From: Acaryochloris sp. CCMEE 5410
GTDB taxonomy: Bacteria > Cyanobacteriota > Cyanobacteriia > Thermosynechococcales > Thermosynechococcaceae
Length of the DNA: 64,000 nt
Assembly (NCBI RefSeq): GCF_000238775.2
Contig: NZ_AFEJ02000002.1
Coordinates: 62,001-126,000 of the forward strand
Direction of reading: 5' to 3'
The position numbers and the translations under genes were made by a program. Numbering within the stretch: position 1 is the first letter of the stretch; each line of letters begins with the position of its first letter. Under the pieces are notes generated by a model. The model was given only the letters and a program-made list of their open reading frames with translations. It was not told the DNA's origin and made no database searches. Below are positions 1 through 64,000 of this stretch, one piece after another.

Positions 1-85
1 CTGGTTCAGCAACGACTGGAGTCGCAGCCATAATGGTCAAGCAAGAAACTGAAATAGTAGAAAGAAGATATCGGGTTAGTTTCAT
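1..85 (-). CDS. Secreted SH3-like protein, N-terminal fragment (cut by window edge)
   Basis: Only the first 28 codons are in the window; the gene continues beyond base 1. It starts at an ATG (complement of 83-85) and begins MKLTRYLLSTISVSCLT, a short basic n-region plus a hydrophobic core, ending near AATPVVAEP, which looks like a signal-peptidase I site. The first five residues and the upstream DNA (a TTAAG...CATGTG stretch near 90-108) resemble those of the complete gene at 1462-1770, so this is most likely a paralogue of that SH3-like protein. Export is inferred from the signal peptide. The rest of the protein cannot be seen. Confidence 0.6.
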   Translation of the reverse strand, partial: MKLTRYLLSTISVSCLTIMAATPVVAEP

Positions 86-210
86 TAATTTAAGTAATAA
101 TTTGCATGTGTCTACATACCACTAGGCTAAAGACAAACAGCACTTTTATCGTCAGTATTTATTCTGATTTTCAAGTCAATTATTTAAGTATTAATAGACT
201 AAATTATTTA

Positions 211-263
211 ATCCTAAAAGTATTTCAGCCAATAACAAACACAAGCTGAAATACTTTTAGGAT
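211..263. terminator. Perfect 19-bp inverted repeat, probable terminator
   Basis: The arms at 211-229 and 245-263 are perfect reverse complements around a 15-nt loop. The stem lies 16 bases past the stop of the minus-strand gene at 279-1040. Flanks are A/T-rich on both sides, but neither is a clean T-run; on the plus strand the stem is followed by ATTTATTTTTC. It can act as a bidirectional terminator between the two minus-strand genes. The unusually long perfect stem could also be the remnant of a small palindromic repeat. Confidence 0.5.
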
Positions 264-278
264 ATTTATTTTTCTGAT

Positions 279-1040
279 CTATCTCAACTCAGTCGGCATC
301 ACTGTAGATATAGCCGCTTCACTGAGCACTAGTGAGGTAACCTCTAGCACACTATTTATATTCTCTTGGGCTTCTACCTGACTCGTCCTTTTAAAAAAGT
401 CGTTGGTATGAGGCCATAGGAATACATTAAACTTTCGATTCCCTAATTTTTGCCGATATTTTAAGGTGCGTTTTGTGGCCAAGCTCGTCACGGCATTTAG
501 CCTATCTGCCAGTCCCATACAACGACGAAGGGTTGTGGGAGTATAGCATTGAACATCAACCTGATAGCAGCCTTGGGCTGGAACTTGCCTAGCTTGAAAC
601 GGCTGAATACTACAGTAAATCGGTTTGTCATAAGCTGAGCGCAGTTCAGCAAAATCCTGAGATGAGTAATGCTTAAAGTAATGATCATCTACTTGAAGAC
701 CATCCGTATGCTTTGCCTCATTAATGAGCTGTGATACCGATAGCGATCGCAACTGTGGCGACTGAATCCACACCACAGGCTTCAGCTGATTTTCCCGAGC
801 CGCCTGACTGACTTTTTGTTGGACATCATCTGGGACATTTCGATAGTCCAGAAAAACAACTTTATAATTTTGCTTTTTGATCTTGGCCATCGCCTCAGTC
901 AAAGTATTTGAAGAAACGTGGTACCGAATTTGAGGCTGCGAGAGCCATGTACCTGTTGGTGCAGCTTGGGAGACCTTAGGTACTGCTAATAAAAAAGAAG
1001 CAAATAGCAAGCTTTTCAAGATTAATTTAAAACTGGACAT
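279..1040 (-). CDS. Secreted protein of unknown function (253 aa)
   Basis: I do not recognise the family with certainty. The N-terminus (about residues 1-26, ending VSQAAP) is a clear signal peptide, so the product is probably periplasmic or outer-surface. The mature part alternates predicted strands and helices: KVVFLDYRNVP near 60, KPVVWIQSP near 88, and LQVDDHYF near 115. This resembles glycoside-hydrolase-like TIM barrels in which an acidic pair sits at a strand end. Two cysteine clusters occur late (CSIQ, CYQVDVQCY, RRCMG). It is a single gene with a long AT-rich region upstream and an inverted repeat just after the stop. A carbohydrate-active role is only a guess from the strand pattern. 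Confidence 0.7.
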   Translation of the reverse strand: MSSFKLILKSLLFASFLLAVPKVSQAAPTGTWLSQPQIRYHVSSNTLTEAMAKIKKQNYKVVFLDYRNVPDDVQQKVSQAARENQLKPVVWIQSPQLRSLSVSQLINEAKHTDGLQVDDHYFKHYSSQDFAELRSAYDKPIYCSIQPFQARQVPAQGCYQVDVQCYTPTTLRRCMGLADRLNAVTSLATKRTLKYRQKLGNRKFNVFLWPHTNDFFKRTSQVEAQENINSVLEVTSLVLSEAAISTVMPTELR

Positions 1041-1461
1041 TAGCTTATAGATATTATATACTTGGTTATTATTATCAGACTTATAAAAAGTTAATTATTT
1101 CCTAATTAACTCAATACTTTTTTATTCAAAAATCGATTAGATTTCTGAGTAAACAGCAATCACTAGATCATAGAGATATGCATGTAAAGAGTCACCTAAT
1201 CTCTTTCCGTAGAGTGGCAAGGCAATTAGGTTTAATCAATTATTTGGAAAAATCTAGAATAGACATTACTGGATATGCCTAGGAATGATTAATCATTCCT
1301 ATTTTGATTATTATCCCTTTAACCCAATGAGACTTATATGTCTTAACTGAGAATTAAATCATCCAACCATATCCTTTATCTTTGGTCTTCTTGACCTGAA
1401 CAAGAAAGCAGTAATGATTCAATATAGTATTACCTAAATCGAATCATTGCTGGAAATAAAT
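1041..1461. other. Intergenic region, no gene seen
   Basis: This is about 420 bases of AT-rich DNA between two minus-strand genes. No credible reading frame was found. It holds one notable element, the palindrome at 1280-1301, and presumably the promoter of the 279-1040 gene in its left part. No sigma-70-like promoter could be assigned with confidence. Confidence 0.5.
1280..1301. terminator. 22-bp perfect palindrome
   Basis: The half-site TAGGAATGATT is followed directly by its exact reverse complement and then ATTTTGATTA on the plus strand. As RNA it would fold into a 9-bp stem with a TTAA loop. It lies about 160 bases downstream of the minus-strand SH3 gene (1462-1770), so it could be its terminator. 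The perfect dyad could equally be an operator for a dimeric regulator. Confidence 0.35.
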
Positions 1462-1770
1462 TTAAAATCTACGGGGTTGTTGTACTTGAACAAAATCACC
1501 CCGAATCCAACCTCGGGCACCCGAGGGGAATTCAACGTAGTACCAGTAATAGCCGTCATTACCTGTCGTTGAATTAATAACCTGTACACGATCGCCCACC
1601 AATCCATAATGAGGGGAATAGGAAGAGGTGCTAGGAGCAGAACGCACATTAACTCGACTGCCTGGCTGTGCACCCACCAAATAAGCAGGTGCAGCTAATG
1701 CTGGAACTGCAGCTAGGATAGACAAGACAGTTATTGAAGCAAAAGAAAGGAGAGATCGGGTAAGTTTCAT
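1462..1770 (-). CDS. Secreted bacterial SH3-domain protein (102 aa)
   Basis: This is a small exported protein made of a signal peptide (MKLTRSLLSF to ALAAP, about residues 1-27) and one SH3b-type domain. The domain has the typical signature: VNVRSAPSTSS at about 41-51, a Y/G-rich middle, and WYYVEFPSGARGWIRGDFV at about 76-94, where the GWI motif closes the barrel. Such domains usually bind peptidoglycan or peptides in the periplasm. It has no catalytic domain, so any role is as a binding or scaffold module. A paralogue begins at the left window edge, with matching N-terminus and promoter-proximal DNA, suggesting tandem duplication with the unrelated 279-1040 gene between them. Confidence 0.8.
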   Translation of the reverse strand: MKLTRSLLSFASITVLSILAAVPALAAPAYLVGAQPGSRVNVRSAPSTSSYSPHYGLVGDRVQVINSTTGNDGYYWYYVEFPSGARGWIRGDFVQVQQPRRF

Positions 1771-2007
1771 CTACTTAAGAAAAAGTCTTCATGTGTTCAC
1801 GTTCTTCTAATTTAATCCTGAGAAAAAAAGACGTCGTCAGTGAGAATGCGTAATTTAGCTATAATCGGAGCAGCTAGTATCTAAGTAGCGAACTTTTATT
1901 ATTTTCTGGTAGATAAATATTTTTGCGATGTAATTCGTTTAAATATCTAAGTTTTAGGTACTCAATCCTTTCAGGTGGACAAGTTTTTCTAAGTAGAGGT
2001 GATAAAG

Positions 2008-2517
2008 ATGGATCTTGCCAGTACAAACTACCCAGCACCCTGGGGCGTTTCCTTAAAAGCCATCTCTGGGGGCATAACGCTATTGCTCATTGGCATCGCA
2101 GTTATTGGTCTACTCACAGGACCCAAAAGCAACTGGATTTGGATCCTTAGTATGGTCGTTATCCCTCTCGGTATCGTGTTCATCACTGCCCTATTTACGG
2201 TCCGAGGCTATGCCCTGACCCCAGATACCCTATTTGTGAAACACCTCGTTTGGAATACTGAAATACCCTTACAAGGTTTACAATCCATTGAAGCGGATTC
2301 TAATGCCATGGAAGGATCGATCAAAACGATGGGCAATGGGGGATTGTTTAGTTTTTCCGGCTCCTTTCGAAACAAACGATTGGGGGCCTACCGCGCCTTG
2401 GCAACGGATATGCGACGATGCGTCGTTCTTAAGTTCGATCAAAAGGTGGTTGTCATTACTCCAGACAAACCAATGGATTTCGTCAATCAGGTCAAAGCCT
2501 TAAAAGATATGGCATAA
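2008..2517 (+). CDS. PH-like domain membrane protein
   Basis: This is a two-part protein. Two hydrophobic helices lie near the N-terminus (about residues 17-38 and 45-65), followed by a bacterial PH-like domain starting at YALTPDTLFVKHLVWNTEIP. The domain contains the WNTEIPLQGLQSIE strand-turn and a terminal helix with NQVKALKDMA. This arrangement is common in small membrane proteins of unknown function. I chose the ATG at 2008 because AGAGGT sits seven bases upstream; an in-frame GTG at 1999 would add three residues. The next gene is convergent. The biochemical role is unknown. Confidence 0.7.
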   Translation: MDLASTNYPAPWGVSLKAISGGITLLLIGIAVIGLLTGPKSNWIWILSMVVIPLGIVFITALFTVRGYALTPDTLFVKHLVWNTEIPLQGLQSIEADSNAMEGSIKTMGNGGLFSFSGSFRNKRLGAYRALATDMRRCVVLKFDQKVVVITPDKPMDFVNQVKALKDMA

Positions 2518-2529
2518 GCATGGCTTGGC

Positions 2530-3747
2530 CTAATCCTCTAAAACTTGCAGTACCGCTTTAGGTGCAAGCTTATCTTTGAACCAGATTAATCGAGCAGGCG
2601 TATTATTAAAATTTACGCCCGCTTTATCCAGATTGAGCCGTTCTGAAATCGCTAAAATTAGGTCTGTTCGATCCGCCTGTCGAACCTGAGAAAACTTCTT
2701 TTTCAAATACTCTGGTCGCCAATATCCAACTATTTCTAATAAGAACGTCCGACCATCCGGGTGAACAAGACGAAAGTCTGGAATCATCACGCTTCCAGGT
2801 ATAGGAATCAGATCAATTTCACGCTCCAATTTCCAGTCCGTTTTGGTTTTCTGCCAGCGTTCAGCAAAGCTAGCTTCCAACATACTGTCATAGGGTTTAC
2901 CCGGTGGATAGTGACTGACTAGACCACATTCAGAATCTAAGGCAAATCGACTGGTTCGCTGTTTTTTTGAATAGGTGTCTTTGCTGGTTAAGGTTGCGGT
3001 TAAGCTCCATTTTGTAACATGCAATAACGCGGGTAACAATTTTGCCAAAGCTAGTCCATAACGGGTACTGGCGCTGAATACACTGGCGGGTCCATCAATC
3101 TTAAGGGTAAACCCTTGATCCGCATCGCCCTCAATGTAGGCCATCAGGCTAAACAACTTTAGATAGCGAAACAGGAGCTTATATTCTCCCGGGTCATTCC
3201 GATGGGCATTGATAATGATTTGAGTCGCTTTGTAGAAAACGCCTTGAACCTGAGACAAGTTATAGCGATGAAGCAACGCCTCCGGGGTAGGGGCATCGAA
3301 GGTTGTCAAGATTTGATTGTCGGGTCGATCGGCATACAGCCCTTCTCGGATCTGAATTGCGCTAACATCTCGATCTAACTCCTGACTCAAGTTAACGGCT
3401 AGTCGTTCTAGGGTCTGGGTTGTGGCTTGAGGGCTGGGTACAGTCTGGGCGGACAGGGTAAACACCCGTTGCCGCAACATAGGTGGATCGAGAGGGCTAA
3501 TGACTTCAAAGGTGGAAAAGCCAGTGGATAAGAGATGGGCCAGTCCTCGCTTCACTCGGTAATCCGTTCCGTCCCCTTCCAGATCTTGGAGCCGCTGATT
3601 TAATTCACCTCGGGTTTGATTGCAGGCCGATTTGAAGCAGTCGATCGCTTCGGTTGCGATCGCAACATTCCCTGCATTTATTGCCAACCGTTTCGGGACA
3701 AGTGCTTCACCCTGATAGCGATGCATCAATAGGTCTGAGGGCAGCAT
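2530..3747 (-). CDS. DUF790 (Bax1-type) nuclease
   Basis: This 405-residue protein matches the DUF790 family. The N-terminus MLPSDLLMHRYQGEALVPKRL is characteristic, and the C-terminal half carries a PD-(D/E)XK-type nuclease core: IPDFRLVHPDGRTFLLEIVGYW near residues 318-339. In archaea the homologous Bax1 is a DNA nuclease that works with the XPB helicase in repair. That partnership is family knowledge; no helicase gene lies next to it here. It is the second gene of a two-gene unit: the leucine-rich-repeat gene ends three bases before this start codon, so the two are probably co-transcribed. Function as a structure-specific DNA nuclease is inferred. Confidence 0.8.
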   Translation of the reverse strand: MLPSDLLMHRYQGEALVPKRLAINAGNVAIATEAIDCFKSACNQTRGELNQRLQDLEGDGTDYRVKRGLAHLLSTGFSTFEVISPLDPPMLRQRVFTLSAQTVPSPQATTQTLERLAVNLSQELDRDVSAIQIREGLYADRPDNQILTTFDAPTPEALLHRYNLSQVQGVFYKATQIIINAHRNDPGEYKLLFRYLKLFSLMAYIEGDADQGFTLKIDGPASVFSASTRYGLALAKLLPALLHVTKWSLTATLTSKDTYSKKQRTSRFALDSECGLVSHYPPGKPYDSMLEASFAERWQKTKTDWKLEREIDLIPIPGSVMIPDFRLVHPDGRTFLLEIVGYWRPEYLKKKFSQVRQADRTDLILAISERLNLDKAGVNFNNTPARLIWFKDKLAPKAVLQVLED

Positions 3748-3750
3748 GTC

Positions 3751-4974
3751 TTACCCCTTCGCGCTATTTTGCAGATAGTTTTTGATGGCGTTAGGTCCCC
3801 GTTCCCATAGCACTTCTAGCTCTGATCGAAGGGGGTTGTTGGATAGATTAAGGGTTTTGAGATTATCCAATGTCCCGAGAGAAAGGGGGAGATCAGTCAA
3901 ATTGTTGTGGCTCACATTCAGACTTTTCAACTGAGTGAGTTCACCGATCCAAGGAGGGAGTGACCTTAACTCACAAGCGACAAACGTCAATTGCTCCAAC
4001 AGGCGACAACCGCGAAGTGCCGCGGGAAATACCTGCAAAGGAACCGGTTGGTCTGGGTCTAAATTGAATATGAACTGCTTGAGATTTTGTAATTCCCCGA
4101 TGGATTCTGGAAGCTGACGGATGCGATTGCCAGCAATTCCCAAAGTGGTTAACGCAGCCAAACGCCCCCAGGCTTCAGGAAGATGGGTGAGCTGATTGTT
4201 ATAGGCCAACAACGACGTCAAATTCACTAAATTACAAATTTGCGGCGGCAGGGATTGAAGTTGATTGGATTGAATATCCAAACTCGTCAGTGGGGTGAGC
4301 GAACCCAACGCTGCAGGTAATTCACTCAACTGGTTAAAGGACAGGTCCAAGGAGCGCAAGTCTGTTAATGTCCCTAACCACTCTGGCAGAGTCTTCAAAT
4401 GGTTAAAAGAGAGATTTAATGACTCCAATCCCTCAAGTGATCTCCAAGCAGGGGGGATTTCATTCAATCCGGTACTGGTAATTTCGAGGGATCGCAACCC
4501 CGTCAACAATCCCAACTCCTCTGGCCACTGAGCCATGGAATTGTAGGAAAGCTGCAGTTCTTGGAGGTTCTTCAGCTTCCCGATAGACGAGGGTAGATGT
4601 ACCAGTTGGTTAGAAGCTAAATTGAGCGATCGCAACTGTGAGAATGCACCTATAAATTCCGGTAGTTCCACCAGGGCATTGCCAGTCAGATCGAGGGATT
4701 GCAACTGAGATAAATAGCCTAGAACATCCGTCAGGATAGGAAGTCGGTTACGGGCCAAGTCCAACACTTGGAGCTGAGTCAGTTGCCCCAAAGCCTTGGG
4801 CAACCGCATCAGTTCATTTTCAGAGAGATATAGAGATTTCAACTGAGAGAGGGAACCAATCGAGTCTGGTAGATCACTCAAGCCGATATCACTTAAATCT
4901 AGTTCCGCTGCCTCTTGCAGGCGAGCAATATTTATCAGCCTTTCGGCTTCTTGATAGGCTGAATTTTTTTCCAT
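3751..4974 (-). CDS. Leucine-rich repeat protein (407 aa)
   Basis: Nearly the whole protein is made of about 23-residue leucine-rich repeats with consensus LxxLxxLxLxxNxLxxLPxxLGxL. At least 13 run from about residue 25 to 390, with one irregular repeat around 288-325 where the spacing is longer. There is no signal peptide or membrane segment, so it is probably a cytoplasmic protein-binding scaffold of the PIRL/small-GTPase-associated type, but no GTPase (Roc) domain follows. It is the first gene of a pair with the DUF790 nuclease (three-base gap), suggesting it binds or regulates that nuclease or a shared partner; this is inference. Confidence 0.85.
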   Translation of the reverse strand: MEKNSAYQEAERLINIARLQEAAELDLSDIGLSDLPDSIGSLSQLKSLYLSENELMRLPKALGQLTQLQVLDLARNRLPILTDVLGYLSQLQSLDLTGNALVELPEFIGAFSQLRSLNLASNQLVHLPSSIGKLKNLQELQLSYNSMAQWPEELGLLTGLRSLEITSTGLNEIPPAWRSLEGLESLNLSFNHLKTLPEWLGTLTDLRSLDLSFNQLSELPAALGSLTPLTSLDIQSNQLQSLPPQICNLVNLTSLLAYNNQLTHLPEAWGRLAALTTLGIAGNRIRQLPESIGELQNLKQFIFNLDPDQPVPLQVFPAALRGCRLLEQLTFVACELRSLPPWIGELTQLKSLNVSHNNLTDLPLSLGTLDNLKTLNLSNNPLRSELEVLWERGPNAIKNYLQNSAKG

Positions 4975-5036
4975 TACGTCTGATGTTTAAGCCTTTTTCC
5001 CGGAAAAAACACTGCCTCGGAAACATCATCAATAGA

Positions 5037-5579
5037 CTACTGCTCTATTAATGCTTTGAGGTTAGATAACCCTGCTTCATAATCTTGCCCCACAGCACTC
5101 TCCAGGACAAACCGAAGGTAGGAACTAACAGGCTTCATAATAGGAGGCACCCCCGCACTCACATCTGTATCTAGTGACCAGTCAACCAGCGTACCATTGT
5201 CCTGAGGCGTCAGTTGTAATGCTGCATCAGCCGTTCCCTGTTGCCCAAAATCCAAATGGGTCTGGATATAGCTAGATTCCCCCATGGCGGTGATTTCTTG
5301 GGTCCCGGTTCCGACCATCGGGTCCTCACTTTGCCAGTGCATCGTTTGCCCTACGCCATCCCCCTCAACCGTTAAAGCCATATTGGGGTCCATTTTTGCC
5401 CAGGGAGACCAAGTAGACCATTTCGATAAATCACTGACAACCGGGAAAATTTCGGCTGGAGAAGCATTGATCAAAATATTTCGTTCAACATGTACATCAC
5501 TGGGAAGAATGAGGCCACCTATTACCACTAGTAACAACAGCCCAATCAGTCCACTGATCGCATTTCTGAAGATAGCCAT
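5037..5579 (-). CDS. SRPBCC-family protein with N-terminal membrane anchor
   Basis: A single hydrophobic helix (AIFRNAISGLIGLLLLVVIG, residues 2-21) is followed by a START/Bet v1-like SRPBCC domain. Its hallmarks are ILINASPAEIFPVVSDLSKWSTWSPWAK and VDWSLDTDV. Such domains enclose a hydrophobic ligand cavity. Here it is likely tethered to the membrane; the ligand is unknown. I chose the ATG at 5579; AGGAG lies 11 bases upstream. An in-frame TTG at 5585 (spacing 5) is a possible alternative adding two residues. It is monocistronic as far as can be seen. Confidence 0.75.
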   Translation of the reverse strand: MAIFRNAISGLIGLLLLVVIGGLILPSDVHVERNILINASPAEIFPVVSDLSKWSTWSPWAKMDPNMALTVEGDGVGQTMHWQSEDPMVGTGTQEITAMGESSYIQTHLDFGQQGTADAALQLTPQDNGTLVDWSLDTDVSAGVPPIMKPVSSYLRFVLESAVGQDYEAGLSNLKALIEQ

Positions 5580-5968
5580 AATCAAGGGGTCTCCTAGATT
5601 GTCTATTCGCCTTCAGTGTAAAAAGAGAATTCAGATTCGGAAGCAGGATTGAAGGTTGTTTTAAGCCTTAAAGATTACCAATCATTACAAATCATACGCA
5701 GAAATAAAATAGAAGGGCATGATTTAGAGTACAGCCCCACTTTGGGTATGACGGTGGGCTAAAACTAGCTAGAGATAGACGATGGAGTGACCACAACAAG
5801 AGTGATAAACAACACTATCTCTTGTGACACACATCATATTTTTCATCTAGCGTAAATTATATTCTTAATTTCAGTGAGCCACAGCCCAGGAACAATCTGG
5901 TCGAGGCTACGACACAAAACCTAAGCAAACACTAGTTTTTTATCCCCCCTGCATTGAAGGAGACTCCT
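5580..5968. other. Divergent intergenic region with two weak inverted repeats
   Basis: About 390 bases separate two divergent genes and so must hold both promoters. Two imperfect dyads are visible: AGCCCCAC/GTGGGCT (5733-5740 and 5754-5760, one bulged C) and ACAAGAG/CTCTTGT (5796-5802 and 5819-5825). Neither resembles a known operator or riboswitch. No coding sequence is seen. Confidence 0.4.
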
Positions 5969-6316
5969 ATGACTCGCCAAATTAAAATGATTGCTGGTTT
6001 GCTCGCCACTACAAGCGTCGCTGGATTAGTAGTTGCCGCTTTCCCTCAAATTTCCCTGGCTGGTCAAAAGCACACTTACGACCCCATCTTGGTTCAACGC
6101 TATAACTCTGGCTGCGTCGAGAAAGTGACCGGTAAAGGTTATTCTCCTGCCCAAGCTAAGCAAATGTGCAGCTGCTCCATGAGCAATATGCAAAGCCAGC
6201 TCACTGAAAACCAAGCCATTAGCCTACTGATTAAGTCTCAGTTCAGCTTTTCCAAGGATAAGGACACTGGACTACCCACTTCCCTTTCTCCTTACTTCGT
6301 GGGCTGCAAAGCCTAA
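5969..6316 (+). CDS. Small secreted cysteine-containing protein (115 aa)
   Basis: A signal peptide of about 31 residues (MTRQIKMIAGLLATT to ISLAG) precedes an 84-residue mature part. Four cysteines lie in NSGCVEK, KQMCSCSM and VGCKA. The pattern C-x(15-20)-CxC-x(40)-C resembles small periplasmic proteins of unknown function found in cyanobacteria. The start is set by AAGGAG six bases before the ATG at 5969. The gene is free-standing and intact. Disulfide formation is plausible but not shown. Confidence 0.7.
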   Translation: MTRQIKMIAGLLATTSVAGLVVAAFPQISLAGQKHTYDPILVQRYNSGCVEKVTGKGYSPAQAKQMCSCSMSNMQSQLTENQAISLLIKSQFSFSKDKDTGLPTSLSPYFVGCKA

Positions 6317-6355
6317 CCTCAAAGCAAGCTCACCCCTTTTAGCCATGATTCCCGT

Positions 6356-6398
6356 ATACCGCTAAAATATAAGTACATATAAACTATTTAGCGGGTAT
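6356..6398 (+). promoter_or_regulatory. Inverted repeat just upstream of a start codon
   Basis: ATACCGCTAAA (6356-6366) pairs with TTTAGCGGGTAT (6387-6398) with one bulged base and a 20-nt A/T-rich loop. The right arm ends seven bases before the ATG at 6406 and covers the GCGGGTATTGGGG ribosome-binding region. It could be a translational control hairpin or an end-of-transcript structure for the preceding gene. Confidence 0.35.
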
Positions 6399-6405
6399 TG
6401 GGGTC

Positions 6406-7197
6406 ATGGCCTACCCACTGTCAGCGACTAAGCTTCAGACCTATCGTCAATGTCCTCAAGCCTATTATTTTAAGCATGAGCGACGGTTAACGGTCCCCAC
6501 GGCCTTCGGTTCACCCACCTTTGGTAAAGCGATCCATCGGGCTTTGGCCCAAATTTACCAAGACTGGTCCTATACCACTCCCATTCCACCTCTGCAATGG
6601 TTTGCCGACTGTTGGCAACAGCATATTAGTGAACTAAAGGAGTCTCAAATTCATGAAGGCTGGCAAGCCCTAGAGACTTACTATCACCAATATGTGGCTC
6701 CTCAATCGATGTTGCGAAAACCTTTGGGCATTGAGGGTAAGATTCAAGCCTCTTTTCAGGTCAGTAATATTGAGTTTGCCCTGTCCGGGCGCTATGACCG
6801 CTTAGACTGGCTAGACGATGGCCTAGAACTGATTGACTACAAAACCAGTAAAACTGTTAAGCCCCCAGAAGCCATTGATGTGCAGTTGGGGCTTTACTAT
6901 TTGGCGCTGGAGAAAACCTATCACCATGCCCTTAAACGCTTGAGCTTGATCTATTTACGCAGCAATCAATGCATTTCTTATGAGGTTACTCCCGATCATT
7001 TAGACCAAATCAAAGGTTTGATTGGCGACTTAGCATTGAAACTCAGGTCTGACCAAGACTGGCATCCTCATGAAGGGGAACAATGCGATCGCTGTGGGTA
7101 TCGCCAATACTGCAGCGCCCAAACCCCCAACCCAGAACCGCTTCCACAAACGGCAAAGCCACCCAGAAAAGTTCAACTGGCTTTACCATTGCCTTAA
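6406..7197 (+). CDS. PD-(D/E)XK nuclease, RecB/Cas4-like
   Basis: This is a stand-alone RecB-family exonuclease domain protein of 263 residues. It opens with LSATKLQTYRQCPQAYYFKH, the typical N-terminal helix with a cysteine at residue 16. The nuclease core GRYDRLDWLDDGLELIDYKTSK lies near 128-150 (D, then D-x-K). It closes with CDRCGYRQYC near 227-236. The four cysteines are arranged as in the Fe-S-cluster nucleases Cas4 and AddB. No cas gene or recombination partner lies nearby, so a general DNA-processing role is more likely than CRISPR adaptation. Confidence 0.85.
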   Translation: MAYPLSATKLQTYRQCPQAYYFKHERRLTVPTAFGSPTFGKAIHRALAQIYQDWSYTTPIPPLQWFADCWQQHISELKESQIHEGWQALETYYHQYVAPQSMLRKPLGIEGKIQASFQVSNIEFALSGRYDRLDWLDDGLELIDYKTSKTVKPPEAIDVQLGLYYLALEKTYHHALKRLSLIYLRSNQCISYEVTPDHLDQIKGLIGDLALKLRSDQDWHPHEGEQCDRCGYRQYCSAQTPNPEPLPQTAKPPRKVQLALPLP

Positions 7198-7376
7198 ACC
7201 TAGATTTCTCACAAGCTCTCAAAAAATTTACTTGTAATCCTCTCTAAAAAAACTAACAGCGGTTTCACACCTTGTAATTTGATTAAACTACAGTATTACT
7301 GATAGCAAACACTGAGCATAAAGAGTTGATATTGATTCCAAGAAAAGCGTGTTTGAGTGCTTTGTTTGAGGTAATC

Positions 7377-8318
7377 TCAGTTTTGCTGAAACAATGCTTT
7401 TACTGATCGTCGAAAATCTTGAGGGACTAACCATATTCCAAAATACAAAAACCAATCGAGTAAGCTGGGCTTACCGCCTTGAACTGCTTCCCGAATGAGA
7501 TAAAAAAAAGCTTTCCACTCATATGATTTAGCTGCTTGGGCACCAATTTCAACCATAACAAATGCAGCATACGCTCTGGGTGTAACTAAATGCTTACTAT
7601 TTTGAATCCACAACAAAGACTTATCCCATTGAGACCTACTACTTATGGTGGATCGCATTTCCCACACATACCAAACAACTAGAGGGTGCTCGACAAAAGA
7701 AATTTTTACATTCGGTAGTTGATGTACTTGCAATAGCCAATCCCAATCTTGATGTTTTGGTAAATCTTCCTTAAAAGGAAAATTTTGTAGTAGTTTTTTC
7801 TTAGCGAGAATTGTGGATGTTTGAATTAAACCTTCCCCAAAGGTAAAGCTATTTCTTGCCAGTAAATATTCACTCAAGGGTTCATTAGGAGAGGGAAATC
7901 TCCTAGGATAAGTAAACTCACCTTTGGGAGTACGGGCAATTAATGCAGATGAAATAATCGGCCATTCAGCATCACATTGCCGAGCTAGTTGAACTTGCTC
8001 TTCCAACTTCGTCGGTAGCCATTCATCATCGTCGTCCAAGAAGGCGATCCAGTCTCCTTGAGCCTGGGATACACCGTAATTTCGTGCACCCGCTCCCCCT
8101 TTAGCCACAGACAATTGAAGAACTCGAACTCTTGTGTCATCAATATTTTCAAACTTTCGAGAAGTTTCTGGATCAGCCCCATCAATCACAATCACTACTT
8201 CAAGCTGCACCAACGTTTGCGCTAATACACTCGAAACCGCCCTGAGAAGTAAGTCAGGACGATTTCGAGTTGGAATAATGGCAGTGACTAGAACGTCTGA
8301 AGAATTATTCAACTGCAT
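7377..8318 (-). CDS. Family 2 glycosyltransferase
   Basis: This is a GT-A fold glycosyltransferase of 313 residues. VLVTAIIPTRNRPDLLLRAV opens the nucleotide-binding domain, followed by VVIVIDGADPET and the metal-binding acidic run AFLDDDDEW near residues 92-100. The C-terminal 100 residues are helical. It probably transfers a sugar from a nucleotide sugar to a cell-surface glycan or lipid. No neighbouring polysaccharide genes are present to specify the acceptor. The upstream ribosome site is weak and the region is more AT-rich than its neighbours, possibly a sign of transfer. Confidence 0.85.
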   Translation of the reverse strand: MQLNNSSDVLVTAIIPTRNRPDLLLRAVSSVLAQTLVQLEVVIVIDGADPETSRKFENIDDTRVRVLQLSVAKGGAGARNYGVSQAQGDWIAFLDDDDEWLPTKLEEQVQLARQCDAEWPIISSALIARTPKGEFTYPRRFPSPNEPLSEYLLARNSFTFGEGLIQTSTILAKKKLLQNFPFKEDLPKHQDWDWLLQVHQLPNVKISFVEHPLVVWYVWEMRSTISSRSQWDKSLLWIQNSKHLVTPRAYAAFVMVEIGAQAAKSYEWKAFFYLIREAVQGGKPSLLDWFLYFGIWLVPQDFRRSVKALFQQN

Positions 8319-8433
8319 AACGTTTAATTATTTAAGGAAGAATTAAATCATAAAGATTATTAGCAGTGACGACATTCAAAACGAGGTTGAACACAACCTT
8401 ACTAAAATGGATGAAGTTCTCAATCCCAGAACG

Positions 8434-10227
8434 TTAGCGCTTTGCGAGCTTTTTCTTTTCTAGTTTTCGTAAACGCACCGATTCAGGAGTGACCTCCACC
8501 AGTTCATCTGGACCGATATATTCAAGGGCACGCTCCAGGCTCATATCAACCGGAGCCTGCAACTGCACTAACTCATCGCCCGTTGAACTACGGTGGTTGG
8601 TGAGGTGCTTCGTTTTGCAAACGTTGAGGTCTAGATTCTGAGGACGGTTATGCTCACCCACAATCATGCCTTTGTAGACTTTGATCCCCGGCTCAATAAA
8701 GAAAGAACCCCGATCTTCCGCATTCTTAAGGGCATAGAAGGTAGCCGTTCCTTCCTCAAAGGCAATAATTACCCCATTCCGTCGAGACGAAATATCCCCA
8801 GCCATCTCTCGGTACTCCAAGAAGCTGTGGTTCATAATGCCATCGCCTCGGGTTAGGCGCATAAACTCGCCTCTAAAACCAATCAAGCCTCGGGCTGGAA
8901 TCACAAATTCGAGTTGGGTGCGGCCATTGCTCACCTGCATATCCTGCATCTCACCCCGGCGTTGTCCCAAACGTTCAATACACCCCCCCACAGCTTCTTC
9001 AGGAACATCTAGCACCAAATACTCATAGGGTTCACAGGGCTGGCCATTCACTTCCCGATAAATCACCTGAGGCTGGGACACCTGAAACTCATACCCTTCT
9101 CGGCGCATGGTTTCAATTAAGATGCCCAAGTGCAGTTCGCCTCGACCGGAAACGGCAAACTGATCCGGGGAGTCCGTTTCTTCCACTCGCAGGGCCACGT
9201 TGGTTTCCAGCTCCCGCATCAAGCGATCGCGGATTTGTCTCGAAGTTACAAAGTCTCCTTCCTGGCCCGCGAAGGGAGAGTCATTGACGCAGAAGGTCAT
9301 TTGCAGGGTGGGTTCGTCCACCTTAATCAGGGGAAGTGCCTGGGGTTCATTGGGGCAGGTAATAGTTTCACCGATATTGGCATTGGCAAACCCTGCGATC
9401 GCAACCAGGTTACCGGCAGAAGCAGTCTCTAATTCAACTCTGCTTAATCCTTCAAAGCCCATCAATTTACTGATTTTAGCCTTGACCATCTCGCCATGTT
9501 CATTGATTAAGGCGGCCTGCTGCCCCATATTGATCGTGCCGTTATGAATTTTACCAATCACGATCCGGCCTAAATAATCGGAATAGTCCAGGGTGGTAAC
9601 CTGAAGCTGCAAGGGCTTCTCAGGATCCCCGACTGGGGGTGGAACATGGTGGAGGAAAGACTCGAACAGCGGTTTCATATCCTCGCCAGGGGCGTCTAAA
9701 TCTTCCTTGGCATAACCATCCAGGCCAGACGCGAATAGGTAAGGGAAATCGCACTGATCATCATCTGCCCCTAGTTCAATAAAGAGATCGAGAACCTTGT
9801 CTACTGCACCATGAGGGTCGGCTTGAGGACGGTCAATCTTATTCACGAGCACAATCGGTCGCAAGCCTTTTTCCAAGGCTTTTTTCAACACAAATCGAGT
9901 TTGGGGCATGGGGCCTTCGTTGGCATCCACAATCAGCAGACAGCCATCCACCATGCCTAACACCCGTTCCACTTCCCCGCCAAAGTCAGCGTGTCCTGGC
10001 GTATCAACAATATTAATCAGGGTCTCTTTGTAGGTAACCGCTGTATTCTTGGACAAAATGGTAATGCCCCGTTCCCGCTCTAAATCGTTAGAGTCCATTA
10101 CGCAATCGGGAACATCCTCTCCTTCACGGAAGGTGCCGGCTTGCTTCAGTAGGGCATCAACGAGGGTCGTTTTGCCGTGATCAACGTGGGCAATAATGGC
10201 GACGTTACGAATCGGAAGGAGCGTCAT
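8434..10227 (-). CDS. typA: GTP-binding protein TypA/BipA
   Basis: This is a ribosome-associated translational GTPase of the TypA/BipA family, about 597 residues, normal for the family. The G domain is complete: [10 protein letters not shown] (G1), the RGITI switch (G2), DTPGHADF (G3), NKIDR (G4). It is followed by EF-G-like domains and the BipA C-terminal domain. The family acts in stress-responsive ribosome assembly and translation. I place the start at the ATG at 10227 ([17 protein letters not shown]), which has GGA nearby; an in-frame TTG lies four codons upstream. It is transcribed away from the hybrid kinase gene. Confidence 0.95.
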
Positions 10228-10439
10228 ACTAGGTTCCAAAGATACAGATGTTGGATCAACTTCGGTTTTGCAAATCTGAAAGAATACTTTCGGCCAGACT
10301 CGGAAAAACTTTAATTTTATTTAACAATTTTAGACTGATTCTGCCCAAATCAGTGGAGTGATGATCAAGTCACCCCGGCAAATGGCGTTAAAAAAGGCTA
10401 TGAAGAGGGTAGAAATGGGCAGTCTAGAGGCAGTGAGTG

Positions 10440-13400
10440 ATGGCTATTCGTTCTGTGAATTCTTCAACCACCTCAAGCGTTACCCCTGCCGAACTGACCT
10501 TGTTTAATCGGCTGACAACGCCTGTCTGGATCTTTGATATTGAGCAGATGCGGATGTGGTGGGCAAATACAGCTGCCCTAACGTTGTGGAATGCTGACAG
10601 TTTAGAAGAACTGCTTAATCGAGATTGGAGTGATTATTCAGAAGCAACCGAGATTCGATTACAGTCCTATCTGGATAAATTTCGACAGGGAGACTCTGTC
10701 ACGGAGCAGTGGACTTTTTACCCCAAGGGGGGGGCTGCGGTTTCTGTTCGCTGTATTTTTTCAGGCATTGCAATCGAATCTGGCCGCCTGGCAATGCTAT
10801 CCGAAGGGATCTCTGACGCGCTAGAACAAGTGGATGTCGATAGTCTCTGTTCCTTAGAAGCCTTGCGACATACCACCGTCATGATCTCCCTTTACGATCT
10901 GGAGGGGCATGCGATTCTTCAAAATCCTGCGGCCTTGCAATGCTATGGAGATGAAGTCCGCTTTGGATCAGAACAGACGTTCAACCGTCGTTTTAAGGAT
11001 CCCAACCTTGCCCATCAAGCCCTGTCAGCGGTTAAAGCGGAAGAGGTTTTCAGTGTTGAAGTTCAGGTTCAAACCCTACAGGGGATGGAGTGGCATGGTA
11101 TTGATGTGCGCGGCACGCAAAATCCACGCACGGGAGAGCTAGCCATTCTCGTTAACGAGCACAATATTAGCGATCGTAAACGGGCAGAAATCGCCCTGAA
11201 CCAGCTATTACGCCAAGAACAACAGCGAACCTTTGAGCAGCTCCAACAAACCCAAACGGATCTTCATGAGTCTCAGCGTTTGTTGCAATTGATTTTGGAT
11301 ACGATTCCCCAATCTATCTTTTGGAAAGACCGCCAGTCCACCTACCTTGGGTGCAACCTTGCCTTTGCCAAAGATGCAGGGCTATTGGCTCCCCACCAGA
11401 TTGTGGGATTGACGGATTATGACTTGCCTTGGTTAAAGGAAGAAGCCGATTGGTATCGACAGTGCGATCGCAAGATCATGGAGACAGTTGAGCCAGAAGA
11501 TCGAATCGTCGAGACCCAGATCCAAGCCGATGGTCGGCAAATTTGGATAGAGACCAGCAAACTCCCCCTTTTAAACAGCACACAAGAAGTCGTTGGCATT
11601 CTGGGATTTTACGAAGACATCACAGAACGGGAACAATCCAAAGAAGCCTTACAACTGGTTTTAGAAGGGACAGCCACAAAGGTAGGGGAAGCCTTCTTTC
11701 GCACCTGCACCCGAGCCTTAGCTGATACCTTAAATGTCCGCTATGCCATGATTACAGAGCTCATCGGTATTACGAAAGATCGAGTCCGCACCCTAGCCTT
11801 CTGGCAGGGGGATATCTTCGGCGAGAATTTCGAATATCCCCTAGAAGAAACGCCCTGTAAAGATGTGATTGCCGGAGAAGCCTGCATCTATAAAGATTCA
11901 GTTCAACAGCATTTCCCCAATGACGCGGATCTAGTGATGTTGGAAGCAGAAAGCTATTTTGGCCTGCCAATTTTAAATATGTCAGGGCAAGTTTTGGGCC
12001 ACATCGCCGTGCTGGATACCACTCCACTCAAAGACATATCCCAGTATGAAATGATCTTGCAGATTTTTGCAGCCCGAGCAGCGGCAGAAATCGAACGCCA
12101 GCAAGCACAACAAGCCCTCGAAAGACAGCTCTACCATGCCAATCTCCTGGGCCAAATTACCCGCGACATACGTCAAAGCTTAGATGCCCAAAAGATCCTC
12201 GACACCGCCGTCCGTCACATTGGCCAAATATTCAAAGTCAGTCGTTGTCATATTCATATCTATACTCGCAATCCCACCCCTCGACTCAAGGTCGTCGCCG
12301 AGTATTTAGCAGCAGACATGCCATCCCTTCTAGGGCAAGATATTCCCGTCCTGAATACCCCCTACATTCAACAACTATTGTCTGTTGATCAAGCACTTCC
12401 TTCTACCCATGTGGCCACGGATACGACCCTGCATGAATTGCGGTCGCTCCTTACCGAAGCTGGGTTACTTTCGATCTTGTCGATTCGAACGTCCTACTTA
12501 GATGAAGCCAATGGAGTCATTGTCCTCAGCCAATGCGATCGCACGCGAGATTGGACCGCCGAAGAAATCAGCCTACTAGAAACCGTCGCCGGTCAGGTGG
12601 GCATCGCCCTGGCTCAAGCGAACTTACTCGAACGGGAAAAACATCAACGGCAACAGTTGATTCTTCATTACCAACAGCTACAGCAGGAAATTAAAGAGCG
12701 ACAACAGGCAGAACAGGAGCTAGAACTCGCCAAATATAGCCTCGACAAAGCCAAAGATAGTATTTACCTTTTAGATTCCACCGGAAAATTTCTCTATGCC
12801 AATGATCGAGCCTGCCATCAATTAGAGTATTCTCCAACCGAAATTTTAACGAAGCGGTTTGGGGATATTGCCCCTTGGATCACCCCCCAGAAGCTTGAGT
12901 TGCTTTTGAAAGAAATTAAGGACAATCAATCCATTACGTTAGAGGGGGTTCACAGAACTAAATCAGGTCAGATTATTCCAGTAGAAATTACCTCCACTTA
13001 CTTTCAATTTCAAGGAGAAGATCGCTTTAGTGCAGTCTCTCGCGATATCACGGAACGAAAACAAGCTGCCCTTGCCTTAGAGCGGCAAATTCAGAGAGAA
13101 ACCCTGTTAAGGAAGCTAACTGCCGATATTCGTCAAAGTCTCGACACCCAAAAAATCTTCACCACCGCCGTTCAAATGATCGGTGAAGTATTCAATGTCA
13201 GTCGCTGCCATATCCATAGCTATACATTGGGTCCTATAGAAGAATTTCCAATTGTCGCTGAATACCTACAGCCAGGGTGTGATTCCATGTGGGGCACCAC
13301 CATACAGGCCAATCAGCTTGCCCATATCCAACAGATGCTCTCCCAGGAAAAAGCGCTACTGACGCCTAATGTTTATACCGATCCCCTTATTTACCCTTCC

Positions 13401-15170
13401 CTAGAAAATCGCTCTACTCAGCTCAAATCTATCCTTGCCGTTCGCACCTCCTATCAAGGGCAACCCAATGGCGCAATTGTGCTGCAGCATTGTCAACAGA
13501 ACTTGAATCGTCAAGACTTTTTGCAACTCCCTATTGCCGAGCAGAATGACATGCTGCGTCAATGGACCACCGATGAAGTTGAACTCATCGAAGCCTTGGC
13601 CAACCAAGTGGGCATTGCCTTGGCCCATGCCAAATTATTGGAGCAAGAAAAACAGCAAAGTCACAAGCTATCTGAGCAAAATCATGAATTATTAGTAGCT
13701 AAACGAGAAGCCGAATTTGCGAACCAAGCCAAGAGTGAATTCCTCGCTAATATGAGCCATGAACTGCGCACTCCTTTGAATGGCATTTTGGGGTATGCCC
13801 AAATTCTACAGCGGTCTGCATCCCTTAGCCCCAAGGACCACAAGGGGATCCAAGTGATGCACCAATGTGGGCAGCATTTGCTAACCCTAATTGAAGATTT
13901 ATTAGACCTCTCTAAAATTGAAGCGCAACGCATGGAGTTGCATCCTGACTCTTTCCATTTTCATGAGTTTCTGACTGGTATCTCTGAACTCTGCAAAATT
14001 AAGGCACAGCAGAAAGGACTTGAGCTGATCACCCAGTTTGCCCCCAACCTCCCCCAAGGCGTTTATGCAGATGAACAACGATTACGACAAATTTTGCTCA
14101 ACATTCTCGGAAATGCGGTGAAATTCACCGATAGCGGGAATGTAACCTTCAAAGTGGCAATAACCCCCCGTCCCCTTCCATCTATCAGTCAAGAAGATGA
14201 TCTTCCCCATGGAGAAACCATTCAATCGATTGTTTTCCAAGTCAGTGACACCGGAATTGGCATTGTAGCTCAGGAACTCTCCAAAATATTCCTCCCCTTT
14301 GAACAAGCGGGCCATCCGGATCGATACCATCAAGGCACAGGATTAGGTTTAGCGATTAGCCATAACTTGACCGCAATGATGGGCGGCAAATTATCGGTTA
14401 TCAGCCAACCCAACGAAGGCAGCGTCTTTTCTTTTACCCTCGCTCTGCCAGTAGTGCAACCCTATGCCCTAACTTCGGCATTTGAAACCTATGAAAACAT
14501 CACAGGCTACTGTGGACAGCCCCGTACCATCTTGATCGTCGACGATCATTTGGATACTTGTGCGGGAATGATTGAGTTACTCAATGACTTAGGTTTTAAG
14601 ACTTTGACGGCCATTGACGGTCAAGGGGGAATTAAAGTTGCTTTAGATCACCCCCCTGATCTGGTCATTTCTGATCTAATGATGCCCCATATGGATGGCT
14701 GTGCTTTGACCGAAGCCCTCCGACAACAGCCGTCTACAGCAGATATTCCCGTGATCATGTCTTCAGCCAGTGCTTATGGACCGGATCAATCCCGTAGTTT
14801 AGCTGCAGGTTGCAACGACTTTATTGCCAAGCCCTTACAGATGGATGAGTTAATCCAAAAATTGCAGCATCACTTAAACCTCAAATGGGTGACGACAGAT
14901 AACGTTCCTGAGAATAAATTATCAACAAAGAGCCCTATTTCGCCTTCCAAGGAACCGAAGGTAGTCTGTCCTCCTCCGGTAGCGTTGAAAACACTATTAA
15001 CGATGGCAAATAAAGGGAGTGTTTTTGAAATTATTGATGAAATATCCAATATTCAGGCAGCTCATTCACAATACAAAGGTTTTTGCCAGAAAATTATGGA
15101 TTGGGCTGAAAAATTTGAAATCACTAAAATCCAAGACTTTTTACATCATAAACTGAATAGAATCGATTAG
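10440..15170 (+). CDS. Hybrid histidine kinase PAS3-GAF2-PAS-GAF-HisKA-HATPase-REC
   Basis: This is a large cytoplasmic hybrid sensor kinase. In order: PAS-like domains at about 20-130, 140-250 and 283-400; GAF domains at about 410-560 and 570-740; a coiled coil; PAS at about 775-885; a third GAF at about 890-1085. Then comes the HisKA helix [11 protein letters not shown] with phospho-acceptor His near residue 1107, the HATPase ([21 protein letters not shown]) and a receiver with ILIVDDH and phospho-acceptor Asp near 1412. A further 85 residues follow REC. No membrane segment is seen. GAF 2 and GAF 3 look like an internal duplication (DIRQSLD.QKI and VSRCHIH in both). None of the GAFs has an obvious chromophore cysteine motif. 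The likely partner is the REC-GGDEF gene downstream. Confidence 0.9.
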
Positions 15171-15473
15171 ATTCTTGCCTATAATTTTCGAGAATTTTTT
15201 CTGGAAGACAGGTTCAGAGCCCACTCAATCTACCTTCAGAAATCATGGACTCTTTAGCCCTCAAGTACTGAGAGAATAACGGGTCAGAGATATACTAGAA
15301 ATACTCAACAGGTGTAGTAGAAGATTTCTAAAATTCAAAATCAGACACATTGAAATATATTCATTTAAACAGTTAACTGTAAATTTAAGTATTCTTGCGG
15401 ATTTTGTTCGTTCCATTACCCTTCACAATGGAAAAGTCAAACTATCCTGTTTTTGATATAAATTTATCTGGAT
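15171..15473. other. Intergenic region, nothing assigned
   Basis: About 300 AT-rich bases lie between the hybrid kinase and the diguanylate cyclase on the same strand. A short T-run follows TTTTCGAGAATTTTTT near 15184-15199 and may end the kinase transcript weakly. No reading frame or recognisable operator was found. Confidence 0.35.
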
Positions 15474-16547
15474 GTGCCGTTAGCCTCCACTAGTCCAGTC
15501 TTACTTAGCAAGGCGATGCCTGATTCCCCCAAACCTTCAAATATTCTCATCGTCGATGATGTGCCAACGAATCTCACCATTTTGGCTCAGACACTCAGAG
15601 ATCAGGGGTTTACAGTTTGGGTCGCCACTAGTGGTAATGCTGCCTTAAAGCAGTTAGCTCATGGTTTACCTGACCTAATTCTGTTAGATATCCAAATGCC
15701 TGGCATGAATGGCTTGGAAACCTGTGCAAAATTAAAAGCCGATCTTCGTACCCAGGATATTCCCGTTATTTTCATGTCTGCTCTCAGTGAGCAGTCGAAT
15801 AAAGTTGAGGGATTGTCCTTGGGAGCAGTTGATTACATCACCAAGCCTTTCCAGGAAGCCGAAGTCCTTGCAAGAGTTAAAGTGCATTTGAGCATTCGAG
15901 AACTGACGCAAAACCTGCAGCGGGAAATCGAAGAGCGTAAACGAGTTGAAGCAGAACTCGCAAAGGCGAATGCCTCTTTGCATCGCCTGGCCCACATTGA
16001 TGGCTTAACCCAAGTGGCCAACCGCTATCGGTTTGACCAAGACATGGAACAAGTTTGGCGGCGATTACAGCGTGATCATGAGCCCTTATCGCTCATTTTA
16101 TGCGATGTTGATTATTTCAAACTGTTTAACGATCACTATGGTCATCAGGTTGGAGATGACTGCTTAAGGCAAGTCGCCCTTGCCATTCAAAAGGCCGTTC
16201 ATCGCCCGGACGATCTGGTTGCTCGCTATGGGGGCGAAGAGTTTGCAATCGTTTTGCCTTCAACCCATGCCCAAGGCGCAGAACAAGTTGCCCTGGGCAT
16301 TCTCAGTAAGATTGCAGAGCTCAACATTCCCCATGAGTTTTCCACTGTTAGCCCTCAAATCACCCTAAGTTTAGGAATTGCCACCGTTATTCCTAAATCT
16401 GAGCAGTCGTTGGATGACTTAATTGAATTGACAGACAAAGCGCTGTATCGGGCTAAGGAAGAAGGTAGAAATACTTATTGCCACCATGACTGTTCACAAT
16501 CCCCTCCATTCCTAAGCTGCTCGCCATCTCCCCTATCCCTCCATTAG
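15474..16547 (+). CDS. Response regulator with GGDEF diguanylate cyclase output
   Basis: The N-terminal receiver (ILIVDDVPTNLTIL, Asp in LILLDIQMPGMNG, KPF) is joined by a short coiled coil to a complete GGDEF domain. The active-site loop reads ARYGGEEFAIVLP near residues 250-262, so the enzyme should make c-di-GMP from two GTP. The family is PleD/Rcp-like REC-GGDEF. The start is uncertain: GTG at 15474 or ATG at 15516 (MPDSPKPSNILIVDD), the latter just before the receiver. It lies 303 bases after the hybrid kinase and may be its output. Confidence 0.9.
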   Translation: MPLASTSPVLLSKAMPDSPKPSNILIVDDVPTNLTILAQTLRDQGFTVWVATSGNAALKQLAHGLPDLILLDIQMPGMNGLETCAKLKADLRTQDIPVIFMSALSEQSNKVEGLSLGAVDYITKPFQEAEVLARVKVHLSIRELTQNLQREIEERKRVEAELAKANASLHRLAHIDGLTQVANRYRFDQDMEQVWRRLQRDHEPLSLILCDVDYFKLFNDHYGHQVGDDCLRQVALAIQKAVHRPDDLVARYGGEEFAIVLPSTHAQGAEQVALGILSKIAELNIPHEFSTVSPQITLSLGIATVIPKSEQSLDDLIELTDKALYRAKEEGRNTYCHHDCSQSPPFLSCSPSPLSLH

Positions 16548-16803
16548 GGGCAGCATTCTATGAAGGCGAACTTACCGCCAAAAATATGTTCAGATAGGTA
16601 AAGCCTAAACCCGGTGCCCAGCAAGGTGTATCTTAGGTGAGATCTTTCTTTTTGCGTTTCATGGTGATTGTGCATGAATTTCTTGATCTTGAAACCGATC
16701 AAGGGATTGGCATTTATAATCTTTCCCCTCAAATTCAAGAGTTTATTGCTGCTAGCTCAATTCAAAATGGCCAAGTTTTGATCTGTTCTCGGCATACCAC
16801 CAC

Positions 16804-18131
16804 CAGGGTAAGCGCAAGAAAATTATGTCTCTGAAAGGCTAGACTGTAAAGGAATAGAAGCGCCTAGAACTTTGAGCATATACGCTTCATCCATGCTCGC
16901 CCGTTTTAGTTTTGACGGGTACTTTCTTAAAGGACGTTTCTTGATTCAGGAGGTTGATGCTCCAGCGCTTCAGGATGGCCATGTTTTCCGGCGCATGTCC
17001 TGTGCGGATACGGCTGGCATCTTCGCCAAAGGTCACATCTAAGACCCAGTGGAGTTGGTTCTCAATCGACCAATGCTGGCGGATGGCTTTGCCCAACTGC
17101 TGAGCAATGGGCGGTAGAGAACTGATGTAAAACATCACCTCATAGGTGGTTTTGTTCCACAAGTGGCGGGTCCGAGCGACCTTGACGATGCTTTGCAAGC
17201 CCTTCCACTGCGCCTGCTTGTACAGAGGACCCATTTGTTGAAGGGACACCGCCCAAACTTGTCGTTTCTCGCGACGATGGTGTCCGGCTTCCACCCGCAC
17301 ATCATAGCTGTACTCAATGCCCTTAAACTCATTCGCTTCCGCCGTTTCAAACCATTGCTCAACCTGCTCAAACAGCGTGGGATGATTCTCTTTGAGGGCC
17401 AGTACATAGTCTGCGCCTTTGGCCTGAATGCGACAGGCAATCTCGTGCTGAGTCCCCATCGCATCAATGGTGATAATGCACCCGGCAATGTCTAACAGCT
17501 CTAAGAGGGCTGGGATCGCCGTAATTTCATTGCTCTTGTCCTCGACTTTGACTTGTCCCAGAAATAACCGATATTCACTGGCCCAAGCACTGACCAGATG
17601 CAAGGCGGATTGGTCTTGATTGCGGTCATAGGAGCCCCTGAGTTGTTTGCCATCAATCGGGATCACTTGAGCACCGAGGGTCGTCACGACCTGATCCAAC
17701 CAGTGATTGAAACTCTGCTCAAAGGCGGTGGGGCAAATACGCTCAAACACCCGTCGATAGGTGTCTGCTGTCGGTATTCCGGACGGTAGGCTCAGAAAAC
17801 TCGACAACCAATCCTGATGGCTCAGACCATAGGTTTCAATATCTTCCCACCCCTGTGCGCCACCTAAACTTGCCAATAGTCCAATCACGACGATGCTGAC
17901 AAACGGATGCTGGACACCTTGGCCTCCCCGTGGATCAGTCAACTCCTCAAAACACTCGGTCAGTTGTTGATAAGCCTGATCGCAATCCGTGGTTGGCAGT
18001 AGTGACGAGGATGAGTCAGTGGAAGCTGGTGAGGAAGGAGGCTTGCTGAATCCTGTAGCCATGGGGAAACCCTTTTAACAGAATGGAGTTCCATAGCATA
18101 TTACAGCTTTATTTTTCTTGCGCTGCCCCTG
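16804..18131. mobile_element. ISAs1-family insertion sequence, 1328 bp, complete
   Basis: The terminal inverted repeats begin CAGGGTAAGCGCAAGAAAA on the left and CAGGGGCAGCGCAAGAAAA on the right (reverse complement), differing at two positions over the first 19. The element is flanked by a 10-bp target duplication, ATACCACCAC at 16794-16803 and 18132-18141, within the usual range for this family. It carries one intact transposase gene on the minus strand. The exact duplication and intact gene suggest a recent insertion. It sits inside yjbQ. Confidence 0.93.
16887..18062 (-). CDS. ISAs1-family transposase (391 aa), intact
   Basis: This is a DDE transposase of the ISAs1 (H-repeat-associated) family. 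DPRGGQGVQHPFVSIVVIGL near the N-terminus is the family signature. Likely catalytic residues lie in VIPIDGKQLRG (first Asp), IITIDAMGTQ (second Asp) and HWSIENQLHW (Glu). The frame is uninterrupted from ATG at 18062, so the protein is probably active. It fills most of the element at 16804-18131 and is read opposite to the interrupted yjbQ. Confidence 0.95.
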   Translation of the reverse strand: MATGFSKPPSSPASTDSSSSLLPTTDCDQAYQQLTECFEELTDPRGGQGVQHPFVSIVVIGLLASLGGAQGWEDIETYGLSHQDWLSSFLSLPSGIPTADTYRRVFERICPTAFEQSFNHWLDQVVTTLGAQVIPIDGKQLRGSYDRNQDQSALHLVSAWASEYRLFLGQVKVEDKSNEITAIPALLELLDIAGCIITIDAMGTQHEIACRIQAKGADYVLALKENHPTLFEQVEQWFETAEANEFKGIEYSYDVRVEAGHHRREKRQVWAVSLQQMGPLYKQAQWKGLQSIVKVARTRHLWNKTTYEVMFYISSLPPIAQQLGKAIRQHWSIENQLHWVLDVTFGEDASRIRTGHAPENMAILKRWSINLLNQETSFKKVPVKTKTGEHG

Positions 18132-18453
18132 ATACCACCACGGCTTTAGCCATTAACGAGTATGAAGAACGATTATTAGAGGACATCAAAGTCTATTTGC
18201 ATAAGCTGGCTCCAGCGAACCAACGATACCTGCATAATGATCTACATTTGCGGGATGTCCCCGAAGATGAGCCAGAAAATGCCCATTCTCACCTGATGGC
18301 GATCACGCTTTCTTCCAGTGAAGTGGTGCCTATTGTCGAGGGCCAATTAGCTTTAGGGACTTATCAATCGGTCCTGTTGCTTGAGCTGGATGGCCCTCGA
18401 CAAAGAACGGTCTTTCTACAACTATCTGGAGAGTAAGCAGCGAAAAAAAGGGG

Positions 18454-19506
18454 TTACTGCCATCCTGCTCGATCTGCTATTTTGGTTGCTTCTGGATTAT
18501 TTCGTCCATAGGCACTGACGTTGATGGTGTCGGATTTAAATTCGCCATACTCTTTCAAGGCGGGTGATTCTTCAACCCCAATCACTGCCGGATATTCGTT
18601 ATTTGCTTCGGCAAATACTTTCTGAGCTTCGGGAGTGGTGAGGTATTCCATAAATGCGATCGCATTTTCCTTATTAGGTGCATTCGCCACTATGCCAGCC
18701 CCGCTGATATTGACATGGGTCCCTCTATCATCCTGGTTAGGGAAAAAGACCCCCACCTTCTCAGTAATAGCTCTATTCTTAGCATTCTTGGATTGAGCTA
18801 AACGGGCCACATAATAGTGATTCACAATGGCGACATCACATTGACCGGCTGCCACTGCCTTAATTTGGTCCACATCTCCACCCTTGGGAGGACGAGCAAA
18901 ATTGGCGACTAGACCTTTCGCCCATTGTTCGGTTTCTGCTTCCCCTTTAGATTCAATAAATGATCCCAGGAGAGATTGATTATAAATATTATTGGAGCTG
19001 CGAATACAAACTCTCTTTTGCCAAGCGGGTTCTGCCAACGCTTCATAGGTGGACAGTTCTTCTGGCTTCACCTTAGCTTTGTTGTAAATCAACATCCGCA
19101 CCCGCTTAGTTAGTCCAAACCACAGGCCATCTGGGTGACGAAGATGTTCCGGGATTTTCTTCTCTAACTGCTTAGAAGAAATTGGTTGCAATAAGTTGGC
19201 CTGCTCTGCCCGCCATAATCGACCTGCATCTACGGTAATCAACACATCCGCCTGAGGATTGCTGGCTTCATTCTTAATCCGCTCTAAGAGCTCATTATCT
19301 TTACTCTCCAATAGCTTAACTTCAATCCCTGTTTGCTTTGTAAAATCCTTATACAGAGCCTGATCCGTATCATAATGCCGAGCTGAGTATACCCTGACAA
19401 TTTTTTCCTCACTATCCGTTTGTGTGTTAGCACATCCACCCAAAACCGTAAGAGAGAAAAAACCCACTGAGGAGATCAGGGCGATTTTAGAGAGATTGAA
19501 GATCAT
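18454..19506 (-). CDS. futA: Fe(3+) ABC transporter substrate-binding lipoprotein, FutA-like
   Basis: This is a periplasmic iron(III)-binding protein of the FutA/FbpA class. From ATG at 19506 it has a lipoprotein signal (MIFNLSKIALISSVGFFSLT, lipobox LGGC with Cys 25). The mature part begins with KIVRVYSARHYDTDQALYKDF, as in FutA proteins, and includes the conserved NHYYVARL tyrosines that bind ferric iron. It would deliver iron to an inner-membrane permease, which is not encoded nearby. In-frame upstream codons could lengthen the N-terminus, but only this start gives a proper signal. It converges on the split yjbQ gene. Confidence 0.9.
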   Translation of the reverse strand: MIFNLSKIALISSVGFFSLTVLGGCANTQTDSEEKIVRVYSARHYDTDQALYKDFTKQTGIEVKLLESKDNELLERIKNEASNPQADVLITVDAGRLWRAEQANLLQPISSKQLEKKIPEHLRHPDGLWFGLTKRVRMLIYNKAKVKPEELSTYEALAEPAWQKRVCIRSSNNIYNQSLLGSFIESKGEAETEQWAKGLVANFARPPKGGDVDQIKAVAAGQCDVAIVNHYYVARLAQSKNAKNRAITEKVGVFFPNQDDRGTHVNISGAGIVANAPNKENAIAFMEYLTTPEAQKVFAEANNEYPAVIGVEESPALKEYGEFKSDTINVSAYGRNNPEATKIADRAGWQ

Positions 19507-19937
19507 CTTAAAATTCAACGCTTTAATGAAAACTATTCTTACTTTTGGACCAGTCTTCAAGCTATCTGAGTCGACCAACCTCTGTCAAGCAAACCAACAA
19601 TGGACTTCATTGGTTGGAACTCAATCTCCATGAACTGACCATTAATTTGGCACTATGACACTATTCTGATGACTAACCAGAATCCTCTAAATTGTCCAGT
19701 TTTAATAGCAGGGAAAAGATCAGAAACTCAGCATTTAGAAAGAACAAGGAAAGGAAATATCTTGCAAATCTAGTTGAAAAAAATTTTGTCTGCAATGAAT
19801 TTTATTTGGCTGAAATTCATCCTCCTATCAAATAGGGCTAAAATTCTGTATTTATACCGAGGTCAATATGCCCATACCAAAAAGTAAGATTATATTAACA
19901 ATTTAATTGTTATTCACTATATTAACGACCCGTAAGA
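19507..19937. other. Divergent intergenic region
   Basis: About 430 AT-rich bases lie between the divergent futA and 19938 genes and must contain both promoters. I looked for a Fur-box-like dyad near futA and could not point to a convincing one by eye. No credible gene is present. Confidence 0.35.
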
Positions 19938-20264
19938 ATGAATAAAAAACTGGCAGTCTTAACAGCAATACTCACGTCTTCTATAACCACATCTGTTTCA
20001 GCACAAACTGCTCAAGTATCTAACATTCAGCCTCTGGAAAAGCCTGGCCTATATATGGCTAGAGCTATTTTACAATATTCTGATGGAGATGCTTTACAGG
20101 CAGATTTCAGAGTATATTGCCCCACTGCCATGATTCGGCCCACAAATTATCAATTATTCGACCATTTAGGGCATGTTAAAGATCAAGGCTCATGGTGGCA
20201 AACGTCTTTTCAACCTCAATATCCATCCGAACGCCAACTCGTTAGGTCGGTCTGCGGTGGCTAA
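19938..20264 (+). CDS. Small secreted protein of unknown function (108 aa)
   Basis: A signal peptide (MNKKLAVLTAILTSSITTSVSAQ, cleavage near residue 23) precedes an 85-residue mature domain with two cysteines (VYCPTA and SVCGG). I do not recognise the family. It is followed within 20 bases by a strong hairpin (20282-20310), which suggests a monocistronic unit. The upstream region is AT-rich. Confidence 0.7.
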   Translation: MNKKLAVLTAILTSSITTSVSAQTAQVSNIQPLEKPGLYMARAILQYSDGDALQADFRVYCPTAMIRPTNYQLFDHLGHVKDQGSWWQTSFQPQYPSERQLVRSVCGG

Positions 20265-20281
20265 TGTATTCAAAGAATCTT

Positions 20282-20310
20282 CCCCTAGTCAAGGCAATCA
20301 TGACTAGGGG
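20282..20310. terminator. Hairpin between convergent genes, probable bidirectional terminator
   Basis: CCCCTAGTCA and TGACTAGGGG form a perfect 10-bp stem with a 9-nt loop, located between the 3' ends of the 19938-20264 gene and the minus-strand MscS gene. There is no long T-run on either side, so it is an atypical intrinsic terminator, but its position supports that role. Confidence 0.6.
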
Positions 20311-20352
20311 GACAAGGAGAGAATAGGGTGATATTAATCTAAAAACATTTAA

Positions 20353-22077
20353 TCAGTTAGCCGCCTCATCTTGATGTGAAGAATTTGCATTTTCAGCAGC
20401 ATGAATTTCCGAGGAGATTCCCTTTGAAGACTGCTGTTGTAACCAGACTTCTAAATTTTGGGTGAGCTGAGTAAAGGAATTCACTAGTTCTTCCGGTAGC
20501 TCTAAGGGCAGCTTGCCAGATCGTACGTGTAGATCCCTTTGAGGGAAAGGAATCTCAATTCCTCGATGGCGGAGAATGGTCTCAATGCGAAAATTAAGAT
20601 CGCTCTTGATAGAAAATTGCTTTTGAGGCTCATCAATCCAAACCAATAGCAAGAAATTCAGAGAATTATCCCCAAACTCAGTGAAAAATACCCGAGGGGG
20701 TGGATCTTTGCGAACTGAACTATACTCAGCAACCACATCCATCAAAGCTTCTCGTACTTTTCTGGGGTTGGTCCCATAGGCCACTCCCACTGGAATTTGT
20801 AACCGCGAGACAGAAGTGCCATGGTCCCAATTGACAACTTCAGATTCTAGAAACTCTGAATTCGGGACAATAATCGAAACCTGATCTAAAGTGCGTATCT
20901 CTGTACTCCGAACATTGATCCGCTCTACTGTGCCCTGATACTCTCCGACCTTCACAAAGTCCCCCACCTTAATGGGTTGCTCAAAAATCAGGACCATACC
21001 GCTAATAAAGTTTTTGGCAAATCCTTGCAGTCCTAAGCCAATCCCCACACCAAGGACACTCGCAAATACGGCTAAGGAACTCAGATCAAAACCCCAGAGC
21101 TGAAATAGCACCATTGCCCCGATGAACAGCAGAACATAGTTGGCCACAAAGGCAACGGCCTCTTGGGCTCCGCGATTCAGTCCTGTGGCTCCTAATACCC
21201 GCGATCGCAACAAATGCTGCACGGTTTTAGCCAGGTTCATTAGCCCTGCTAGTAAAAGCAAGAGCAGAGCAACATCTAAAACAGAGTAGGACTTTCCGCC
21301 TGCCGGAATAAATGGAGTGGAGAAGGTTTGAATCAGCGTGTTGATGATTAAATAGATGCCATTGCGGGTCCAGGGAAATAAACCGCAAATAAAGCCAATC
21401 GTGCCCACCCATAGGGCGATTCGCAAACAGTAGAAAATGACTTTAAGGAGAAATCTAAGGCTTTGGGGCTGATCTCCCGTGGTTGGATCGACCGTTGCCC
21501 GAGGTAAAAGTTTGAATAACTTCTGGCGCCAAAACCACCCTATCCCCCAGTGAGCGATCAGTGCCAACAACAAACATAGAGCGCCAATAGCCACTAATCG
21601 CCCAGGATTTGCCCGTTCATCTTGCCCTCGATTAATCGCCTGCTGCAATTTCTTTTGCCAAGTTCTAGCGGTCACTTCTGGAGAAGACAAATCTGCATCC
21701 TGACTATTCACGGTCAACAAATACAAAGGTTGTTTCGCACCAACTTCGACTTTCAGCACGGGTAGGTCATTAGAGAAATCAACAATAACCTCTGCCTTGG
21801 TCGAGGTATTCACCAGAGTTTGTAAGCTTTGGTTGACCGTTCTAGCTCTGTCTTCAGCCGGGAATTCTTTCGACGAACTTAATTCAAATAACGGAATGCC
21901 ATCCACTTCCACCGTCTCGGAATCAAGGGTTTGAGCCACAACGACATCCCTACTGGGATGGCTTAAGAGAATTAAGCTTGCCGTAATCAGGGCAAGACAG
22001 CACCAACGCCACCAGCGCCGATGAGAAAAATCCCTAATGGCCAAAACTCCCCAGGCGAAGAATCGGTTGATGTTCAT
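20353..22077 (-). CDS. MscS-family mechanosensitive channel (574 aa)
   Basis: This is a large MscS-type protein. A first hydrophobic segment near 22-43 is followed by about 120 periplasmic residues, then several membrane helices. The pore helix and conserved beta domain follow: SVLGVGIGLGLQGFAKNFISG near 340-362, then KVGDFVKVGEYQGTVERINVRSTEIRT and VPNSEFL. The cytoplasmic C-domain includes VGVAYGTNPRKVREAL and RVFFTEFGDNSLNF. It probably relieves turgor on osmotic downshock. It lies 39 bases downstream of the TamB-like gene and is probably co-transcribed with it. Confidence 0.9.
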   Translation of the reverse strand: MNINRFFAWGVLAIRDFSHRRWWRWCCLALITASLILLSHPSRDVVVAQTLDSETVEVDGIPLFELSSSKEFPAEDRARTVNQSLQTLVNTSTKAEVIVDFSNDLPVLKVEVGAKQPLYLLTVNSQDADLSSPEVTARTWQKKLQQAINRGQDERANPGRLVAIGALCLLLALIAHWGIGWFWRQKLFKLLPRATVDPTTGDQPQSLRFLLKVIFYCLRIALWVGTIGFICGLFPWTRNGIYLIINTLIQTFSTPFIPAGGKSYSVLDVALLLLLLAGLMNLAKTVQHLLRSRVLGATGLNRGAQEAVAFVANYVLLFIGAMVLFQLWGFDLSSLAVFASVLGVGIGLGLQGFAKNFISGMVLIFEQPIKVGDFVKVGEYQGTVERINVRSTEIRTLDQVSIIVPNSEFLESEVVNWDHGTSVSRLQIPVGVAYGTNPRKVREALMDVVAEYSSVRKDPPPRVFFTEFGDNSLNFLLLVWIDEPQKQFSIKSDLNFRIETILRHRGIEIPFPQRDLHVRSGKLPLELPEELVNSFTQLTQNLEVWLQQQSSKGISSEIHAAENANSSHQDEAAN

Positions 22078-22116
22078 AACAGCCGCATCTATTGCAAAGG
22101 GTTATTGTAACGAGGA

Positions 22117-25100
22117 TTAGAATTGAATGCGATATTCCAACACCCCGACGGCTTCGCCTTCAGAACTGATGGAGGACCGAGCCCTAATTTGATTGTTGAT
22201 CTCGTAACTCAAGTTAAATAGAGTCGGTTCATCTACCCCTGTCAATATTTGGAGAACGGAGGCAGAGAAGCGATCCGTAATGTCAAATCCTAATTCAGCT
22301 CCAAAGGCCAATACTGCGCTTTGATTATTATTCTGATTGGGGAGCAAAACAGGAAAGGCTCGAAAACTAGCGCGACTTCCCAAAGCATCATTCAGGGCTT
22401 GCTGCACACTGGAGAAAGCTGCCGAGCTGGCAATATTGGCGGCAGCTTGAGTCGCTTGCCCATCCTGTAGGGACCGTTCCAGACCACCCCCCAGTAGCGC
22501 AATAATTTGGGGATTGGTGCGGCTAGGACGGCTACTTAAGGTCACGACTTTGTCAAAGTTAGCGAGGAGTTCGCTGGCCCGTCCATCCACCGTGGCATTC
22601 ACCTTCACAGATTGGACTGCTCCAATGGCACTAGAGGGGACTTCAGCAAACTCATTCAAGTCAGTAGTCGTCGCCCGTACCACCTCAGTGACAGTGGTTT
22701 TCATACCAATATTGAGGTAGGGATCTAAGCCAAATCGAGAGTCAAATCTGGCATAGTTTTCTCGCCTTGGATCGACACTAAAGAGGGTGGTGGCCAGATT
22801 AATGGAGCCTTTACGGAAGCGAACCACACCGTCCGCTAGAGGTTGATCCACTTGTCCATTGATGGTGAGGTCACCGTTCGCAATAAAACTAAGAACTGGC
22901 GGTTGAGAGATTTTGACATTATCGCCAATTTGAACCACTAAATTAGTGAATTTAATCGGATTGTCTGCCCCCGACTGAGGCGCGGTTCCAGGGGCAGAAC
23001 TATCAGCTGCACTCGCATTGGCTAATTTGACCTTGCCATTGCTGAGCTGCAGTTTACCGCTGATCCGAGGTTGTAAAGCACTTCCCTTGACGACAATGGC
23101 ACCATTCACACCCCCCTGATAGAGTTCCTGCACATTGAGATCTAAATCTTCTAATTTGACGGCTAAGGCCTGTTGGTTCGACCCTTGGGAAATGGGCAGA
23201 CTTCCGGTGGTTTCTAACTGGCCATCGTCGATCTTGGCCGTTAATCGAGGAATGGTCACTAGGTTACTATCAAATTTGATCAAACCATTTAAATTGGTGA
23301 GGGGCTGTTTCAGGGCCGCAGCCTGAAGTTTGGCATCTTGGAATCGGATACTACCGTCTACAATAGGCTGATCAATCGTGCCCTTCACGTTGACATCTAG
23401 GGCACCGTTACCGCCTTCCCAGGTGACTTGGTCTGTAAATAAGCTCAGGAGGGATAAGCCATCATCTCGAATACTTGCTGTGAGGGAGACCTGATCCGTA
23501 GCTGGCTTTACTGTTGAGAAAACTGGTACAAAGGGAACTTCCCCCTTTAGGACCAAGGGTTGGGAGTTATTAATCCGAGCCTGACTGTCAATCTTGAGGA
23601 GCGCTTGTTTATAGCTCAAGGTGGTTTGAGCACTATTAATAACGGCATCGTCCAATCGCCCTTCTACTAACTCGAACTGACCTTCTAGCTGAGGGTCATC
23701 CAAGTTTCCAGCCAAATTGAGGGTGCCATTTAATTTGCCGGTAACGGCGACAGGTAAATCCAAGAAGGGGTTGATGGGTTCAATGGAAATATTTTGCAGC
23801 CGCAGCTGCCCTGACTGATAGGAACTACCTAGTTGACCTTGAAACGCCAATAGACTCTCGCCCGTTTTGACGCGCAGGGGCTGCAAACTGAGCAGGCCAT
23901 CTTCCAGTTCGCCTTTGACAACGAGTTGATCGATACCATACAGCCCCAGCTTAAAGTCCTGTCCCCGAATATCGAAATCAGCATTCACCCCCGTTTTGAC
24001 GGATCCAGCAAAGTTTATCTGTCCGCCAAATTGTCCAGTTAGGCCATCCAAGGCAAACAGGCTTTGCTCCTGTTGATTTGCTTGGATAATGGCTAATTGC
24101 TGAATTTCAGAAAAACGGCGCAGTTGAGACAGTAATGGGCCATTTACGCCAACCGGAATGGTTTGCAAATCTGCCGCCGTTCCATAGGTTTTGGGCTGCT
24201 GGGGAGATCCGATGTTTGCGAAATCGACAGACTCATACAACGCCACAACATCAGCAATATTGCCTTTCGTAATCGCTAAGTCACCTGAGTATTGAGGGTT
24301 GTCACTGGCAATAAATTTCGCATTTAATACATACTGGCTTTCATCTTTGAGCAATGTCCCCTGATCTAAATTAGCGATTCCATCTCGATAACGAATCTTG
24401 CCCGTTAGGGTTTTAGCTTGAATCTGGTTAAGGGCCGGTTGATCAACGGCAAAGCTACCCTCTAGGGTTTGCTGTTTCAGGTTGGCTAGGAACTGACCCG
24501 ATGCTGTCCCAGAGACCGTTCCTAACCCTAAATTAGCGATGGAACCTAAATTCAAGGGTTGTAGGGGAAATTGTTTGACTTCTGCCCGGAGGATATTGCC
24601 TTGGGTTGTCCCTTGGGCGATGGCCTGATCTCTGCGAATCAGAAAAGAGTTGGGCAAGAATTGAGAGTTGAGAGAAACATCGATGCGATCGCGGTCTCCT
24701 CCCACCTTCATTTCAACCCCTGGACCAAAGGCCAAGTCCCCTTTCATCACCGGTTCAAACCGGAACTGTGACACCGCTAAGTCTTCTAGCTGTAAAGTCG
24801 CCACTATATTGGGGGCTTCGGGGGTTCCGGTAATTCGGCCTGTCAAGTCGGCCTGCCCGGTCAAGGGAATAGCAGTGGGTCCCAAGGCTGCTAGGGTTCG
24901 TAAATCATAATCATCAGCCTTGATATTCAGATCCATCGCGGTGATCTGGGGACCTTGAGGAGACTGTAAATCAGCATCAATGGTGCCATCGGCTCGAAAC
25001 CCCTTAGCCGTCGCCGACTGCACTACAATTTGACGCCCTGTCCATCGGAATCGAGCATCTAAGGGTTGCTCCAGCAGGGATAATCCCTGGGAAAAATTAA

Positions 25101-27327
25101 CTTGGCCTTGGGCCCGAAGCGTCTCAGGGCTGAGGGCTGCAATGGGGCCATTGAGAGCAACATTTCCACTCAAAGCGCCTTTTAATTCGGGAGCAAAGGT
25201 GGATAGCCCAATGCCCGCCAATCTGACATCAGCTTTGAGATCCGTTTGATCAAAATATCCATCTAGCCGGGCTGTCCCCCCAGCCACTTGGGCCACAACA
25301 TTATCTAATCGAGTAATCCCCTTGCGTAAGCGCATCTCACCATTGGTGGGATAGGTGGCTCGGGGCGCTTGAAAAGCAATTTGGGTGCGTAGATCTTCGG
25401 GTTGCCCCCGAACCTGAGTCTGAGCGTTGATGGGGCCAATCGTTAGCCCCGAGGGTACTTCGTATAGGGTTGCGATCGCATCCCCAGGCAACCCGACAAC
25501 ATCTACATCCGCCGCTAGGTCAGCCCCCGGTAAAAGGTTATAGCGGGCCGTACCCGTGATTTCTCCCCCAGCCTCAGGTACTGCCAAAATACGGCTAACG
25601 TTCAGGGATGGATTATCTAAAGTGAATTGAGCCTTAATCGTCTCAAAGGGCACCCGGTCAATCTTTGTACCAGAGGCCATCACAACTTCCCCGGCAATAT
25701 AGGGGCGATCAATCGGACCCGTAATCCGAATCTCCGGAAGACTCACCTCCCCAGCAATGGGCACCGGCAATGCTGGCACCTCCATGGTGGTCAGAGCCGT
25801 ATTGACATCCAGTCCAGGGACCTGGGCAGAAAGGTTATAACCCCGATCAATATCAATCGAGCCTTTGGCGGCAACGGGCACTTGATCATATCGAGCCGTC
25901 ACCCCTTCTAGGGTGGCGGTTAATCCCCGTAAGCGAATAAATCCATTGGCATCATAGAAAGATTTAGGCAGGCCAACCAGTTGAGCATCGATATCCTTCA
26001 TGCGGGCAGTGCCTCGCATACTGGGCCGTTTAGCTTGATCTAAATAAAGCGTGACGTTGGCATCGACCTGGCCTGAACGTATGGCTACAGGTGTTTGAAA
26101 GGCTCGATCAAAAATAGGTGCAGAAACATTCTGGGCCAACACCGAAACTTTAATTTTGCTTAAATCGAGGGTTGTTTCCCCCTTGGTCCGCAGTCGTCCC
26201 CCACTGGCAATGGTGCCTCGGGCCTCGAATTGGAGGCGTTCTTCGTCCTTTAGAAATTTTAGGCTGCCATTTGTACGACGCAGTTGCTGACGTTGCGATC
26301 GCCCATTTTGAAACAGTAAATTTTCAGGTACATAAAGATCAGCAGAGCGGAACTGGGCTTCTCCCCCTATCTTGGGGAGTTGCTGGTTGGGAGAATACTC
26401 AACATCCAACTCTCCCTGAAACTCCTCCGCCTTTACCCAAATATTCTGTTCAGGAACGCGAATATCAGCATCTTTGACTTCTGTCGTTCCAGTCAATTGA
26501 ATAGGTTCTTGCGGTTGATAGGTTAGCTGGAAATCCCCATCCACTTCTCCCGATCGAATTTGAATGGGAATCTCTGTGGGCACAAACCCCATAAGTGGAG
26601 TTATTTGAACCTGTTTGGCCTTGACATCTAGCTTTAGGGATTGACTAGGCTGCAACCACTCCCCTTTCAGCCTCGCTTTACCGCCAGAATCTAAAGTGCC
26701 ATTCCCTTCAACTTTCAGCTTCTCATTATTGTCATGCAGCGTTAGAACACCCTTTAAATCCCTCAGGGTCCGAGCCTCCGCTCCATAAGGATCAATAACC
26801 GCTTCTCCCCCATCCACGCTGAGGGAATCAAGCTGAATCTTGACCAATCCCTCAGAATCTTCCTGAGTTAGAGTGGTTGAGATCCACCCTCCATCCTCTG
26901 TTTGGTCGAGATACAATTCTGCATCCACCAAGGTCACATCTAAATTAAGAGTCCGGGTCCAGAGGGTTTTCCAAACATCAAACTGGACATTAACGGCTTG
27001 AACCTTGCCTGCATCTTTATCTTCAATGGTGCGACCGTTGCTTGTATAGGTATGAGCAGGTACTGAAGATGGCCCAAATTGTAGTCCCGTCAGGGAATAG
27101 CTTTGCACATCGCCCAATAGAACTGGGCGATTCAGGGACTTTGTCAGTTCTTTGGCAATCTGGGGAGCAAGTTCTTCATTAATAAAGCCTAGGATTCGCC
27201 AACCGCCCCAAATTAAGATTCCGAGAAGAACAAGGGCTGTACCGATCACTGGTCGACTACATAAAATCAGCCAGAGGCGGCGGGATGGGCGTGGAGCTTG
27301 CTCTCCACCAGATGGTTCTTGAGGCAT
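22117..27327 (-). CDS. tamB: TamB/DUF490-domain envelope protein (1736 aa)
   Basis: This is a very long inner-membrane-anchored periplasmic protein. One N-terminal membrane helix (about residues 18-45, LWLILCSRPVIGTALVLLG) is followed by more than 1200 residues of repeating beta-strand segments, such as LTGTTEVKDADI and LNGPIAALSPETLRAQGQV. The C-terminal TamB domain runs from about 1400 to 1736, ending VGVLEYRIQF. Family members bridge the inner and outer membranes and are linked to outer-membrane protein insertion or phospholipid transport; in cyanobacteria and plastids the counterpart is a TIC236-like protein. It heads an operon with the MscS gene 39 bases downstream. Confidence 0.92.
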   Translation of the reverse strand: MPQEPSGGEQAPRPSRRLWLILCSRPVIGTALVLLGILIWGGWRILGFINEELAPQIAKELTKSLNRPVLLGDVQSYSLTGLQFGPSSVPAHTYTSNGRTIEDKDAGKVQAVNVQFDVWKTLWTRTLNLDVTLVDAELYLDQTEDGGWISTTLTQEDSEGLVKIQLDSLSVDGGEAVIDPYGAEARTLRDLKGVLTLHDNNEKLKVEGNGTLDSGGKARLKGEWLQPSQSLKLDVKAKQVQITPLMGFVPTEIPIQIRSGEVDGDFQLTYQPQEPIQLTGTTEVKDADIRVPEQNIWVKAEEFQGELDVEYSPNQQLPKIGGEAQFRSADLYVPENLLFQNGRSQRQQLRRTNGSLKFLKDEERLQFEARGTIASGGRLRTKGETTLDLSKIKVSVLAQNVSAPIFDRAFQTPVAIRSGQVDANVTLYLDQAKRPSMRGTARMKDIDAQLVGLPKSFYDANGFIRLRGLTATLEGVTARYDQVPVAAKGSIDIDRGYNLSAQVPGLDVNTALTTMEVPALPVPIAGEVSLPEIRITGPIDRPYIAGEVVMASGTKIDRVPFETIKAQFTLDNPSLNVSRILAVPEAGGEITGTARYNLLPGADLAADVDVVGLPGDAIATLYEVPSGLTIGPINAQTQVRGQPEDLRTQIAFQAPRATYPTNGEMRLRKGITRLDNVVAQVAGGTARLDGYFDQTDLKADVRLAGIGLSTFAPELKGALSGNVALNGPIAALSPETLRAQGQVNFSQGLSLLEQPLDARFRWTGRQIVVQSATAKGFRADGTIDADLQSPQGPQITAMDLNIKADDYDLRTLAALGPTAIPLTGQADLTGRITGTPEAPNIVATLQLEDLAVSQFRFEPVMKGDLAFGPGVEMKVGGDRDRIDVSLNSQFLPNSFLIRRDQAIAQGTTQGNILRAEVKQFPLQPLNLGSIANLGLGTVSGTASGQFLANLKQQTLEGSFAVDQPALNQIQAKTLTGKIRYRDGIANLDQGTLLKDESQYVLNAKFIASDNPQYSGDLAITKGNIADVVALYESVDFANIGSPQQPKTYGTAADLQTIPVGVNGPLLSQLRRFSEIQQLAIIQANQQEQSLFALDGLTGQFGGQINFAGSVKTGVNADFDIRGQDFKLGLYGIDQLVVKGELEDGLLSLQPLRVKTGESLLAFQGQLGSSYQSGQLRLQNISIEPINPFLDLPVAVTGKLNGTLNLAGNLDDPQLEGQFELVEGRLDDAVINSAQTTLSYKQALLKIDSQARINNSQPLVLKGEVPFVPVFSTVKPATDQVSLTASIRDDGLSLLSLFTDQVTWEGGNGALDVNVKGTIDQPIVDGSIRFQDAKLQAAALKQPLTNLNGLIKFDSNLVTIPRLTAKIDDGQLETTGSLPISQGSNQQALAVKLEDLDLNVQELYQGGVNGAIVVKGSALQPRISGKLQLSNGKVKLANASAADSSAPGTAPQSGADNPIKFTNLVVQIGDNVKISQPPVLSFIANGDLTINGQVDQPLADGVVRFRKGSINLATTLFSVDPRRENYARFDSRFGLDPYLNIGMKTTVTEVVRATTTDLNEFAEVPSSAIGAVQSVKVNATVDGRASELLANFDKVVTLSSRPSRTNPQIIALLGGGLERSLQDGQATQAAANIASSAAFSSVQQALNDALGSRASFRAFPVLLPNQNNNQSAVLAFGAELGFDITDRFSASVLQILTGVDEPTLFNLSYEINNQIRARSSISSEGEAVGVLEYRIQF

Positions 27328-27887
27328 GAGTTATAAGCTGCCGACTAAATCAAAAAGTTACGGTTGCACGACTCAATGGATGTAATGCAGATTACCACCC
27401 AGATGGTCTTAGAGGACGAAATCTAAATTACAAATCCCCTCATAGAACTAAAATCATCCTGTTCTTATGAGACTAGGCTGATGGTGAAATTAGTACATCT
27501 ATCTGAAGAGAGACATTAGGTATTTTATACAAAGTTTAGAAGATATTACTTCTGAATCTTTATATATTTCCTTCTAAACGCATTAGTAACCGTTCAGGAT
27601 ATTTACTAGATATTTCAATTAACTTTCGTTAAAACTTGAACATTATTTTGGTAGTTCGCTGATGAGTCGTTGTAGATGACGACTCAATAGAACAACATCA
27701 TCCAATGTTTAAGTCAAAAGGTTCTCTTTATTATCTTCATTCTGTTAGAACCCAAGTATTTATAGGTGGGTGAACAGGGCTGTTTCAAGTTCCTGCAAGA
27801 AAATCTAAAACTAAGATTCTTGTGTACCCTGATTTCTCATAACAATATTACTGCTCACGAATTTCCAGTACTTTTGAATTACCTCTG
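27328..27887. other. 560-bp intergenic region with one small dyad
   Basis: This AT-rich region between divergent genes must hold the promoter of the TamB operon at its left end. TGAGTCGT (27663-27670) and ACGACTCA (27679-27686) form an 8-bp dyad around an 8-nt loop; there is no T-run after it. No convincing gene was found. Confidence 0.4.
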
Positions 27888-28460
27888 GTGAACTTAAAAC
27901 AGCCCTGCATTGATGCACCAATGGTTGACCCTTCTATTAATGGCAAAGAAGTTCTGGGTCTAACCAAAAACTCTAAACCTACAAAGATGAGTGATATCGT
28001 TGTTGACTCAGAAGATGATCGAGAACTAGTGGGAGAGTATGGGCGAACCTCTAGACTAAAAGTATCGGAATATAGAACAATTCCAGTTCAACCGCAGAAA
28101 ATCGTTAAGGGATGTCGCCCTGGTCAAGCTTTAGGGAATGGACATTTCGTCTATAAAGGCAAAGGTGGACTACCACCAAATCCTTATCAAAACCGCGCTA
28201 TACCAGCCGTCTGGCAGGATTTACGTCTTCATGATTTGGAATCCAACTCCATTAAAAAGCAAATACATCTATCTCTTCAGATCTCAAAATCAACTAACGA
28301 TGAAGATATTCAACCTGCCAAAAAAGAAGCGATTGTTAAATCACAAGAAATTGTAGAAGCAAAAGGCTGGATGAGAGATAAAAAAGGACAAATAATTCTG
28401 ACTTCTTCTCCTGAAAAACATGTCGCCAATGCCAATTATCAGCCGACAGCAACTTGTTAA
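27888..28460 (+). CDS. Protein of unknown function, paralogue of 28671-29156
   Basis: This open frame begins at a GTG (27888), with an in-frame ATG at 27921 as alternative. Unlike its downstream paralogue it has no signal peptide: the frame opens only from 27843, and the N-terminus is polar. The shared blocks are AVWQDLR (near residue 107) and IVEAKGWMRDKKGQIILTS (near 156-174), against IVEAQGWTRDKQGRVFLTS in the paralogue. The middle contains RPGQALGNGHFVYKGKGGLP. It may be a decayed or relocated copy. I do not recognise a known domain. Confidence 0.55.
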   Translation: MNLKQPCIDAPMVDPSINGKEVLGLTKNSKPTKMSDIVVDSEDDRELVGEYGRTSRLKVSEYRTIPVQPQKIVKGCRPGQALGNGHFVYKGKGGLPPNPYQNRAIPAVWQDLRLHDLESNSIKKQIHLSLQISKSTNDEDIQPAKKEAIVKSQEIVEAKGWMRDKKGQIILTSSPEKHVANANYQPTATC

Positions 28461-28670
28461 TGCAGAGTTTTCACTTTTTTTGAGGCTTGCCAACAGTTAA
28501 GATATGTAAAAACAGGAATAATTGTTGATCCCATCCCTGAAATATCTACAGAATGGCAACTCCACATTCCAGATTTGCATGCTGACCAAGCACCTTAATC
28601 CCTTTTACTATCTGAGAATTTTGCTGTTTGCTCCTTCCCCATTGTCCGCAGACCGTAAAGTAGGTAATCT

Positions 28671-29156
28671 ATGAACAAGATAGTTTTGTGCATCCCGGCA
28701 GCGTTGGCATGGATGCTAATTCTCTCCCCAGGTCAAGCCCAACAAGCACCTACAAAATCAATCTCCGCGCAACAACAAAACTCTGCCTTAGCCACACACA
28801 CCAGCAGAACTCAAAAATTACAGGCAAAGAAGAACTGCCAAATAAGACAGCCCGCGGAATACCGTCCCAGCAATCCTATCCGTACCATCCAATCCCCCAC
28901 ACCTCAACAGCAGCGCCCAGTCAGAACTGCTGTTTGGCAAGATTTAAGATCGCCTGGTTCAAATTCATCCACTATTGACCTTCATGAGTCAGAATTATCC
29001 AATACTGCAGCTCGGAGCTACCAAACAACCTTACCTAAACGTCCCGTTATTGTAGAAGCCCAAGGTTGGACTCGAGATAAGCAAGGCCGCGTCTTCTTAA
29101 CTTCAAGGTTCTCTAGATTTAGGAAGTATGGTGCTACCCCACATGGAGACTGTTAA
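28671..29156 (+). CDS. Secreted filament-like protein of unknown function (161 aa)
   Basis: A signal peptide (MNKIVLCIPAALAWMLILSP to GQAQQ, about residues 1-23) is followed by a Gln/Ser/Thr-rich low-complexity stretch to about residue 85. A conserved C-terminal block follows with TAVWQDLRSPGSNSSTIDL and IVEAQGWTRDKQGRVFLTSR. The same block ends the adjacent 190-residue protein at 27888-28460, so the two form a tandem family. In cyanobacteria, modules ending in GWxRDxxGxVxLT are common at the ends of filamentous haemagglutinin-like proteins; this is a weak resemblance, not proof. It is followed by a strong terminator at 29219-29263. Confidence 0.65.
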   Translation: MNKIVLCIPAALAWMLILSPGQAQQAPTKSISAQQQNSALATHTSRTQKLQAKKNCQIRQPAEYRPSNPIRTIQSPTPQQQRPVRTAVWQDLRSPGSNSSTIDLHESELSNTAARSYQTTLPKRPVIVEAQGWTRDKQGRVFLTSRFSRFRKYGATPHGDC

Positions 29157-29218
29157 CCACAGCAACTTTTTAGGTGTATCAAGGCTAGACAACAAATAGA
29201 CTTTTCCTGTTTTGGGCC

Positions 29219-29263
29219 AACCCAGGCAGAAGACCGTATAATCGAGTCTCTGCCTGGGTTTTA
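29219..29263 (+). terminator. Rho-independent terminator
   Basis: AACCCAGGCAGA (29219-29230) and TCTGCCTGGGTT (29249-29260) form a perfect 12-bp stem with an 18-nt loop, followed by TTAGTATGTTT. It ends the transcript of the 28671-29156 gene. Because it also lies 137 bases before the corA start, it might belong to a corA leader, but I see no magnesium-riboswitch features. Confidence 0.75.
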
Positions 29264-29397
29264 GTATGTTTAGTCTTCTTGTCCTAATCAGATGGGTGGT
29301 CTCATTAATGTTTGTCAATCAGGACCAGAGAAAGTTCCTGGGTTTGCAGGTAACAAGCAATGCAAACTATAGATGCAGAAACATTCTGGTTTCAGAC

Positions 29398-30519
29398 ATG
29401 ACCAATCCTCTATCAGACCCTTTGCAGCAAGGTTACGTTGATTATTTTTATGACCAAGCAGGTAGCTCTCCTGGAACCCTGACGATTGATAAAGATGCTT
29501 CACCCACTCGGATCGTTGTCATCGATTACAACCCACATCAAGCCCGCCGGATCGTCGTTGAACAACCTGAAGATAGTGCAGATTATCTGACCACAGAGAC
29601 AGTATCTTGGATTGATGTTCAAGGGCTAGGAGATGAAGATATTCTGCGCCGATTAGGACAAACCTTCGATCTGCATCCCTTGGTTTTGGAGGATGTGGTA
29701 AATGTACCTCAACGCCAAAAAGTTGAAGATTTTGATGATCAGCTTTTAATCATTGCCCGTATGGTTCTTCCTCACCCAGAAGGCGTCGGATTCGTGAGTG
29801 AACAAGTCAGCTTTATTCTGCATCAACAAGCCTTGTTAACGATTCAAGAAGAGCCCTACCATGATTCTTTTGGACCAGTCCGCAAGCGAATTCGATTACA
29901 AAAGGGATTGATGCGAAAAATGGGGGCTGACTATCTCGCCTACGCCCTCTTAGATGCCATTATTGATGGTTTCTTCCCAGTGCTAGAACTCTATGGAGAA
30001 CGGTTAGAAACCCTAGAAGATGAAATACTCGACAATCCCACCCGAGAGACCCTCAACCAAGTTCACTCCCTCAAACGCGAGCTAATGACTTTGCGACGGC
30101 TAAGTTGGTCACAACGAGATGCTTTATCTGCCCTCTTAAGAGAAGATAGCCCCCTGATCAGCCAAGAGGTCAAAGTGTATCTACGGGACTGCTACGACCA
30201 TTCCATCCAGATCTTAGACATGGTTGAAACGTATCGAGACTTTGCAGCCAGTCTGATGGATGTTTATCTCTCTTCTGTGAGCAATAAAATGAACGAGGTG
30301 ATGAAAGTTCTCACGGTCATCTCAACCATTTTTATTCCCTTGACCTTTATTTCAGGGCTCTATGGCATGAACTTTAACCCTCAAGTTTCCCCTTTTAACA
30401 TGCCTGAATTGAGCTGGTACTGGGGATATCCTGCGGTCATCGCTGCCATGTTGCTGATTTCAGGAAGTCTAAGCTATTTATTCTGGCGTCGCGGCTGGTT
30501 CAGCAAAGTATCGCCTTGA
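29398..30519 (+). CDS. corA: CorA magnesium/cobalt transporter
   Basis: This is a CorA-type divalent cation channel of 373 residues from ATG at 29398 (MTNPLSDPLQQGYVDY). The long cytoplasmic N-terminal domain includes WIDVQGLGDEDILRRLGQ and FDLHPLVLEDV. The C-terminus has two membrane helices with the signature GMN in SGLYGMNFNP near residue 325. CorA forms pentamers importing Mg2+. An in-frame frame extends upstream to 29266, but it overlaps the terminator region, so I chose the later ATG. It is a monocistronic unit. Confidence 0.92.
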   Translation: MTNPLSDPLQQGYVDYFYDQAGSSPGTLTIDKDASPTRIVVIDYNPHQARRIVVEQPEDSADYLTTETVSWIDVQGLGDEDILRRLGQTFDLHPLVLEDVVNVPQRQKVEDFDDQLLIIARMVLPHPEGVGFVSEQVSFILHQQALLTIQEEPYHDSFGPVRKRIRLQKGLMRKMGADYLAYALLDAIIDGFFPVLELYGERLETLEDEILDNPTRETLNQVHSLKRELMTLRRLSWSQRDALSALLREDSPLISQEVKVYLRDCYDHSIQILDMVETYRDFAASLMDVYLSSVSNKMNEVMKVLTVISTIFIPLTFISGLYGMNFNPQVSPFNMPELSWYWGYPAVIAAMLLISGSLSYLFWRRGWFSKVSP

Positions 30520-30621
30520 GTACCGCAACAAAGTTCGAAGGGTTACACCGAATGATCCCTTGCAACTTTTCTTTATTGTGAGGCGACGTCTTAATATAGA
30601 AGCGATATTTCCTTAATTCAG

Positions 30622-31461
30622 ATGCCTATCTTAGTTGTTCTCGCCCTACTTATCGCCCTGGTTGCTATCCTATTTGCGTTGCAAAATGCTTATTCGGTTC
30701 CGGTCAGCTTTTTAATTTGGCGGTTTTACGGCTCTTTGGCGCTGATTCTTCTGCTAACCCTCGCCCTAGGGGTGATTATTGGCTTATTGGTCACGACTCC
30801 CACCATCATTAAACGAGGATGGGTTTCTTCACGCCAGAAGCGGCAACTAAGTCAGCTAGAAGAAGACTATCAGGGGCAGGCCCAAGATGCATCTAGCCAG
30901 AAGAAAAAGCTTGATTTGATGCATTCGGCCCAGATGCAGTTATTTTCAGCCCTCGGATTAACGGAACCCAAAACTGGACTATTGGAATATCAGCTGTTGG
31001 ATCAAGTTCTCACTCATGCTTTGAATAACTTGAACCCTGATTCGGCTTGGCATCGCTCGATCTGTTTATTCGTGATGGATATTGAAGATGCCCCTAGTTC
31101 GGATGATGGCAATGCTAGAGCAGTTTGGCCGATCATTACTGATCGGATCCAGCGTCAGCTTTCTCCTCGTAGCTGGCTTCATTTTGATGGTGGCCATCGT
31201 TTCTATTGCGTCACCCTAGGAATGGCCATTGAAGCAGCGGCTGACTATGGTGAGTTTCTTTCCACAACTTTAGATGCCCCTTTACAGCTCGTGGATGCGT
31301 CGGAAGTCTCTGTGAGTTTGAAGATTGGGGGTGCGATCGCAAGAAGTAACACCACCGTTACCAGCCAACAGCTGATTTCCCAAGCCGAGCAAATGCTAGA
31401 AAAATCCAGTCTTTGGGGACGGAGTCGCTTTCGCATGGTGGAGGCAGGTGCTTCTTCTTAA
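30622..31461 (+). CDS. LapA-like membrane protein with degenerate GGDEF-like domain
   Basis: The N-terminus is a LapA/DUF1049 module: two membrane helices at about residues 4-24 and 33-58 around NAYSVPVSFLIWRFYGSLA, followed by a coiled coil (QLSQLEEDYQGQAQ). Residues about 115-275 read like a GGDEF domain that has lost its active site. SICLFVMDIED matches the first strand, HFDGGHRFYCVTLG sits where GGDEF would be, and SVSLKIGGAIA with ISQAEQMLEKSSLWGRSRF matches the terminal IG-A and DKALYxAKxxGRN region. With DGGHR in place of GG(D/E)EF it is unlikely to be catalytic. The GGDEF assignment is my inference from motif order. Confidence 0.7.
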   Translation: MPILVVLALLIALVAILFALQNAYSVPVSFLIWRFYGSLALILLLTLALGVIIGLLVTTPTIIKRGWVSSRQKRQLSQLEEDYQGQAQDASSQKKKLDLMHSAQMQLFSALGLTEPKTGLLEYQLLDQVLTHALNNLNPDSAWHRSICLFVMDIEDAPSSDDGNARAVWPIITDRIQRQLSPRSWLHFDGGHRFYCVTLGMAIEAAADYGEFLSTTLDAPLQLVDASEVSVSLKIGGAIARSNTTVTSQQLISQAEQMLEKSSLWGRSRFRMVEAGASS

Positions 31462-31625
31462 GTTAAAAGCCAGTCAGAAAGTTCTAAATTTGTAACCCAT
31501 TCCCTGCTTTCGTAACACCCTCATTACCCCCATAGCCGCCATCCCCTTCTACGGACAATGGCAAGAATTGTTTCAGTTGAGGGGAACTCCTGTTTTTTTT
31601 CTTAGAATAGGAAGCATAAATATTT

Positions 31626-31764
31626 CCCCAAACATCCTAGTTATAGGTCTTCCAGGTTCCAAGCATTTTGTTTGGGGCAATTTCCTTTAGGTATTTATTC
31701 CCATCACTTTAATCGAAAAAGAACCACCTGTCGCTCACAAACAGGGGCAAGTTTTTTGCCCCTA
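31626..31764 (+). promoter_or_regulatory. Structured 5' leader with two inverted repeats
   Basis: CCCCAAAC (31626-31633) can pair with GTTTGGGG (31670-31677) across 36 bases. Downstream, AGGGGCAA (31744-31751) pairs with TTGCCCCT (31757-31764) around GTTTT. The second hairpin ends about 24 bases before the ATG of the TPR gene. There is no T-run after it on the plus strand, so it is not a standard terminator. It may be a leader controlling the TPR gene or a small RNA. Confidence 0.4.
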
Positions 31765-31788
31765 AAATTTAAAAAGTTAGGTTTAATT

Positions 31789-32304
31789 ATGCTTATCTCT
31801 TCTCACCGTTCCTGGCTTTTTCCCACTCTATTAATAACCGTTCTTCTATCAGTAGGAAGTAGCCAAGGCAGCTATGCTAAACCCCATACCCATCCATCGC
31901 CATTAGAAAATATTGCTCTTTCTAGAGAAGATCGATCGCAAATTTTATTCTCAACAGGAATTCAGAAAGCCTTGAATGGAGATTATGTCCACGCCATTCA
32001 AGATTATGACCAAGCCCTACAGCTCGCCCCCAGTAATTCAGAAGTCTATTACAACCGAGGCGTTGCTTATTTCTCCATTAATCGACCTCAAAGCGCCCTT
32101 CGTGACTTTAGCCAGGCCATTGCTCTACAGCCCAATATGGCCGAAGCCTATGGCAATCGAGGCTTGATTCGCCAAACCCTGGGGGATCGCAAAGGGGCGA
32201 TCGCTGATTATCAGCAGGCAAAACAATTATTTCAAAAAAATGGAAACCAGCCCGCAGCTGAGCAAATGGACCATTGGATCGATCAGCAAGGGACGTCTCA
32301 ATAG
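31789..32304 (+). CDS. Secreted TPR-repeat protein (171 aa)
   Basis: From ATG at 31789 (MLISSHRSWLFPTLLITVLL) it has a signal peptide cleaved near SQGSYA. Three tetratricopeptide repeats follow: GIQKALNGDYVHAIQDYDQALQLAPSNSEVYYNRG, VAYFSINRPQSALRDFSQAI, and AYGNRGLIRQTLGDRKGAIADYQQA. It is probably a periplasmic protein-binding adaptor. An earlier in-frame start at 31672 would read through the hairpin and lacks a signal peptide, so I reject it. It ends 80 bases before the rhomboid gene and the two may be co-transcribed. Confidence 0.85.
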   Translation: MLISSHRSWLFPTLLITVLLSVGSSQGSYAKPHTHPSPLENIALSREDRSQILFSTGIQKALNGDYVHAIQDYDQALQLAPSNSEVYYNRGVAYFSINRPQSALRDFSQAIALQPNMAEAYGNRGLIRQTLGDRKGAIADYQQAKQLFQKNGNQPAAEQMDHWIDQQGTSQ

Positions 32305-32384
32305 TTTGATTGGACCAGGGGCAGTATTTGCACCAGGCTACAGTAGGTCTATCCTGGATTTACTCAACAGCCTTGTCATCACTT

Positions 32385-33257
32385 ATGGCCTTTAAGCTAC
32401 CTAAACGACAGACTTCGGGTTCTGTCGTCTGTTTTTCTTGTCAAAAACTGGTCTCTATTGAGCAAGAAGAATGTCCACATTGTGGTCAGGTGAATCCCGG
32501 CTTATGGGGATATGCACGTCCCATTCGCAGATTAGGGGCCGATTTTGGTTTTATCAAAATTGTGATCATCGGGTGTATCTCCCTTTATCTGATCACATTG
32601 CTGTTTGATCTTCCTGGTGTTCGGTCAGAAGGGGTTATGAACCTTTTAATGCCGAGTTCCTATAGCTTGCTGATTTTCGGCTCTACGGGTTCCGTTCCCA
32701 TCTTTGAATGGGGTCGATGGTGGACAGTACTTAGTTCGGGATGGCTCCACGGGGGGCTATGGCATTTAGGGTTCAATATGGCCTGGTTAAACTATCTTTC
32801 ACCGATGGTCACCAATGGGTATGGGGCAGGTCGGTTAGTGAGTATCTATACGTTCACAACCCTAAGCAGCTCATTGCTAACCAGTTTTGTCGCTCAGTAT
32901 TGGACTTCTTTGCCACCATCGTTTAGTGGATCAAACTTCAGTGTCGGTGCTTCTGGCGGCGTTTTTGGTCTCTTGGGCGCATTAGTGATTTATGGTCAAC
33001 GGGCTCATCAACGACAGGTCTTGCAACAAGCCTTGACCCTAACCATTATTTCGTTTGTACTATCAGCCTTTGTCGGCAGAGTAGACAACTGGGGACACTT
33101 AGGCGGATTTATAGGTGGATATCTGATCGGACTAACCCCGTGGTTTAACCCCAATAAACCTCAACGTCTCTACCATCTGGGAATTGCCATTGGTGCATTG
33201 GTGGTGACCTTTGTCAGTATCATTCTGTCTCCTGTCCATGCACTGTTGATTGGATAA
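32385..33257 (+). CDS. Rhomboid intramembrane protease with N-terminal zinc ribbon
   Basis: A CxxC...CxxC zinc ribbon (CFSC and CPHC, cysteines near residues 16, 19, 30 and 33) precedes a rhomboid domain of about six membrane helices. Catalytic features are present: HLGFNMAWLNYLSP (helix 2), GASGGVFGLLG with the nucleophilic Ser near residue 190, and NWGHLGGFIGG with the catalytic His near 239. Rhomboids cleave single-pass membrane proteins within the bilayer. The zinc-ribbon fusion occurs in several cyanobacterial and plastid members. Substrate unknown. The start is the ATG at 32385. Confidence 0.9.
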   Translation: MAFKLPKRQTSGSVVCFSCQKLVSIEQEECPHCGQVNPGLWGYARPIRRLGADFGFIKIVIIGCISLYLITLLFDLPGVRSEGVMNLLMPSSYSLLIFGSTGSVPIFEWGRWWTVLSSGWLHGGLWHLGFNMAWLNYLSPMVTNGYGAGRLVSIYTFTTLSSSLLTSFVAQYWTSLPPSFSGSNFSVGASGGVFGLLGALVIYGQRAHQRQVLQQALTLTIISFVLSAFVGRVDNWGHLGGFIGGYLIGLTPWFNPNKPQRLYHLGIAIGALVVTFVSIILSPVHALLIG

Positions 33258-33657
33258 ACCGTTTGCCCCAAAAAATTTAATTCTACAATTACCCTTTTAA
33301 AAATATTTTGAAGTTCTAAATTTCTTGTTTAAAGGAAAAAAGTAAAAAATCTGAATTAGCCTAAATCATCTTTTATTTAATAGAGAAATGCATATTTTTT
33401 ACTAAATTATCTATAGGAATCAATATAGTATTGGATCAGTATAAAGAGCTTAAAAACTCCTCCTTAAAATAAGAAGATATATCCCTTCCTGGTATTGCAC
33501 AGATAAAAATCTAGGGGTTCAAAACTTCTCAAATCTGGGAATCTTGTTTCATGTAGGTTTTTAAGATCAAACTTGCCTCTCTCTCGCTGCCTAAACCTGC
33601 TCGTTCTCGACTATTAATCAAAGCTGTATATTTTACGGAGGATCATTTTCTCGGGGC
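33258..33657. other. AT-rich intergenic region, nothing assigned
   Basis: This 400-base, strongly AT-rich stretch precedes the phosphohexomutase gene. I see no reading frame of note, no long inverted repeat and no recognisable riboswitch. A GGAGGAT-like sequence at 33637-33643 lies too far from the chosen start (15 bases) to be a clear ribosome site. Confidence 0.35.
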
Positions 33658-35247
33658 ATGATGGGGGGTGTACTGAACTTGCGATCGCATATGACCCTGA
33701 CCGCATTTAATTGGCCTCAACTTCAGAATGGTTCAGATATTCGAGGCGTTGCATTAGAGGGGGTTGAAGGGGAAGCCGTGAACCTTACCCCAGAGATCGC
33801 CCAGATCTTAGGCATGGCTTTCGTGCATTGGCTCTCCCAAACCCTGAATAAATCTGTCACTGAGCTAACCGTTGGCGTGGGGCGAGACAGCCGTATTTCT
33901 GGCCCCACTTTGATGGACGCAGTTCTAGCGGGTATTACCCAAATGGGGAGTAATGGCTATAACTTTGGGTTAGCCTCCACCCCAGCTATGTTCAAAAGCA
34001 CCGTCACCGATGGGTTTAACTGTGATGGGGCTATTATGCTGACCGCCAGTCATTTGCCCTTCAATCGCAATGGCCTCAAGTTCTTTACCGCCCAAGGTGG
34101 CTTAGGCAAAGGCGATATCACCCAAATCCTCAGTCTGGCTGCTGAGCAGACATTTGAAAAAGCTGCTGATCCGGGTCAGGTGTCTGAGCATAACTTTATT
34201 GGCGTGTACGCAGCAGAACTCGTCAGCCAGATTCGTACTGCCGTTAATCATCCAGATCAGTTTGAGCAACCCTTGCAAGGGCTCCACATTGTGGTCGATG
34301 CCGGCAATGGAGCAGGAGGGTTTTATGCGGAGCAAGTCTTAAAGCCCCTGGGAGCGGATATCACGGGCAGTCAATTCTTAGACCCAGATGGTACGTTTCC
34401 CAACCATATTCCGAATCCTGAGAATAAAGAAGCGATGGCGGCCATTTGCCAAGCTGTAACTGAACAGCAGGCTGACTTCGGCATTATTTTCGATACAGAT
34501 GTTGATCGGGCTGCTGCTGTCGATCATCAAGGCCAGGACTTGAATCGTAATCGACTAATCGCCCTCATCTCTGCAGTGGTTTTGCGGGAGCATCCCGGTT
34601 CTACCATTGTTACGGATTCCATTACCTCTGATGGGCTGACCCAATTTATTGGAGATGAGTTAGGTGGTGTCCATCATCGGTTTAAGCGAGGCTACAAGAA
34701 TGTGATTAATGAGTCCATTCGCTTAAATCAATCTGGGCAGGAATCTTGGTTAGCCATAGAGACCTCCGGTCATGGGGCGATGAAGGAGAACTATTTTCTG
34801 GATGATGGGGCTTATTTGATCAGTAAACTACTGGTCGAACTGGCTAAATCTAAGATGGCAGGTCGCAATATCACTGACTTAATTGCCAACCTCACAGAAC
34901 CTCAGGAAAGTGAAGAATATCGCATTAAGATCCAGGCGGATGATTTTAAAGCCCATGGCAACTCGGTGATTTCTAAGTTAGAAGAATTTGCTGGTCAACA
35001 AACAGACTGGCAGATCGTTCCAAATAATTACGAAGGGATTCGGATCGCCTGCAGCTCGCCCTCAGAGCAAGGCTGGTTGTTGCTGCGATTGTCACTCCAT
35101 GATCCCGTTTTACCCCTAAATATTGAGTCCAATGTAGAGGGAGGTGTGGCCAGCATTGCGGCTAAACTTACTCCCTTTTTCCAAAGTATCGATGGACTGA
35201 ACTTGCCTTCAGAGCTTATCAGTTCCGAGAAACTAGCAGCTTCCTAG
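33658..35247 (+). CDS. Phosphomannomutase/phosphoglucomutase
   Basis: This is an alpha-D-phosphohexomutase of 529 residues. The phosphoserine loop TASHLPFNRNGLKFF lies near residues 128-143 (active Ser about 131). The metal loop FDTDVDRAAAVD is near 278-289, and the sugar-binding loop appears as AIETSGHGAMKENYF near 363-378 (the usual E-x-SGH motif). A C-terminal phosphate-binding region follows (NYEGIRI). The enzyme interconverts hexose-6- and hexose-1-phosphates, feeding nucleotide-sugar and glycan synthesis. Start candidates are the ATGs at 33658 and 33691 (MTLTAFNWP). Its last bases overlap the convergent SecD-like gene by four. Confidence 0.9.
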   Translation: MMGGVLNLRSHMTLTAFNWPQLQNGSDIRGVALEGVEGEAVNLTPEIAQILGMAFVHWLSQTLNKSVTELTVGVGRDSRISGPTLMDAVLAGITQMGSNGYNFGLASTPAMFKSTVTDGFNCDGAIMLTASHLPFNRNGLKFFTAQGGLGKGDITQILSLAAEQTFEKAADPGQVSEHNFIGVYAAELVSQIRTAVNHPDQFEQPLQGLHIVVDAGNGAGGFYAEQVLKPLGADITGSQFLDPDGTFPNHIPNPENKEAMAAICQAVTEQQADFGIIFDTDVDRAAAVDHQGQDLNRNRLIALISAVVLREHPGSTIVTDSITSDGLTQFIGDELGGVHHRFKRGYKNVINESIRLNQSGQESWLAIETSGHGAMKENYFLDDGAYLISKLLVELAKSKMAGRNITDLIANLTEPQESEEYRIKIQADDFKAHGNSVISKLEEFAGQQTDWQIVPNNYEGIRIACSSPSEQGWLLLRLSLHDPVLPLNIESNVEGGVASIAAKLTPFFQSIDGLNLPSELISSEKLAAS

Positions 35248-36146
35248 ACCTGGGGGGTAGAAGGGCATTGTTCGGTCTTTACAGCCTCTACTTTTGAGAC
35301 GGTAATGGGCGCAGGTAAGCTACCTTCTTTCAACTGGAAGGCCAAGTTTTTCGCCGTTTCCAAATCAAAGTTGCCAGTAATGACCGCAGCTCCCCCAGAA
35401 ATCCCTGTTTTAGCAAACTGAGAGGAAACAGTTGCTTCACTTAATAGTTGATCGTCCAGAAAAATGCCGATGGGTCGCTGGGTACCAGCCATTTTTTTCG
35501 TGATTTTCTGAAACTGTTCAGCACCTTGTTTATTAAACCGGAGCGTGACATCCCAAAGATGCCCTACAGAAGCAACCTGATACGATGTATCAATCACATT
35601 TTTATCGGTCAAAACGGGCGGGCCATATAGTTTTTTGTAGATCTGGGCTAGCTGCTTTTCAATCTGACGGGAATCGGATTGCTTTGCGTCCAATTTAGGT
35701 TGAAGCTCTAGCTTTTGAAGTAACAGGGATTCGGTTTGAGGAGTCGTTGGATTGTGTAGACGAAACGTTAACTGAGATCGCTGAGTGATTCGTTGCAAAG
35801 CTTGGCGTTGATCTAGCTGACTAGGCAGCTGAACCAAAAATTGATCGGGGGGCAGGGGGATAAAACCAACCGATACCCGTCCCAGATTCACCAATCGCTC
35901 CCCTAAAACAGTTTGAACTTGGTCAAAGGCTTGCTCTCGAGATATCTTGTCTTCGTAGACTTCTCCTATTTGAAGCGTAAGTTCAGTGCCTTGAAAGGGG
36001 CATAGTTTTGTAGAAGAAACGATTGGAGGGATAGAAATCGGGAATTGAGACCACAAATCAATATCAGCACATTGAGTCGCTGTCGTTAATGCGAGCAATG
36101 CTGATGCGATTCCGGACTGCAAGCTATAGGGCATAAGCACTCCCAT
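35244..36146 (-). CDS. Soluble SecD first-periplasmic-domain-like protein
   Basis: This 300-residue protein resembles only the periplasmic P1 region of SecD. The matching parts are ELTLQIGEVYED, QTVLGERLVNLG, FLVQLPSQLDQRQALQRI, RSQLTFRLHNP and, near residues 247-285, GISGGAAVITGNFDLETAKNL followed by AFQLKEGSLPAPI. The four to six membrane helices of SecD are absent, so it cannot be a translocase subunit by itself. The N-terminus (MPYSLQSGIASALLALTTAT from ATG at 36134) may be a weak export signal; ATG at 36146 is the other start. It could be a periplasmic chaperone-like factor for protein export. This is inference. Confidence 0.75.
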   Translation of the reverse strand: MGVLMPYSLQSGIASALLALTTATQCADIDLWSQFPISIPPIVSSTKLCPFQGTELTLQIGEVYEDKISREQAFDQVQTVLGERLVNLGRVSVGFIPLPPDQFLVQLPSQLDQRQALQRITQRSQLTFRLHNPTTPQTESLLLQKLELQPKLDAKQSDSRQIEKQLAQIYKKLYGPPVLTDKNVIDTSYQVASVGHLWDVTLRFNKQGAEQFQKITKKMAGTQRPIGIFLDDQLLSEATVSSQFAKTGISGGAAVITGNFDLETAKNLAFQLKEGSLPAPITVSKVEAVKTEQCPSTPQV

Positions 36147-36252
36147 CTCAATTTATCTCTCCATGCTAAGTCACCCTAAGATCCTTGAACCGATCCCCTT
36201 TAGGTAAAGGGTTTTGCCTCCTTTCACTTTTAACCTCATTTCAGAGACACCT

Positions 36253-37428
36253 ATGTTCTATCGATTGTTACAACTTCTCATTGGGATCGGGCTATTTCTT
36301 AGTCTCTGGATAGTCGTTCCAGCTCCTACTTTTTCGTTACTTCCTTTGGGAGTAGGAGCTCCTGAGATCAGTCCAGCGTTAATGGTACTAAATGGGATCG
36401 CACTCCTGCTCACCCTGTTTTACCGCACCCGCAAGACCGCCTTTCGGATCATGATGGTGGGAGGCCTGTTGGGATTAGTGTTGAGTAGCTTGCCCCTGAT
36501 TCAACTTCCTAGGGCCATTCAACAAGCGAATGGGGCAATGCAGAGCAACCTAGGCAAAGATTATTTAGCTAAATTATTGCCAACCCAGCAAGCCCTACTC
36601 CGCCCCCATCCCTTTAGTCTTCTCGACTTTATTCGCCAAATCCCCCTGGGAGATATCCGTCAAGATTTGGGGATTCCCTTTGCTCAACCCGATGGACAGA
36701 CCCTAAAACTCAATCTTTACCGCCCTCCCCAGCCAGGGACCTATCCAGCCATTGTTGTGATTTACGGGGGGGCATGGCGGACAGGGAGTCCTGACAGTAA
36801 CGCTGCCTTCAATCAGTATCTGGCAGCTCGGGGTTATGTCGTGTGGGCCATTTCCTATCGGCATACCCCCCGCTATCAATTTCCAACTCAATTAGAAGAT
36901 GTGCGAACCGCCCTCACCTTTATCAAAGACCATGCATCGGATTACGATACGGATCCCAACCGAGTCGCAATACTGGGACGTTCGGCGGGTGGGCATCTCG
37001 CGACTTTAGCGGCCTATGGAGGAACCGATTTACCGATTCGAGCCGTTGTCAGTTACTACAGTCCAGTCAATCTGGCGAAAGGCTATTATGATCCCCCTGT
37101 GCCTGATCCCATTGATGTCAAATCAGTTTTAAAAGCTTTTATTGGCGGAGATCCAAAACAATTTCCTGAGAAATATAAACAAGCATCGCCCATTTATGCG
37201 GTCAAACCCAATCTCCCCCCTACTTTGCTGGTTTACGGGGCTCAGGATCACTTAGTAAAAATAAAATTCGGTCGAAATATGCTGAAAAAACTGCGAGATG
37301 AGGGAAATACTGCCGTCATGATTGAAATTCCCTGGGCAGAACATGCCTTTGACGCCATATTTAGCGGAGTCAGTAACCAGCTAGCCCTTTACTACACTGA
37401 ACGGTTTATTGCCTGGGCCTTACTTTGA
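36253..37428 (+). CDS. Alpha/beta hydrolase with N-terminal membrane segments
   Basis: From ATG at 36253 (MFYRLLQLLIGIGLFLSLWI) the first 110 residues contain about three hydrophobic helices. The rest is an alpha/beta hydrolase of the BD-FAE/HSL type: GGAWRTGSPDS (oxyanion-hole motif), nucleophile loop LGRSAGGHLATLAAYGG, acid DHLVKIKFG and His in WAEHAFDA. It probably hydrolyses an ester at or near the membrane; the substrate is unknown. It is divergent from the SecD-like gene. Confidence 0.85.
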   Translation: MFYRLLQLLIGIGLFLSLWIVVPAPTFSLLPLGVGAPEISPALMVLNGIALLLTLFYRTRKTAFRIMMVGGLLGLVLSSLPLIQLPRAIQQANGAMQSNLGKDYLAKLLPTQQALLRPHPFSLLDFIRQIPLGDIRQDLGIPFAQPDGQTLKLNLYRPPQPGTYPAIVVIYGGAWRTGSPDSNAAFNQYLAARGYVVWAISYRHTPRYQFPTQLEDVRTALTFIKDHASDYDTDPNRVAILGRSAGGHLATLAAYGGTDLPIRAVVSYYSPVNLAKGYYDPPVPDPIDVKSVLKAFIGGDPKQFPEKYKQASPIYAVKPNLPPTLLVYGAQDHLVKIKFGRNMLKKLRDEGNTAVMIEIPWAEHAFDAIFSGVSNQLALYYTERFIAWALL

Positions 37429-37554
37429 AGATCTGCTAGATAAGATATTTTCTCAAAAAAACAGTCAATTTTTACAGGTAATCTCTGTACATAGTTATTT
37501 ACCGCGTTTGTGCCTAAGATGAAGGTTGGATTGCACACAACGGGAGATGGCCCC

Positions 37555-38022
37555 ATGTCTACAGAAGCAACAGCAGTCAAGAAACTCATTGAACAACAAA
37601 GCTTTGGTGTCCTGTCTACAACATCAGTAGCTGTGGAAGGTTTTCCCTTTGGATCTGTCACCCCCTATAGCTTGACGGAATCCTATCATCCCCTGATTTT
37701 TATCAGCAATTTAGCGCAACACACTAAAAACATCATTAATGATAATCGCGTCTCTCTAATCATCTTGGAAAATTTGCAGGATGGGTCCGAGGATCCACAA
37801 AAGCACGGACGGGCCAGTATCCTGGGACGAGCAACACCATTGGAAACAACGGGGGTTGAGAATGAAGCGAAATACCAGCGCTATTTTCAGCGATTTCCTG
37901 AATCTGAAGGATATCAGAACACCCATGGCTTTCAGCTCTATGAGATCACGCCTGTGCGGATTCGCTTTATTGGGGGATTTGGCAAGATTTTCTGGTTAGA
38001 GCCTGAGCAGTTGGCCGCATAA
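37555..38022 (+). CDS. HugZ/PPOX-like flavin or heme-binding protein
   Basis: This 155-residue protein has the split-barrel fold of pyridoxamine-5'-phosphate-oxidase-like proteins. Motifs are GVLSTTSVAVEGFPFGSVTPYSL, FISNLAQHTKNI, RVSLIILEN and RASILGRATPLE, which match the HugZ heme-utilisation branch. The C-terminal extension contains HGFQLYEITPVRIRFIGGFG. A flavin- or heme-linked oxidoreductase role is likely but not specified by context. I set the start at ATG 37555, with GGGAGA upstream. It converges on the debranching enzyme gene with a two-base gap. Confidence 0.8.
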   Translation: MSTEATAVKKLIEQQSFGVLSTTSVAVEGFPFGSVTPYSLTESYHPLIFISNLAQHTKNIINDNRVSLIILENLQDGSEDPQKHGRASILGRATPLETTGVENEAKYQRYFQRFPESEGYQNTHGFQLYEITPVRIRFIGGFGKIFWLEPEQLAA

Positions 38023-38024
38023 AA

Positions 38025-40022
38025 TTAGGATTGCTGCTGGGAAATATCCATCCAGGCCCTCAGAATTTCGGCAACGGACCAGGCTTGGGCGAAACAGCCT
38101 CGGGGATAAAACGGTGGATCGCCATCAAAAATTTCACTAATACTGCCCAAACCGTGGGCCTGAAGATGGCTGGCAATGGGGTTCAGCAACGATAGGGCTT
38201 GTTGCGGATTTTTATAGACTCGGTAATGGGCTTGAACATAGGGGCCTAGAAGCCAGCTCCATACGGTCCCTTGATGATATCGACTATCTCGTTTCACTTG
38301 ATCCCCCCCATAGGTTCCTTGGTATTGAGGATCGTCTGGGGAGAGGGACCGCAACCCATAAGACGTGAGCAAATAGCGTCCACAGGTCTCAACCACCGCC
38401 TTTTGCTGCTCGTCCGTTAGCAACGCTGGATAATCTGACGCTCCTGAAACAAGGGGGAGTGATACGGCAAAAATTTGGTTGGGCCGCAAGGTGAGGTCAT
38501 CTCCCTCGGGGCCATCAATCACATCAGCACAGTAGCCTTGGGTGGGCTGCCAAAATCCCTGGAATCCTTCCAGCATCAGTTGGGCCATGTCACGATAAAC
38601 CTGCTGGGGCTGGCCGAGCTGTTGAGCGAACCTTTCCATACTCCGCAGGGCGTTATACCAAAGGGCATTAATTTCAATGGGTTTTCCCGTTCTCGGGGTG
38701 ACCACCCAATCCCCAATTTTGGCATCCATCCAGGTCAGTTGTGCCCCCTCCTCCCCGGCATAGAGCAGCCCATCTGTATCCACATGGATTTGGTAGCGGG
38801 TGCCCTGCCGATGCCAGTCAATCACTCTGACTAAGGCTGGAAATATCTCTTCCAGTAGTTCTTTATCTTGAGTCGCCGCAGTGTAGATGCGGATGGCTTC
38901 AAAGTACCAGAGAATCGCATCGACGGTATTGTAATCCGGTAGCTTTCCCACCTCTGGAAAGACATTAGGTAGCATCCCCTGATTTAAATACCGGGCAAAG
39001 GTGCGAATGATTGTTCGGGCGATTCGAGGTCTCCCCGTCGAAATCGTCAGACCAGGTAGGCTAATCATGGTATCTCGCCCCCAATCTCCAAACCACGGAT
39101 AGCCTGCAATTATCGTTTTTCCCTCTGGTTCTTCAGCTAAGGGTCGATTCACAATAAATTGATCGGCAGCGAGGGCCAATTGCTGGATCCATGGGGGCAT
39201 TGGGGATGCGGGGACATCCAGCTCCCCGCGAATCATTTCCTCATAAAAGCGGCGCTCCAGTAAGGCGGTGGCTCCATCTAAATTGGCCTGAGGTTGGGTA
39301 CTGGCAACCACCGTCAGACTATCACCGGGGTTAAGAACGACCTCTAAAGTGGTGATATGCAGATGATTATCCTGATCATCTAATCCTCGATATTGCTCAA
39401 GCCCCAATTCAAACCCTTGATACCAATGGTGTTGTGTCACTAAGCCCCCCTGGCTGACCAATAGATAAAGGGGAGTTGCCGTATCATTCGCCTTAATTCG
39501 AATGCCCTGGGCAACGGACTGGGTTTGCATTTGCCATTGATGGGAATGGGTTTGACTATGGTGATCCCGATAATTAATTAAGGCTTTAACAGATAAGGCT
39601 ACGGGACCACTACCCCGCTGGAGCTGATAGTAGATATAGGTCGTATTTTCGCCCTGCTGCATCCACACCCTTTTTTCTAACAGAGCATCTGCCAGGGCAT
39701 AGGACCAACAAGGCACCGTTCCTTCTAACTCAAATTGCTCCAAATAGCGATAGCCTTGGGGGGTCACACTCCCATCTGCCCATTGATTTGTAGAGAGTTC
39801 AAACAACTCACCGTTATACAGAGCCGTTTCCTCCAGTTTGGAGAGTAGTAGCGTTCGTTCCAATGGCGGATTCAAAGCTGCAATGAGCAACCCATGATAT
39901 CGCCGGGTAAGCAGGCCCGCCACAGTTCCAGCGGCATATCCGCCGATCCCATTGGTGACAAGCCATTCCCGGGTGGAGGCGATTTGGAGTTCGCTAGTAA
40001 TCTCTCGCCCTAACTGGATCAT
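38025..40022 (-). CDS. Glycogen debranching enzyme (amylo-alpha-1,6-glucosidase)
   Basis: The protein has 665 residues. The N-terminal GDE domain starts TREWLVTNGIGGYAAGTVAG, followed by LLTRRYHGLLIAALNPPLERTLLLSK. The C-terminal (alpha/alpha)6 catalytic domain begins near 290 with IIAGYPWFGDWGRDTMISLPGL, typical of GH133 amylo-alpha-1,6-glucosidases. Further motifs are NVFPEVGKLPDYNTVDAILW and YHQGTVWSWLLGPYV. It hydrolyses alpha-1,6 branch points of glycogen in storage-carbohydrate breakdown. It is a single-gene unit. Length is normal for the bacterial/archaeal type. Confidence 0.92.
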   Translation of the reverse strand: MIQLGREITSELQIASTREWLVTNGIGGYAAGTVAGLLTRRYHGLLIAALNPPLERTLLLSKLEETALYNGELFELSTNQWADGSVTPQGYRYLEQFELEGTVPCWSYALADALLEKRVWMQQGENTTYIYYQLQRGSGPVALSVKALINYRDHHSQTHSHQWQMQTQSVAQGIRIKANDTATPLYLLVSQGGLVTQHHWYQGFELGLEQYRGLDDQDNHLHITTLEVVLNPGDSLTVVASTQPQANLDGATALLERRFYEEMIRGELDVPASPMPPWIQQLALAADQFIVNRPLAEEPEGKTIIAGYPWFGDWGRDTMISLPGLTISTGRPRIARTIIRTFARYLNQGMLPNVFPEVGKLPDYNTVDAILWYFEAIRIYTAATQDKELLEEIFPALVRVIDWHRQGTRYQIHVDTDGLLYAGEEGAQLTWMDAKIGDWVVTPRTGKPIEINALWYNALRSMERFAQQLGQPQQVYRDMAQLMLEGFQGFWQPTQGYCADVIDGPEGDDLTLRPNQIFAVSLPLVSGASDYPALLTDEQQKAVVETCGRYLLTSYGLRSLSPDDPQYQGTYGGDQVKRDSRYHQGTVWSWLLGPYVQAHYRVYKNPQQALSLLNPIASHLQAHGLGSISEIFDGDPPFYPRGCFAQAWSVAEILRAWMDISQQQS

Positions 40023-40123
40023 TCTTTGTCCCCCTTTTGAAGCGGTTCATCTTATTACAGAGATGGTGCTTATTGTTCCGTTAGCTTAGGGACATTTCCG
40101 TTAGGTTGGTTGAGGATGTTCAA

Positions 40124-40891
40124 TTAACTTAAAGAATCAGAAAACTGAATGGATCGGTTATTAAGGGCTTGAACTGGCCTAGCATTTGCGTGAAACCGGG
40201 ACTTAAAGGTACTGATTTGCTGGCGAGAAGCTTGAATGGGTTGCTTAAGGATGGCCCAATTGACGGACTCACTACAGGGGGGAGTCGTCAGGGATCCTTG
40301 GTAATGGTAAAAACTGTGATCGCGGGGCAGTAGCGAACGAACATCAATTTCTAAATTAGGTGCATTCTCTTCTTCCACCGCAGGCATATTCTCCCAAATC
40401 TCATCCAATAAGGGATTAGCAGCCCCTGGCTGAATCATAACCCCCAACACCGCTAGCTCATTGGCCGCATTCTTATGCACCAGATGCATTTCCATCGCAC
40501 TAGACTTATTGTTAATCCGGTGTTCACTGGGGGCATGAAAATGAAACTGGACTAATTCATAGGTCTGATTATTCACGGTTAGGGTATTCCCAGCGGCATA
40601 GTTCACGGTTACCGTGCGTCCATTATTGACTTCATCCAAGGGAGAGGAGTGATAGTCCACATTCAGGGTCTCATGATTGCTGTTGAGATCTTGCGATCGC
40701 AAGTTGATCGGTGATTGTGACTGCCCCGTTGCACAGAGGGAATAGTCGGCCTGCAAATCTGACCAATGTCCGGGATCAGATGGGCCTTCATAGCTCCAGA
40801 TCGGTGTTGCGATCGCAGGTATTGCCAATAGTATCCAAGCTAGACAAATCAAACTGATGAGACGAGGAAAAAACTTGTTGAAGTGGTGCAT
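40124..40891 (-). CDS. Alpha-class carbonic anhydrase, secreted
   Basis: From ATG at 40891 (MHHFNKFFPRLISLICLAWI) it has a signal peptide cleaved near IPAIAT. The domain WSYEGPSDPGHWSDL...SPINLRS is that of alpha-carbonic anhydrases. The three zinc-binding histidines are seen as HFH in QFHFHAPSEH (117 and 119) and the His in MEMHLVH (136). The enzyme interconverts CO2 and bicarbonate in the periplasm, as EcaA-type enzymes do in some cyanobacteria. Upstream lies the IS4-family element at 41163-42691, 270 bases away. Confidence 0.93.
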   Translation of the reverse strand: MHHFNKFFPRLISLICLAWILLAIPAIATPIWSYEGPSDPGHWSDLQADYSLCATGQSQSPINLRSQDLNSNHETLNVDYHSSPLDEVNNGRTVTVNYAAGNTLTVNNQTYELVQFHFHAPSEHRINNKSSAMEMHLVHKNAANELAVLGVMIQPGAANPLLDEIWENMPAVEEENAPNLEIDVRSLLPRDHSFYHYQGSLTTPPCSESVNWAILKQPIQASRQQISTFKSRFHANARPVQALNNRSIQFSDSLS

Positions 40892-41162
40892 AGTACGTAG
40901 AGGGTAATGCAAGCTTTTTTGACTGTAAATCAATCATTGTCCCTAAAGAATCAAGATTTCTAAACTTCCTGAGTCCTTTTGGAAGAGCGAAGTCGCTCGG
41001 TTTGATTTTGGTCCAACCAGTAAATAGTGGGGGTAACTCTAGAACAATTCTGGATATGAACTCAGTAAAGAAGAGTACTTATTTTATTCCAGGCAGGAAA
41101 AATATTCTAATCCAACAACTTGAACCAGCAGGATAGATATAAACCCATACTGGTCAATACAT

Positions 41163-42691
41163 CTATGCCTTACCCACAAGTCTTGAAAGTCAGACTATCG
41201 AGTATTTTCAATCATGAGCCAGTCTCCAAGTATCCGCGATGTCATGGAGTCTCGTGAGTCCTCTCCACAAGGTTTTCACCCCTGGATTTCCATCGTGCTT
41301 GCGAGCGAGGAAACCACCCAACTGTGCAACCCAACGCACCACTTGCTCAAGAGACGGCGGCTTTTTCGGTGGTTTGGGCTGGTGATGGAACCTGCAAAAT
41401 AGAGCTTGCCACTCAAAGGTCTCAAAAGCGACTTCACAAGACTGCTGAGGATGGACTCGTGCTTCATAAGTGAGCCATAGCAATCGCCAAGCCACGATGG
41501 CATAGGTTGCCAGAGCAGGTATGATTCGAGTCGCTGTTTCCAACTGTAGCGATTCAATCTGACAGCCACTTTTGAGGACATAGTGATATCGCTCAATCAG
41601 CCAGCGCAGAGCGTACCATTGCACCAACGTACAGGCCTGTTCAAAGCTGTCTATCTCAATATCAGAGATCAATAGCCAATGAATCGCTTTGCAACCTTCA
41701 GGAGGATGTTCCTCTTCAACGGAAACAACCGTCATGGGTAAGTCACAAAGCTGGGCTGATTTGGGACGATTTTTGGGAACTTTGAGGGTTAATCTTTGAT
41801 GGCGAACCGTTAGAGTTGCCTCCCGTTGTCCTTGTCCTTTCCGTTTGGACACTGTCACCGTTAAGGTCCCAGCAATGGGCGCTTGGGCTATGGCCGCTTT
41901 GAGTAACTTGCTTGGATGGTCTACCGTGCGATTGCGGCACACTCTCAGAAGGACATGGACCCCTTTGCCTCTCGGCATGGCCATCAGCTCATAAATATCT
42001 GATTCTCGGTCAGCTACTGTTACCAATGCGACACCCTCGGGTAGATCTAACTCACTGGCCACTTGAGCTTGGAGCCAGCGTAGGCTCTCTTTGTCTTTTA
42101 AGCTTTTGGTCTTTGACTTTTTCGGATGCTTTTTGCCTGACGTTGACTTGGCTGGGTCCCTTGACCAGACCTGTTGATCCAGTACCCCCAACGGCACCCC
42201 TTCTCCACTCACACCAAAGGTTGTATGGACCTTCAATCCCCACACGTAAGATTGACTACTGGTCAGGCCAAAACCTGACTCAAAATTTTTACTGCGATGG
42301 TGAGTGAAGTTCAGGTCTGTTGTATCTTGAATCGCTAGAACAACCCCCGACTCTAGCATCCGCTCTTGAACCGAGGACCGATGGGCTTCTAATATTCCCG
42401 CTGCACTCACCTTCGGATTGTCCCAAAATCGATAGGTTGCTTTGGTCTGAGACCAACTTTCGCTCGCTTGTGGAATACTGGCATTAGGCTGAGCGCTTAG
42501 CCTGTCTTGAATCAACAATCTCCACCAAGCGCTTATCGAAACGAGCGTCACCTAGGTTGGATGTTCTCAGTTCCTGAGCGGCCCATGTTTGCATGATATT
42601 CGCTTCGCTATGTCAGTGGTCAGGTTACACTTTATCGCATATCCCAAACCTAACCATCACAATACTTGCAAGAGTTGTGGGTAAGGCATAG
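41163..42691. mobile_element. IS4-family (Tn5/IS50-like) insertion sequence, 1529 bp
   Basis: The ends are inverted repeats CTATGCCTTACCCACAA(G/C)TC followed by TTG(A/C)AAGT, matching over 28 positions with two differences. The flanks carry the 10-bp target duplication GTCAATACAT at 41153-41162 and 42692-42701. It carries one transposase gene on the minus strand, which has a frameshift. It lies between the carbonic anhydrase and the kinase operon and appears not to break a gene, although it may alter the kinase promoter. Confidence 0.92.
41208..42594 (-). pseudogene. IS4-family (Tn5-like) transposase with N-terminal frameshift
   Basis: A long frame from 42551 encodes the body of a Tn5-like DDE transposase: KATYRFWDNPKVSAAGILEAH (DNA-binding module), IQDTTDLNF (first Asp), VTVADRESDIYEL (second Asp) and RWLIERYHYVLKSG (Glu). 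The expected N-terminus MQTWAAQELRTSNLGDARFD lies in another frame, starting at ATG 42594 and ending soon after. The two frames join at about 42509-42512 if one extra T is removed, giving LVEIVD then QDRLSAQP. The copy therefore carries a one-base frameshift near residue 29. Confidence 0.8.
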
Positions 42692-42793
42692 GTCAATACA
42701 TTAGTCCTTACTAAGGCTTAGAAACTCCTCAGCACTCAAACAGAACAATTTGGGCACCCTGAGAAGGTCTTCTTATTTGGCGTCAATGCTTAG

Positions 42794-45001
42794 ATGTCTC
42801 AGTCAATTCTCCCGGATAAAGATTATAGTGCCCTCAAACAGGCTGCATACCAGCTTTCATCCTGCACTGAGCAGATCTTCCAGGAAATTGAGCAGCAACA
42901 AACCTTATCCAGAATTATCGATAAGATCCGTGCCTGCAATGACCTAGATTCTATTTTTAATACCACCGCTACTGAAATCCGAAATCTTCTCAACGCTGAT
43001 AGAGTTGGAGTATTCCAGTTTGATCAAGACTCCAACTGGAATTCAGGCAGTTTTATGGCAGAGGATGTCTGTGAAGGGTATCCATCTGCATTGAAAGCAA
43101 AGGTCGAAGACCATTGTTTTGGGTCACAGTTTGCCCTCTATTATGCTCAAGGACGTGTTCAAGCAGTCTCAGATATTTATGAGGCTGGGTTGAGTGACTG
43201 CCACATCAAAATTCTGAGTGACTTTGAAGTTCGTGCCAATTTAATTGTGCCAGTCCTTAAAAATGACTATTTGTGGGGGCTGATTTGCGTCCACCAGTGT
43301 GGCCATCCTCGCCGATGGCAACCCTCCGAAATCGAATTTGTTCAGAAAATTTCCACCCATTTTGCAGTTGCTCTGCAACTGTCCGATCAATTTGAACAAG
43401 TTAGAGATCAAGCCACCTTACTCGCTAAAATCGAGGCCCAAGAGAAATCTCTACAGCGCCTTTTGTCCCTGGTCAAAATTTCTAATCGAATCCGACAATC
43501 TTTTGACTTTGAAGTGATCTGCCAAACAGCAACCCACGAAGCACGAGTAACCCTTAATGTGAGCCGGGTGGCTATCTATCGTTTCAATCCAGATTGGAGT
43601 GGAGACTTTTTATTTGAATCCAACGAGCTTCAATGGAACCCTCTTGTGGGGGTGATGCCAACCATCCACGATACCCATTTACAGGAAAATCAAGGCGGGC
43701 GTTACGCCCACAACGAAAGCTTTAGTGTGCCTGATATCTATGAAGCTAACCATAGCCCCTGCCATATTGAACTGCTAGAGCAGTTTCAGGCCAGAGCTTA
43801 TGTGATTGTGCCCATTTTTCAAAGGGAAAAACTATGGGGATTACTAGCAACCTTTCAGAATGATGGACCGCGTCAATGGGAAGAAGATGAAATAGAGCTA
43901 CTCAATCAAGTGGGTGAACAAATTGGTATTGCGATTAGTCAGTCCCAGGCTGTTCAGAAAATCACAGAACAATCTCAGACCCTACAAGAAACCCTTGAAC
44001 ATCTTCAGCAGTCTCAAGATGAATTAATTCAGAAAGAAAAGATGGCAGCCCTAGGCCAGCTCGTTGCGGGTGTCGCCCATGAAATCAATAATCCTTTAGG
44101 AGCGATACAGGCTGCTGCCAACAATACGCAGAAAGCACTACAGGAGGTCACTTCTTCACTTCCACTTTTACATCAGAAGCTAACTTTAGAAGAACAAACG
44201 ACGCTTTTTCTGCTGATTGAAAGAGCAATTATTTCTGACTCATATATTTCTTCAGTTGAACGCCGAGCAATCAAAAGATCCCTAATAGAAACGTTGCAAA
44301 ATCAACAGATTAATTCTGCCCGAATGATTGCTGACCTGTTGATGGATATGGGAGTACAGACTAACATTGAAACTTTTCTGCCACTCATCAAAAGCCCTCA
44401 AGGCTTGTGGGCATTGCAGTTTGCTTATAACCTAACTAGCGCTTCAGTGAATAATGAAACGATTATTCAGGCAGTCGAACGTTCATCAAAAATTGTCTTT
44501 GCACTAAAAAACTATGCCCGGATCGAGCAGAGCACAAAACCACAACTCACCAATATCCAAGAAGGTATAGAGACAACCCTCAAGATCTATCACAATCAAA
44601 TTAAAAAAAATATTGATGTAATTCGAAACATTGAGTCAGGTCTCCCACGCATTATGGGGTACCCAGATGAGCTAATCCAAGTTTGGACTAATCTAATCCA
44701 TAATGCGATTCAAGCAATGGAGAATGGAGGAACCTTAACAATCTCAGCTAGAGAAGAAAATGGTGGAATTTTGGTTGGGATCAATGATAATGGGCCAGGT
44801 ATTTTAGCTGAAAAACTAGATCAAATCTTCAATGCTTTCTATACCACAAAACCTATCGGCAAAGGAAGTGGATTAGGACTATATATCTGCCAAAGAATCG
44901 TTGGCAAACATCAAGGAAGGATCAAAGTAGACAGCCATCCAGCAAATACAACTTTTGAAGTTTGGCTCCCCATCGAAATTAGCCAGGAACTTAAGGACTA
45001 G
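42794..45001 (+). CDS. GAF-GAF histidine kinase with a long insert in the kinase core
   Basis: Two GAF domains (about 55-200 and 240-395) precede a kinase core. The phospho-acceptor motif is MAALGQLVAGVAHEINNPLG with His near residue 429. The N box LIHNAIQAMENG is near 632, followed by DNGPGI and GKGSGLGLYI. About 200 residues separate His from N box, compared with about 110 in typical kinases; the extra part is helical (TLEEQTTLFLLIERAI and on). Both GAF domains resemble phytochrome-type GAFs around VSDIYEAGLSDCHI / VPDIYEANHSPCHI; cysteine within DCHI/PCHI suggests possible bilin attachment in both. First gene of a three-gene operon. Confidence 0.88.
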   Translation: MSQSILPDKDYSALKQAAYQLSSCTEQIFQEIEQQQTLSRIIDKIRACNDLDSIFNTTATEIRNLLNADRVGVFQFDQDSNWNSGSFMAEDVCEGYPSALKAKVEDHCFGSQFALYYAQGRVQAVSDIYEAGLSDCHIKILSDFEVRANLIVPVLKNDYLWGLICVHQCGHPRRWQPSEIEFVQKISTHFAVALQLSDQFEQVRDQATLLAKIEAQEKSLQRLLSLVKISNRIRQSFDFEVICQTATHEARVTLNVSRVAIYRFNPDWSGDFLFESNELQWNPLVGVMPTIHDTHLQENQGGRYAHNESFSVPDIYEANHSPCHIELLEQFQARAYVIVPIFQREKLWGLLATFQNDGPRQWEEDEIELLNQVGEQIGIAISQSQAVQKITEQSQTLQETLEHLQQSQDELIQKEKMAALGQLVAGVAHEINNPLGAIQAAANNTQKALQEVTSSLPLLHQKLTLEEQTTLFLLIERAIISDSYISSVERRAIKRSLIETLQNQQINSARMIADLLMDMGVQTNIETFLPLIKSPQGLWALQFAYNLTSASVNNETIIQAVERSSKIVFALKNYARIEQSTKPQLTNIQEGIETTLKIYHNQIKKNIDVIRNIESGLPRIMGYPDELIQVWTNLIHNAIQAMENGGTLTISAREENGGILVGINDNGPGILAEKLDQIFNAFYTTKPIGKGSGLGLYICQRIVGKHQGRIKVDSHPANTTFEVWLPIEISQELKD

Positions 45002-45004
45002 AGA

Positions 45005-45397
45005 ATGCCAGAATCAGCTATTGTTTGTGTCGATGATGAGGTCGCAATTCTTCAGGTTATCAAAGAGCAATTTGTAAGACTTTTTGGTAGAGAATATATT
45101 TTTGAAACTGCCCAGAGTGCTGAAGAAGCCTGGGAAGTATTGAATGAACTTGATGATGAAAATATTAACGTCTTAATTGTTATTTCGGATTGGCTAATGC
45201 CGAATATCCCCGGAGATGAATTTTTAGCCCAGGTGCATACAAAATTTCCCAAAGCGATCAAAATTATGTTGACCGGGCAGGCTGATGATGAAGCGATACA
45301 ACGTGCAGAAGAACAGGCTAACTTATTCACTTGCATTCAAAAGCCTTGGCAAGAGAGAGAGCTAGAAGCTGTAATCACTGCTGCATTGAAAGGATAA
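45005..45397 (+). CDS. Stand-alone response regulator receiver (130 aa)
   Basis: This is a single receiver domain: acidic pocket in VCVDDE, phospho-acceptor Asp in VISDWLMPNIPGDE, Thr in IMLTGQAD, and Lys in IQKPWQ. There is no output domain, so it acts as a phosphotransfer intermediate or binds a partner. It starts three bases after the upstream kinase gene ends and finishes three bases before the next gene, so it is part of a tight operon. Its sequence is close to the receiver of the next gene (about half of the positions), suggesting duplication. Confidence 0.92.
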   Translation: MPESAIVCVDDEVAILQVIKEQFVRLFGREYIFETAQSAEEAWEVLNELDDENINVLIVISDWLMPNIPGDEFLAQVHTKFPKAIKIMLTGQADDEAIQRAEEQANLFTCIQKPWQERELEAVITAALKG

Positions 45398-45553
45398 CGA
45401 ATGGAATCTGCCATTATCTGTGTTGATGATGATTGGGATATTCTCAAAAGCCTGGGAGAACAGCTCAAACGGTATTTTGGTGAACATTATCTTGTGGAGC
45501 TTTGCCAAAGTGGTGATGAGGCGATCTCTACTTGTTGGGAGCTCTCGGATGAC

Positions 45554-47038
45554 GGGCGTAAGCACAGAATCGGGGATGTATGGCTCAAAGAAAAACGGGT
45601 CAAGGACAATAGATCCTGTACCCGAATCAAAAACTTGTCATGAGCCTAACATCGCAATTGCCAACCGTACTAGAGCATCACGAATTTCTAGAACAGGTCG
45701 AAGCACTCAAAGAAGCACCCAGCCTGAGTCAGATGGTTTATATCGTTCTGCAAATGGGTTTGTTTTTGGCTCGCTGGCTTCTGGAGGATGAACTCTCACG
45801 GCGAGCAAAACAGTATTGGAATGGCCGAGGTGTCCCACTTGCGGAACCCGCTTGCACTCGAAGGGATGGGAATCTCGTCAGATGCAGACACTGGTGGGAA
45901 ATATTGCCTGAAAGCGACGGGTGGGTCGTTGTCCCCACAGGTGTCCAGGTAGTCTATCCGCTCCTTTGGATCAATCCATTGGGATTACCTCCTATCAGCA
46001 CAGCAGTGAAGAATTGGTTCGTCTAGGCTGCTTGTTAAGTCTATTTATGCCCTATGAACTGGCCAGTTGGATGCTGAGTCAGTGGAGTGGTTTATCCGTC
46101 AGCTCATCAAGCTTGTGGAGTTGGGTGCAAGTCATGGGCAACAAAGCTTATCAGGAGCTAGAGACTCAACTCAAAGCTCAAGCCTCAGGTGACCAGACTC
46201 CTTGTGAAGCGATTTCAGAGGTGTTGTCTGCTCTACCTTTGGCCATTGCTGCTGACGGTGTGATGGTGCCCTTTCGCCCCACCCCGAAAACCCCCAAGGG
46301 AAAAATCCAGTGGCGAGAAGTCAAAGTTGCTATCTTAGCCCGCCTAGGAACACGGGGCACCCGAGCACAAAAGCGTGTCCCCCAACTACTACGTCGAAGA
46401 CTGGTGGCAGTATTGGGCGATATCGACCAGTTCATCCCCTTACTGCACCTCGAAGCCCGCAAACAAGACTTTGAATCGGCCCCAAGCGTCATCTGGTTGA
46501 GTGATGGGGGGCGAGGCTTCTGGCGAGTCTACCGCACCTTGTTCTCTCACTGTGCTGTGGCAGTTCTCGATTTCTTTCATGCAGCAGGCCATCTTGCACG
46601 AGCAACAAAAGCGATGTTTGGGGATGCTCGCTCTGCTCAAGCCCAAGCCTGGTTTCGGCGCTGGCGACACCAATTGCGACATGGGCAACACCTATTAGTA
46701 TTGCGGTCCTTGACGATGTTGATTCACTCACAATTGTTTACGGGCAAATCTTTTACGACGTTGCTCCAGGTACAGGCTTATTTCCAGCGCTATCTGCGAC
46801 ACATCCAATATCGCCACTTTGAACAACTACAGATACCGCTGGGGTCAGGAATGGTCGAAAGTGCTTGTAAGTGGCTGATTCAACAGCGCTTTAAGGGGGT
46901 TGGTATGCGCTGGAGTGAGGATGGTTTCAATCATCTACTCATGCTGCGGCTTGCCTGGGTCAATCAACGGTTTGACTCCCTATTCCCAGGGGTAACCATT
47001 CCGAAGTCTAAGGCATCCCCGATCCATTAGCTACGCCC
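45554..47038. mobile_element. ISKra4-family insertion sequence, 1485 bp, decayed
   Basis: The ends share GGGCGTA and an inner block ATCGGGGATG as inverted repeats. The 8-bp target duplication CGGATGAC is intact at 45546-45553 and 47039-47046. The single transposase frame on the plus strand carries a frameshift and a stop, so the element cannot move by itself. It interrupts the receiver of the diguanylate cyclase gene. Confidence 0.88.
45640..47030 (+). pseudogene. ISKra4-family transposase with frameshift and nonsense codon
   Basis: The N-terminal frame starts MSLTSQLPTVLEHHEFLEQV and continues to ...LSRRAK. The correct continuation (TVLEWPRCPTCGTRLHSKGW) is in the minus-one frame after the A-run at 45807-45810. 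A TGA at 45909-45911 then replaces the expected Trp codon between VGNIA and KRRVGRCPHRC. After that the frame is open to 47030 and includes the hallmark GSGMVESACKWLIQQRF and GMRWSEDGFNHLL. The A-run change could be a programmed frameshift, but the TGA is a second lesion, so I call it inactive. Confidence 0.85.
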
Positions 47039-48228
47039 CGGATGACCAGATTCATATTGCAGTGATCATATCTGATCAGAATATGGCGGGTATGGGAGGC
47101 GACGAACTTCTCATTCAACTCCACCACAAATATCCTGAAGCTCTGAAAATAATGTTGACGGGAGAAGCGAATGCTGATGCAGTAGGGAATGTTATCAATC
47201 GGGGAGCGCTTTACCGTTATATCAGTAAACCTTGGGACCATCATGATCTCTTTATGACCGTTGCAGATGCGTTAAAATGCTTTGAACAAGAGTTAACCAT
47301 TCAAGCCCAAAAAAAGACCTTAAATTTTACTAGTAATCGCCTAGAAAGCTCTTTAGCGATATTGCTAGCAACGCTAAATGCTACTGCAGACGCCATTCTC
47401 GTTTTAGATCATGAGGATAATCTAATTATCTGTAATGAGAAGTTCAAAGAAATTTGGAAGTTACAGCCTGAAGATGAAAATTCTTTCTCTCAAAATCCTC
47501 TGGCTTACCTTAATACAAACTTAAAAGCAGGAGAAGGCTTACTTTTTCACAAGTTCAATTTGCCTTCAAACTTACCTTTTGATCTCAATCTCAACGATCA
47601 TCGAACTGTCGAATGCTATGCCAATTCTCAAAAATTAGACGGGAAGATGGTAGGTGTTGTTTTAAGTTTTCGAGACGTCACATTACAAAGACAATCAGAA
47701 GCAATCATGCACCGCAAAGCCTCCTATGATTTTTTGACGGGCTTACCCAACCGGATGCAGTTTAATGAAAAATTGGAATATATCTTCAAGACAAAGGCTG
47801 ATCAGTATTTTGCACTCATGTTTTTAGATCTTGATAACTTTAAGCAAGTGAACGATACCCATGGACATGCGATGGGTGATTTACTGATTAAAAAGACTGG
47901 GGAGAATCTCAGACAATGCATTAGGGAAGTTGATCTTGTTGCTAGATGGGGAGGAGATGAGTTTGCGATCTTAGTATGTGACATCCAGGATCGATCAACT
48001 ATCGATCATCTAGCAACTTGCTTAATCAAGACACTTCAGAATGAACTGACTGTCAGCAAAAAATTCTCTAAGGTAACCATCAGTTTGGGAATTTCAATTT
48101 ACCCTCTAGATGGGAACGATAGTTCAACTCTACTTGAGCGTGCAGATCAGGCTTTATATCAGGCGAAGCAAAAAGGGAAAAACAATTATTGTTATTATTC
48201 TGAACCAGATTTCATTCGATCAAGTTAA

Positions 48229-48567
48229 AAAACTGGTTTTAGTTCATAACTGGATAAAGATATGGTTATTTGCTGAATAACATGGTAGTTAAAAATCTAT
48301 TCTCATAGTTAACCCTGGTGAGTTTTCATCAAGGAAGTCTCCCTCATCTTATATGCTTATATTTCCTTGAATACACCTTTAATCTAAGATTAATATGCGA
48401 ATCGGTCTAAAGATTTAGATTACTCACTAACTAATTTCACTTATGATTGAATAGCTATTGTTTGGAGTCTAAAATCTCTGCCAATTTTGGTCAATCACTC
48501 CTTATAAATACAAGATGTTTAGAAGAATCGGGCATCCTAATTGAACTGGCTAGGGGGATCCGAATCT
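48229..48567. other. Intergenic region, nothing assigned
   Basis: About 340 AT-rich bases separate the interrupted diguanylate cyclase from the CHAT gene. I see no gene or strong hairpin. The promoter of the CHAT gene is presumably here. AGGGGG lies ten bases before the chosen ATG. Confidence 0.35.
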
Positions 48568-51360
48568 ATGCGTCAATCTTATCGCTGGGCTTATTGGACA
48601 AAACTACCTTGTTTATGGGTCATAGGAATGTCATTCTATCCCTTATCAATGGCCACAGCGGCACCCACAAACTCCCAACAATTCGCAGACTGGTGTAATA
48701 ACAGTACTCAGCTCAAACCCAGTCAGAGAGCAACGATTTCAGCTCTACTCAAACAGCTGAGCACTACAGATTGCCAACAGGCTGAACAACTGCTTAAGGC
48801 CAATCCAGGACTGAGTTTGCAAGGTCAAGAAATATCTGACCTCAGTCCATTGATTACCCTACCCCATTTAACCAATCTCAATTTGACGGACAACCAAATC
48901 AAAGATCTTAGTCCCTTAAGTCACTTACCCAATCTAAATTTCCTTTTGGCAGGCCGCAATCAAATTGAAGATGTATCCCCCCTAGCGAAGCTCCTCAATC
49001 TTAGTTATGTAGTTCTAGATCTAAACCAAATTAAAGATGTGAGCATGTTATCGCCGCTACAGAAGCTCACCTCTCTCAATGTTTTGTCGAATCCGATTCA
49101 GAAAAAACTGTGTCCAGTTGCCCCGAGTAGCATCTGCTTGTTTAGTGATGAGGCTCAGGATCAATTTGCAGCTGCTGAACAGCAATACCAACAAGGCAAC
49201 CTACGATTAGCCTTACAGAGTTTTAAAAACCTACAAAGCACATATCAACAAAATAGCGATCGCCACAAACTAGGGGACACCCTTAACCGCTTAGGTGATA
49301 TTCATCAGCAGTTGGGCAATTATCCCAAAGCCCTAACAACCTATGAACAAGCCTTTCAACTCCGCCAAGAGATTACCGATGAATCAGGAATCGTTGTTTC
49401 CCTAACCAGCCTTGCTTCAGTCTACGAACGATTAGCCCTCTATGCTAAGGCTCAAGATTTACTCCAACAAGCATCAGTTTCCCTGCGTAATCAAAACCCT
49501 TTTCGGCTAAATGGGGGAGGTGTATACGAACATGCTAAGGAAGAAGCGTTGCTCTATGGTTGGCAAGCCCGGCTGTTTATTCGTCAAGGACAGCAGGCCA
49601 AAGCATTAAAAGCCCTAGATAAAGCTCAAGGTCTGTTCGACAACATTCCACCCGCCTTTCCGAATAAGCGTTTTCATGAACGCCTGATTATGGAAACTCG
49701 AGGAGCAGCCTTACTGGGACTTGGGCAAACGAATGCAGCTGTGGCGATGTTGCAGTCAGCCCTAGATGTAGCAACCGAAATTGAGGATCAGGCGGGAGTG
49801 GCAACGACTCTCAATCTGTTGGGTAAAGCCTACCGTCAACAGGGAAATGCAAAACAAGCCCTCAAGGTTTTTCGGCAAGCCCTATCGATTCATCAAAGCA
49901 TTGAGAATCAACCTGGAGTGGGACTGACTCACCACAATATGGGAGAAACTTGGCTCCAATCTAAAGATTATGCCAAAGCCAGTACTGCTTTAGCGAAGGC
50001 GGTTGAAATTTGGGAGTCGCTGCGTCCAGGTTTAACGGATGCCAACAAAGTCTCTTTGTTTGAAACTCAGGTGATTACCTATTCCTATCTACAAACTGCG
50101 TTAATTGCCTTGGAAAAGCCCGATCAAGCCCTGGAAGTTGCTGAACGAGGCCGTGCCCGGGCCTTTGTTGAGTTACTGGCATCTCGCATTGGCGCTGACT
50201 CCTCCAGTCAATTCCAGCAGCCTAACCCTCCTACGATTAATCAAATTCGCAATATTGCTCGCACTCAAAAAGCCACTTTAGTCGAATATTCTCTGCTGCC
50301 AGAACAACTCCTAATTTGGGTGATCACTCCTGATGGGTTAGTCTCTTTGCGACCAGTGGATCTGAAGGAGTTATCGGAACAATCCCAGCAATCCCTCCCT
50401 CAAATGGTGGCTGAAGCTAGACATGCGATGGAAATGGGGGCTGGCACAGATGTGATGTCTCTTTCATTGGACGGTCTTCCTGTGGCTCAGTCCCCCGATC
50501 ATTTGAGGCAGCTCCATCAGGTTTTAATTGATCCGATCGCAGACTTGCTACCGAAAAATGCCGATGAGCGAGTCATCTTCATCCCCCATCGTGAACTATT
50601 TATGGTGCCCTTCCCTGCCCTTGAAGGAGAAGACGGCCCATTAATCGCCCGACATACGATGCTGACAGTTCCTTCAATCCAACTGTTGCACTATACAAAA
50701 CAGCGACGACAGCAGTTACAACAGAGTCCTCAAAAAGCACTGGTAGTCGGCAACCCAGATATGCCCCATATCTCACCTGGGGTAGATCTGCCTGCTGAAC
50801 CACTACTGCCTTTACCGGGGGCAGAGCAGGAAGCAGTTAAGATTGCCTCACTTCTGGACACATCAGCCCTGACTGGATCGGATGCGACTGAGGCATTGGT
50901 GACCGAACGGATGGCTAAGGCACCTGTGATTCATCTGGCGACCCACGGTCTTTTAGAGGAACTCAAGCATTTAGGGTTTAGTATCCCAGGTGCGATCGCA
51001 CTCACCCCTTCTGCCAAAATAAACGACGGTCTCCTCACCACATCAGAAATTCTCAATCTTGATCTCCAAGCAGAACTTGTTGTTCTAAGCGCCTGTAATA
51101 CCGGAGTGGGGACCATTACTGGAGACGGAGTGATCGGCTTATCTCGAGCATTGATGGCTTCAGGTGCTCCCAGCTTAATCGTATCTCTATGGGCCGTTCC
51201 CGATGCTCCAACCGCTAACCTCATGACCGAATTCTATACCCACTGGCAACACAATCCGGATAAAGCCCAAGCCCTTCGCCATGCCATGTTAAAAACCCGT
51301 GAACAGCACCCTAACCCTAGAGATTGGGCGGCCTTTTCCCTGATGGGACAAGCTGAATAA
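48568..51360 (+). CDS. Exported LRR-TPR-CHAT domain protein
   Basis: From ATG at 48568 an N-terminal hydrophobic segment (about residues 14-30, ending MATAAPT) suggests export. Residues about 82-175 form SDS22/internalin-type leucine-rich repeats (LTNLNLTDNQIKDLSPL). Residues 198-490 contain TPR repeats, such as LGDIHQQLGNYPKALTTYEQ. Residues 565-930 are a CHAT (caspase-like) domain, with catalytic His in HLATHGLL near 793 and Cys in LSACNTGVG near 843. TPR-CHAT proteins are peptidases; some act in regulated proteolysis or cell death. An exported copy with both LRR and TPR is unusual. Its substrate is unknown. Confidence 0.9.
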   Translation: MRQSYRWAYWTKLPCLWVIGMSFYPLSMATAAPTNSQQFADWCNNSTQLKPSQRATISALLKQLSTTDCQQAEQLLKANPGLSLQGQEISDLSPLITLPHLTNLNLTDNQIKDLSPLSHLPNLNFLLAGRNQIEDVSPLAKLLNLSYVVLDLNQIKDVSMLSPLQKLTSLNVLSNPIQKKLCPVAPSSICLFSDEAQDQFAAAEQQYQQGNLRLALQSFKNLQSTYQQNSDRHKLGDTLNRLGDIHQQLGNYPKALTTYEQAFQLRQEITDESGIVVSLTSLASVYERLALYAKAQDLLQQASVSLRNQNPFRLNGGGVYEHAKEEALLYGWQARLFIRQGQQAKALKALDKAQGLFDNIPPAFPNKRFHERLIMETRGAALLGLGQTNAAVAMLQSALDVATEIEDQAGVATTLNLLGKAYRQQGNAKQALKVFRQALSIHQSIENQPGVGLTHHNMGETWLQSKDYAKASTALAKAVEIWESLRPGLTDANKVSLFETQVITYSYLQTALIALEKPDQALEVAERGRARAFVELLASRIGADSSSQFQQPNPPTINQIRNIARTQKATLVEYSLLPEQLLIWVITPDGLVSLRPVDLKELSEQSQQSLPQMVAEARHAMEMGAGTDVMSLSLDGLPVAQSPDHLRQLHQVLIDPIADLLPKNADERVIFIPHRELFMVPFPALEGEDGPLIARHTMLTVPSIQLLHYTKQRRQQLQQSPQKALVVGNPDMPHISPGVDLPAEPLLPLPGAEQEAVKIASLLDTSALTGSDATEALVTERMAKAPVIHLATHGLLEELKHLGFSIPGAIALTPSAKINDGLLTTSEILNLDLQAELVVLSACNTGVGTITGDGVIGLSRALMASGAPSLIVSLWAVPDAPTANLMTEFYTHWQHNPDKAQALRHAMLKTREQHPNPRDWAAFSLMGQAE

Positions 51361-51655
51361 TCTGCCGAAAGGCTATTTCTCTACGAATGAATAGGGGATA
51401 CCGCTTGGCCTTCTTCCGAAACTACAATGATTGGGTGTTGATTCAGACCCGTACCTGCCATGAGACACCAATCTAAACCTGAATTACTTCCTAAATAAAT
51501 CTAAAGTTTTCAGGATTTTTTCTGCCATTTGACTTTGGGATAGTGGGCTTAATCGTGAAGCACACCAATCCAGGCAATCCCGACCTGCAAAACGATGCAA
51601 ACCAGGAGAGCCAATAAAACCTTAGCTCTATTCCAAGCCAAATAGGAGCAGCACA

Positions 51656-52246
51656 ATGACTCAACAACTAAAACGACGAGCCAAATTTGTAGGACTATTA
51701 AGCACAACACTCCTAGTCCTGACCTCACCCATCGCCTCAGTCCAACGCTATCAACCTTCCAACAGTGAGCTAGAAGAACTCCATGAGGTTGCGGCTGATC
51801 ATTTAGATAGGGTCCAAACCATTTCCATCAGAGAAGGGGTTGAATACTGCGGGTTTTTCGGATTTTACCCAGGTGGACCATTTGCTGGGACTTCCCCCAG
51901 ACGGGGACGGGCCGATAGTTGCGAACCGAATAATCCACCTCCAGGTTTCACTGTACTTGCCTCATACCATACCCATGGGTCCTATACCATGGATGCCGAT
52001 ACGGAGGTCCCTTCAGTAGAAGACTTACAGGCAGATATCCAAGAACAAATTTATGGATATGTTGCCACACCTGCAGGGCGAGTTTGGTTTAATAACCCCC
52101 AACGGCGTGAATCAGTCATATTATTCGGTCCAGGCAGCGTGGCTAGTGATCCAAACTATCGAGAATGTCGGAATTTTGCTCCCAGAGCGCAATATACATT
52201 ACCTCAACTCAGACAACGAGCTGCAAACGACACAGGAGAGTGTTAA
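51656..52246 (+). CDS. Secreted DUF4329 protein with JAMM-like motif
   Basis: A signal peptide (MTQQLKRRAKFVGLLSTTLL to SPIAS, about residues 1-29) precedes a DUF4329 domain. The key motif is ASYHTHGSYTMDADTEVPSV followed by ED (near residues 101-122). An HxH followed by SxxD recalls JAMM/MPN metalloproteases, but the spacing is longer than in the classical motif. An upstream Glu occurs in VEYCGFFGF, and GYVATPAGRVWF follows. DUF4329 is found in bacterial secreted and toxin-like proteins. Four cysteines are present. It is 295 bases after the CHAT gene, same strand. Confidence 0.75.
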   Translation: MTQQLKRRAKFVGLLSTTLLVLTSPIASVQRYQPSNSELEELHEVAADHLDRVQTISIREGVEYCGFFGFYPGGPFAGTSPRRGRADSCEPNNPPPGFTVLASYHTHGSYTMDADTEVPSVEDLQADIQEQIYGYVATPAGRVWFNNPQRRESVILFGPGSVASDPNYRECRNFAPRAQYTLPQLRQRAANDTGEC

Positions 52247-52347
52247 CCCACTTCAAATCCAACTATGTTGTTCGATTCTGGGGGGGGTATCGACAGACTG
52301 CTCCAGAATTGATTCCTAGTAGCACAGCTATCAGTTTCACAATAACC

Positions 52348-52863
52348 CTATCCTTCTGGGACTCGGATATCTATCACGCTGGGTTTGAAGTTGTACAGTC
52401 CCCCGTCTAACTCCACAGGTAGGCCAACTTTGATTAAGGTACCGCCAAAGACAGGACCATTACTCGTCATTTGGCCCTTTCCTTCCAAGGTGATAATCAT
52501 ATTGGTTGAGAATTTCTCTTCTTCCCGAGGATCGTCAACGGCTTTGACAGACCCATCCGCTTGAGGAGCCAACGTGGTTCTGGGCAGAAATTCTACTTCC
52601 TTAATCTTGACCTCACCAATCGGCTGATTACGGATTTTAAAACTCGCCTTCTCTCCCGCCTTGATCATCTTTTTGGGATTTCGAGTTTTCAATCCTAAGA
52701 CCAACAAATCAACTTCAACATTGGCATCGGAATTGGCCAAGGTGCCAGACGGCCCTGGGAATAAGAATATCCCCCCCAAAACAGACAAAATGATTAGGAC
52801 AGCCCCAGCATCTAAGAGGTTGACCTTACCGAATAAGCGTCCCTTGGAATCCAATACAGCCAT
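52348..52863 (-). CDS. DUF4330 membrane-anchored protein
   Basis: The N-terminus MAVLDSKGRLFGKVNLLDAG, one membrane helix (AVLIILSVLGGIFLF, about residues 21-36) and a soluble domain ending in NFKPSVIDIRVPEG are typical of DUF4330, a conserved cyanobacterial family. The soluble part is beta-rich with VKIKEVEFLPRT. The function is unknown. It converges on the DUF4329 gene with about 100 bases between, and is divergent from the DUF2555 gene. Confidence 0.85.
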   Translation of the reverse strand: MAVLDSKGRLFGKVNLLDAGAVLIILSVLGGIFLFPGPSGTLANSDANVEVDLLVLGLKTRNPKKMIKAGEKASFKIRNQPIGEVKIKEVEFLPRTTLAPQADGSVKAVDDPREEEKFSTNMIITLEGKGQMTSNGPVFGGTLIKVGLPVELDGGLYNFKPSVIDIRVPEG

Positions 52864-53257
52864 TTGAAAATAAGTCCTAAACGTCTGAAAGTGAAACTAA
52901 AGAGCAGTATATAAGCCCACTTAATTTTTAATGCTGACAGACTATCACGTCTTTTAGACTTGTAAGCTAAGAAGTTGATCCAAGAGAGAGCTTCGGTCAA
53001 CCAAAATACCCAATGGAACCCAGTCTTTACATATCTTGATTGAGAATTTTATAGATAAATCGCTACTAAAGAAAAAGCAGACAGTCTTTTATGGAGAAAG
53101 GGTATGATCGGCGTAGGAAATATGAAAGTTTGTTCTTTACACTTTCCATTCTTGGAGAGAATTAGCCAAACAAGTCATTTAAGTCCAAAATGTGACTAGA
53201 ACAGTTTGTTTGAACGGCATTATCAAAAATGTCTATACCAGAGGTGGGGGTTAGTCG
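52864..53257. other. Divergent intergenic region, nothing assigned
   Basis: This 394-base AT-rich region between DUF4330 and DUF2555 genes must hold two promoters. AGGTGGGGG just before 53258 serves as the ribosome site of the DUF2555 gene. No inverted repeats of note or further genes were recognised. Confidence 0.35.
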
Positions 53258-53470
53258 ATGAGTGTCACACACAGCGAAAACAAAAGCGTTTCAGGGTTCA
53301 CCGAAGAGGATGTAGCGCTACTCGCCAAGCGGTTAGAAGAAGATGACTACGAAACCCCCTTTGCTGCTTTAGAAGATTGGCATTTACTCCGATCCATTGC
53401 ATTCCAACGTCCAGAGCTAACTGAATCTTATCTTTACCTATTAGATCTAGAAGCATTCGACGAATCCTAA
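53258..53470 (+). CDS. DUF2555 protein (70 aa)
   Basis: This small conserved cyanobacterial protein shows the family block FTEEDVALLAKRLEEDDYET followed by PFAALEDWHLLRSIAF and ends SYLYLLDLEAFDES. It is acidic, helical and cytoplasmic, with no known activity. It lies 32 bases upstream of coaBC, which in this position suggests co-transcription. Confidence 0.85.
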   Translation: MSVTHSENKSVSGFTEEDVALLAKRLEEDDYETPFAALEDWHLLRSIAFQRPELTESYLYLLDLEAFDES

Positions 53471-53502
53471 TCCCATCCTACGCGTGAGTTTATAGCGACC
53501 TA

Positions 53503-54708
53503 GTGTCTTCCCGCATCGTTATTGGTATCGGTGGCGGCATTGCTGCCTACAAAGTCTGTGAAGTCATCTCAGCATTAGTTAAATCGGGTGCTGAAGTTAA
53601 GGCAATCCTCACTTCTGCCGCCCAAGAGTTTATTACGCCCTTAACCATCACCACCCTCTGCCGACAGCCAGCCTATGAGGACACCAGTCTTTGGCAGCCC
53701 CACCATACTCGCCCATTACATATTGAGTTGGGAGAATGGGCTGATTTGTTGGTCCTAGCCCCTTTAACCGCAAATACCTTAGCCAAACTAAACGCGGGAT
53801 TGGCGGACAATCTATTGACCAATACTGTTTTAGCTTCAACTGCTCCTATCCTGGTAGCCCCTGCGATGAATACCACCATGTGGCAACAGGCAGTCGTTCA
53901 ACGCAATTGGCATCAACTACTTGAGAATCAGCGGTATCACGCATTGGGTCCAGCGGCTGGGATGTTAGCTTGTGACACCGTGGGAGAAGGGCGGATGGCA
54001 GAACCCGTCGATCTCTTGACCTACATCAATTCCCTGTTAATGACCACAGGCGAGCGAGATCTGTTGGGCAAACGGCTTCTGATCAGTGCTGGCGGAACAC
54101 GTGAGCACCTCGATCCAGTCCGGTTTATTGGCAATCCATCATCAGGAAAAATGGGACTGGCTTTAGCTTTGGCAGCTTGGTACAGAGGGGCAAGCGTTCA
54201 GTTGGTGCATGGTCCCTTAACATCCCCATTGCCAACAACACCCCAATTAGAAACCGTTGCCGTGACCAGTTCGGCAGAAATGCGTACAGCAATGTTAGCC
54301 GCATATCCTCAAGCTGACTGGACTATCATGGCAGCGGCAGTTGGTGACGTGAAGCCAGCCCACTATTTTCCTGAGAAGCTACCGAAAAAATCCCTACCTT
54401 CGGATCTGCCCCTCAAACCTATTCCCGATATCCTGGCAGAACTTGGTCAACAAAAACAGCCACACCAAAAACTGATTGGTTTTGCCGCCCAAACGGGAGA
54501 GATTATTGCACCTGCCCAAGATAAGTTAGCGAGAAAAAACTTGGATGCGATTGTTGCTAATCCTATTGATCAACTCCAAAGTGGATTTGGTTCTGATCAT
54601 AATCAAGCTATATTTCTAGATTCGGCAGGGCATCAGGTGGCTATTCCCCAATGCAGCAAATTGTTGATGGCCCATCAAGTCCTGACTCTCATTGATGGAT
54701 TAGCCTGA
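53503..54708 (+). CDS. coaBC: CoaBC: phosphopantothenoylcysteine decarboxylase / phosphopantothenate-cysteine ligase
   Basis: This is a bifunctional coenzyme A biosynthesis enzyme of 401 residues. The N-terminal flavoprotein decarboxylase has [20 protein letters not shown], the His in [22 protein letters not shown], and AMNTTMW. The C-terminal ligase begins near 185 with [20 protein letters not shown] and contains AAVGDVKP and [10 protein letters not shown]. Together they turn phosphopantothenate and cysteine into phosphopantetheine. The start is a GTG at 53503 without a strong ribosome site, perhaps relying on coupling to the DUF2555 gene. Confidence 0.94.
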
Positions 54709-54739
54709 ACATAGACATATCGATTCCCTAATCCTCGCG

Positions 54740-55399
54740 CTAGGGTTCACAGTCTATAGGAGGAGGAGTTTTGGATGCGGATTCCGTCTCACAGATAAAC
54801 GCATTGGTAATCCCATCTTTTACAGTGACTACGCCACTAAAACTTTTGGTGTCTGAGCGCTTGGATGTCGCAGTTGCATAAGCTCGGTTCTCGTCACCTG
54901 AAACAATCTGAATATCATAAGATTCGGCATTAAAACGGCTGAGTTCTAACTCTTCATAAGACGTCGCAAAAGTTGGATGCTCAAGTCGATGAGCTTGTTG
55001 GGCTCTATTTATAGATCCAAGAGCACTTTTTGCACCAGCTTCTCTCGCTCGACTTGCCTGATTATTTGCCTGACTAGTGATGGCATCAAACAAGGAAACG
55101 GGTTTGATGTTCTCAGGTAAATCAGTCTTGTCTGAAACTTTTGTGAGTGGAATTTCAAATACTTTGTCCTCTGTCGTTGTTGGGTCGGGGGCAATCAGAT
55201 AGACCTTTTGATCTGGCCCTAAGACAAAGGTAACCGTTTCGCCTCTGGCTGGATCTTTCAATTCCCAAGTTCCTTGCCAAGTATTGCTTGTAGATGAATT
55301 GTCACCAGTTGGGTTCTCAGTAGAACAACTCGCCAATAATAGAAAAGCTGCAACCGTACTTAGAAGAGCAGTAGGATATCGCAATGATTTATCAGGCAT
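54740..55399 (-). CDS. Lipoprotein with type IV pilin-like G/H domain
   Basis: The N-terminus has a lipobox (FLLLASC, Cys near residue 25), then a short domain (WQGTWELKDPARGETVTFVL), then a segment resembling the cyanobacterial pilin G/H domain: SALGSINRAQQAHRLEHPTF, FATSYEELEL, YDIQIVS, AYATATSKR, FICETESAS. Normal G/H pilins carry a prepilin leader with GFTL; here a lipoprotein signal replaces it. The protein is therefore probably anchored in a membrane by lipid, not in a pilus. Function unknown. It converges on coaBC. Confidence 0.75.
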   Translation of the reverse strand: MPDKSLRYPTALLSTVAAFLLLASCSTENPTGDNSSTSNTWQGTWELKDPARGETVTFVLGPDQKVYLIAPDPTTTEDKVFEIPLTKVSDKTDLPENIKPVSLFDAITSQANNQASRAREAGAKSALGSINRAQQAHRLEHPTFATSYEELELSRFNAESYDIQIVSGDENRAYATATSKRSDTKSFSGVVTVKDGITNAFICETESASKTPPPIDCEP

Positions 55400-55569
55400 A
55401 GAGTAATGGCTACCTCAAATAACAAAATGACGAACCAAAAATACTTGTCCAATAGATTAGCCTGAGTTTGACCTTTCAATAGAAATGACGGCTTTAACTC
55501 AACCTTCTTTACATGAAGTGCTTAAAGACAAAACTGGCTTTGTGTTAGGAAGCGTCGTTAGCAAAAGTA

Positions 55570-55600
55570 AACCCCAGAAAGGATAAAACCATCTGGGGTT
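55570..55600 (-). terminator. Terminator of the tRNA-Arg gene
   Basis: AACCCCAGA (55570-55578) and TCTGGGGTT (55592-55600) form a 9-bp stem with a 13-nt loop. Read on the minus strand it lies 22 bases after the tRNA and is followed by TACTTTTGC. Confidence 0.7.
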
Positions 55601-55621
55601 ACTGGTAATTTTGAAATTAAA

Positions 55622-55695
55622 CGGGCTAGGAGGGATTCGAACCCCCGACACCGTGGTCCGTAGCCACGTGCTCTAGTCCACTGAGCTACAAGCCC
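55622..55695 (-). tRNA. tRNA-Arg (anticodon ACG)
   Basis: On the minus strand the sequence folds as a 74-nt cloverleaf: acceptor GGGCTTG/CTAGCCC (one T-T mismatch at pair 6-67), D-stem GCTC/GAGC, anticodon stem CGTGG/CCACG with loop CTACGGA (ACG at 34-36), variable loop GTGTC and T-arm GGGGG-TTCGAAT-CCCTC, discriminator G. A34 is normally edited to inosine to read CGN codons. CCA is not encoded. Confidence 0.95.
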
Positions 55696-55780
55696 CTAAG
55701 GGATTATCATCTTACCACAGCCTAACAGTATAGCAAGAACAACTTGTGAAAGCTGTCCACATTAGGAGTCCCTCATCATC

Positions 55781-56278
55781 ATGACGAATCAAAATCCAGC
55801 CCTGACTCACCTTGATCACCAGGGGGAAGCCCAAATGGTGGATGTTTCAGAAAAGATCGCAACGGTAAGGATGGCAACTGCCACGGGCCAGGTAAAGATG
55901 ACCGATGAAACCTTCGAAGCCATCCAAGCAGGGAATGCCCCTAAAGGGGATGTTCTGGGTACTGCCCGACTGGCCGGGATCATGGCAGCAAAACAAACCT
56001 CTCAACTGATTCCCCTCTGTCATCCTCTACCACTGAGTAAGGTTGAGGTTTCAATTCAGCCCCAACCCGCTTTGCCCGGATATGAAATTCAAGCCCAGGT
56101 CAAAACGAAAGCTGAAACGGGTGTGGAGATGGAGGCTCTCACAGCCGTTTCCATTGCGGCTTTAACGCTCTATGACATGGCTAAAGCTCTGGATAAATCC
56201 ATGCAGATCGTCAATGTCCAATTGCTGGAAAAAATTGGGGGGAAGTCTGGACACTGGCGAGTAGGTTCTACCGATTAG
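55781..56278 (+). CDS. moaC: Cyclic pyranopterin monophosphate synthase MoaC
   Basis: This is a MoaC protein of 165 residues, normal length. Motifs are [18 protein letters not shown], the active-site region [15 protein letters not shown] and [18 protein letters not shown]-like [16 protein letters not shown] with YDMAKALDK. The enzyme makes cyclic pyranopterin monophosphate, the first stable intermediate of molybdenum-cofactor synthesis. No other moa gene is adjacent. It is divergent from the tRNA gene. Confidence 0.95.
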
Positions 56279-56419
56279 GAAAGTTGGAATGCGATCGCAT
56301 TCCAACTAATCGGTTAAAACCCCAATTTGTCCTCTCATACAAAGTTCATCTCCACTTCAGGAGCCTTTCTGTTAAAGCAGACATAGTACCTATAGACGAG
56401 CAGCTATTAGGAGTACACT

Positions 56420-56611
56420 ATGTCAGCCTTTAATGTCTTAGTCACGTTGTATCGTTGGACAGAAAGATTGGATTCCGTTGAAGTCGATATTCCGAGTAGA
56501 GATCGTCCCTTCCGTGAAGATACAACTTCGGGAACTATCCTTACTGGGCTAGTGAGCGTTCCAGTGGAGTCAGAAATCCGAGAGTGGATGACGGAATGGT
56601 GGCAGCCTTAG
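56420..56611 (+). CDS. Short paralogue of the N-terminal thioredoxin-like domain, no CxxC
   Basis: This 63-residue protein resembles the first 63 residues of the next gene (205 aa): NVLVTLYRW against NITLYRW, and EIREWMTEWWQP against EIREWLTEWWKP. Where the neighbour has CGEC (residues 26-29), this protein has PSRD, so no redox cysteines remain. It stops exactly where the neighbour continues with LLKGGW. The DNA around its start (CACTATGTCAG) is also shared. It may be a truncated duplicate or a small regulator. Expression is not certain. Confidence 0.55.
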   Translation: MSAFNVLVTLYRWTERLDSVEVDIPSRDRPFREDTTSGTILTGLVSVPVESEIREWMTEWWQP

Positions 56612-56764
56612 CTCAGACTCCTGAGCCGGTCCAAATGCAAGAGCGGCCCCATCGTATATGAATTACAAAAAGGCAGGATCTCATCAAACACTAAGCCTGG
56701 TTTCAGTGCATTTTTCTTTGGAGTAGCCATAGTGGGGATGTGAAGTTAATAGCGAGCACACACT

Positions 56765-57382
56765 ATGTCAGGCCACGAAGTTAATATCACCTTGTATCGA
56801 TGGGCGGGAGCATGGGGACCTTTTAAGGTCAAAATTCCTTGTGGCGAATGTACTCTGACCAAGGATGTCATTTTAGACACTTTGGAGCATGAGTTAGCAG
56901 GCATTCCCGTCATACTCGAAATTCGCGAGTGGCTCACAGAGTGGTGGAAGCCTTTACTCAAAGGGGGATGGCATGCTCCGATTGTGATGGTCAATGGCAA
57001 AGTGATTAGCCAAGGTCATGCACTGAATCGAGGACTACTGACAGAAGCCGTTACAGCTGCCTACGCATCCAAAGCCCCTATCCAAAGAAGTCATTTATTC
57101 GGTAAAGAAAGCTGTCCCCACTGCAAACGCGCCAAAGCTTATTTAGACCAAGCGGGTATTCAGTATACCTACCACGATGTGGTTCGCAGTCCTCGCTCAC
57201 TCTACGAAATGTTGGCCCGAGTAAAGCCCCTCGTTGGCCCCAAAACCCCTATAACTGTTCCCCAAATTTGGCTGGGAGGGCAGTATATTGGCGGGGCTGA
57301 TCGACTAGAGCAGGTCATGCATGAGCAAGGATTATTCCGGCCTGAGTACAACACTGTGAAGACTACTCTTCAACCTAGATGA
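56765..57382 (+). CDS. Two-domain thioredoxin-fold/glutaredoxin protein
   Basis: This is a 205-residue protein with two redox-type domains. The first (about 1-95) has CGEC at residues 26-29, a helix, then WHAPIVMVNGKVISQG, where the Pro in HAP suggests a cis-proline as in thioredoxin folds. The second (about 105-195) is a glutaredoxin with SCPHCKRAK (Cys 117 and 120), TVPQIWLGGQYIGGADRLEQ. It should reduce disulfides or glutathionylated proteins using the CPHC pair; the first domain may relay electrons. The truncated paralogue precedes it by 153 bases. Confidence 0.85.
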   Translation: MSGHEVNITLYRWAGAWGPFKVKIPCGECTLTKDVILDTLEHELAGIPVILEIREWLTEWWKPLLKGGWHAPIVMVNGKVISQGHALNRGLLTEAVTAAYASKAPIQRSHLFGKESCPHCKRAKAYLDQAGIQYTYHDVVRSPRSLYEMLARVKPLVGPKTPITVPQIWLGGQYIGGADRLEQVMHEQGLFRPEYNTVKTTLQPR

Positions 57383-57516
57383 GAAAAAGGTGGGGTGTAC
57401 TAACTTCCAGTTAATAACGACAGGCTAGAGTAGAGACATTGCCGTAAGCGGAAACGTTGAGTCCCGTTAAGCTAATACACGAACAACGAGAATAGGATTG
57501 ATCCATTCTTGAGTAG

Positions 57517-58302
57517 ATGAATTCTCTCGTTTCTTTATCCATGCCACCGATTAATCGAGCTTTTATTCAAGAGCTAGGAAATGGAAGACTAGAAGCAGAA
57601 GAACAACTGGTGGTTGAAGCCTTAAAACAGAAAGGAATACCGTTTTCCTTCTTCACAGCTAAGCGTATCCGTCGCCGACAGCTCCCTCTGGATGGACATT
57701 CACTGGTTATTGGCGATATCCCTTGTATTTTAGGGGCATTGAAACAACTGAATATTCCTGTGCCAGAGCTGAATGACTATCCAGTTTGCCTAAACAGCTT
57801 CTTGCATCGGCAGCTTTGGCAATCCACCTTATCTGAATTAGCCACAAGATTAGAGAAAGGGGACTATCCAGCCATTTTCGCCAAACCTTGTTCTCGTCGG
57901 AAGCAATTTACGGGGGCAATTTTCCAATCTGAGGCGGATTTAGCCCAGGCTTCGGGAATATCTAAGCATGAAAAATTGATTTGCGCCGAAGTCGTCCACT
58001 GGCGCAGTGAGTATCGCGTTTATGTTGTTCGGTCTCAGATTAGAGGGATTCACCACTATGAGGGCAATCCACTTGAACCAATAGATCGAGGCGTTGTTGA
58101 AGAGGCGATCCGTATCCTTAACGAATCGGGTGAGGCTTATGCAGGTTATGCCATTGATTTTGGTGTACTCGATTCTGGCAAAACCGCTTTGATTGAAATG
58201 AATGATGGATTTGCCGTTGGTGCCTATGGGGTAAGTGCCCAAGATTACACCGATATGGTTTGGGCGAGATGGGAAGAGCTGCTCAGCCAGATGGCAACCT
58301 AG
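57517..58302 (+). CDS. ATP-grasp domain protein (261 aa)
   Basis: This protein has an N-terminal domain (GRLEAEEQLVVEALKQKGIP) and a C-terminal ATP-grasp fold: IFAKPCSRRKQFTGAIF, EVVHWRSEYRVYVV and, near the end, AIDFGVLDSGKTALIEMNDG with the metal-binding EMND. ATP-grasp enzymes join a carboxylate to an amine or thiol using ATP. The substrate is unknown; it resembles the DUF4343 type often found as stand-alone genes. The start is the ATG at 57517. Confidence 0.8.
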   Translation: MNSLVSLSMPPINRAFIQELGNGRLEAEEQLVVEALKQKGIPFSFFTAKRIRRRQLPLDGHSLVIGDIPCILGALKQLNIPVPELNDYPVCLNSFLHRQLWQSTLSELATRLEKGDYPAIFAKPCSRRKQFTGAIFQSEADLAQASGISKHEKLICAEVVHWRSEYRVYVVRSQIRGIHHYEGNPLEPIDRGVVEEAIRILNESGEAYAGYAIDFGVLDSGKTALIEMNDGFAVGAYGVSAQDYTDMVWARWEELLSQMAT

Positions 58303-58332
58303 CTGACATATAGAGAAGGCTTTACTTCAGCC

Positions 58333-58983
58333 TTATTCAGCATGGGTTTCTTTGGTTTGTTCTCGGATCACTTCACTCCAGTTATCGTCTTTGATCGCCG
58401 ACTCCAAATTCTGACGCCGTTCTGCTTCGCTCTGGGGCTGGGTACTGCCAGCAACACCTAAAGCCATGGCCTTTTGCAACTTCACCTTTTTCTCTTCATA
58501 GGCTTGCCGCTCTTGAGCAGACATGGCTTGAATCGCTGCATCCTTGACCGTGCCAGCCCATTTACCATCTCCGGTATTTCCAGGGGGAAGACTGGGGAAA
58601 GCTGCGATCCATTCATCTCTTAACTGCTCCATTTCAGCCCGTTTGGGAAATTTAAAGGGCTGGACTTTAACTTGGGCGCAAATCTCCTCGCCATGTTGGG
58701 AAATATGGCTCTTCAAAGAGAGGGAAACATTGCGGGAATAGTTTACGTATTGAGGATTACCTGCTTGATCAAAGACCGCATAAACCCCCGCAATCTTGGC
58801 TTCTCCAGAGGCTTCACACCAAGTGGCAACAGGAATCGGAGATTCAGCAGCTTGATCTGTGGTTGGGGTCGTTGTGGTTTCAGCAGTATGTTCGTCATCG
58901 GAGCTGTAGAGAAAATCATGCAATCCTTGATGGGCTTGCGGTACATTTTGATGCTCAATTGCATTCGGATTTTCGATACCCAC
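58333..58983 (-). CDS. GIY-YIG-like domain protein, probably non-catalytic
   Basis: Residues 65-140 follow the GIY-YIG pattern: GVYAVFDQAGNPQYVNYSRN stands for GIY...GKxYIGxSxN, then LKSHISQHGEE. The second motif is YV rather than YIG and the usual catalytic Arg/Glu cannot be assigned, so endonuclease activity is doubtful. Residues 1-60 are low-complexity and acidic, and the C-terminal 60 are helical and charged. The family occurs in cyanobacteria and plastids. Function unknown. It is divergent from the ECF41 module. Confidence 0.65.
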   Translation of the reverse strand: MGIENPNAIEHQNVPQAHQGLHDFLYSSDDEHTAETTTTPTTDQAAESPIPVATWCEASGEAKIAGVYAVFDQAGNPQYVNYSRNVSLSLKSHISQHGEEICAQVKVQPFKFPKRAEMEQLRDEWIAAFPSLPPGNTGDGKWAGTVKDAAIQAMSAQERQAYEEKKVKLQKAMALGVAGSTQPQSEAERRQNLESAIKDDNWSEVIREQTKETHAE

Positions 58984-59057
58984 AGGTTTAACTCCCTTGC
59001 CGACATGCTCTCATTATCAGTCATCATGATCCCCTCGCCAGAAAATTTAGCCAAACT

Positions 59058-59084
59058 TGTCACAGCTGGGCCACCTCTCCCGTC
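59058..59084 (+). promoter_or_regulatory. ECF41-type promoter
   Basis: TGTCACA at 59058-59064 and CGTC at 59081-59084 are separated by exactly 16 bases. This matches the promoter known for ECF41 sigma factors (TGTCACA, 16 bases, CGTC). It lies 34 bases before the ATG of the AhpD-like gene that heads the module with sigJ, so the sigma factor probably controls its own operon. Confidence 0.8.
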
Positions 59085-59117
59085 TCCTATATAGACATGT
59101 AATTTTGGAGAGATTCC

Positions 59118-59579
59118 ATGACGCAACGATTCGATATCAGTCAATCCGATCCAAACGCATATCAAGCCATGGTGGGGTTGGAAACCTATCTCCGTAAGTG
59201 CGGCCTGCAGCCACAATTACTGCATTTAATTAAAACAAGAGCTTCTCAGATCAATGGCTGTGCCTTCTGCATTGATATGCACACCAAAGAAGCCAGAGCC
59301 GATGGCGAATCGGAACAACGGCTCTATGGGCTCAGTGCCTGGGCAGAAACCCCCTTCTTCACCCCTGCGGAACGAGCTGCCCTAGCCTTAACTGAGGTGG
59401 TCACCCGGATCTCTGAGCAAGCGGTTCCTGATGCGGTCTATGCTGAAGCGTGCCAACATTTCTCTGAAACAGAAGTGACACAATTATTGATGGCCATTGT
59501 GACTATCAATAGTTGGAATCGACTTGCGATCGCATCCCAAGTCCTACCCGGCAGCTATACCGTACCTGTCGCCGCTTGA
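59118..59579 (+). CDS. AhpD-like/carboxymuconolactone decarboxylase-family protein
   Basis: The protein has 153 residues and an AhpD core. The redox pair CAFC is at residues 48-51 in INGCAFCIDMHTKEAR, followed by LYGLSAWAETPFFTPAERAALALTE, which is typical of stand-alone AhpD-like peroxidase-reductase proteins. It starts at ATG 59118 with TTGGAGAGA upstream. The gene is the first of three (AhpD-like, membrane protein, sigJ). ECF41 sigma factors are commonly found next to such genes, which are their targets. Confidence 0.9.
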   Translation: MTQRFDISQSDPNAYQAMVGLETYLRKCGLQPQLLHLIKTRASQINGCAFCIDMHTKEARADGESEQRLYGLSAWAETPFFTPAERAALALTEVVTRISEQAVPDAVYAEACQHFSETEVTQLLMAIVTINSWNRLAIASQVLPGSYTVPVAA

Positions 59580-59587
59580 GCCACATC

Positions 59588-59992
59588 ATGAATCATCAAA
59601 CAGCCCCCATCACCCGAGTGGTGATCGCCCATACTCTGATCAGTGCTCTACATGGCCTAGCCCATCTGCTGATTCCGGTTCCGATCTCAGTCCTACAAGC
59701 CCTGTTTATTGCGGGGGTGATTTCAGCCCTGCAGATCGTTGCCGTGCTTTTGGTCTGGAGACAGCAGGTTAAATGGGCTTCAACGGTGCTGTTAGTATCA
59801 ATGGCAGGGTCCTTACTCTTTGGTCTATACAACCACTTTGTTGTTATCAGTCCAGATCATTTTTTTCAGATGCCTCCCACTAGCTTGGGAGTTCTATTTC
59901 AGGTCACGGCAGTTCTACTGACCGTCTCGGAAGGCATTGGTATTGGAGTCAGTGTATGGGCACTCAACCCTCGACAGCCTCTCAGTCCCTAA
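59588..59992 (+). CDS. Small four-helix membrane protein in the sigJ operon
   Basis: From ATG at 59588 (MNHQTAPITRVVIAHTLISA) the 134 residues form about four hydrophobic helices with His residues in ALHGLAHLL and LYNHFVV. The family is unknown to me. It starts eight bases after the AhpD-like gene and overlaps the start of sigJ by 37 bases, so translation is likely coupled. It may be a redox or sensing membrane partner of the module. Confidence 0.75.
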   Translation: MNHQTAPITRVVIAHTLISALHGLAHLLIPVPISVLQALFIAGVISALQIVAVLLVWRQQVKWASTVLLVSMAGSLLFGLYNHFVVISPDHFFQMPPTSLGVLFQVTAVLLTVSEGIGIGVSVWALNPRQPLSP

Positions 59993-60876
59993 CAGATGAT
60001 TTTTTGGAGCATTGGTCGCTTTTGTTTGCGATCGCATATCGGATGCTGGGTACCGTTATGGATGCCGAGGACATGGTGCAGGATACCTTCCTCAAATGGC
60101 AGACTGTATCTAAATCCCAGGTGCGGTCTGCTAAAAGCTATTTGACCACCATCATTACTCGGCTGTGTATTGATCGGTTACGATCCGCTCAAGTCCAGCG
60201 CGAGCAATATATTGGCCCTTGGCTACCGGAGCCGATTGTCACTGCTTTCTCAGCTGATCCCCACTATCAGGTGGAACAGGCTGACTCCCTAACCATGGCC
60301 TTTTTGGTCATGCTAGAGCGACTCTCTCCCATTGAGAGAGCCGTTTTTCTATTACGAGAGATCTTTGACTATGACTACGACGAAATTGCACCTATTGTTG
60401 AAAAGAGTACGGTGAACTGTCGCCAAATTGCTCGCCGTGCTCGTCAACAGGTAACGAAACCGCGATCACGGTTTTCAGCTTCCCCTGAACAGCATCACCA
60501 ACTCACCTTGAAATTTATGCAGGCTTGCCAGCAGGGAGAGATGGAGGATTTACTCCATTGTCTGGCTGATGATATTACCCTCTGGTCTGATGGCGGGGGG
60601 CAAGTTACCGCAGCCCTTAAGCCCATCCAGGGTTCAGTAAAAGTGAGCGGTTTCCTCCGTGCTATCTATCGGTATCAGAGAAAATTGGGGTTCATTCCAG
60701 ATCTTGAATTAGTACAGGTCAATGGCCAGACTGGCATTCAGTTCTCCATCGCAGGCCAAGTGGAAACAATTGCTGTTTTAGAAACGACCGACCAACAGAT
60801 CATATCGATCTTTTTTATCAGAAATCCCCAGAAATTAAGGATAGAGCAAATCCATCATTCCAGCATTTTAGATTGA
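59956..60876 (+). CDS. sigJ: ECF41-type RNA polymerase sigma factor (SigJ)
   Basis: This is an extracytoplasmic-function sigma factor of 306 residues. The sigma2 domain (LFAIAYRMLGTVMDAEDMVQDTF, about 20-80), a linker with WLPEP (89-93) and sigma4 (about 125-185, ERAVFLLREIFDYDYDEIAPIV) are followed by a SnoaL-like C-terminal domain (about 190-306). WLPEP and the terminal NPQKL are hallmarks of ECF41, whose C-terminal domain regulates activity in place of an anti-sigma factor. It overlaps the membrane-protein gene, and a matching promoter lies before the operon. Confidence 0.92.
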   Translation: MGTQPSTASQSLTDDFLEHWSLLFAIAYRMLGTVMDAEDMVQDTFLKWQTVSKSQVRSAKSYLTTIITRLCIDRLRSAQVQREQYIGPWLPEPIVTAFSADPHYQVEQADSLTMAFLVMLERLSPIERAVFLLREIFDYDYDEIAPIVEKSTVNCRQIARRARQQVTKPRSRFSASPEQHHQLTLKFMQACQQGEMEDLLHCLADDITLWSDGGGQVTAALKPIQGSVKVSGFLRAIYRYQRKLGFIPDLELVQVNGQTGIQFSIAGQVETIAVLETTDQQIISIFFIRNPQKLRIEQIHHSSILD

Positions 60877-61062
60877 GAAAAATCTAAGTTCTCCTGCTCA
60901 AACTTCAATCATGATGCACTCATGATTTATGATGTCTTTTTCTACTAATGGGTAATATACTCTATAAGGGAATTACAGTAAGCTGACCATTTACTCAAAC
61001 AGCTAAAAAACGAAACGTCGCTAACAGTCAGTGCAAGTTGTAAGTCAATCTATGGGGGGATT

Positions 61063-61320
61063 GTGACTGACCTTCATATCAAAGCCTTAGATTTAGCCCA
61101 AGAGGGGAAATGGCATGAAGCACATCAATTGGTAGAGCATCAATCGGATCAGACCTCTTGCCTGATTCATGGCTACTTACATCGGGTCGAAGGCGATTTA
61201 AGTAACGCTAAATATTGGTACCGTCGAGCTTGCGAAGAGATGCCAGATAATACTTTGGCCGAAGAGTTAAGGTGTTTGTATAAAGTTGCCAAGTCTGTAA
61301 AAAAACGCCAACAGCTATAG
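61063..61320 (+). CDS. Conserved small protein (85 aa)
   Basis: From GTG at 61063 (VTDLHIKALDLAQEGKWHEA) this is an alpha-helical protein with a TPR-like pair of helices: WHEAHQLVEHQSDQTSCLIH and GDLSNAKYWYRRACEEMP. The motif HRVEGDxxNxxYWYRR is conserved in a family of unknown function found in several bacterial phyla. It lies seven bases before the molybdenum-carrier-like gene, so they are likely co-transcribed. Function unknown. Confidence 0.75.
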   Translation: MTDLHIKALDLAQEGKWHEAHQLVEHQSDQTSCLIHGYLHRVEGDLSNAKYWYRRACEEMPDNTLAEELRCLYKVAKSVKKRQQL

Positions 61321-61327
61321 CAATTTT

Positions 61328-61804
61328 ATGTCTGTCTTGTTTCAGAAAATCGTGTCCGGTGGCCAAACAGGGGCTGATCGAGCTGCCTTGGATTGGGCTA
61401 TTGTTATGGAAATTGAACATGGGGGATGGTGTCCCCAAGGACGACAGGCAGAAGATGGGATTATTCCAACCTGTTACCCCTTACAAGAAACGCCCTCTTC
61501 AGACTATGCTCAACGAACAGAATGGAATATTCGCGACTCTGATGCTACAGTCATCTTTTCCCTGTCATCCTTTCTTAGTGGAGGCACCCTCTTAACCCAG
61601 CAATTGGCCAAGCAAATCCAAAAGCCTTGGATACATCTCCATGCAGGTATGGGGATAAAGAATGGCGCTGTTGTTCTCCATCAGTTTGTCAGCCAGTTCT
61701 CGATTAAAGTCCTAAATATTGCTGGCCCCCGACAGTCGGAAGAACCCACCATTGGCGAGTTCTTGACCCAAGTGATGAACACTGCCTTTACTAGAAATAA
61801 TTAG
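61328..61804 (+). CDS. Putative molybdenum-carrier-like protein
   Basis: The protein has 158 residues and a Rossmann-like fold: KIVSGGQTGADRAALDWAI near the start binds the nucleotide/phosphate, followed by GWCPQGRQAEDG, WNIRDSDATVIF and SGGTLLTQQLAK. It belongs to the putative molybdenum carrier family (MoCo carrier, lysine-decarboxylase-like fold). The family name rests on algal and plant relatives; the activity here is unproven. It follows the 85-residue gene by seven bases and precedes the SRPBCC gene by 19. Confidence 0.85.
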   Translation: MSVLFQKIVSGGQTGADRAALDWAIVMEIEHGGWCPQGRQAEDGIIPTCYPLQETPSSDYAQRTEWNIRDSDATVIFSLSSFLSGGTLLTQQLAKQIQKPWIHLHAGMGIKNGAVVLHQFVSQFSIKVLNIAGPRQSEEPTIGEFLTQVMNTAFTRNN

Positions 61805-61823
61805 CCCCTTTCCCTGGCCTGAG

Positions 61824-62306
61824 ATGCATCATGTCCACGTCAAAATTGTGATTCGAGCTGATCAACAAACCGTTTTTCAGGCCATTTCCGACCATGAGAA
61901 GTTCTTGAATCGTCCTGAAGTTAAGTGCCAACTTATCCAAGAAGGTTTCGACTCCATCAATGGCTGCGGTGCCATCAGAGAAGTTACTCTATCCTGGGGC
62001 ACTTTTCAGGAGGAAGTGACCGTTTTCCAAGCCCCTAACCATTTTGAATATAAGATTCGGTCTTTCTCCAATGCTCAGGGAGAATCAGGTCCCTTCTGGC
62101 ATGATCGAGGCTGGTTGGATTTTTCATCTGAAAACGAGGGAACACAAATCGATTGGCATACTCGATTTGAAATCCCTAGTCCAATGGGTCAAAGCATCAT
62201 CGAATGGTTAGCTGGGTGGCGAACCCAAAGGATGTTTATGAAACTATTGCACCAAGTCAAAACCAAACTTGAGAATTCTCTGACGGTTGATACCATAAGT
62301 TGCTAA
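61824..62306 (+). CDS. SRPBCC-family protein (160 aa)
   Basis: This is a soluble Bet v1-like polyketide-cyclase/START fold protein: VKIVIRADQQTVFQAISDHE at the start, GCGAIREVTLSWGTFQEEVT in the middle, and a long C-terminal helix (FMKLLHQVKTKL). There is no membrane anchor, unlike the SRPBCC protein at 5037-5579. The ligand is unknown. It is the third of three closely spaced genes (61063-62306) and is probably in the same transcript. Confidence 0.8.
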   Translation: MHHVHVKIVIRADQQTVFQAISDHEKFLNRPEVKCQLIQEGFDSINGCGAIREVTLSWGTFQEEVTVFQAPNHFEYKIRSFSNAQGESGPFWHDRGWLDFSSENEGTQIDWHTRFEIPSPMGQSIIEWLAGWRTQRMFMKLLHQVKTKLENSLTVDTISC

Positions 62307-62629
62307 ACAGAACCATCGCCATCATGTTGTATGAGACAGTTCCATAACTTTTGCTCAAAGGCAGTCAAAGGCTAGGGAATCAGGCGATCTCTATGGATTT
62401 GATGATTCACAACGGTAGATCGAATACGCTGGGAAGCTTCCAAACTCAAAAGCCCCAACACACAATGGTGTTGGGGCTTACACAAATTCGGGATCAGCAG
62501 TTCAATCAGGTACTGTTGCTTTTGCAATATCCTTGGCTCAAGTGAGTCTAGGGGTCAACCGCCCTGTTCTAGTCCGCAATCCTGTCTAATGAGGAGCATC
62601 AAGCAGTCGAAGAAAATGTCTCAAATCGT
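62307..62629. other. Intergenic region between convergent genes
   Basis: This 320-base stretch contains the strong hairpin at 62450-62479. A short open frame (62351-62545) reads across the hairpin and has no recognisable protein features, so I do not call it a gene. Confidence 0.5.
62450..62479 (-). terminator. Strong hairpin terminator between convergent genes
   Basis: AAGCCCCAACAC (62450-62461) and GTGTTGGGGCTT (62468-62479) form a perfect 12-bp stem with a 6-nt loop. On the minus strand the stem is followed by TTGAGTTTGG, giving a short T-run, so it best terminates the 62630-62905 gene; it can also stop the plus-strand transcript. Confidence 0.75.
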
Positions 62630-62905
62630 CTAAGAAGCAGCAGCTTCAGGAGAGCCTTCCCAAGGATCTTCAACAAAAGTGACCTTAGAAGGATCTGTTT
62701 CCTGAATTAACTTCATTTCCATTAATTCTTCGATTAATTCAACCAAAGTTTCCAATGAATTATTGGCCTTAATCAAGAGTTGTTGAAAGGTGGCATTGCC
62801 CTTTTGTTGAGCAATAAATTGTAGAAGTTGTAGGGCAGGTTCACTCACATCCTGGTGAACGGTGTAGCGTATATGGGTAAGTGAGGAAAGTTTGCTCCGG
62901 GGCAT
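62630..62905 (-). CDS. Small helical protein of unknown function (91 aa)
   Basis: From ATG at 62905 with GGAGA upstream. The protein is mostly helical (VSEPALQLLQFIAQQKGNAT followed by FQQLLIKANNSLETLVELIE) with a terminal acidic tail (EDPWEGSPEAAAS). The first part has a winged-helix-like look (helix-turn-helix and a strand pair with KLIQETDPSKVTFVED), so it may bind nucleic acid, but I do not recognise the family. Confidence 0.6.
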   Translation of the reverse strand: MPRSKLSSLTHIRYTVHQDVSEPALQLLQFIAQQKGNATFQQLLIKANNSLETLVELIEELMEMKLIQETDPSKVTFVEDPWEGSPEAAAS

Positions 62906-63178
62906 GCTAGTCTCCGATAATCATCTGCTAAGGGCTCTTTCATGCCATTACTAAAAACGGCATTCTCTATACTTAGGATGCCCAAAGTTCCTAGCGATAA
63001 TAAAGTCAAAAACAAGATTAATTTGAGATAGGAATCTCAGCATTTTCCAGCACTATATTGTGAATTTCTAGTCAATTTACAAAAAGGGCTATCAAAGACA
63101 AAGTTCAGTCTTGTTCACAATCCGATAATGTCACCGTTAGAAACTCAGGGGTTAGGTAATGGTCAATCAGGGAGTGTC
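62906..63178. other. Intergenic region upstream of the MITE
   Basis: About 270 AT-rich bases lie between the 62630-62905 gene and the MITE. They must contain the promoter of that gene. No coding sequence, long repeat or known regulatory element is visible. Confidence 0.35.
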
Positions 63179-63300
63179 GGGAGCATGTCACTTTTGCAAG
63201 CTAGTATTTATACTCATCTCAGAAATCTTTGCTAGCCTTGCTTTCAGACACCAAATTTTTAATTCTAAATTTTGTGCATCTGCAAAGGTGACATGCTCCC
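63179..63300. mobile_element. MITE, 122 bp, with 9-bp target duplication
   Basis: The ends are inverted repeats GGGAGCATGTCAC(T/C)TTTGCA, matching at 19 of the first 20 positions. The element is flanked by the 9-bp direct repeat GGGAGTGTC at 63170-63178 and 63301-63309. The 80-base interior is AT-rich and has no coding capacity. It therefore looks like a non-autonomous element moved by a transposase elsewhere in the genome. None of the three IS elements in the window shares these ends. Confidence 0.85.
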
Positions 63301-63326
63301 GGGAGTGTCCCCCTTGGGAGTTGAAA

Positions 63327-63351
63327 GATAAACCGTTCTATCCGGTTTATC
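63327..63351 (+). promoter_or_regulatory. Hairpin in the leader of the DEAD-box helicase gene
   Basis: GATAAACCG (63327-63335) and CGGTTTATC (63343-63351) form a 9-bp stem with a 7-nt loop. It lies about 190 bases before the helicase start and 18 bases after the MITE duplication. No T-run follows; a dyad operator or leader structure is possible. Confidence 0.4.
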
Positions 63352-63542
63352 AGCCCTATTTCAGAGCTATATCGTTTATGATAGTTAAGTCTTCTGTAGC
63401 TAGTGTGTTGGGTCAATCCGTCGCCACAAGCTGGCCCAGACTTCCACCCCTGCGTCCGGGGTATAGCAATATACCCATGTTGTTCCTAATGCCCGATTTG
63501 ATGTGATGCTGTCAAATCCGGTTACCCATTCATTATTCCCCT

Positions 63543-64000
63543 ATGTCACAACCTACCCTTTCTCGGTTTGCCGATCTTGCGATCGCACCTCCGTTGCTGC
63601 AAGCCGTTGAAGAAGTCGGCTACGAATCTCCTTCTCCGATCCAAGCCCAGAGTATTCCTCCGTTATTAGCAGGCCGGGATTTGCTCGGCCAAGCCCAAAC
63701 GGGAACGGGTAAAACAGCCGCCTTTGCGCTCCCCCTGCTGAGCCAACTGGATCTATCCCAAGCCCATCCTCAAATTCTGGTCTTAGCGCCAACCCGAGAG
63801 TTAGCGATTCAGGTGGCCGAAGCGATGCAGACTTATGCTCGCTATCTGCCTGGCTTTCATATCGCCACCCTTTACGGTGGACAGAACATCAGCACTCAGC
63901 TCCGACAACTCCGTCGCGGCGTTCATGTGGTTGTAGGAACCCCCGGACGACTGATCGATCACCTCCTCCGAGGCACCCTCAAGCTCGACAACCTCTCGAC
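63543..64000 (+). CDS. DEAD-box RNA helicase, N-terminal part (continues beyond window)
   Basis: From ATG at 63543 ([20 protein letters not shown]) the first 152 codons are in the window and the frame is open at base 64000. Helicase motifs appear in order: Q motif SPIQAQSIP, Walker [15 protein letters not shown], Ia [11 protein letters not shown] in LYGGQN, and Ib [10 protein letters not shown]. The DEAD box lies beyond the edge. Such enzymes unwind RNA in ribosome assembly or mRNA decay; in cyanobacteria the cold-shock helicase CrhR is one member, but membership cannot be decided here. Confidence 0.92.

Follow-up and report, generated by a model that had tools for sequence, protein, structure and literature searches.

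ECF41 sigma factors form a widespread group whose physiological role and signal are, to our knowledge, largely unknown. As described in the main text of the survey of Wecke (2012; PMC3426412), they act on the promoter TGTCACA-n16-CGTC, their targets are COE genes, and they are controlled by their own C-terminal extension, with no anti-sigma gene; positive autoregulation is the general expectation. In 29% of the 373 cases considered there the COE gene comes before the ECF gene and the promoter lies before the COE gene. Hypothetical genes between the two were noted, four of them being cupins. The gating of ECF41 factors by the C-terminal domain is reviewed in PMC8999054.

Here we analyse an operon of this kind in Acaryochloris sp. 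CCMEE 5410. It lies in a stretch of 64,000 nucleotides (contig NZ_AFEJ02000002.1, positions 62,001 to 126,000), which we call the window and whose first letter is position 1. Textbook features of ECF41, and so not new, are the promoter, the enzyme-first order, the fused sigma domain and the implied autoregulation, and an arrangement of COE gene, hypothetical gene and ECF41 gene is already allowed for in the main text of the 2012 survey. What is new is the middle gene. It encodes a membrane protein that is a recurrent component of what is otherwise a real and expected ECF41 operon.

An ECF41 operon in Acaryochloris

The features of the operon are collected in Table 1. The first-pass annotation had proposed an exact ECF41 consensus promoter immediately 5′ to an AhpD-like gene, and this is indeed present; transcription would be expected to start near 59090-59093. 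The pattern TGTCACA-N16-CGTC has one exact match within the window, on the forward strand, where shuffled sequences give a mean of 0.01. The annotation had also proposed a genome scan for further sites. This revealed none on either strand of the 8.09 Mb genome, and the reversed-pattern control was likewise zero. When the pattern was loosened to TGTCACA-N15-17-YGTY there were 15 sites compared with 23 in the control, showing no enrichment. The information therefore lies only in the strict site, and we claim no wider regulon. The position of the promoter is common to the window and two further Acaryochloris genomes, and the same element is found 5′ of ECF41 operons in other genera. Directly upstream of it is a divergent gene (58333-58983, reverse strand) with a weak GIY-YIG-like match (E 0.12), and other Acaryochloris genomes share the conserved sequence just 5′ of the promoter, even G389, where the module has been lost.

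Table 1. Features of the Acaryochloris operon, in window coordinates
Feature	Position	Strand	Matches and details
ECF41-type promoter	59058..59084	+	TGTCACA (59058-59064), spacer 16, CGTC (59081-59084); −35 and −10 elements, respectively
AhpD-like / carboxymuconolactone decarboxylase (CMD) family enzyme ('COE' gene)	59118..59579	+	PF02627, TIGR00778
134-aa membrane protein, four predicted helices, invariant H22/H26/H83	59588..59992	+	no named profile
Reading-frame overlap, membrane protein/sigma, 37 nt	59956..59992	+	GGAG 5′ of sigma ATG
ECF41 (SigJ-type) sigma factor, fused C-terminal SnoaL/NTF2-like domain	59956..60876	+	TIGR02957, NF007214, 5xe7

The first gene is preceded by a GGAGAG ribosome-binding site. 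Its product matches PF02627 with E 1.1e-20 (73.8 bits against a cut-off of 23) and TIGR00778 with E 1.5e-15, and carries the CxxC motif CAFC within INGCAFCIDMH. It thus has both the domain and the motif of the AhpD-like CMD family, and is the kind of neighbour (CMD, oxidoreductase or epimerase) that an ECF41 gene should have. The AhpD gene of the metagenome-derived Cyanobacteria bacterium QS_4_48_99 (L034, L008; around L034:5705-6157) is interrupted by an in-frame TAA about 88 codons from its start, either a true nonsense mutation or an assembly error; the rest of the module is intact.

The annotation described the operon as ending in a SnoaL-fused ECF41 sigma factor, and the profile searches bear this out. 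The protein scores 359.0 bits against TIGR02957 (cut-off 323.25), covering positions 2-278 of 281, and 326.4 bits against the SigJ profile NF007214 (cut-off 271); it is the single ECF41 family member above cut-off in the whole genome. Residues 89-93, in the linker between sigma2 and sigma4, read WLPEP, a motif that does not vary among 10 of 10 sequences, and some 130 residues extend beyond sigma4. Taken alone the Pfam SnoaL_2 match of this extension is weak (E 0.08, below cut-off). We nevertheless regard the fused SnoaL/NTF2-type domain as real, judged from sequence and model, because the TIGR02957 match covers it, phmmer aligns the protein with Mycobacterium tuberculosis SigJ (5xe7, E 2e-45), and a Foldseek search with the AlphaFold2 model (of moderate confidence, pLDDT 73) places SigJ 5xe7 first (E 3e-13) and also matches NTF2-type ketosteroid isomerases. 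Located 3′ of the operon is a gene of the circularly permuted YpsA SLOG family (61328-61804; PF12694, E 5.8e-58).

The overlap of the membrane and sigma genes by 37 bases was correctly noted in the first-pass annotation. It is identical across three Acaryochloris genomes, as is the GGAG before the sigma start. A shorter overlap of 4 nt, ATGA, in which a possible sigma start codon shares bases with the stop codon of the membrane gene, is present in Microcoleus, Tychonema, Chlorogloeopsis and QS_4_48_99. The membrane gene of Acaryochloris, Aphanocapsa and Phormidium ends in TAA and has no such ATG, and sigma there likely starts at an ATG further 5′, within the conserved region that encodes the C-terminus of the membrane protein; the frames of Aphanocapsa and Phormidium were read by hand. 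The 37-nt overlap is a form of the usual ATGA coupling specific to the Acaryochloris lineage, that is, ordinary translational coupling.

A conserved membrane protein with four predicted helices

The middle gene had been called an unrecognised membrane protein, and this was correct; it belongs to a recurrent, conserved family that has no named profile. No Pfam or NCBIfam profile, those of known anti-sigma families included, matches it above cut-off, and searches of the PDB by sequence and by fold returned nothing significant, the best being 3kav (E 0.43). CopD (PF05425), DUF5985 (PF19447) and DsbB (NF002552) are also small multi-helix membrane proteins. We rejected membership of all three, as the matches are at chance level and far below the curated cut-offs; for CopD/DUF5985 the best E value is 0.023 in some members of the family, with no match for the window protein. 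AlphaFold2, using an alignment of 29 sequences, predicts a four-helix bundle (mean pLDDT 89.8) with helices at residues 5-25, 35-57, 61-85 and 99-126.

Three histidines, H22, H26 and H83, show no variation across the 29 aligned sequences, and are retained in distant members including those of Chloroflexota. H15 and H91 are nearly invariant. A set of five invariant histidines, as first read from the 29 sequences, does not hold, since H91 is replaced by Q in L116 and by R in L101, and H15 by N in L113. The HxxxH motif of H22 and H26 marks where helix 1 ends, and the end of helix 3 carries H83. By the positive-inside rule the termini and the loop between helices 2 and 3 would be cytoplasmic, so that H22/H26 and H83 would share the outer side of the membrane, probably periplasmic or lumenal. 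The three residues point to a site for a metal, heme or quinone, the idea of a cofactor being based solely on the conserved histidines.

Distribution and operon contexts

How general is the membrane gene in ECF41 operons? A search for the family beside ECF41 had been proposed, and it was found across Cyanobacteria and Chloroflexota. A single-sequence search of genome contigs with the membrane protein gave no match, while an alignment-based search of 84,980 genomes yielded 33 loci. Among 386 cyanobacterial genomes the membrane gene occurs in 7 and ECF41 in 6, and the two are adjacent in 3; with the query genome left out, the probability of the co-occurrence by chance is p ~0.002. In total the gene lies within ECF41 operons of at least 10 cyanobacterial and 3 Chloroflexota genomes. 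The full module is present in two other Acaryochloris genomes (G388 and G391).

The partner enzyme varies. AhpD is the first gene of the operon in the window and in L020, L021, L030, L034, L039, L043 and L101, and an epimerase takes that place in two cyanobacterial operons (L022 and L028). The three Chloroflexota loci have an epimerase-type partner, each in its own order: promoter-membrane-ECF41-epimerase in L046, with the promoter directly 5′ of the membrane gene, promoter-epimerase-membrane-ECF41 in L113, and ECF41-epimerase-membrane in L112. Throughout the 17 examined loci that bear an ECF41 gene, in both phyla, the promoter motif lies 5′ of the operon, exact in 16 and with a TGTC −10 element in the other, so that 10-11 of the 11 bases match. 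There are also ECF41 operons with no membrane gene (L059, L062, L063, L099 and L100). One of these, L099 of Nostoc sp. NMS2 (2237-4507), has the promoter followed by the gene of a seemingly unrelated 226-aa protein and then a broken-up flavodoxin/FMN-reductase-like frame, which could be either another type of target or a decaying COE gene.

Loss of the sigma factor and decay of the promoter

In about 18 more cyanobacterial loci the membrane gene is kept, mostly beside the epimerase, with no ECF41 gene at the locus. A genome-wide search for ECF41 in the same genomes found none in most of them; Nostoc sp. NMS2, Nostoc sp. T09 and Mastigocoleus have one elsewhere. The membrane gene is nonetheless under purifying selection where sigma is absent, with a median dN/dS of 0.24. 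Such an epimerase-membrane pair on plasmid p057_G of Nostoc sp. C057 (L117) lies among genes for nitroreductases, an SDR, a universal stress protein and a hexameric tyrosine-coordinated heme protein, surroundings that fit redox or electrophile stress.

Upstream of the epimerase in the loci that have no sigma gene the ribosome-binding region is often recognisable, and the promoter carries mutations or has been deleted in part. The best promoter match there is 7-9 of 11 bases, which is the level of shuffled sequence, compared with 10-11 where sigma is present. Decay of the promoter beside a lost or broken sigma gene is seen both in the Nostoc-type loci and in Acaryochloris G389 and G387. In G389 the promoter reads TGTCAAA/CATC and a fragment of AhpD remains; in G387 it has become TGTCATA, and both the membrane and the sigma genes contain deletions. 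These are separate decays within Acaryochloris. Other loci retain part of the system. L045 keeps an ECF41 remnant, and L031 has a near-perfect promoter with a remnant of 16-30 residues. On plasmid pB of Chroococcidiopsis sp. CCNUC1 (L116, 4145-5461) a gene for an IS701-family transposase splits sigJ just 3′ of the membrane gene, and the promoter is exact. With promoters kept beside broken sigma genes, L031 and L116 look like recent losses, and in L116 the ECF41 switch was apparently lost very recently.

A Fisher test of the joint loss of promoter and sigma gives p 4e-9, but we do not treat the association as overwhelming, since it is pseudo-replicated, with few independent events on the tree. 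Mapped onto the membrane-protein tree, presence or absence of sigma requires just two changes of state, giving two independent pairs, so the p value is not to be taken at face value; the data are good qualitative and weak statistical evidence. Within that limit of few independent losses, promoter decay after loss of sigma supports dependence on the cognate factor. The positive autoregulation suggested from the sequence of the window has held up in these comparative tests, given the motif in 17/17 ECF41 loci and its decay after sigma loss.

What does the membrane protein do?

We consider that this is an autoregulated ECF41 operon in which the membrane protein acts as an effector beside the COE enzyme and not as an anti-sigma factor, and put the probability of this reading at about three in four. 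Gene order, promoter, families, conservation and the retention of the enzyme-membrane pair after sigma loss are read from the DNA itself; the positive feedback, the activating signal, the cofactor and the reaction are inferred. The C-terminal SnoaL-like domain of the sigma factor would probably keep it inactive until a signal relieved this inhibition; a small molecule, redox-related or electrophilic, would be plausible as the signal. Once freed, the factor would act on the single TGTCACA-N16-CGTC promoter and transcribe its own operon, yielding more of the enzyme, of the membrane protein and of sigma itself. The membrane protein would then work with a COE enzyme of either AhpD or epimerase type.

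Membrane anti-sigma factors such as RsiW and RseA hold or release other ECF factors, and the membrane protein could be a sensor or anti-sigma factor doing the same for ECF41. The gene stands immediately 5′ of sigma, with a shared stretch of 37 or 4 nt in most loci, and such adjacency with translational coupling is typical of a stoichiometric regulator. Yet the five ECF41 operons noted above manage without it, it persists under purifying selection where ECF41 is absent, and the short loops and termini of the AlphaFold2 model would leave little space for a sigma-binding domain; moreover, ECF41 factors are described as controlled by their own C-terminal extension in the main text of Wecke (2012; PMC3426412). 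We therefore judge a regulatory role unlikely. A function as effector with the enzyme is more likely because the gene is kept without sigma under purifying selection and is absent from other ECF41 operons.

That absence, together with a sporadic occurrence in 7/386 cyanobacterial genomes, might instead mark the membrane gene as an unrelated passenger of the operon. A passenger would hardly be expected with two unrelated enzyme types, in two phyla and in three gene orders, nor to remain beside the epimerase after loss of sigma with a dN/dS of 0.24, and we find this quite improbable. Least probable of all, in our view, is a relic motif, with transcription of the operon driven from another promoter. 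The promoters kept beside broken sigma genes in L031 and L116 would be in keeping with a relic; however, three Acaryochloris genomes conserve an intact sigma gene together with an intact promoter, and two others show decay of both.

Beyond the role of effector we offer a bolder and tentative proposal, which is rather more apt to be wrong than right. The protein might be the founder of a family of four-helix membrane redox proteins in which H22, H26 and H83 bind a metal, heme or quinone and which pass electrons or substrate to and from cytoplasmic partners that can replace one another, of AhpD or epimerase type, ECF41 being the usual and dispensable switch. A membrane partner with conserved histidines and two target enzymes, which outlives its sigma factor, provides a concrete handle on the function of ECF41 operons, directing attention towards the membrane or the periplasm, as well as towards redox chemistry. 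Promoter dependence can be followed along a natural series of loci in which the sigma gene is intact, interrupted or lost.

Comparison with known systems

The main text of PMC3426412 describes no membrane family in the position between COE and ECF. In the accessible literature that we searched, we found no description of one in any ECF41 context. The closest solved structure to the sigma factor is that of M. tuberculosis SigJ (PDB 5xe7), with ~30% identity and a fused SnoaL_2 domain, and the AhpD-like enzyme is of the same protein family as PA0269 (2o4d) and Atu0492 (2gmy), solved CMD relatives that are similar over the full length (E ~1e-42 to 1e-39). The ECF41 systems of Wecke (2012) share with the Acaryochloris operon the promoter TGTCACA-n16-CGTC, the WLPEP linker and the fused C-terminal domain. 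As far as the main text describes them, Ecf41Bli-ydfG and Ecf41Rsp-RSP_0606 likewise have the enzyme first and sigma last in one direction, and each system apparently has a single target operon. The Acaryochloris operon differs from the systems described there in having a conserved membrane-protein gene between the enzyme and its sigma factor.
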